NCBI GenBank assembly: GCA_020438905.1
Contig: JAGQTQ010000053.1
Span: forward strand, 1-38,458
Length of the DNA: 38,458 nucleotides
Source of the DNA: Mycobacterium sp.
Lineage (GTDB): Bacteria > Actinomycetota > Actinomycetes > Mycobacteriales > Mycobacteriaceae
Direction: 5' to 3'
The notes under the pieces were generated by a model, which was not told where the DNA came from, made no database searches, and saw nothing but the letters and a program-made list of their open reading frames with translations. Below, in pieces: positions 1 through 38,458 of the stretch. Position numbers and translations under genes: made by a program. Each line of letters starts with the position of its first letter. Position 1 is the first letter of the stretch.

Positions 1-2687
1 AAGCCGGGATCGTTCTTCAGGCCTATCTTCCCGACGCGCTGTCGGCGATGATCCGCCTGCAGGAGTGGGCGTCGGCGCGTGTCGCGGCCGGCGGTGCCCC
101 GATCAAGGTGCGTGTGGTCAAGGGCGCGAACCTGCCGATGGAGTTGGTCGACGCGGATCTGCACGGCTGGCCGTTGGCGACCTGGCACTCCAAGCGGGAG
201 ACCGACACCTCCTACAAGGCGGTGCTCGACTACGCGATGCACCCGGACCGGATCGCCAACGTCCGGATCGGGGTGGCCGGGCACAACCTTTTCGACGTGG
301 CGCTCGCCTGGCTGCTGGCTCAGGAGCGTTTCGTCACCGCCGGCGTCGATTTCGAGATGCTGCTGGGAATGGCCGCGGGCCAGGCCGAGGTGGTCCGCAG
401 GGATGTGGGTTCTTTGCTGCTCTACACCCCGGTCGTGCATCCGGCTGAATTCGACGTTGCCATCGCGTATCTGATCCGTCGCCTCGAGGAGGGCGCCTCG
501 CAGGAGAACTTCATGTCCGCGGTTTTCGAGCTGGAAAAGGACCGGGCCCTCTTCGATCGGGAGAAACAACGTTTCCTGGACTCGCTGGCAGCCCTGACCG
601 ACGAGGTGCCGGGACCCAATCGGGTTCAGGACCGCCGGCTGGCACAGAGCCCGGCCCCGTCCGACGGTTTCGCCAACTGCCCCGACACCGACCCCGACCT
701 GCCGGGAAACCGCGAGTGGGGTGCCAAGATCGCCGCGCGAATGCGCGACTCGCATCTCGGCGAGGCGACGGCAGGGGCCGGTTGGGTCGACTCGCAGGCC
801 GAACTGGACCACATCATGGCCACGGCCCTCGACGCCGCCGCCGCGTGGCAGGGCCTCGGTGCCGCGGCCCGGGCCGCGATCCTGCACCGCGCCGGCGATG
901 TCCTGGAGGCCAAGCGGGCCGAGTTGCTGGAGGTGATGGGCGCCGAGTGTGGAAAGACCCTCGACCAGGGCGATCCGGAGGTCTCCGAGGCGATCGACTT
1001 CGCTCACTACTACGCCGAGCTCGGTCGCGAGCTCGAGAACGTTCGCGGCGCCGCGTTCGTGCCGCCGAGCCTGACCGTCGTCACGCCGCCGTGGAACTTC
1101 CCCGTCGCGATCCCCGCCGGATCCACCCTGGCCGCGCTGGCGGCCGGCTCGGCGGTGGTCATCAAACCCGCCGCCGAGGCCAGGCGCTCCGGCGCGGTCA
1201 TGGTCGAGGCGCTGTGGGAGGCCGGGGTTCCGCGCGAGCTGCTTGCGTACGTGCAGTTGAGCGAGCGCGACCTGGGTGCGGCCTTGATCGCGCACCCGAA
1301 GGTCGACCGGCTCATCCTGACCGGTGCCTACGAGACCGCGGAACTGTTCCGCTCGTTCCGGCCCGATCTGCCCCTGCTGGCCGAGACCTCCGGCAAGAAC
1401 GCCATCATCGTCACCCCGTCGGCGGACCTGGACCTGGCCGCCAAGGACGTCGTGCACTCGGCGTTCGGCCACGCCGGCCAGAAATGTTCGGCCGCCTCGC
1501 TGGTGGTGCTGGTGGGCAGCGTCGCGGAGTCCCCACGATTCCGGGGTCAGCTGATGGACGCCGTGCGCTCCCTGCGGGTGGGCTACCCGTGGGATCTGAG
1601 CACCCAGATGGGGCCGGTGATCTCCCCGCCCGAGGGCAAGCTGCTCCGAGGGCTGACCACGCTCGGCGAGGGGGAGTCCTGGCTCCTGACCCCACAAAGG
1701 CTGGACGACTCGGGCAAGCTCTGGAGTCCCGGGGTGCGGCAGGGCGTGCGGCGCGGCTCGGAGTACCACCGCACCGAGTACTTCGGCCCGATTCTCGGCA
1801 TCATGACCGCTACGTCGTTGCAAGAGGCGGTGGCGATCGTCAACGAGGTCGACTACGGGCTCACCTCCGGTCTGCATTCCTTGAACCCCGAAGAGATCGG
1901 CCACTGGCTGGAGAACATTCAAGCCGGCAACCTCTATGTCAACCGGGGGATCACCGGGGCGATCGTGCAGCGCCAGCCTTTCGGCGGCTGGAAGAAATCC
2001 GCGGTGGGCGCGGGCGCCAAGGCCGGCGGGCCGAACTACCTGGTCGGGATGGGCTCCTGGCGTGATGCCCCGCTGCCGCCGGTTACCGGAGCCGTCACCG
2101 GTCTCCCAGCCCGGATTCTCGAGGCGATGGGCGCCGACGAGCACCGCGACTGGCTGGCCGGCGCGCTGGGCGACGACGCCCGGCTGTGGGCCGAGGAGTT
2201 CGGCGTGGCCAAAGACGTCTCGGGATTGTTCGCCGAACGAAACGTGTTCCGCTACCGGCCGGTGCCGGTCGTCATCCGCTACGACGCGCAGACCTCCGGG
2301 CGCGGGATGGCCGAACTCGCCCGGGTCGCCGCGGCGGGGCTCCTCGCAGGTGCTGCCCTGACCGTTTCCACCGCCGTCGACATCCCCGGTCCGCTGGCGA
2401 ACGTGCTGCGCGGCGCCGACGTCGCCCTGACTGTCGAGGATGACGAAGCGTGGACCGCCCGTGTCGCCCGTCTGGCCGGGTCCGGCCCGGCGCGCATCCG
2501 CCTGATCGGGGCGAGCGTCACCGCGACAACCCGGGCCGCCGGCGGCTCCCCGGACATCGCGGTCTACGCCTCGGATGTGGTGACGGCCGGCCGGGTGGAG
2601 CTACTCACCTTCTTGCATGAGCAGGCGGTGTCCATCACGGCGCACCGATATGGAACCCCGAATCATCTGAGTGACGCCCTGATCTAG
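1..2687 (+). CDS. putA: PutA-type proline dehydrogenase / glutamate-semialdehyde dehydrogenase, 5' truncated by window edge
   Basis: The frame is open from base 3, so the N-terminal part lies outside the window. The first ~120 visible residues are the end of a proline dehydrogenase barrel (VRVVKGANLPMELVDADLHG, then WHSKRETDTSYKAVLDY). A linker of about 100 residues follows, then an aldehyde dehydrogenase domain. Seen motifs are TPPWNFP, the catalytic glutamate in LLAETSGKN (codon 1383-1385), the catalytic cysteine in GHAGQKCSA (codon 1485-1487), EYFGPI and PFGGWKKS. The family oxidises proline to pyrroline-5-carboxylate and then to glutamate. A C-terminal extension of ~200 residues after the ALDH domain is typical of long PutA forms. 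M. tuberculosis carries the two activities as separate genes, so the fusion itself is informative. Domain assignment is firm; the full length is unknown. Confidence 0.93.
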   Translation, partial: AGIVLQAYLPDALSAMIRLQEWASARVAAGGAPIKVRVVKGANLPMELVDADLHGWPLATWHSKRETDTSYKAVLDYAMHPDRIANVRIGVAGHNLFDVALAWLLAQERFVTAGVDFEMLLGMAAGQAEVVRRDVGSLLLYTPVVHPAEFDVAIAYLIRRLEEGASQENFMSAVFELEKDRALFDREKQRFLDSLAALTDEVPGPNRVQDRRLAQSPAPSDGFANCPDTDPDLPGNREWGAKIAARMRDSHLGEATAGAGWVDSQAELDHIMATALDAAAAWQGLGAAARAAILHRAGDVLEAKRAELLEVMGAECGKTLDQGDPEVSEAIDFAHYYAELGRELENVRGAAFVPPSLTVVTPPWNFPVAIPAGSTLAALAAGSAVVIKPAAEARRSGAVMVEALWEAGVPRELLAYVQLSERDLGAALIAHPKVDRLILTGAYETAELFRSFRPDLPLLAETSGKNAIIVTPSADLDLAAKDVVHSAFGHAGQKCSAASLVVLVGSVAESPRFRGQLMDAVRSLRVGYPWDLSTQMGPVISPPEGKLLRGLTTLGEGESWLLTPQRLDDSGKLWSPGVRQGVRRGSEYHRTEYFGPILGIMTATSLQEAVAIVNEVDYGLTSGLHSLNPEEIGHWLENIQAGNLYVNRGITGAIVQRQPFGGWKKSAVGAGAKAGGPNYLVGMGSWRDAPLPPVTGAVTGLPARILEAMGADEHRDWLAGALGDDARLWAEEFGVAKDVSGLFAERNVFRYRPVPVVIRYDAQTSGRGMAELARVAAAGLLAGAALTVSTAVDIPGPLANVLRGADVALTVEDDEAWTARVARLAGSGPARIRLIGASVTATTRAAGGSPDIAVYASDVVTAGRVELLTFLHEQAVSITAHRYGTPNHLSDALI

Positions 2688-2710
2688 GCCGGCCGGCGAT
2701 CCGCGTCGCG

Positions 2711-4144
2711 CTAACCCCACTCGTGGTTCATCGCCCGCGATTCGTTGATCTCCTCGATCGTCCGGATCGGGCGCAGGTTTGATCCGCTCGCGGCGATGAG
2801 GGCCATCGCGATCAGGCCTGTCGTGGCGCCGAGACCGAAGATGACGGTGTAGCCCTGCTCGGGGGCGAAACCGGTTCCGTTGCGGCCCAGCAGAACTGCG
2901 ACGATCGCAGCCGCGGTTGAGGCGCCGACGGTGCGTGCGATGGCGTTGATGCTGGTGGCCACCCCGGTTTCCCCGACGTCGACCTCCCGGACCACCAGAG
3001 CGGGCAGCGCACCGTAGGCGAGGCTGATGTAGGCGTTGATCAGCACTCCGGCGCAAATCACCTGCCAGGCGGCCGAATGCGCAAGGGTGAGCATGCTGAA
3101 CCCGGTGACCCCGATGCCGGCGCCTGCCATCAGAACACGGCGGGCGCCGAAACGGTCGATGTAGCGGCCGCTGGCCAGGGCCACGAGAAAGCCGGTCAGC
3201 GCCCCAGGCAGCAGAAACACCACACTGGCCTGCAGAACTGTGGCCCCGAACCCGTACCCGCCGGCGGTGGGCGCCTGAACGAACGCGGTCAGCCCGAGGA
3301 AGCCGAAGTACAGTCCCATGCCCACCGCGACGGTGGCGATGTTGGTCATCACGATGGGTCGGCGCGCGAGCATGGCCGTCGAGACCAGGGGCTGGCGGCA
3401 TCGTCGCTCCCACCACCACCACAGACCCAGGACGGTCATGCCGGCCAGCCCGCCGCCGAGGACCGGTACCGATGTCACGCCCCAGGCGCCGCTCTGGGTG
3501 ACCGCCAGCAGCACCAGCGACAGGCCGACGGCGATACCGGCCGCCCCCGCCCAGTCCACCGAGCCGGCCGAGACCGGTGGGCGCTGGGGCACGATCGGTA
3601 TGACCAACAGGATCACCAGCACCGAGAACGCCGTTGTGAACCAGAACACGCGGTGGTAGTCGGCGTCGCCACGCATCAGCAGTCCGGTGATCACCAGTCC
3701 CGCGCCGCCACCGAAGCCGAGCACCCCGGACAGCACCGCCATGGCCCTCATCAGCCGCCCGGATGGCAGTTCCTCCCGGAGGATCGACACGGCGATCGGG
3801 TAGAGCGAGAACGAGGCTCCCTGCAGCACCCGCGCGGCGATCAGCAGCGGTAGCGATGTCGTGGTCGCGGCGAGCACGGAACCCGCCAGGACCACGGTGA
3901 GCACCACCAGCAGCACCGGCTTTTTCCGATTCAGGTCCGCCAGTCGGCCGATCAGGGGAGTGGTGGAGGCCGCTGCCAGGAGGTTGGCGGTCACCACCCA
4001 GCTGACCTCGACGGTGGAGGCGCCCAACTGCCTCGCCATCACGCCCAGGATCGGCACGACGGCGGTCTGCAACACCGCCACCGTCAGCACCACCATGCTC
4101 ATGGTCGCGACCAGCAGCGCGGGCCGCTCATCGGAACCCGACAC
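2711..4144 (-). CDS. MFS drug-resistance-type transporter, DHA2-like (14 TM)
   Basis: A 477-residue polytopic membrane protein of the major facilitator superfamily. The loop after the second membrane helix has the MFS motif A form GRLADLNRKKP, and a later segment (LLIAARVLQGASFSLYPIAV) resembles the proton-antiporter motif C region. Its length and some 14 hydrophobic stretches suggest the DHA2 drug:H+ antiporter branch. The substrate cannot be told. The frame continues upstream to an ATG at 4183, but I chose the GTG at 4144. A strong ribosome site (GGAGAAGGGG, complement of 4151-4160) sits 6 bases before it and would lie inside the coding sequence of the longer version. A -10-like GATAAT (complement of 4176-4181) fits the shorter form. 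It diverges from the hydrolase gene at 4262. Confidence 0.85.
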   Translation of the reverse strand: MSGSDERPALLVATMSMVVLTVAVLQTAVVPILGVMARQLGASTVEVSWVVTANLLAAASTTPLIGRLADLNRKKPVLLVVLTVVLAGSVLAATTTSLPLLIAARVLQGASFSLYPIAVSILREELPSGRLMRAMAVLSGVLGFGGGAGLVITGLLMRGDADYHRVFWFTTAFSVLVILLVIPIVPQRPPVSAGSVDWAGAAGIAVGLSLVLLAVTQSGAWGVTSVPVLGGGLAGMTVLGLWWWWERRCRQPLVSTAMLARRPIVMTNIATVAVGMGLYFGFLGLTAFVQAPTAGGYGFGATVLQASVVFLLPGALTGFLVALASGRYIDRFGARRVLMAGAGIGVTGFSMLTLAHSAAWQVICAGVLINAYISLAYGALPALVVREVDVGETGVATSINAIARTVGASTAAAIVAVLLGRNGTGFAPEQGYTVIFGLGATTGLIAMALIAASGSNLRPIRTIEEINESRAMNHEWG

Positions 4145-4175
4145 TGCGCACCCCTTCTCCACCGCAACCACGTCG

Positions 4176-4181
4176 ATTATC
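4176..4181 (-). promoter_or_regulatory. Candidate -10 for the MFS gene
   Basis: GATAAT on the minus strand, about 31 bases before the chosen GTG start at 4144. It supports the shorter start, because transcription would begin near 4169, inside the longer reading. No convincing -35 is visible. Confidence 0.4.
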
Positions 4182-4226
4182 AACGCGGGCTCGGATTCGG
4201 CATGGTCGGCCCCGCAACCCCGCGCC

Positions 4227-4232
4227 TAGACT
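4227..4232 (+). promoter_or_regulatory. Candidate -10 for the hydrolase-rhodanese pair
   Basis: TAGACT, a good match to the mycobacterial TANNNT -10, lies 29 bases before the ATG at 4262. This gives a short leader holding a GGGGGCAGG ribosome site. It shares a 117-base divergent region with the MFS promoter. Confidence 0.5.
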
Positions 4233-4261
4233 GAGGTGGCTGACGGATCCTGGGGGCAGGC

Positions 4262-4930
4262 ATGGGTGAGACCTCTTTTCTTCGCGACGACGAGGTTCGG
4301 GTGTGGGCCGCCGGTGCCACCGTGGCGGGCCGGCTCAGCGTTCCCGAGGAACCTCGTGGCGTGGTGGTGTTCGCGCACGGCAGCGGGAGCAGCAGGCACA
4401 GTCCGCGCAATCGCTATGTCGCGCAGGTCCTGCAGTCGGCGGGTCTGGCCACACTGCTGTTCGACCTGCTGACTCCCGAGGAAGAAAGCGACCGCGCCAA
4501 TGTCTTCGACATCGGACTGCTGGCCGCCCGACTGGTCGACGTCACGGCGTGGCTGCGCACCGCCGAGGATGCCGCGGGACTGCCGGTGGGCTATTTCGGG
4601 GCCAGCACCGGAGCGGGCGCGGCGTTGCGCGCCGCCGCCGACCCCGATGCCGACGTCTTCGCGGTGGTGTCCCGCGGGGGACGGCCGGATCTGGCCGGCG
4701 ACTTCCTCACAAGCGTGAGCGCCCCGACGTTGCTGATCGTCGGTAGCCGCGACGATGTCGTCCTGGACCTCAACCGGCAGGCCGCCGCGGCGATCCCGGG
4801 AGAGTGCCGCATCGCCGTCGTCGAAGGTGCCACCCACCTCTTCGAGGAACCCGGCACCCTCGAACAGGTCGCAGCGCTGGCCCGGGACTGGTTCGGCGAC
4901 CATCTGACACCGATTCCGTTGCCGCGGTGA
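4262..4930 (+). CDS. Dienelactone hydrolase-like alpha/beta hydrolase
   Basis: A 222-residue cytosolic alpha/beta hydrolase. The oxyanion strand reads VVVFAHGSGSS. The nucleophile elbow is GASTGAG with Ser115. The acid region is LLIVGSRDDVVLDLN, and the catalytic histidine is His192 in EGATHLFEEPG. The short single-domain fold resembles dienelactone-hydrolase-like proteins. These are often found next to phosphoribosyltransferase domains in actinobacteria, but none is here. The substrate is unknown. The stop overlaps the GTG start of the rhodanese gene by four bases (GTGA at 4927-4930), so the two are translationally coupled and probably one operon. Confidence 0.85.
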   Translation: MGETSFLRDDEVRVWAAGATVAGRLSVPEEPRGVVVFAHGSGSSRHSPRNRYVAQVLQSAGLATLLFDLLTPEEESDRANVFDIGLLAARLVDVTAWLRTAEDAAGLPVGYFGASTGAGAALRAAADPDADVFAVVSRGGRPDLAGDFLTSVSAPTLLIVGSRDDVVLDLNRQAAAAIPGECRIAVVEGATHLFEEPGTLEQVAALARDWFGDHLTPIPLPR

Positions 4931-5766
4931 GCAACCGGGGTTCGGTTCTGATCGGTGCCGACGAGCTCATTCGGCTCGGTTCCATGCCGGCGATCCTCGA
5001 TGTGCGGTGGCGCCTCGATGAGCCCGACGGACGATCGGCCTACCGGTCGGGTCACATCCCCGGCGCGGTATACGTCTCGCTGGAGGATGACTTGAGCGAC
5101 CACAGCCGCACCGGCCGAGGGCGGCACCCGCTGCCCACCGGTGCGGCGATCCAGGCGGCCGCCCGGGCGTGGGGTATCCGCCAGGATCAGCCGATCGTCG
5201 TCTACGACGACTGGAACCGTGCGGGATCCTCGCGGGCATGGTGGGTGCTCACCGCGGCCGGACTGCCCGACGTGCGGATTCTCGACGGAGGGCTGGCGGC
5301 CTGGTCGGCGGCCGGGGGAGCGTTGCAGCCCGGGGAACTCATACCGGAGCCCGGCGACGTCACCGTCGAACACCGCGATCTCTACGGCGGGGCACGTCCG
5401 GTGCTCACGTCCCAGCAGGTCTTCGAGGGCGTGGCCGCGAGGCTGCTCGACGCCCGCGCGCCGGAGCGCTTCCGCGGCGAGGTCGAACCGGTGGACCCGG
5501 TGGCCGGGCACATCCCGGGTGCCCGGAACCTGCCCAGCACGTCGCTGCTCGACGCCGACGGCGCGTTCCTGCCCGACTCCCGACTCGCGGAGTTACTCGG
5601 CGACTGCGCTACCGATCGGCAGACGGCGGTCTATTGCGGCTCGGGTGTCACCGCCTCGGTGGTGCTGGCCGCGCTGGGCGTCATCGGCCGCGACGCGGCG
5701 CTGTTCCCCGGCTCGTGGTCGCAGTGGAGCGCCGAGGAACGCCCGGTGGCGACCGGACCGGACTAA
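4927..5766 (+). CDS. Two-domain rhodanese-type sulfurtransferase (thiosulfate or 3-mercaptopyruvate)
   Basis: A 279-residue protein with two rhodanese domains. The N-terminal, catalytically inactive domain has ILDVRW and SGHIPGAVYV at residues ~20-45. The C-terminal domain has LLDARAPERFRGE, AGHIPGARNLP and the active loop YCGSGVTAS with Cys237. The CGSGVTA loop is typical of the 3-mercaptopyruvate/thiosulfate sulfurtransferase group (SseA/CysA2-like); I cannot separate the two donors. The frame is open upstream to 4804, but the GTG at 4927 is preferred. It starts the protein just before the first conserved block and overlaps the hydrolase stop, as in a coupled operon. Confidence 0.88.
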   Translation: MSNRGSVLIGADELIRLGSMPAILDVRWRLDEPDGRSAYRSGHIPGAVYVSLEDDLSDHSRTGRGRHPLPTGAAIQAAARAWGIRQDQPIVVYDDWNRAGSSRAWWVLTAAGLPDVRILDGGLAAWSAAGGALQPGELIPEPGDVTVEHRDLYGGARPVLTSQQVFEGVAARLLDARAPERFRGEVEPVDPVAGHIPGARNLPSTSLLDADGAFLPDSRLAELLGDCATDRQTAVYCGSGVTASVVLAALGVIGRDAALFPGSWSQWSAEERPVATGPD

Positions 5767-5810
5767 CGGCGCCCGGCCGGCATGATCGCGACCGGGGTCA
5801 AACCTCGGTT

Positions 5811-6149
5811 TCAGTCCTCCCGCTGCATCGAGGCGCGGATCTCCTCGAGCTTCTCGGCGGCGGCCTTGCGCCGGGTCTCGTACTGTTCGGCGGCCGCCCG
5901 CCCCTCGGGAGTTTCCTCGGCGAGTTCGGCCGCCCCCAAGGCCGCGCCGTACCGGGACTCGATCTTCTCGCGCACGCCCTCCAGCGTCGGCACGCCGGCG
6001 TCGGTGTAGCCGGTCTCGATACGGCCGGCGCCGAGAGAGGCGGTGTTGGGAGAGGCGGTGTCCGTGTGGCCGGTGCTGGCCGGCGGCGGCGCAATCGGCT
6101 CAGGCTCGGGGGCCGGGTCGGGTTCCGGGTTCGTCGGCTCCTCGGTCAT
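5811..6149 (-). CDS. Small acidic Pro/Glu-rich protein, function unknown
   Basis: A 112-residue protein. The first ~30 residues are low-complexity and rich in Pro and Glu (TEEPTNPEPDPAPEPEPIAP). The C-terminal ~60 residues are charged and look helical (GVREKIESRYGAALGAAEL, then RRKAAAEKLEEIRASMQRED). There is no signal peptide or membrane segment. It starts 5 bases after the stop of the esterase gene on the same strand, so it is probably the last gene of a lysX-esterase-small protein unit. The start is the ATG at 6149; a longer overlapping frame upstream is antisense noise. M. tuberculosis has a small conserved gene in this neighbourhood (Rv1638A), but I cannot confirm that it is the same family. 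Confidence 0.7.
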   Translation of the reverse strand: MTEEPTNPEPDPAPEPEPIAPPPASTGHTDTASPNTASLGAGRIETGYTDAGVPTLEGVREKIESRYGAALGAAELAEETPEGRAAAEQYETRRKAAAEKLEEIRASMQRED

Positions 6150-6154
6150 GGGCC

Positions 6155-7660
6155 TCACCGTACCCCCGCGGGTCTGGTGGGCGATGGGAGCGAGGTCCCG
6201 GCTTCCGCGGTGATAGTCCCCCCGCCGGGCTGAGTCCGGGCCCCCGGCAGCGGCACCTCCGGAACACCGGGAGTCCCGATCCGGCCGGCCAGCCACGGCA
6301 GCGACGACGCGAACGCCCGCGCCGCGAAGGGCCAGTCGTGTCTGCCCTCCTGGGGCACGACGGCACAGTCGATCCCATGGGCGGCGGCGGTCCCGCACAG
6401 CGTCCGGGCCGCGGCGGTGGGATTGCCCGACGGATCGTCGGGCGCCGGCTGGTCGCGCAGCTCCGCGCCCGAAACCGCCTCGGTCACCGCATCCGGCGGC
6501 TCGGATACCGCGAACCAGCCCGCCACGTCGGAATAGAAGCCATGCCGGGTCATCACGATGGCCGGATCCCAGTCGTCGAAGGCGGCCGCGTCGCCGCCGT
6601 AGAGCCGGTCGATGGTCTGCTGCCTGGTTCCGGCGTTGGGGCGTAGGTCGCCGTCGATGTCGATGAAGGCGCTGAACAGGTCCGGGTACTTGACCGTCAG
6701 GTTCAGCGCGCAGGTGCCGCCCGAGGACCAGCCGACCACACCCCAGTCGGAGGCCCGGTCGCTGACCCCGAAGTTGGCGACCATGTAGCCAACGATGTCC
6801 TTGGTCAGGTGGTCGGCGGCGTTGCCGCGCACACCGTTGACGCATTCGGTGTCGTTGTTGAACGACCCGCCGGAGTCGGCGAAGACGAACACCGGTGCGT
6901 TGCCGCCGTGCCGGGCGGCGAACTCGTCGATCGTGTCCACGGCGTTGGCGGTGCGGATCCAGTCTGCGGGGGTGTTGAACTGGCCGCCGATCATCAGCAC
7001 GGTCGGTAGCTTCGGCGGCGGGTTGGCGGCGAAGTAGGCCGGCGGCAGGTACACCAACTCGCCGCGGTGCTTGAACTTCGAGGCCTCCGACGGGGTGGTG
7101 ACCGGCAGCACCGCACCTCTGGCCGGGACGCTGCCCGTGGCAAGCATCTTCGCGACGGTCGCGTGGTCGGTCTGGCCTGGCAGGGGTCCGCCGGTCAGCT
7201 GCCCCCAGGCGGTCTGCACGGTGGGGAAGTACCCCACCCACAGGTTGAGCATGAGGCCCGCGCACAGCGCCGACATCGGCACCGCCAGGATCGAGACGCC
7301 GCGGCGCCACCAGCGCGCCGACCGCCAGCCCAGTGCCGCCACCCCGACGGCCAGACCGGTCAGCGACACCCATATCCACAAGTGTGGCGGCGCCGGTTCG
7401 CCGGACAGGCCGTTGGATTCGACGCCCCACCAGGCGGCACCGGCCAGCACCGCGCCCAGCAGGACGGCCATCGGCAACCAGCGCAGTCGCCAGCGGCGGG
7501 TGTGCCCGCCGATGGCGAGTACCAGCAGCACGCCGGCCAGGACCTGCGCGGTGAGCGGAACCCAGCCGTGCATCAGGGACAGATGCTCCCCGAACGGTCC
7601 GATCGGCCCGGCCAGGACGGCGCCGCCGGACCGCGACGGCGATGACGTCACGCTTCCCAT
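6155..7660 (-). CDS. Membrane-anchored esterase of the mycolyltransferase-like (Rv1639c) type
   Basis: A 501-residue protein. The N-terminal ~150 residues hold about four membrane segments, for example GWVPLTAQVLAGVLLVLAIG and LPMAVLLGAVLAGAAWW. The rest is an esterase-D/antigen-85-like alpha/beta hydrolase, predicted to face the outside. The nucleophile is Ser312 in GWSSGGT, the strand before the active site reads PTVLMIGGQFNT, and a C-terminal GRHDWPFAARAF gives the likely catalytic histidine. Position next to lysX matches Rv1639c of M. tuberculosis. It lies 102 bases downstream of lysX and 5 bases upstream of the small acidic gene. The substrate is unknown; cell-envelope lipids are a reasonable guess from family and location. 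A GTG three codons in is an alternative start. Confidence 0.82.
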   Translation of the reverse strand: MGSVTSSPSRSGGAVLAGPIGPFGEHLSLMHGWVPLTAQVLAGVLLVLAIGGHTRRWRLRWLPMAVLLGAVLAGAAWWGVESNGLSGEPAPPHLWIWVSLTGLAVGVAALGWRSARWWRRGVSILAVPMSALCAGLMLNLWVGYFPTVQTAWGQLTGGPLPGQTDHATVAKMLATGSVPARGAVLPVTTPSEASKFKHRGELVYLPPAYFAANPPPKLPTVLMIGGQFNTPADWIRTANAVDTIDEFAARHGGNAPVFVFADSGGSFNNDTECVNGVRGNAADHLTKDIVGYMVANFGVSDRASDWGVVGWSSGGTCALNLTVKYPDLFSAFIDIDGDLRPNAGTRQQTIDRLYGGDAAAFDDWDPAIVMTRHGFYSDVAGWFAVSEPPDAVTEAVSGAELRDQPAPDDPSGNPTAAARTLCGTAAAHGIDCAVVPQEGRHDWPFAARAFASSLPWLAGRIGTPGVPEVPLPGARTQPGGGTITAEAGTSLPSPTRPAGVR

Positions 7661-7762
7661 CCTTGTCTGCCATCTCTCTCCGGCCGTTCCGCACCGGCTT
7701 TCCGGAGGCTTGCTGCAGAGCCGCTCCGGGTATCCCCGCCCACCACGGGCGTTCGGTGCAGG

Positions 7763-11089
<3,327 letters not shown>

Positions 11090-11134
11090 AGCCGGCCACG
11101 ATATGCGGTGATCGTCCGCGGTGTGAGATTCCGC

Positions 11135-11470
11135 TCAGCCGACGGGGCCGGTGTATTTCTCGCCCGGGCCCCGGCCGGGTTCGTCGGGAACCGCGCCGGC
11201 CTCCCGGAAGGCCAGTTGAAGGCTGCGCAGCCCGTCGCGCATCGGTCCCGCGTGCGGCCCCAGGAACTCCCTGGAACCGTCCAGCAGGCCCGCGAGGGCG
11301 TTGATCAGCCGGCGCGCCTCGTCCAGATCCCGGTACTCGCTGTTGTCGGGATCCGGCGCGGCCAGCCCGATCTTCTCGGCGGCCGCGCTCATCAGCATCA
11401 CCGCCGCGCGGCTGATCACTTCGATGGCGGGAATGTCGGCGAGGTCGCGGATATCGGGGGAGTCCGTCAT
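11135..11470 (-). CDS. DUF1844 family protein
   Basis: A 111-residue protein. The central part reads EVISRAAVMLMSAAAEKIGL, then DEARRLINALAGLLDGSREF, as in DUF1844 proteins, which often sit next to infC in actinobacteria. No enzyme motif is visible and the function is unknown. The start is the ATG at 11470. A GGGAG ribosome site lies about 10 bases upstream on the minus strand; it overlaps the infC promoter on the other strand. It ends 45 bases upstream of lysX on the same strand, so the two may be co-transcribed. Confidence 0.82.
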   Translation of the reverse strand: MTDSPDIRDLADIPAIEVISRAAVMLMSAAAEKIGLAAPDPDNSEYRDLDEARRLINALAGLLDGSREFLGPHAGPMRDGLRSLQLAFREAGAVPDEPGRGPGEKYTGPVG

Positions 11471-11476
11471 AGCTGC

Positions 11477-11482
11477 TAGACT
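11477..11482 (+). promoter_or_regulatory. Candidate -10 for the infC-rpmI-rplT operon
   Basis: TAGACT, a near-ideal mycobacterial -10, lies just inside the divergent region with the DUF1844 gene. The start site would be near 11489, giving a leader of about 260 bases before infC. Confidence 0.5.
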
Positions 11483-11488
11483 CCCACG

Positions 11489-11750
11489 TACGACCGTCCC
11501 GGCTCGCGCCAGGACAGCAAGTGGAGTCCCGCTCCCACCGCTGGCTACTGAAACGTCTTCGGAAGGCCAAGCGGTCCGGTCACGGATACCCGACGGTATC
11601 CGTTCTGCGCTTCGCAGACGGCGAGAGCCGTGATCGGTCGGCATCGGGCCCTGCCGTGAGCAGGGCCTTTCTGCTGGTGGTGTGGTCTCCTCTGACGCTG
11701 GCTGGACGCTTTCCGCAACGGTCGGACGAGAAACGAACCAGGGAGGCCCC
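11489..11750 (+). promoter_or_regulatory. Long structured 5' leader of infC
   Basis: About 260 bases between the putative promoter and the infC start carry three consecutive hairpins. They are CGGATACC/GGTATCCG (11583-11602), TCTGCG/CGCAGA (11604-11618) and the intrinsic terminator at 11647-11672. The ribosome site AGGGAGG (11739-11745) precedes the AUC start. In Bacillus and other bacteria this operon is controlled by ribosomal protein L20 binding the leader and promoting termination. A similar logic is inferred here but not shown. Confidence 0.55.
11647..11672 (+). terminator. Intrinsic terminator/attenuator in the infC leader
   Basis: An 8-bp GC-rich stem, GGCCCTGC / GCAGGGCC, with loop CGTGA is followed by TTTCT. 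It lies about 80 bases before the infC start, within the leader and not at a gene end, so it is placed to act as an attenuator. Confidence 0.6.
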
Positions 11751-12344
<594 letters not shown>

Positions 12345-12410
12345 CGCCGTCATCGAAGTAACACCGACCACGGAGTGAACATCTCCACCGAGTGAAGAAC
12401 TGAGGACCAC

Positions 12411-12605
12411 ATGCCCAAGGCAAAGACCCACAGCGGGGCCAGCAAGCGCTTCCGCCGCACCGGCACCGGAAAGATCGTGCGGCAGAAGGCGAACCGTCGC
12501 CACCTGCTCGAGCACAAGGCTTCCAAGCGGACCCGTCGTCTCGACGGCCGGACCGCGGTGGCCGCCAATGACACCAAGCGCGTCACCAAGATGCTGAACG
12601 GCTGA
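12411..12605 (+). CDS. rpmI: 50S ribosomal protein L35
   Basis: A 64-residue, strongly basic protein starting [20 protein letters not shown], the invariant beginning of L35, and ending [10 protein letters not shown]. It is a structural component of the large subunit. It lies 66 bases after infC with a GAGG ribosome site before ATG 12411. The gap has a small imperfect direct repeat (CACGGAGTGAA / CACCGAGTGAA) of no clear role. Confidence 0.97.
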
Positions 12606-12663
12606 CGCCGCCACAGCGATCACAAGACCTTTTGCCTAACCGAACGAGAAGAGGAACACCCCC

Positions 12664-13053
12664 ATGGCCCGCGTGAAACGCGCACTCAACGCCCAGAAGA
12701 AACGCCGGACCGTACTCAAGGCGTCCAAGGGCTATCGCGGCCAGCGGTCCCGGCTGTACCGCAAAGCCAAAGAGCAGCAGCTGCACTCGCTGACCTACGC
12801 CTACCGCGACCGGCGTGCCCGCAAGGGTGAGTTCCGCAAGTTGTGGATCTCCCGGATCAACGCCGCGGCCCGCGCCAACGACATCACCTACAACCGGCTC
12901 ATCCAGGGTCTCAAGGCCGCCGGTGTGGAAGTCGACCGCAAGAATCTCGCCGAGATCGCCGTGAGCGACCCGGCGGCGTTCACCGCCCTGGTCGGGGTCG
13001 CCCGTGCCGCTCTGCCGGAGGATGTGAACGCTCCCTCCGGCGAAGCTGCGTGA
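12664..13053 (+). CDS. rplT: 50S ribosomal protein L20
   Basis: A 129-residue protein with the L20 signature start [19 protein letters not shown], then [16 protein letters not shown] and [20 protein letters not shown]. It binds 23S rRNA early in large-subunit assembly. In several bacteria it also represses this operon through the infC leader. It is preceded by GAAGAGGA, and its stop overlaps the GTG start of the next gene (GTGA at 13050-13053). Confidence 0.97.
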
Positions 13054-13832
13054 GACTGCTCTCCGAGCGATCCTCTCGCGTCACCGACGCGGTCAAACTG
13101 CAACGCCGTGCCGGGCGGAACGCCACGGGCCGGTTCCTCGCCGAGGGGCCGAACCTGATCGAGGCGGCCGCCCGGCACGGGCTTATCGAGACGGTGTTCG
13201 CCACCGAAGCCGCCGAACACCGCTACCGCCCGATGCTCGGCGATCTTGAGGTATGCACGGTCTCCGAGCGCGCGATGAAGGCGCTCTCGGAGACCGTCAC
13301 TCCGGCCGGTCTGGTCGCCGTCTGCAGACTTCCCGGAGCGACCCTGGATGCCGTCCTGGCCGGGGGTCCCGCGTTGATCGCGGTGGCCGCCGATCTCTCC
13401 GACCCCGGCAACGCGGGGACGCTGATCCGGCTGGCCGAGGCCATGGGCGCGGCCGCTGTGGTGCTGGCCGGTGATTCCGTCGACCCCTACAACGCCAAGT
13501 GCGTGCGGTCCTCGGCGGGCAGCATCTTCTCCATTCCCGTTGTGACGGAGGCCGACGCGGTCGACGTGATCGGCCGGTTGCGCCGCGCGGGGCTACAGGT
13601 ACTGGCCACAACCCTGGACGGGGATCTCAGCCTCGACGACGCCGGGGAGATGCTGGCCCGTCCGACCGCGTGGGTCCTCGGCTCCGAGGCGCGCGGACTT
13701 CCCTCAGATCTCGCGGCCCTGGCCGATCGGCGGGTGACCATCCCGATGTCGGGGGGCGTCGACAGCCTGAACGTGGCCGTCGCGGCAGCGGTCTGTCTCT
13801 ATCAGAGCGCGCGGGCCCAGCGCCGCGGCTAG
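13050..13832 (+). CDS. tsnR: TrmH/SpoU-family RNA 2'-O-methyltransferase (TsnR-like)
   Basis: A 260-residue SPOUT methyltransferase. An N-terminal substrate-binding part ([14 protein letters not shown]) is followed by the knotted SAM domain: [20 protein letters not shown], then [31 protein letters not shown] and [20 protein letters not shown]. It is expected to methylate a ribose 2'-OH in rRNA or tRNA. The gene at this locus in M. tuberculosis is named tsnR, after thiostrepton-resistance methylase, but the target here is unproven. GTG 13050 overlaps the rplT stop, so it is coupled to ribosomal protein synthesis. A longer upstream frame is antisense-type noise within rplT. Confidence 0.92.
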
Positions 13833-13842
13833 GACGGCCGAG

Positions 13843-13857
13843 GGCGGGGTGCCCGCC
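13843..13857 (+). terminator. Possible hairpin after tsnR
   Basis: Stem GGCGGG / CCCGCC with loop GTG lies 10 bases after the tsnR stop. No T tract follows. It is placed correctly to end the infC operon but is weak as an intrinsic terminator. Confidence 0.3.
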
Positions 13858-13887
13858 GTCGCACTGCCGGGCACTCGGGACGTGCCT

Positions 13888-13893
13888 TAGTCT
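13888..13893 (+). promoter_or_regulatory. -10 of an apparently leaderless adenylate cyclase mRNA
   Basis: TAGTCT ends six bases before the GTG at 13900. This spacing puts the transcription start on the start codon. Leaderless mRNAs beginning with ATG or GTG are common in mycobacteria. No ribosome site is visible. Confidence 0.5.
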
Positions 13894-13899
13894 GGCCGG

Positions 13900-14808
13900 G
13901 TGGACGTCGAGGCGAGCGGCGAGCGCGCCGGCCCCGGCGGCCCGGTCGAGGTCGGTCCCGTCGAAAAGGGCCGGGGCTATCCGGGCCGGAGTCCCGCGGC
14001 CTGGTTCCGCAACACCAACCACAACCCGGGCGTCGTGGCCGCGATCAGGAAGGCCCGCCGGGCGCTGCCCGGTGACCCCGATTTCGGCGACCCGCTGTCG
14101 ACGTCGGGACAGGGCTCGGTTCGCGCCGCGGCCCGCGCCGCGCACCGCTTCATCGGCGATCGTGCCGCCGCGACGCGGGAGGTCAGCCTGGCGGGTCTGC
14201 AGGTCTGGCAGGCGCTGGCCGAACGGGTGGCCGGCCGGCCGGTCAACGCCGAGGTCACCATCGTGTTCACCGACCTCGTCGGATTCTCGGACTGGTCGTT
14301 GCAGGCCGGGGACGAATCAACGCTGCGGTTGTTGCGGCGGGTGGCCCAGGCCGCCGAACCGGCGATGCTGGATTCCGGCGGTCATATCGTCAAACGAATG
14401 GGTGACGGGATGATGGCCACGTTCGCCGAACCGGCGACCGCGGTCCGCGCCACACTGGCGGCCCTGGATGCCGTCGACGCCGTCGAGGTCGAGGGCTACA
14501 CGCCGCGGATGCGGGCCGGCGTCCACACCGGCCGCCCGCAGCGGATCGGCGGGGACTGGTTGGGCGTCGACGTCAACATCGCCGCCCGGGTCATGGAGCG
14601 TGCCGCGCACGGCGGTCTGATCGCTTCCCAGGCGACGCTGGGGCGCATCACCCCGGATCAATGGGAGCCGCTCGGCGTGGCGGCCGAGAAGGTGCGCCGC
14701 CAGGTGTTCGCGCCGCGTCAGCCGGGGGTGCCGGCCGACCTTGTGGTCTACCGGCTCACCCGGCGTATCGAGACGGGGGAGTCCGAGGCTCCGGCCAGCG
14801 GCACCTAG
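13900..14808 (+). CDS. Class III adenylate cyclase, Rv1647-like
   Basis: A 302-residue cytosolic protein. The N-terminal ~110 residues are a helical region seen in mycobacterial cyclases (WFRNTNHNPGVVAAIRKARR). The cyclase homology domain spans roughly 115-290. Metal ligands are Asp125 in VFTDLVGFSDW and Asp169 in KRMGDGMMATF. The lysine in HIVKRMGDG and the aspartate in LGVDVNIAARVM fit ATP selection. Asn226 and Arg230 are the transition-state residues. All catalytic residues are present, so it should make cAMP as a homodimer. Position between tsnR and pheS matches Rv1647. GTG 13900 is chosen because of the promoter spacing. Confidence 0.9.
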   Translation: MDVEASGERAGPGGPVEVGPVEKGRGYPGRSPAAWFRNTNHNPGVVAAIRKARRALPGDPDFGDPLSTSGQGSVRAAARAAHRFIGDRAAATREVSLAGLQVWQALAERVAGRPVNAEVTIVFTDLVGFSDWSLQAGDESTLRLLRRVAQAAEPAMLDSGGHIVKRMGDGMMATFAEPATAVRATLAALDAVDAVEVEGYTPRMRAGVHTGRPQRIGGDWLGVDVNIAARVMERAAHGGLIASQATLGRITPDQWEPLGVAAEKVRRQVFAPRQPGVPADLVVYRLTRRIETGESEAPASGT

Positions 14809-14838
14809 CAGCCGACGGGGCAGCCGACGGGGCAGCCG
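14809..14838 (+). repeat. 12-base tandem repeat, 2.5 copies
   Basis: CAGCCGACGGGG occurs twice in direct succession and is followed by a partial copy (CAGCCG), right after the cyclase stop, in the gap between convergent genes. It may be slippage-generated; no function is evident. Confidence 0.75.
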
Positions 14839-14863
14839 GCGTGCGCTGACGGCGGGTGTCGAC

Positions 14864-16444
14864 TCAGACGAACTCCTCGGCGCAGGACTCGATCCAGTCC
14901 GACAGCCACGCCTCCGGTGGGCACTCGAGCAGTTCGCAGGGCATCAGCCACTCATAGATCTCGGCGTAGCTTCCGCTGCGGTAGGAGTCGATGCGGCGGT
15001 TGAGCATGGCCGGGGTCAGTTCACCGAAACCGTCGAGGCCCATCGAGGCGACCATCTGGGCGGCACTGGCTACCGTGCCGCGCTGGAAATTGGCCACCCG
15101 CTCGATCTTGTCCGGCACGTACAGGGCGCGCGCCAGGCCCGGGTCCTGGGTGGCCACCCCGGCAGGGCAGCGGTTGGTGTGGCATTTCATCGCCTGGATG
15201 CAGCCCACCGCGAACATCATCGCGCGAGCGGCCAGGGTGAAGTCCGCGCCCTGGATGACGCGGGTGACGATGTCGGCGCCGGTGGCGACCTTCCCGGAGG
15301 CGCCGACCTTGATGTGCTGACGTAGCCCGGTGCCGACCAGACAGTTGTGCACCAGCATCAGCCCCTCGGTCAGCGGCATGCCGATATGGTCCTCGAACTC
15401 CTGCGGGGCTGCCCCGGTCCCGCCCTCGGAGCCGTCGACGATGATGAAGTCCGGGGTGACACCGGTCTGCAACATCGCCTTGCAGATGGACAGGAACTCC
15501 GTGCGGGCGCCGATGCAGAGCTTGAAGCCGATCGGCTTGCCGCCGGACAGGCTGCGCAGGGTGGCGATGAAGTGCACCAGTTCCAACGGGGTGGTGAAGG
15601 CGGTGTGCGCCGGCGGGGAAACCACGGTCTGTCCGACCGGCACTCCGCGGGTCGCGGCGATCTCCTCGGTCACCTTGGCACCGGGCAGGACACCGCCGAG
15701 CCCGGGCTTTGCCCCTTGGGAAAGCTTGATCGAGATGGCCTTGACGACCGGCATCGCCGCCTTCTCCCGGAAGAGCTCCGGATCGAAGTGTCCATCGGCG
15801 GTCCGGCAGCCGAAATAGCCCGAGCCGATTTCCCAGATCAGGTCACCGCCGTGCTTGAGGTGATAGGGGCTGATCCCGCCCTCGCCGGTGTCGTGGGCGA
15901 AACCGCCCTTGGCGGCGCCGCCGTTGAGGGCCTCGATCGCATTGGCAGACAGCGCCCCGAAACTCATCGCCGAGACGTTGAGCAGCGCTATGTCATAAGG
16001 CTGGCTGCAGTCCGGACCGCCGAGGCGCACCCTCGGGGCCAGATCGGTGGCGATCCGGGCGCGCAGGGAGTGTCGCAGGAACTCGTAACCGACGGCGTTG
16101 ACGTCGCGCTCGGTACCGAACGGCTCGTCGCCCTTGGTCCCCTTGGCCCGGCTGTAGACCATGTCCCGGGTTTCCCGGTCGAACGGAGCCCCGTCGGTGT
16201 TCGACTCGACGAAATACTGATAGATCTCCGGGCGGATCCGCTCTGCGATCCAGCGGGCGTGGCCGAGGATCGGGTAGGCCCGCAGGATCGAATGGCGGGT
16301 CTGGATCAGGTCCCAGGTGCCCAGGCCCGTCAGGGCGGCCAGCACCGCCGCGAGCACCCACCACGCGCTGTCCAGCGTGACGGCAAGCGCGGCCGCAGCG
16401 ATCGCCGCCGCCCCCACCGCCCCCACGACCAAAGCTCTGAGCAT
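14864..16444 (-). CDS. FMN-binding glutamate synthase-like membrane protein
   Basis: A 526-residue protein. Two hydrophobic segments at the N-terminus (ALVVGAVGAAAIAAAALAV and AWWVLAAVLAALTGLGTWDL) suggest membrane anchoring. The rest is the FMN barrel of glutamate synthase. Seen motifs are NVSAMSFGALSANAIEALN, GEGGISPYHL, SIKLSQGAKPGLGG, DGSEGGTGAAP and the 3Fe-4S motif CX5CX4C in CIQAMKCHTNRC. The glutaminase domain of full GltB is missing, so it is unlikely to make glutamate from glutamine alone. The electron donor and substrate are unknown. Start ATG 16444 has AAGGGA six bases upstream. It diverges from pheS and converges with the cyclase. Confidence 0.88.
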   Translation of the reverse strand: MLRALVVGAVGAAAIAAAALAVTLDSAWWVLAAVLAALTGLGTWDLIQTRHSILRAYPILGHARWIAERIRPEIYQYFVESNTDGAPFDRETRDMVYSRAKGTKGDEPFGTERDVNAVGYEFLRHSLRARIATDLAPRVRLGGPDCSQPYDIALLNVSAMSFGALSANAIEALNGGAAKGGFAHDTGEGGISPYHLKHGGDLIWEIGSGYFGCRTADGHFDPELFREKAAMPVVKAISIKLSQGAKPGLGGVLPGAKVTEEIAATRGVPVGQTVVSPPAHTAFTTPLELVHFIATLRSLSGGKPIGFKLCIGARTEFLSICKAMLQTGVTPDFIIVDGSEGGTGAAPQEFEDHIGMPLTEGLMLVHNCLVGTGLRQHIKVGASGKVATGADIVTRVIQGADFTLAARAMMFAVGCIQAMKCHTNRCPAGVATQDPGLARALYVPDKIERVANFQRGTVASAAQMVASMGLDGFGELTPAMLNRRIDSYRSGSYAEIYEWLMPCELLECPPEAWLSDWIESCAEEFV

Positions 16445-16524
16445 TTCTGATCCCTTACCTCGATGGGCGGGCCGAGGCCGCCCTCGGCGGCGAATTGCCC
16501 GCGAGGCGTCATTCTGGCATCACC

Positions 16525-16530
16525 TATGAT
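16525..16530 (+). promoter_or_regulatory. Candidate -10 of pheST
   Basis: TATGAT lies 71 bases before the pheS start, giving a leader of about 65 bases with an AAGGAGGG ribosome site at 16585-16592. The leader is too short and lacks the features for a T-box. Confidence 0.5.
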
Positions 16531-16586
16531 CTCCAGGTCGGCACTTCAGTCACACCCGTGCCGCCGGAAAATCCCAGGCCAGCTAA

Positions 16587-17648
<1,062 letters not shown>

Positions 17649-20138
17649 ATGAGGCTTCCTTACAGTTGGCTGCGCGAGGTGGTGCAGGCCGGTGCTCCGG
17701 GGTGGGATGCCGACCCGGCCGATCTCGAGCAGGCCCTGATCCGGGTCGGCCACGAGGTGGAGGACGTCATCACCCTCGGCCCGGTCAGCGGGCCGCTGCG
17801 CGTGGGGCGGGTCAGCGGTATCGAGGAACTCACCGAGTTCAAGAAGCCGATCAGAGCCTGCACCGTGGACGTGGGGGCCGCGGATCCGCAGGACATCGTC
17901 TGCGGGGCGACGAACTTCGCGGTCGGCGATCTCGTGGTGGTGGCGCTTCCCGGCGCGGTCCTGCCGGGCGACTTCCGGATCGCCTCCCGCAAGACCTATG
18001 GACGCACCTCCGACGGGATGATCTGTTCTGCGGCCGAACTGGGCCTGGGGACGGACCATTCCGGCATCCTGGTGTTGCCGCCGGGCACCGCGGAACCGGG
18101 CGCCGACGCGATCGCCCTGCTGGGCCTCGACGATGTGGTCTTCGACCTCGCGGTCACCCCGGACCGCGGCTACTGCATGTCGGTGCGCGGTATCGCCCGG
18201 GAGATCGCATGCGCCTACGACCTGCACTTCGTCGATCCCGCGGACATCGCACCGCTGCCCGTGGAAGGCCCGGCGCTGCCGGTCACCGTCCAGCCCGGCA
18301 CCGGGGTCATGCGATTCGCGCTGCGCCCGGTCACCGGCATCGACCCCGGCGCGCAGTCGCCGTGGTGGCTGCGCCGCCGGCTCATGCTCTCGGGCATCCG
18401 GCCGATCTCGCCGGCCGTCGACGTCACCAACTACGTGATGCTGGAGCTCGGCCATCCGATGCACGCCCACGACAGCGGTCGGATCCGCGGGGACTTCGCG
18501 GTTCGGTTCGCCCACCCGGGGGAGACGGTCGTCACCCTCGATGATGTCGAACGCCGACTTGACCCGGGCGACGTGCTGATCGTCGACGACGTGGCCGTCG
18601 CGGCCATCGGCGGGGTGATGGGTGCGGGTACCACCGAGATCGACGCGAACACCACCGACGTGCTGCTAGAGGCGGCGGTGTGGGATCCGGCCGCCGTCTC
18701 CCGGACGATCCGGCGGCTGCATCTGGTCAGCGAGGCCGGCCGGCGTTACGAGCGCTCGGTCGACCCGGCCGTCTCGGTGGCCGCCATCGACCGGTGTGCG
18801 GCGCTACTGGCCGAGATCGCCGGGGGCACGGTGCAACCCAGGCTCACCGACTGGCGGGGCGATCCGCCGCGCGACGATTTCTCGCCGCCGCCGGTGCGGA
18901 TGGCCGTCGACCTGCCCGACCGCGTTGCGGGGGTGACCTACCCGGACGGGGCGACGGTGCGCCGCCTGACCCAGATCGGGGCACGGGTGCAGGCCGGCCA
19001 GGGCGCCGAACTGGTCGTCACCCCGCCCAGCTGGCGGCCCGATATCGTCCAGCCCGCCGACCTCGTCGAAGAGGTGCTGCGCCTGGAGAGCCTCGACGTG
19101 ATCCCCTCGGTGCTGCCGGCCGCCCCCGCCGGCCGCGGGCTGACACCCGAGCAGAAGCGCCGCCGGGCGATCGGCAAGGCCCTGGCGTTGTCCGGGTTCG
19201 TCGAGGTGCTGCCGACGCCGTTCCTTCCGGCCGGGGTGTTCGACCAGTGGGGACTGTCCGCGCAGGATCCGCGCCGGGCCACCGCCGCGGTGCTCAATCC
19301 GCTGGAGGCCGACCGGCCGGAGCTGGCCACCACATTGCTGCCCGCGCTGTTGGAGGCGTTGTCGCGCAACGTCTCCCGTGGATTCGGCGATGTCGCCCTG
19401 TTCTCCGTGGCGCAGGTGGTGCGGCCCACCGAGGACACCCGTGCGGTCGAGCGGATCCCCACCCACCGCCGGCCGACCGATGCCGAGATCGCGTTGCTGG
19501 ACTCCTCGCTGCCGCACCAGCCGGTGCACGTCGGTGCGGTGTTGTGCGGTCTGCGTGAGCCGCGGGGACCGTGGGGCCCGGGCCGGCCGGTGGAAGCCGC
19601 CGATGCTTTCGAGGCGGTGCGGGTGATCGCCCGCGCCTGCGGGGTGGAGGTCACCCTGCGCCCGGCTCGGCATCTGCCGTGGCATCCGGGGCGTTGCGCC
19701 GAGGTGCTCGTCGACTCGGTGGTGGTCGGCCACGCCGGGCAACTGCATCCCGGCGTCGTCGAGCGCTCCGGCCTGCCGAAGGGCAGCTGTGCGGTGGAAC
19801 TCGACCTCGACGCCGTCGGAATCGTGGAGTCCCTGCCTGCGCCGCGGGTATCGCCGTTCCCGGCGGTGTTCCAGGACTTGAGTGTGGTCGTCAAGGGCGA
19901 GGTGTCAGCCCAGGACGTCATCGACGCGGTGCGTGACGGGGCCGGGGATCTGCTGGAGGACGTGGCCCTGTTCGACGTCTACACCGGCCCGCAGGTCGGG
20001 GAGGGCCGCAAGTCGCTGACGTTGGCGCTGCGTTTCCGTGCCGCCGACCGGACCCTCGCGGAGGCCGAGGCCAGCTCGGCCCGCGATGCGGCACTGGCAC
20101 GGGCCGCGGAACTGCTTGGCGCTCGGTTACGCAGCTGA
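17649..20138 (+). CDS. pheT: Phenylalanyl-tRNA synthetase beta subunit
   Basis: An 829-residue subunit of usual length. Domains in order are a tRNA-binding OB domain (residues ~40-150, [20 protein letters not shown]), B3/B4 editing domain ([19 protein letters not shown]), B5 DNA-binding-like domain near 415-490, catalytic-like core, and a C-terminal ferredoxin-fold anticodon-binding domain (~735-829, [14 protein letters not shown], then [19 protein letters not shown]). It edits mischarged tyrosine and binds the tRNA. ATG 17649 directly follows the pheS stop, so the two subunits are coupled. It ends 6 bases before the stop of the convergent HNH gene. Confidence 0.97.
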
Positions 20139-20144
20139 TCTGCG

Positions 20145-21536
20145 CTACCCGGGTTCGTCTTCGTCGGGTCGGAGGATTTTTTCGGGGTGGTGGTAGAGGT
20201 TGATGCGGTTCTGGCCGCGGTCGAGGTGGGGTGGGGGGATCCATTCGGTTCGGTTGTCGCTGGGGCGTTTTCGGGTGGTCCAGCCGGTGGGGGTGTCGTT
20301 GACGAGTCGGTTGTCGGGGCCGCAGGCCAGGGTGAGTTCGTCGATGTCGGTGTTGCCGCCGTGTTGCCAGTCCCGTTGGGCGTGGTGGACCTGGGTGTGG
20401 GAGGCCGGGGCGGTGCAGTCGGGTTTGGTGCAGCCCCGTTCCAGGGCGTGCAGGGCCAGGCGTTGTCCGGGGCTGGCGGTGCGCCGGGTGCGCCCGTAGT
20501 AGAGCTGGATCTCCCGCGGATTGTGAAACAGCAGCAGGTAGGGGTGGACCCCGCCGGCGGCCATCCGCAGCAGGGTCGGGATCGGGATCTGGGTGCCGCC
20601 GCCGGTCTGGGCCCGCCCGGTGGCCGCGTTCAGATCGGCCAGGGTGGCTGTCGCCACGATGGTGACCGGTAGCCCGTTGTGTTGGCCGAGCTTGCCGGAG
20701 GCCAGCATGGCCCGGCACACGGTAGTCAGCGCGTCGTGGGTGCGTTGCGGGGCGGTGCGGGTGTCGGCGCTGATCTGGGCCTGTGAAGGGGTGCCGTCAA
20801 CACACGGGTCGGCGTCGTCGGGGTTGCAGTAGCCGGGGGCGGCGAGTTTGGCGAACACGGCGTCCAGCGCGGCGCGCAGTTCCGGGTCGACCCAGCCCGA
20901 GAGCTTGCTCATGCCGTCGAGTTCCTGTCGCCCGATCGTCAGGCCGCGTTTGCGGGCGTGCTCGCGGTCGTCATCCAGTGTGCCGTCCTGGTCGAGGTAG
21001 CCCATCAGCTGGCGGGCGACCTTGCGCAGCCCTTCCGGGGTCAACCCGCCGGCGATCTGCCCCAACTGGGATTCGGCGTCGGTGCGGGTGCCCGGGTCGA
21101 CGTCCGCCGGCAGGTGGGCCAGGAAATCCCGGATCACCGCCACATGCTCGGCCCCGATCTCCCCACGCGCCTGCGCTGCCGCAGTGGCCGGCAGCTCAGG
21201 TTCCAGCGGGTCACCGGTCACGGTCCGACGGGTTCCGAGCTGGGTGGCCTCGGCCAGCCGTCGGCCGGCGTCGGCACCGCTGATCCCCAGCCGGTTTTTC
21301 AGCACGACCCGCCACGACTTGGCGCCCATCTCCACCGCAGTCGACCGGCTTTGCAGGTGGGTGACCAGCGCATGCTCCACGGCGGGTTGGCGGCGCCGGT
21401 GGATTTCCAGCCGGTCGAGTGTCTCCAGAACCTGCAAGGCGTCGAGGGCATGAACCGGCAGCGAAGCCAGCTTCGCCCACGCCGCGTCGAGCTCATCCAG
21501 AGCGGTCATCACCGCCTCCACGTCCACCATCGCCAT
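20145..21536 (-). CDS. 13E12-family protein: DUF222 domain plus HNH nuclease
   Basis: A 463-residue member of the mycobacterial 13E12 repeat family. The N-terminal ~330 residues are DUF222 (VMTALDELDAAWAKLASLPV, GVSGADAGRRLAEATQLG-like region). The C-terminal HNH domain has the paired cysteines CTKPDC, the VHH core (HTQVHHAQRDWQHGGNTDID) and LACGPDNRLVND. The nuclease residues look complete. The frame is open upstream past 21536, but ATG 21536 is chosen because a -10 within a perfect SOS box sits seven bases upstream, giving a leaderless mRNA. Family members are multi-copy, DNA-damage induced in M. tuberculosis, and often treated as repeats; their role is unknown. It lies between pheT and argC, where M. 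tuberculosis has a PE_PGRS gene. Confidence 0.88.
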   Translation of the reverse strand: MAMVDVEAVMTALDELDAAWAKLASLPVHALDALQVLETLDRLEIHRRRQPAVEHALVTHLQSRSTAVEMGAKSWRVVLKNRLGISGADAGRRLAEATQLGTRRTVTGDPLEPELPATAAAQARGEIGAEHVAVIRDFLAHLPADVDPGTRTDAESQLGQIAGGLTPEGLRKVARQLMGYLDQDGTLDDDREHARKRGLTIGRQELDGMSKLSGWVDPELRAALDAVFAKLAAPGYCNPDDADPCVDGTPSQAQISADTRTAPQRTHDALTTVCRAMLASGKLGQHNGLPVTIVATATLADLNAATGRAQTGGGTQIPIPTLLRMAAGGVHPYLLLFHNPREIQLYYGRTRRTASPGQRLALHALERGCTKPDCTAPASHTQVHHAQRDWQHGGNTDIDELTLACGPDNRLVNDTPTGWTTRKRPSDNRTEWIPPPHLDRGQNRINLYHHPEKILRPDEDEPG

Positions 21537-21539
21537 AAT

Positions 21540-21555
21540 TCGAACACTAGTTCGA
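21540..21555 (-). promoter_or_regulatory. LexA SOS box controlling the 13E12 gene
   Basis: TCGAAC ACTA GTTCGA is a perfect match to the mycobacterial SOS box TCGAAC-N4-GTTCGA. It ends three bases before the ATG. The minus strand has TAGTGT (complement of 21544-21549) in its centre, a -10 set seven bases before the ATG. Bound LexA would therefore cover the promoter. Confidence 0.88.
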
Positions 21556-21637
21556 TACTCCGACAGAAACCGGCGACCGCCGCGTGGGCCGTTCATTTGT
21601 GGCCACCTCCTGACGCGGGATCCGTTTCGGGAGCGCA

Positions 21638-21653
21638 TGAGTATTAAGTTGCA
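21638..21653 (+). promoter_or_regulatory. Weak second ARG box upstream of argC
   Basis: TGAGT-ATTAAG-TTGCA is an imperfect inverted repeat whose start is 22 bases upstream of the main ARG box. This is near the one-turn-pair spacing of tandem ArgR operators in other bacteria. Weaker than the main site. Confidence 0.35.
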
Positions 21654-21657
21654 AATG

Positions 21658-23941
<2,284 letters not shown>

Positions 23942-23945
<4 letters not shown>

Positions 23946-24814
23946 CGATCACCACCAACACCAAGGCGGCCGTTCTGGCCGAGGCGCTTCCGTGGCTCAA
24001 GGCGCTGAACGACAAGATCGTGGTGGTCAAGTACGGCGGCAACGCCATGACCGACGACAAGCTCAAGGCAGCGTTCGCCGCCGACATGGTGTTCCTGCGC
24101 AATGTCGGTATCCACCCCGTCGTGGTGCACGGGGGCGGACCGCAGATCAGCGCCATGCTCAAAAGACTCGGCATCCCCGGAGAGTTCCGGGGCGGCTTCC
24201 GCGTCACCACACCCGAGGTGCTCGACGTGGCCAGAATGGTGCTCTTCGGCCAGGTCGGCCGGGAGTTGGTGAACCTTATCAACGCCCACGGCCCCTACGC
24301 GGTCGGCATCACCGGCGAGGACGCCCACCTTTTCACCGCGGTGCGGCGCAGCGTCTCGGTCGACGGTGTGGACACCGACATCGGCTTGGTCGGCGACGTC
24401 GAAACGGTCAACACCGAGGCGATCCGCGACCTCATCACGGCCGGACGGATCCCGGTCGTCTCGACCATCGCCCCCGATAGCGGCGGCGTGGTCTACAACA
24501 TCAACGCCGACACCGCGGCCGCCGGTCTCGCCGCCGCGCTGGGCGCGGAGAAGTTGCTGATGCTCACCGACGTGGAAGGGCTCTACACCCGGTGGCCGGA
24601 TCGCGACTCTTTGGTCAGCGAGATCGACACCGCTGCTTTGACCCAACTGCTGCCGAGGCTCGAAGAGGGCATGGTGCCCAAGATCGAGGCCTGCCTGCGG
24701 GCGGTGGGGGCCGGGGTGCCCAGCGCCCACGTCATCGATGGACGGGTCGAGCACTGTGTGCTCGTCGAGTTGTTCACCGACGAGGGCACCGGCACGAAGG
24801 TGGTGCACGGGTGA
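23942..24814 (+). CDS. argB: Acetylglutamate kinase
   Basis: A 290-residue amino-acid kinase that phosphorylates N-acetylglutamate. Glycine-rich phosphate-binding motifs are [12 protein letters not shown] and [12 protein letters not shown]. Further family blocks are [10 protein letters not shown], the [20 protein letters not shown] segment and [12 protein letters not shown]. The hexameric forms of this enzyme are inhibited by arginine; a ~20-residue N-terminal helix ([18 protein letters not shown]) typical of them is present, so feedback control is likely. It is coupled to argJ (ATGA) and argD (GTGA). Confidence 0.97.
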
Positions 24815-26004
24815 GCGAACCCAACCTGATCGAACCCAATCTCCTTGAACGCTGGCGGGCCGTCATGATGGACAACTACGGCACCCCGCCGCTGGCACTG
24901 GCCGAAGGGGACGGAGCCCTCGTCACCGACGTCGACGGCAGGACCTATCTGGATCTGCTCGGCGGTATCGCGGTCAACGTTCTCGGACACCGCCACCCGG
25001 CCGTCATCGACGCCGTCACAGCCCAACTGGGTATCCTTGGACACGTCTCCAACCTCTATGCGACCGAACCCGGTGTCGCGCTCGCCGAGGCACTGGTCGG
25101 GCGTCTGGGGGCACCGGCACGTGCCTTCTTCTGCAACTCCGGAGCCGAGGCCAACGAGGTAGCCTTCAAAATCACCCGTCTGACCGGCCGCACCAAAATC
25201 GTTGCCGCACAGGGTTCTTTCCACGGTCGCACCATGGGTGCCCTGGCGCTCACCGGTCAGCCCGCCAAGCAGGAGCCCTTCAGACCGCTGCCCGGATACG
25301 TCACCCACGTTCCCTACGGGGACGTCGCCGCGCTGGAGGCTGCGGTCGCCGACGACACCGCCGCGGTGTTTCTCGAACCGATCATGGGGGAGGGCGGCGT
25401 GGTCGTCCCGCCGGACGGATATCTGGCGGCGGCGCGGTCGATCACCAGCCGTCGCGGCGCGCTGCTGGTCCTCGACGAGGTGCAGACCGGGGTCGGGCGA
25501 ACCGGCGACTTCTTCGCCCATCAGCACGACGGGGTCACTCCGGACATCGTCACCCTCGCCAAGGGACTGGGCGGGGGACTGCCGATCGGGGCCTGTCTGG
25601 CCGTCGGCGCAGCAGCCGATTTGATGACGCCGGGGCTGCACGGCAGCACATTCGGCGGGAATCCGGTCTGCGCAGCCGCCGCTCTGGCCGTGCTGCGGGT
25701 CCTCGACGAGGAGGATCTGATCAACCGCGCCGGTGAACTCGGCAAGACGCTGCGCCGCGGCATCGAGTCGATGAAGCATCCCGTGATCGATCATGTGCGG
25801 GGGCGTGGCCTGCTGTGCGGCGTGGTGCTCGGCGCGCCTCAGGCCAAAGCGGTCGAGACGGCCCGCGACGCGGGATTCCTGGTCAACGCCGCAGCCCCTG
25901 ACGTCATCCGGTTGGCGCCGCCGCTGATCATCACCGGACGGCAGGTCGACGACTTCCTCGCCGCGCTGCCCGGGATTCTCGATTCCGCGGGAGCGCCGGC
26001 ATGA
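24811..26004 (+). CDS. argD: Acetylornithine aminotransferase
   Basis: A 397-residue class III PLP aminotransferase converting acetylglutamate semialdehyde to N-acetylornithine. Motifs are [18 protein letters not shown], the [16 protein letters not shown] block, [14 protein letters not shown], and the PLP lysine in [17 protein letters not shown] 24811 overlaps the argB stop and is preferred to the much longer open frame inside argB. Its stop overlaps an ATG (ATGA at 26001-26004), the usual arrangement with argF; here that ATG opens only a 10-codon frame. Confidence 0.96.
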
Positions 26005-26034
26005 CTCCCCGGACCCTGCGGGAGCCCCGATGAC
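25987..26034 (+). repeat. Imperfect direct repeat at the argD-argR junction
   Basis: GCGGGAGC-GCCGGC-ATGAC (25987-26005) recurs as GCGGGAGC-CCCG-ATGAC (26018-26034). One copy spans the argD stop, the other the argR start. The interval between them is only 12 bases. It may be a footprint of the event that removed argF, or a local duplication. Confidence 0.6.
26001..26033 (+). pseudogene. 10-codon frame in the argF position (possible argF remnant)
   Basis: Between argD and argR, where mycobacteria normally carry argF (ornithine carbamoyltransferase, ~307 residues), there is only an ATG-to-TGA frame coding [10 protein letters not shown]. It starts in an ATGA overlap with argD and ends in an ATGA overlap with argR (26030-26033). 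Thus both coupling junctions of an argF gene are kept without its body. The first residues loosely recall the R-F/L-L-R-D start of mycobacterial ArgF, but this is too short to prove descent. It could also be a coupling mini-ORF. Confidence 0.4.
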
Positions 26035-26530
26035 CCGGTCGCCGGAGGTTGCCGGCACCCGGGTGGGACGACAGGCCCGCATCGTCGCGATCCTGTCGTC
26101 GAGTCCGGTGCACAGCCAGACCGAGCTCGCAGCCCTGCTGGCCGATGAGGGGATCGAGGTCACCCAGGCAACGCTGTCGCGTGACCTTGAGGAACTCGGC
26201 GCGGTCAAGTTGCGCGGCGCCGACGGCGGGAGCGGGGTGTACGTGGTTCCCGAGGACGGCAGCCCGGTACGCGGGGTGTCCGGTGGCACCGAACGAGTGG
26301 CCCGGCTGCTCGGCGAGTTGCTGGTGTCCACCGACGCCAGCGCCAACCTCGCTGTGTTGCGCACCCCGCCCGGAGCAGCCCACTACCTCGCCAGCGCCAT
26401 CGACCGCGCGGCCCTGCCGGAGGTGGTGGGCACCGTCGCCGGCGACGACACCATCCTGGTGGTCGCCCGCGAGCCGATGACCGGCGCCCAATGCGCCGCC
26501 ATGTTCGAGAACATCCGTCAGCACAGTTAA
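26030..26530 (+). CDS. argR: Arginine repressor
   Basis: A 166-residue ArgR. The N-terminal winged helix has [20 protein letters not shown] and [14 protein letters not shown]. The C-terminal oligomerisation and arginine-binding domain includes [17 protein letters not shown] and [16 protein letters not shown], with the GDDT arginine-binding signature. With arginine it forms hexamers and represses arg genes, most directly at the ARG-box-like sites before argC. ATG 26030 overlaps the mini-ORF stop. The C-terminal RQHS tail arises from the 21-base duplication at 26519-26553. Confidence 0.96.
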
Positions 26531-26553
26531 GTAAGTCCTCAGCACAGTCAAGT
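26519..26553 (+). repeat. 21-base-period imperfect duplication across the argR stop
   Basis: CAGCACAGTTAAGT (26519-26532) is repeated as CAGCACAGTCAAGT (26540-26553) with a 21-base period. The first copy encodes the last residues and stop of argR; the second precedes the argG ribosome site. Confidence 0.65.
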
Positions 26554-26566
26554 GAAGGAGACAACC

Positions 26567-30496
<3,930 letters not shown>

Positions 30497-30508
<12 letters not shown>

Positions 30509-32299
30509 CTCGACCCGTTCGGACAGTTCCAGCCAGCGGTTCTCCGCGGTGGCCAGTTCGGCCTCCAGTTCACGCAGTTGCGCTGTGAGAATACCGATTC
30601 CGACATGGTCGGACTGATCGTGTTCGGCCAGTTCGACGTGTTTGGCGTTGATCCGGTCGGTGAGCTTGCCTATCGACCGGTCTAGTGCGGAGACCTCTTT
30701 CTGGGCGGCCCGCAATGCCGCACCGGACAGGTTCTCGGACTCGGCGGTCTCCGGCGGCCGGCCCTTAGCCGAATCGGTGGATGGCCGTTGTGCCGCGATC
30801 CGCAGGTACTCGTCCACACCGCCGGGCAGATGTCGCAGATGGCCGTCGAGGATGGCGTACTGCTGATCGGTGACCCGCTCGAGCAGATAGCGGTCGTGGG
30901 ACACAACGATGAGGGTCCCGGGCCAGGAATCCAGCAGATCCTCAGTGGCCGAGAGCATGTCGATGTCCACATCGTTGGTGGGTTCGTCGAGCATGAGCAC
31001 GTTCGGTTCGTCGAGAAGGGTCAGCATCAATTGCAGCCGGCGCCGCTGGCCGCCGGACAGATCACCCACCCGGGCCGAGAGCTGGTCGCGGCGAAAACCC
31101 AAGCGCTCCAACAGCTGTGTCGGGGTGAGTTCCTTGCCGTCCACCTCGTAGCCGGCCTTGAGCCGGCCCACTACGTCGCGAACCAGGTCATCGGCCAGTT
31201 CCGTCAGTCGCCCCGACTGCTGATCCAGCATTCCCAGCCGTACCGTCTTGCCGCGCTTGACCCGCCCGCTGTCGGGGGTGACGGTGCCGGCTATCAGGCC
31301 CAGCAAGGTCGACTTTCCTGCGCCGTTGGCCCCGACGATCCCGGTGCGCTCACCCGGCGCGATTCGCCATTCCACTTCTCGCAGAACGGCTCTCTCGCCG
31401 TAGGACACCGACACGTTCAGCAGGTCGATGACGTCCTTACCCAGCCGCGCGGTCGCCAGCTTGGCGAGTTCGACGGTGTTGCGAACCGGGGGCACGTCGG
31501 CGATCAGCTGGTTGGCCGCATCGATCCGGAACTTGGGCTTGGACGTACGGGCCGGCGCGCCGCGGCGCAGCCAGGCCAACTCCTTGCGCATCAGGTTCTG
31601 CCGCTTGACCTCGGCAGCGGCCGCGATCCGGTCCCGCTCGACCCGCTGCAGCACGTAGGCGGCGTAGCCGCCGTCGAACGGTTCGACGACCCCGCCTTTT
31701 TCGGTGGAGTGGACCTCCCAGGTGGTGGTCGCCACCTCGTCGAGGAACCAGCGGTCGTGGGTGACCAGCAGCAGCCCGCCGGAGTTGCGCGACCAGCGTT
31801 TCCCGAGGTGACCGGCCAACCAGGTGACGCCCTCGATGTCGAGGTGGTTGGTGGGCTCGTCAAGGGCGATGACGTCCCAGTCGCCGAGCAGCAGCGCCGC
31901 CAGCTGCACCCGGCGGCGCTGTCCTCCGGAGAGAGTTCCGGTCGGGGCGTTCCAGTCGATATCGGACACCAGGCCGGCGACGACGTCGCGGACCCGCGGG
32001 TCGCCGGCCCAATCGTGCTCGGGCCGATCGCCGACCAGTGCCGAGCCCACCGAGGCCGCCGGGTCGAGGGTGTCGGCCTGATCGAGTGCGGCCACCTGAA
32101 GCCCGCCGCGGCGGGTGACCCGCCCGGAATCGGGCGTGATCCGGCCCGTGAGCATGCCCAGCAGGCTGGACTTACCGTCACCGTTGCGCCCGACGATGCC
32201 GATCCGGTCGCCCTCGTTGACCCCGACGGTCAGGCCGTCGAACACCACCTGCGTCGGATACTTCAGGTGCAGCGCCTCGGCGCCCAGCAGGTGTGCCAC
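30497..32299 (-). CDS. ABC-F family ATPase, Uup-like
   Basis: A 600-residue soluble protein with two ABC domains and no membrane segments. Walker A motifs are GRNGDGKSSLL and GANGAGKSTLL. Signatures are LSGGQRRRVQLA and LSGGQRRRLQLM. Walker B motifs are VIALDEPTNHLD and VLMLDEPTNDVD. An interdomain linker rich in basic residues lies between. The C-terminal ~80 residues form a coiled coil (LRELEAELATAENRWLELSE), as in Uup. ABC-F proteins act on ribosomes; Uup also affects transposon excision in E. coli. GTG 32299 is chosen because TAAGGT lies seven bases upstream (leaderless) and the preceding 26 codons have no family match. The role here (antibiotic protection or translation factor) is undecided. 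Confidence 0.88.
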
Positions 32300-32306
32300 C
32301 GCGACG

Positions 32307-32312
32307 ACCTTA
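32307..32312 (-). promoter_or_regulatory. -10 of a leaderless ABC-F mRNA
   Basis: TAAGGT on the minus strand lies seven bases before GTG 32299, giving transcription start at the start codon. The same bases (TAAGG) could instead serve as a ribosome site, so this reading is tentative. Confidence 0.35.
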
Positions 32313-32440
32313 CTGATGTTCAAAGCGCCTGGCTGCGGGGTATCGAGGCATGCGGGGGTCGGGCGGCGGTATGCCATGATGAGCGGGCTGTCGGGGAGGG
32401 CACGCAGCGCTGGGGTTGGCAGGGCATTCGGCAGGGAGCA

Positions 32441-35416
32441 ATGGTGGATCTAGGTTTGTCGGCAATCACCAAACCTCTGGAGCGCCTGGTGGCGACCGCC
32501 CAGAACGGCTTCGAGGTGGCCCGGTTCGGCGGACTGGAGACCGGGGCGGTGCCGTCGCCGTTCCAGATCGTCGAGAGCACCAACATGTACAAGCTGCGGC
32601 GGTACTTCCCGCCGGACAGCCGGCCCGGCCACGCCAAGCCCGGACCGCCGGTGCTGATGGTCCATCCCATGATGATGTCGGCGAACATGTGGGACGTCAC
32701 CCGCGAGGACGGTGCCGTCGGCATCCTGCACGCCGCCGGGATCGACCCGTGGGTGATCGACTACGGCTCGCCGGACGAGGTCGAGGGCGGTATGGAGCGC
32801 ACGCTCACCGACCACATCGTGGCGCTGAGCCAAGCCATCGAGACGGTCAACGGCGCCACCGGCCAGAGCGTCCACCTCGCCGGCTACTCCCAGGGCGGCA
32901 TGTTCTGCTACCAGACCGCGGCCTACCGCCGGTCCAAGGACATCGCCAGCGTCGTGGCCTTCGGATCGCCGGTCGACACCCTGGCCGGCCTGCCCGGCGG
33001 CCTGCCCGCCGACATGGCCGTCGGGGTGGCCGACTTCCTGGCCGATCATGTGTTCAGCCATATCGACATCCCGGGGTGGCTGGCGCGCACCGGGTTCCAG
33101 ATGCTCGACCCGATCAAGAGCGTCCGGTCCAAGGTGGAGTTCCTCTTCCAATTGCACGACCGCGAGGCGCTGCTGCCGCGTGAGCAGCAACGGCGGTTCC
33201 TCGACCGGGAGGGCTGGATCGCCTGGTCCGGCCCCGCGGTCGCCGAGCTGCTCAAACAGTTCGTCGCGCACAACCGGATGATGACCGGGGGTTTCGCGGT
33301 CGAGGGCCAGTTGGTGACGTTGTCCGACATCACCTGTCCGGTACTGGCTTTCGTGGGAGAGGTCGATGACATCGGCCAGCCGCCGGCGGTCCGCGGCATC
33401 AAGCGCGCCGCGCCCAACGCCGACGTCTACGAGGTGATGATCCGGGCCGGCCACTTCGGTCTGGTGGTCGGGTCGAAGGCCGCCGCCAACACCTGGCCGA
33501 CCGTCGCCGACTGGGTGCTGTGGGTGTCGGGCCGGGAACCTCGGCCGGCCAACATCTCGCTGATGAAGGACGTGGAGCCGGCCGGGGCGGACTCCGCAGG
33601 GGTGCCGCTGAACTCGCGTCTCATGCTGGGCATGGCCCAGGGCGCCGAACTGGCGACGTCGCTGGCCAAGGGAGCGGCAGAGGCTGTGATCGCCGCCAAC
33701 CTCTCGGTGCGCACGCTGGCCGTCGAGACCGTCCGCACCCTGCCGAGGCTGGTCCGGCTCGGCCAGATCAACGACCACACCCGGATCTCGCTCGGGCGGA
33801 TCATCTCCGAGCAGGCCGAGGCCGCGCCCAACGGCGAATTCCTCTTGTTCGACGGACGCGTGCATACCTACGAGGCCGTCGAGCGGCGAATCGACAACGT
33901 CGTTCGGGGTCTGATCGAAGTCGGAGTGCGTCAGGGCAGCCGGGTCGGCGTGCTGATGGACACCCGCCCGAGTGCGCTGGTCGCCATCGCGGCCCTGTCC
34001 CGGCTGGGAGCGGTCGCGGTGCTGATGCCCCCCGACGCGGACCTGCAGGAGGCGGCCCGGCTGGGCGGGATCACCGACGTCATCGCCGATCCGGCCAACC
34101 TCGCCGCGGCTAGCGCACTGCCGGTGCAGACGCTGGTTCTCGGTGGCGGCGAGAGCCGTCAACTCGATCTGCCGGCCGACTCCGACGTCATCGACATGGA
34201 ACGGATCGACCCCGACGCGGTCGAACTGCCCGGCTGGTACCGCCCCAATCCCTCGTACGCGCGCGATGTGGCGTTCGTGGTGTTCAGTTCGGTCGGCGGC
34301 GGGGCCCTGGTGCCCAAGCAGATCACCAACTACCGCTGGTCGCTGTCGGCGTTCGGCACCGCATCGGCGGCGGCGCTGAACCGCAACGACACCGTCTACT
34401 GCCTCACGCCCCTGCACCACCAGTCGGGTCTGTTGGTCAGCCTCGGCGGCTCGGTGGTTGCCGGCTCCCGCATCGCGCTGTCCCGGGGACTGTGTCCGGA
34501 ACGGTTCCTCGACGAGGTGCGCCAGTACGGCGTCTCGGTGGTCACCTACACCTGGTCGATGCTGCGCGAGGTCATCGACGATCCCAACTTCACGATGTCG
34601 GGTAACAACCCGATCCGGCTCTTCATGGGTTCGGGCATGCCGACCGGCCTGTGGGAGCGGATCCTGGAACTCTTCGCACCGGCCAGGGTTGTGGAGTTCT
34701 TCGCCACCTCCGACGGGCAGGCCGTGCTTGCCAACGTCGCGGGAGTCAAGGTGGGCAGCGAGGGTCGACCGTTGCCCGGCGGGGGCGAGGTGGAACTGGC
34801 CGCCTACGACCCGGAGGAGGATCTGATCCTCGAGGACAACCGAGGATTCGTGCAGAGAGCGCGCCGCGAGGAGATCGGCGTCCTGCTCGCCAAGCCGTGG
34901 GGGCCGATCGACCCGACTGCGTCGGTCAAACGCGGGGTGTTCGCCGCGGGGGATATTTGGATCTCCACCGAGTACGTGTTCTGGCGCGACGCCGACGGCG
35001 ATTACTTCCTGCTGGGCAATCGTTCCGGTCTGCTCCGCACACCGCGGGGAGTGGTTTACCCGGCGCCGGTCACCGACGCCATCGGGGGCATTTCCGCGGT
35101 CGACCTGGCGGTGACATACGGGGTGCAGACGCCGGGTGGGACCCTGGCAGTCACCGCGCTCACACTGCGGCCGGGGATGAGCGTGACCTCCGCCGATATC
35201 GGAGAGGCGGTCGGGGGCATGCCGACGGGCCTGCCGCCGGACATCGTTCACGTCGTGCCGGAATTGGCGGTCAGCGCCTCCTACCGCCCGGTGGTCTCGG
35301 CCCTGCGCGCCGCCGGTGTGCCCACGGCCGGGCGTAACACGTGGTACCTCGACGCCGATACGGGCAGGTATAGGAGGCTGACGGCCGCCGCCCGGGCCGC
35401 TCTGGTCAGGAACTGA
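32441..35416 (+). CDS. Alpha/beta hydrolase fused to ANL (acyl-CoA synthetase-like) domain, Rv1683-like
   Basis: A 991-residue fusion. Residues ~60-370 are a PHB-polymerase/depolymerase-like hydrolase: PVLMVHPMMMSANMWD, nucleophile Ser150 in GYSQGGM, and AGHFGLVVGSKA with the likely histidine. Residues ~450-990 are an adenylate-forming (ANL) domain. Its core motifs diverge: the usual phosphate loop SGTTGxPKG reads SSVGGGALVPKQIT, the A4-like FFATSDGQA and A7-like AAGDIWI are recognisable, and the C-terminal GK lysine motif looks like GRYRRLT. M. tuberculosis Rv1683, of the same length, has been described as a bifunctional lipase/acyl-CoA synthase. Start ATG 32441 has GGGAG upstream. Whether the ANL half is active is unclear. 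Confidence 0.85.
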   Translation: MVDLGLSAITKPLERLVATAQNGFEVARFGGLETGAVPSPFQIVESTNMYKLRRYFPPDSRPGHAKPGPPVLMVHPMMMSANMWDVTREDGAVGILHAAGIDPWVIDYGSPDEVEGGMERTLTDHIVALSQAIETVNGATGQSVHLAGYSQGGMFCYQTAAYRRSKDIASVVAFGSPVDTLAGLPGGLPADMAVGVADFLADHVFSHIDIPGWLARTGFQMLDPIKSVRSKVEFLFQLHDREALLPREQQRRFLDREGWIAWSGPAVAELLKQFVAHNRMMTGGFAVEGQLVTLSDITCPVLAFVGEVDDIGQPPAVRGIKRAAPNADVYEVMIRAGHFGLVVGSKAAANTWPTVADWVLWVSGREPRPANISLMKDVEPAGADSAGVPLNSRLMLGMAQGAELATSLAKGAAEAVIAANLSVRTLAVETVRTLPRLVRLGQINDHTRISLGRIISEQAEAAPNGEFLLFDGRVHTYEAVERRIDNVVRGLIEVGVRQGSRVGVLMDTRPSALVAIAALSRLGAVAVLMPPDADLQEAARLGGITDVIADPANLAAASALPVQTLVLGGGESRQLDLPADSDVIDMERIDPDAVELPGWYRPNPSYARDVAFVVFSSVGGGALVPKQITNYRWSLSAFGTASAAALNRNDTVYCLTPLHHQSGLLVSLGGSVVAGSRIALSRGLCPERFLDEVRQYGVSVVTYTWSMLREVIDDPNFTMSGNNPIRLFMGSGMPTGLWERILELFAPARVVEFFATSDGQAVLANVAGVKVGSEGRPLPGGGEVELAAYDPEEDLILEDNRGFVQRARREEIGVLLAKPWGPIDPTASVKRGVFAAGDIWISTEYVFWRDADGDYFLLGNRSGLLRTPRGVVYPAPVTDAIGGISAVDLAVTYGVQTPGGTLAVTALTLRPGMSVTSADIGEAVGGMPTGLPPDIVHVVPELAVSASYRPVVSALRAAGVPTAGRNTWYLDADTGRYRRLTAAARAALVRN

Positions 35417-35442
35417 TCGGTAGGGGTTTCGGGGAACGCTGT

Positions 35443-35448
35443 TAGGCT
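35443..35448 (+). promoter_or_regulatory. Candidate -10 for the secreted-protein gene
   Basis: TAGGCT (TANNNT) lies 35 bases before ATG 35484, leaving a ~29-base leader with GGAGGGGA. It suggests a promoter separate from the large fusion gene. Confidence 0.4.
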
Positions 35449-35483
35449 CGCCGCTAGCAGATGCCCACGTTGGAGGGGAATGC

Positions 35484-36158
35484 ATGACCAAAGCAAGCTG
35501 GCAGGGATCACGCCGGCGCGGGGGAGTGCTCAGCGCCGCCGTGGGTATGACGGTCGCCGCGGGTCTGTTCGTCGGGCCGGCCGCGATGGTGCATGCCGAG
35601 CCCACTGCGGATCCGACACCGACTGAGGCCGCGGCGCCGCCGGAAGCCGCAACCTCCGAGTCCGCGGCATCGGGATCTGCCTCCGGAGCGTATGGGTCCG
35701 GTTCCTATGGGGCCGGGACTTATGGGGCGGGAACTTCGGCCGCCGCCGCTGCCGGATCCTCCCAACAGGCCCAACAGGCCCAGGGTGATGTTCTCGACCA
35801 ACTCGCCGAGGAGTACGCCGTCGGCGTCGGCGGCGGCCAACTGTCGAACCTGCTGAAGATCTCGCTGAAGCTGCGCGCGATGGGCTTCAAGCCGTCTAAG
35901 AAATACCTCGATGGGATCTCCGCGGCGATGAAGTACCGGCCCAACCAGAATCCGCTGATCTCGGCGCTCAAGGACACCATCGCCTACCAGCAGAAGATCA
36001 AGGCCCAGACCCAGATCCTGCAGCAGGCCCAGTCCCAGCAGAACGCCAACAGCGCCGTGATGGGAGCCGGTCAGATGCCCGGCGACAGCAACCCGGGCTA
36101 TGGGCAGCCGGGTGCTCCGTCGCCGGTCGCCCCGGCCCCGCTGCCGCCGATGCCTTAG
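35484..36158 (+). CDS. Secreted protein with Gly-Tyr repeats, function unknown
   Basis: A 224-residue protein. The signal peptide is clear: basic [13 protein letters not shown], hydrophobic core [20 protein letters not shown], and cleavage probably after VHA (VHA-EP). The mature start is rich in Pro, Ala, Glu and Ser. Next comes a short repeat of the form [14 protein letters not shown] (residues ~72-85), then a helical, charged region (~95-180, with [19 protein letters not shown]), a Gln-rich stretch (~172-190) and a Pro-rich tail. I recognise no family. It lies between the Rv1683-like and Rv1684-like genes, which in M. tuberculosis are adjacent as I recall. Strong ribosome site GGAGGGGA precedes ATG 35484. 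Confidence 0.75.
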
Positions 36159-36163
36159 CCGAC

Positions 36164-36364
36164 GTGCTCGACTCGAAACTGCTGAGCATCCTGGTTTGTC
36201 CGGCCGACCGCGGACCGCTGCTGATGATCGGCGACGTTCTCTACAACCCCCGGCTGCGCAAGTCGTATCGCATCGACGACGGCATCCCGGTGCTGCTCGT
36301 CGACGAGTCCTCCGATGTCGGACCCGAGGAACACGACCGGTTGATGGCCCTCACCGAGGCGTGA
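36164..36364 (+). CDS. Trm112-like (UPF0434) protein lacking most zinc cysteines
   Basis: A 66-residue protein matching the Trm112/YcaR fold: [19 protein letters not shown], then [15 protein letters not shown]. Typical members have two CxxC-type pairs binding zinc. Here only one cysteine (in CPADRG) remains, and the second pair is replaced by NPRLRKS. It is likely the counterpart of Rv1684. Eukaryotic Trm112 activates methyltransferases; the bacterial role is not settled. GTG 36164 lies 5 bases after the secreted-protein stop, and its stop overlaps the mpg start (GTGA, 36361-36364). Confidence 0.78.
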
Positions 36365-36972
36365 ATGCGCAGCGCCTGGAGGTCGACCCGCTGACGGCCG
36401 CCCAGCGGTTGCTGGGTGCGGTGATCAGCTGTCGCGGGGTGCAGGCCCTAGTGGTGGAAGTCGAGGCCTACGGCGGCCCGCCGACGGGACCGTGGCCCGA
36501 TGCCGCCTCCCACTCCTACCGCGGCCCGAGTGCACGCAACGCGGTGATGTTCGGGCCGCCGGGACGGCTGTACACCTACCGAAGCTACGGAATCCATGTG
36601 TGCGCCAACATCTCCTGCGGTCCCGACGGTTCCGCGGCGGCGGTGCTGCTTAGGGCCGCGGCCATCAGGTCCGGTGTCGCCGAGGCCCGGAGCCGACGCG
36701 GGCCGGCCGCCGCCGTCGATGCGCTGGCCCGCGGTCCCGGTAATCTCTGCGCTTCGATGGGCATCACCATGGGGGACAACGGACTGGACGTGTTCGACCC
36801 CCGGTCGGCGGTCAGCCTCCGGTTGCAAGAGGGCTGCGCCGAGGTCGCCGGACCCCGAGTGGGCGTCAGCCGGGCCGCTGACCGGGCCTGGCGATTGTCG
36901 ATTCCGGGCCGTCCCGAGGTGTCGTCCTACCGGCGCAGTCCACGTGCGCCGCGGCCGGGCGAGGACGACTGA
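36361..36972 (+). CDS. mpg: 3-methyladenine DNA glycosylase, AAG/MPG type
   Basis: A 203-residue DNA repair enzyme that removes alkylated purines. Family blocks are [20 protein letters not shown] with the likely catalytic glutamate in EVEAY, then [33 protein letters not shown] and [16 protein letters not shown]. Length equals the M. tuberculosis protein. GTG 36361 overlaps the Trm112-like stop; the frame is open further upstream, but that part has no family match. It is followed by tyrS 27 bases later. Confidence 0.95.
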
Positions 36973-36999
36973 GCCCGGGGGATGCGAGAAGATCGACCC

Positions 37000-38277
37000 A
37001 TGATCCCGACGATTCTCGACGAGCTGGCCTGGCGAGAGCTCATCGCGCAGACCACCGATATCGACGCGCTCGCTGCGGCCGCCGCAACCCCGCCGATGAC
37101 GGTCTATGCCGGGTTCGACCCGACCGCTCCCAGCCTGCACGCCGGGAACCTGGTGCCGCTGCTCACGCTAAAACGGTTCCAGCTGGCGGGCCACCGGCCG
37201 ATCGTGCTGGCCGGCGGGGCGACCGGACTGATCGGTGACCCGCGGGAAACCGGCGAGCGGACGTTGAACACCGCCGACACCGTCGCGCAGTGGTCCGAAC
37301 GGATCCGAGGTCAGCTCGAACGGTTCGTCGACTTCGACAACTCGCCGAGCGGCGCTCTGGTGGAGAACAACCTCACCTGGACCCGGCAACTGGGCGCGAT
37401 CGAATTCCTCCGTGACGTCGGCAAACACTTCTCGGTCAACGTCATGCTCGATCGCGACACCGTTCGGCGCCGCCTCGACGGTGAGGGGATCTCCTACACC
37501 GAATTCAGCTACATGTTGCTCCAGGCCAATGACTACGTCGAACTGCACCGGCGCCACGGCTGTGCACTGCAGATCGGCGGCTCGGACCAGTGGGGCAACA
37601 TCATCGCCGGGGTGCGGTTGGTCCGCCAGAAACTCGGCGCCACGGTGCACGCCCTGACCGTGCCGCTGGTCACCTCCGCCGACGGCACGAAGTTCGGAAA
37701 GTCCACCGGCGGCGGCAGCCTCTGGCTCGATCCCGAGATGACCAGCCCGTACGCCTGGTACCAGTACTTCATCAACACCGCCGACGCCGACGTGGTCCGG
37801 TACCTGCGGTGGTTCACTTTCCTGACCGCCGACGAACTCGCCGAGTTGGCCGAGGCCACCGAGGCCAGACCGCACGAGCGGGCCGCCCAGCGCCGGCTGG
37901 CGCGCGAGCTGACCACGCTGGTCCACGGCGACAGCGCCACCGAGGCAGTCGAGCACGCCTCGGTGGCGTTGTTCGGCCGTGGCGATCTGGATCGGCTCGA
38001 TGAGTCCACCCTGGCCGCCGCGCTGCGCGAGACATCGGTAGCCGAGCTTCCGCCCGGCGGCGCCGCCGGCATCATCGATCTCCTGGTGGCGACGGGGCTT
38101 TCGGAGAGCAGGGGAGCGGCCCGCCGAACCGTCGCCGAGGGCGGGGTATCGGTCAACAACGTCCGGGTGGACGGCGAGGACTGGGTGGCCGATTCCTCGC
38201 ACTTCCTGCACGGACGCTGGCTTGTTCTGCGGCGCGGCAAGCGGAATATCGCCGGTGTGCAGCGCGTTTACAGCTGA
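37000..38277 (+). CDS. tyrS: Tyrosyl-tRNA synthetase
   Basis: A 425-residue class I synthetase. The HIGH-like motif is HAGN (His47) in APSLHAGNL. The KMSKS-like loop is KFGKS (231-235). Tyrosine-pocket blocks include [29 protein letters not shown] and [14 protein letters not shown]-terminal S4 RNA-binding domain (~355-425) has [23 protein letters not shown] 37000 is preferred to ATG 36982; the conserved start [15 protein letters not shown] follows it. It is the last protein gene before the putative rrnB promoter. Confidence 0.97.
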
Positions 38278-38324
38278 TGACGGCCGGTGTGACGAAGGTC
38301 AAACGCCGTTGGTGCTCAGCGGAT

Positions 38325-38353
38325 TTGACTCTGTCGAGCCCCTGTCGTAACTT
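38325..38353 (+). promoter_or_regulatory. Strong sigma-A promoter, probably rrnB P1
   Basis: TTGACT (38325-38330), a 17-base spacer, and TAACTT (38348-38353) form the best -35/-10 pair in the window. No protein frame follows. In rapid-growing mycobacteria the rrnB rRNA operon lies just downstream of tyrS with a single promoter of this kind. The rRNA genes would be outside the window. Confidence 0.65.
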
Positions 38354-38458
38354 AGTGAAGTCGTTGCGACGCGGTTCGGCCGCTGAGCGCGACGGCACTC
38401 CTGGGAATGTCTCCGGATAACGGAGCGTTACCACTGTCCGCACGACGAGCACGCGGCA
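38354..38458 (+). ncRNA. Start of a probable rRNA precursor leader
   Basis: No coding frame is evident after the promoter. A small hairpin CTCCG / CGGAG with loop GATAA lies at 38411-38425. Transcription would start near 38360. The identity rests on location after tyrS and the promoter; no 16S sequence is reached. Confidence 0.4.

Follow-up and report, generated by a model that had tools for sequence, protein, structure and literature searches.

When argF, the gene for ornithine carbamoyltransferase (OTC), is deleted from an otherwise intact arginine biosynthesis cluster, where does the citrulline used by ArgG come from? The question is raised by the window, the whole 38,458-nt stretch of DNA analysed here. 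It belongs to a draft genome of 3.69 Mb in 189 contigs, rated 84.9% complete, whose nearest named relatives are Mycobacterium or Mycolicibacterium.

An arginine cluster without argF

The arg genes of the window all lie on the plus strand. The features of the cluster are listed below, with dN/dS calculated against the related locus L065 and NCBIfam cut-offs in brackets.

21660..21673, + strand: TGCATAACAATGCA, a palindrome resembling an ARG box, upstream of argC; matched exactly in the window
21685..22719, + strand: argC, TIGR01850 356 bits (cut-off 234), dN/dS 0.17
22716..23945, + strand: argJ, TIGR00120 367 bits (cut-off 298), dN/dS 0.08
23942..24814, + strand: argB, TIGR00761 265 bits (cut-off 151), dN/dS 0.04
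24811..26004, + strand: argD with a GTG start, NF002874 643 bits (cut-off 457), dN/dS 0.16
26001..26033, + strand: 10-codon mini-frame in the place of argF, read from the sequence, with an ATGA overlap at both ends
26030..26530, + strand: argR, NF002880 277 bits (cut-off 200), dN/dS 0.04
26567..27766, + strand: argG, TIGR00032 493 bits (cut-off 268), dN/dS 0.03
27767..27872, + strand: argG-argH spacer containing a long hairpin; folding energy of -49.8 kcal/mol for 27764-27880 (z -2.38)
27873..29285, + strand: argH, TIGR00838 606 bits (cut-off 280), dN/dS 0.09

The sequence-only reading held that argC, J, B, D, R, G and H are intact and that argF is absent between argD and argR. This is borne out: the seven frames have no internal stops and each passes the NCBIfam cut-off for its own name. 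Genes, order and overlaps are those of the mycobacterial argC-J-B-D-F-R-G-H cluster, but without argF, and with argD joined to argR via the mini-frame. Among the window and the loci L065 and L066 the arg genes are under purifying selection (dN/dS 0.03-0.18 where defined); the L066 locus begins inside argB, and the constraint on argC and argJ is seen for the window and L065. The palindrome upstream of argC, which we take to be an ARG box, has identical letters in L065 and differs by one letter in L122. The hairpin in the 106-nt argG-argH spacing has its arms at about 27779-27797 and 27828-27846; the exact 17-nt arm occurs in two of 242 loci, both of them copies of the same argG-argH site.

The argD-argR junction

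The TGA stop of argD lies at 26002-26004 and the ATG start of argR at 26030; the mini-frame shares ATGA with the former (26001-26004) and with the latter (26030-26033), and the expectation that ATGA coupling was kept after the loss of argF thus holds at both ends. The same arrangement is found in L065 and L066 (ArgD 90-91% identical), with a 9-codon frame and ATGA at both ends. Their junction measures 25 nt against 28 nt in the window and its inner letters have diverged, while the 3-nt difference leaves the mini-frame open in all three genomes, each with different codons.

Draft assemblies can collapse short repeats, and the short junction might be ascribed to an assembly error that skipped argF. 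Such a misassembly is very unlikely, to the point of being barely credible, because L065 and L066 were assembled separately and carry the same kind of ATGA-flanked junction with a 3-nt difference in length and diverged letters; the comparison across relatives speaks strongly against it. Reading the 10-codon frame as what an in-frame loss left of argF is not supported, since the frame matches the argF of L067 no better than shuffled letters do and each of the three genomes has different codons in it. Derivation of the mini-frame from the L067 argF (whole or its two ends) or from the junction repeat of L077 likewise found no support, as the three junctions did not score clearly above shuffles.

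Where argF was lost

A match to ArgF (L067 query, E 1e-80 or better) is present in 380 of 396 sampled Mycobacterium genomes. The gene neighbourhood was followed in 82 loci, namely 80 named loci collected around ArgR, the window and the locus of genome G368 (L200): argF is present in 74 and absent in six, while in two (L127 and L139) the contig ends before argF would be reached. On a FastTree tree of ArgD, ArgR and ArgG the six argF-less loci fall at four places: the window with L065 (HK-STAS-ACTI-10, G208) and L066 (HKST-UBA35, G257), at support 1.0; L081 (AQU-06, G390/G399); L122 (Umea_bin-02178, G398/G209); and L200. The genomes concerned are rated 94% (G208), 83% (G257), 100% (G209), 72% (G390) and 81% (G368) complete, and all 18 named loci of the window's clade are titled as MAGs.

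Reading four separate losses off this tree was rejected, since the supports around L081 are weak (0.67 and 0.23) and an AU test permits L081 and L122 to be one loss (p=0.078); the ArcB proteins of these two genomes are sisters (support 0.998). A clade tree with six outside rows gives three changes, for the window's group, L081 and L122, and a single common loss for all five argF-less rows of the clade is rejected (AU p=0.0001). We conclude that argF was lost at least twice in the window's clade and at least three times when G368 is counted, with four places on the best tree.

In L081, L122 and L200 the argD stop overlaps the argR start directly, as GTGA, ATGA and ATGA, respectively. Where relatives within the clade still carry argF, the gene often has stop/start overlaps at both ends, and in L095, an argF-carrying relative of the argF-less L122, the 8-base GCATGACC stands on both sides of the gene. 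Because of these overlaps and short flanking repeats, argF may have been deleted between short repeats that contain ATGA and lie at either end of the gene, an event that would leave argD and argR joined at stop/start overlaps. As a separate observation, the argF-carrying loci L073, L074, L077 and L070 contain one to four units of a repeat of about 30 nt, GCCGCTTGCGCGAAGAGCGA, at the ATGA junction between argF and argR; the unit in L070 differs by one letter.

The carbamoyltransferases of the window genome

In the assembly, the pair of OTC Pfam domains is found at two places, ArcB on contig C180 and PyrB on C111, the latter with a dihydroorotase-like gene and carA nearby. No third gene with both Pfam carbamoyltransferase domains was found in this assembly (84.9% complete), nor did the L067 ArgF query give a match at E 1e-80 or better. 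The whole-genome search for carbamoyltransferases that the sequence-only reading pointed to thus yields PyrB and ArcB only. The ArcB-type OTC is encoded in an arcD-arcA-arcB-arcC operon (G000:C180, about 81712-86446), where arcB sits between the arginine deiminase and carbamate kinase genes, downstream of the arginine-ornithine antiporter. It scores 431 bits with TIGR00658 (cut-off 281) and 650 with NF002470 (cut-off 545). Both arcD (TIGR03810) and arcC (TIGR00746) score above their NCBIfam cut-offs, whereas arcA passes the subfamily model NF002381 (525 of 414) and fails the arcA equivalog TIGR01078 (462 of 489). Sequence family, arc-operon context and the Glu residue discussed below all place ArcB among the catabolic-type OTCs. 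With no ArgF found and argC, J, B, D, G and H open and named, the genome has the features of a single-OTC genome, and ArcB is the only enzyme found in it that is predicted to be able to make citrulline from ornithine. In G208, G257, G209 and G390, too, ArcB is the sole TIGR00658 match above the cut-off, and the clearest individual example of argF loss with ArcB is G209, with its completeness rating of 100%.

Could argF simply reside in a part of the genome that was not assembled? The 189 contigs and the completeness of 84.9% leave room for a missing gene. However, three genomes share the junction and none of them shows argF, the chance of missing it jointly being about 0.0015 (by hand) if the misses are independent at 15%, 6% and 17%, and G209 lacks argF in spite of its 100% rating. 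We therefore regard an unassembled argF as highly improbable. Relatives with the same junction and argF elsewhere, a situation that would overturn the notion of a deletion, were looked for without success: in G208 and G257, which share the junction, there is no argF match. Only slightly less improbable is a carbamoyltransferase of another family. Other such enzymes exist, for example acetylornithine carbamoyltransferase, and in G368 a carbamate kinase gene (region L240 182-3842, on G368:C537) has neighbours resembling what we presume to be the allFGH oxamic transcarbamylase cluster. Against this, ArcB and PyrB were the only genes found in the window genome to carry both Pfam carbamoyltransferase domains, and the best NCBIfam model of ArcB is ornithine carbamoyltransferase, with the acetylornithine and putrescine carbamoyltransferase models far below their cut-offs.

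Loss of argF and presence of ArcB

ArcB (E 1e-120 or better) is found in 47 of the 396 sampled genomes, including one partial ArcB (G346) and two of a type 58% identical to that of the window genome (G024 and G354). Among the 381 genomes with a full ArgR, it occurs in five of six argF-less genomes versus 42 of 375 argF carriers (Fisher P=1.3e-4). This comparison leaves out nine of the 16 genomes without ArgF, which are also without ArgR (G003, G015, G059, G256, G259, G302, G311, G332 and G374), and the partial-ArgR genomes G070 (argF-less) and G305. Counted by event, ArcB is present in three of four losses (P=0.005), or in two of three if L081 and L122 represent one loss (P about 0.035, by hand).

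The ArcB-positive losses of argF all fall within one clade, and the view from within that clade weighs more than the genus-wide Fisher test because genomes are not independent. The window's clade comprises 19 loci, 18 of which were tested for ArcB (L069 was left out). Here argF was lost in five of eight ArcB-positive and in none of ten ArcB-negative genomes (Fisher P=0.0065); counting the window's group once raises the value to 0.036, and treating L081 and L122 as one loss as well gives about 0.095 (by hand). None of the 18 genomes lacks both OTCs. A phylogenetic pair test finds two pairs on well-supported branches, too few to decide, with ArcB in the same direction in 0.8 on average and never in the opposite one. 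Eight of the ten ArcB-negative genomes match sampled ones rated 73-97% complete and two are unrated; some of the ArcB absences may be assembly gaps.

A probable role of a catabolic-type enzyme in biosynthesis

In the lineage of the window, argF was deleted and ArcB probably took over the biosynthetic citrulline step. With argF gone from the cluster, the citrulline for ArgG would be made by ArcB, the only OTC found. When arginine is short, ArcB would run forward and form citrulline from ornithine and carbamoyl phosphate; while arginine serves as a source of ATP, it would run in reverse and turn citrulline into ornithine and carbamoyl phosphate. The presence of ArcB would have made argF dispensable, and the loss could then have happened more than once. 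That ArcB makes citrulline in the cell is something we infer from sequence. Citrulline is presumably made from ornithine because the remaining arginine genes are under purifying selection, and ArcB itself is constrained in the window genome, L065 and L066 (dN/dS 0.03-0.05). More tentatively, and with rather less confidence than the takeover itself, one may envisage that the breakdown operon has become part of synthesis in one Mycobacterium clade: an unmodified catabolic-type OTC would work two ways, and on two or more occasions (three by the best tree) argF would have been cut out between ATGA overlaps serving as hinges that drop a gene without uncoupling its neighbours.

The sequence of ArcB also provides points that count against a takeover. 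The Glu at P. aeruginosa position 105 (aligned to 1dxh) is kept in the ArcB of the window genome and in all 33 aligned ArcBs (31 of the 47 found plus G396 and G397). In the P. aeruginosa enzyme E105 is tied to a cooperativity that hinders the biosynthetic direction, and catabolic OTCs have been described as not running biosynthesis in vivo, owing to poor, cooperative binding of carbamoyl phosphate (PMC9506655). Glu105 alone is not decisive, because the same account reports that Glu put into the E. coli OTC created no cooperativity (PMC9506655). Among the aligned ArcBs no position fully separates the five of argF-less genomes from the 27 of argF carriers (G354, of the 58% type, was left out). 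Adaptive change in ArcB was rejected: near-diagnostic positions also occur in some argF carriers, and dN/dS reveals no clear effect of argF absence, nor is ArcB clearly more constrained in argF-less pairs. The ArcBs of the window genome and the argF-carrying G397 are 97% identical, the ArcAs 77%; spread of ArcB by recombination was discarded since dS is similar (0.60 and 0.80), so that constraint fits better. A search of the 14-kb arc region for the argC-upstream palindrome gave a single match with three mismatches, as expected by chance, and this match does not lie upstream of arcD. Regulation of the arc genes by ArgR was dismissed accordingly, there being no ARG-box-like site above chance in this region.

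The alternative with the most substance is auxotrophy, with the organism dependent on outside arginine or citrulline. ArcB would then act in breakdown only, ArcD would import arginine, ArgG and ArgH would re-close citrulline coming from ArcA or from uptake, and argCJBD would serve ornithine only. The catabolic type of ArcB with its Glu105 would suit this arrangement, as would the antiporter and the other arginine deiminase (ADI) genes, and so would G368, in which argB to argH are retained although no OTC was found. The other arginine genes, however, have kept open frames under constraint, as seen for argC and argJ too when the window is compared with L065, and auxotrophy alone would not predict losses on ArcB-positive branches with none in the ten ArcB-negative genomes of the clade. 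On balance we consider auxotrophy unlikely. The sequence-only reading had left the source of citrulline between an enzyme encoded elsewhere, a replacement and auxotrophy; another carbamoyltransferase is the best supported of these, with ArcB of the arcDABC operon as the candidate, and auxotrophy finds less support.

G368 (81% complete) has lost argF, and no OTC was found in it, while argB to argH are kept. Of its argJ, the arg contig carries just the final 81 residues, and a longer part sits at one end of a different contig; the assembly may be disturbed here. It has a related carbamate kinase (47% identical), with no deiminase or OTC on the same contig. The lack of an OTC in G368 reflects either an assembly gap or a real auxotroph.

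Relation to known systems

The proposed ArcB takeover is of a kind already known. Streptococcus gordonii resembles the window genome in that argCJBD and argGH are kept, the anabolic OTC is absent and an ADI operon with ArcB is present; it is described as lacking ArgF and as using ArcB for arginine synthesis (PMC4571851, PMC9239276). The present case differs in that it concerns Mycobacterium, in which argF was lost from a cluster that nearly all relatives keep, and in that it is known from sequence alone. The Staphylococcus aureus ArcB1 is similar to the proposed role, as an OTC of a catabolic operon that makes citrulline for arginine synthesis, but S. aureus still has argF and its growth depends on expression of the arc operon (PMC9239276). 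The closest solved structures to the window ArcB are those of P. aeruginosa ArcB (1dxh, 586 bits, and 1ort, 583 bits, over residues 3-334); the Glu at position 105 is common to the window ArcB and 1dxh, while 1ort shows Gly. P. aeruginosa differs in that it also has ArgF; as noted above, catabolic OTCs are described as not running biosynthesis in vivo (PMC9506655).

An argF-deleted M. tuberculosis is an arginine auxotroph that is rapidly sterilised in mice, as stated in the abstract of PMC8220418. In our literature searches no title on argF loss in Mycobacterium stood among the matches listed, and its recurrence in this genus together with the joining of argD and argR was likewise absent among them. 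The natural loss of argF with retention of ArcB offers a ready-made test of whether a catabolic-type OTC can carry biosynthesis alone, and a missing argF is insufficient to call arginine auxotrophy in draft genomes.

Other observations in the genus

G332 is a genome of one contig, rated 100% complete, in which the cluster is interrupted between late argD and early argH (L247 4619-9854, on G332:C1); argF, argR and argG have no match, and the space between argD and argH is taken up by about 3 kb carrying Mce/MlaD-like genes. Several arginine genes seem to have been lost naturally here. In G045, G089 and G134 the best ArgF match has an E of about 1e-91 to 1e-108, compared with the usual 1e-160 or better, perhaps owing to frameshifted or cut argF genes. 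The ArcB of G400, the genome of L070, is found as four partial pieces on C447, C522, C394 and C723 that are 89-97% identical to that of the window genome, and this draft may mix more than one ArcB copy or strain. The more divergent ArcB type, which shares 58% identity with the protein of the window genome, is encoded at L241 7006-10222 (G354) and on G024:C106; in G354 it is accompanied by ArcA (44%) and ArcC (46%).
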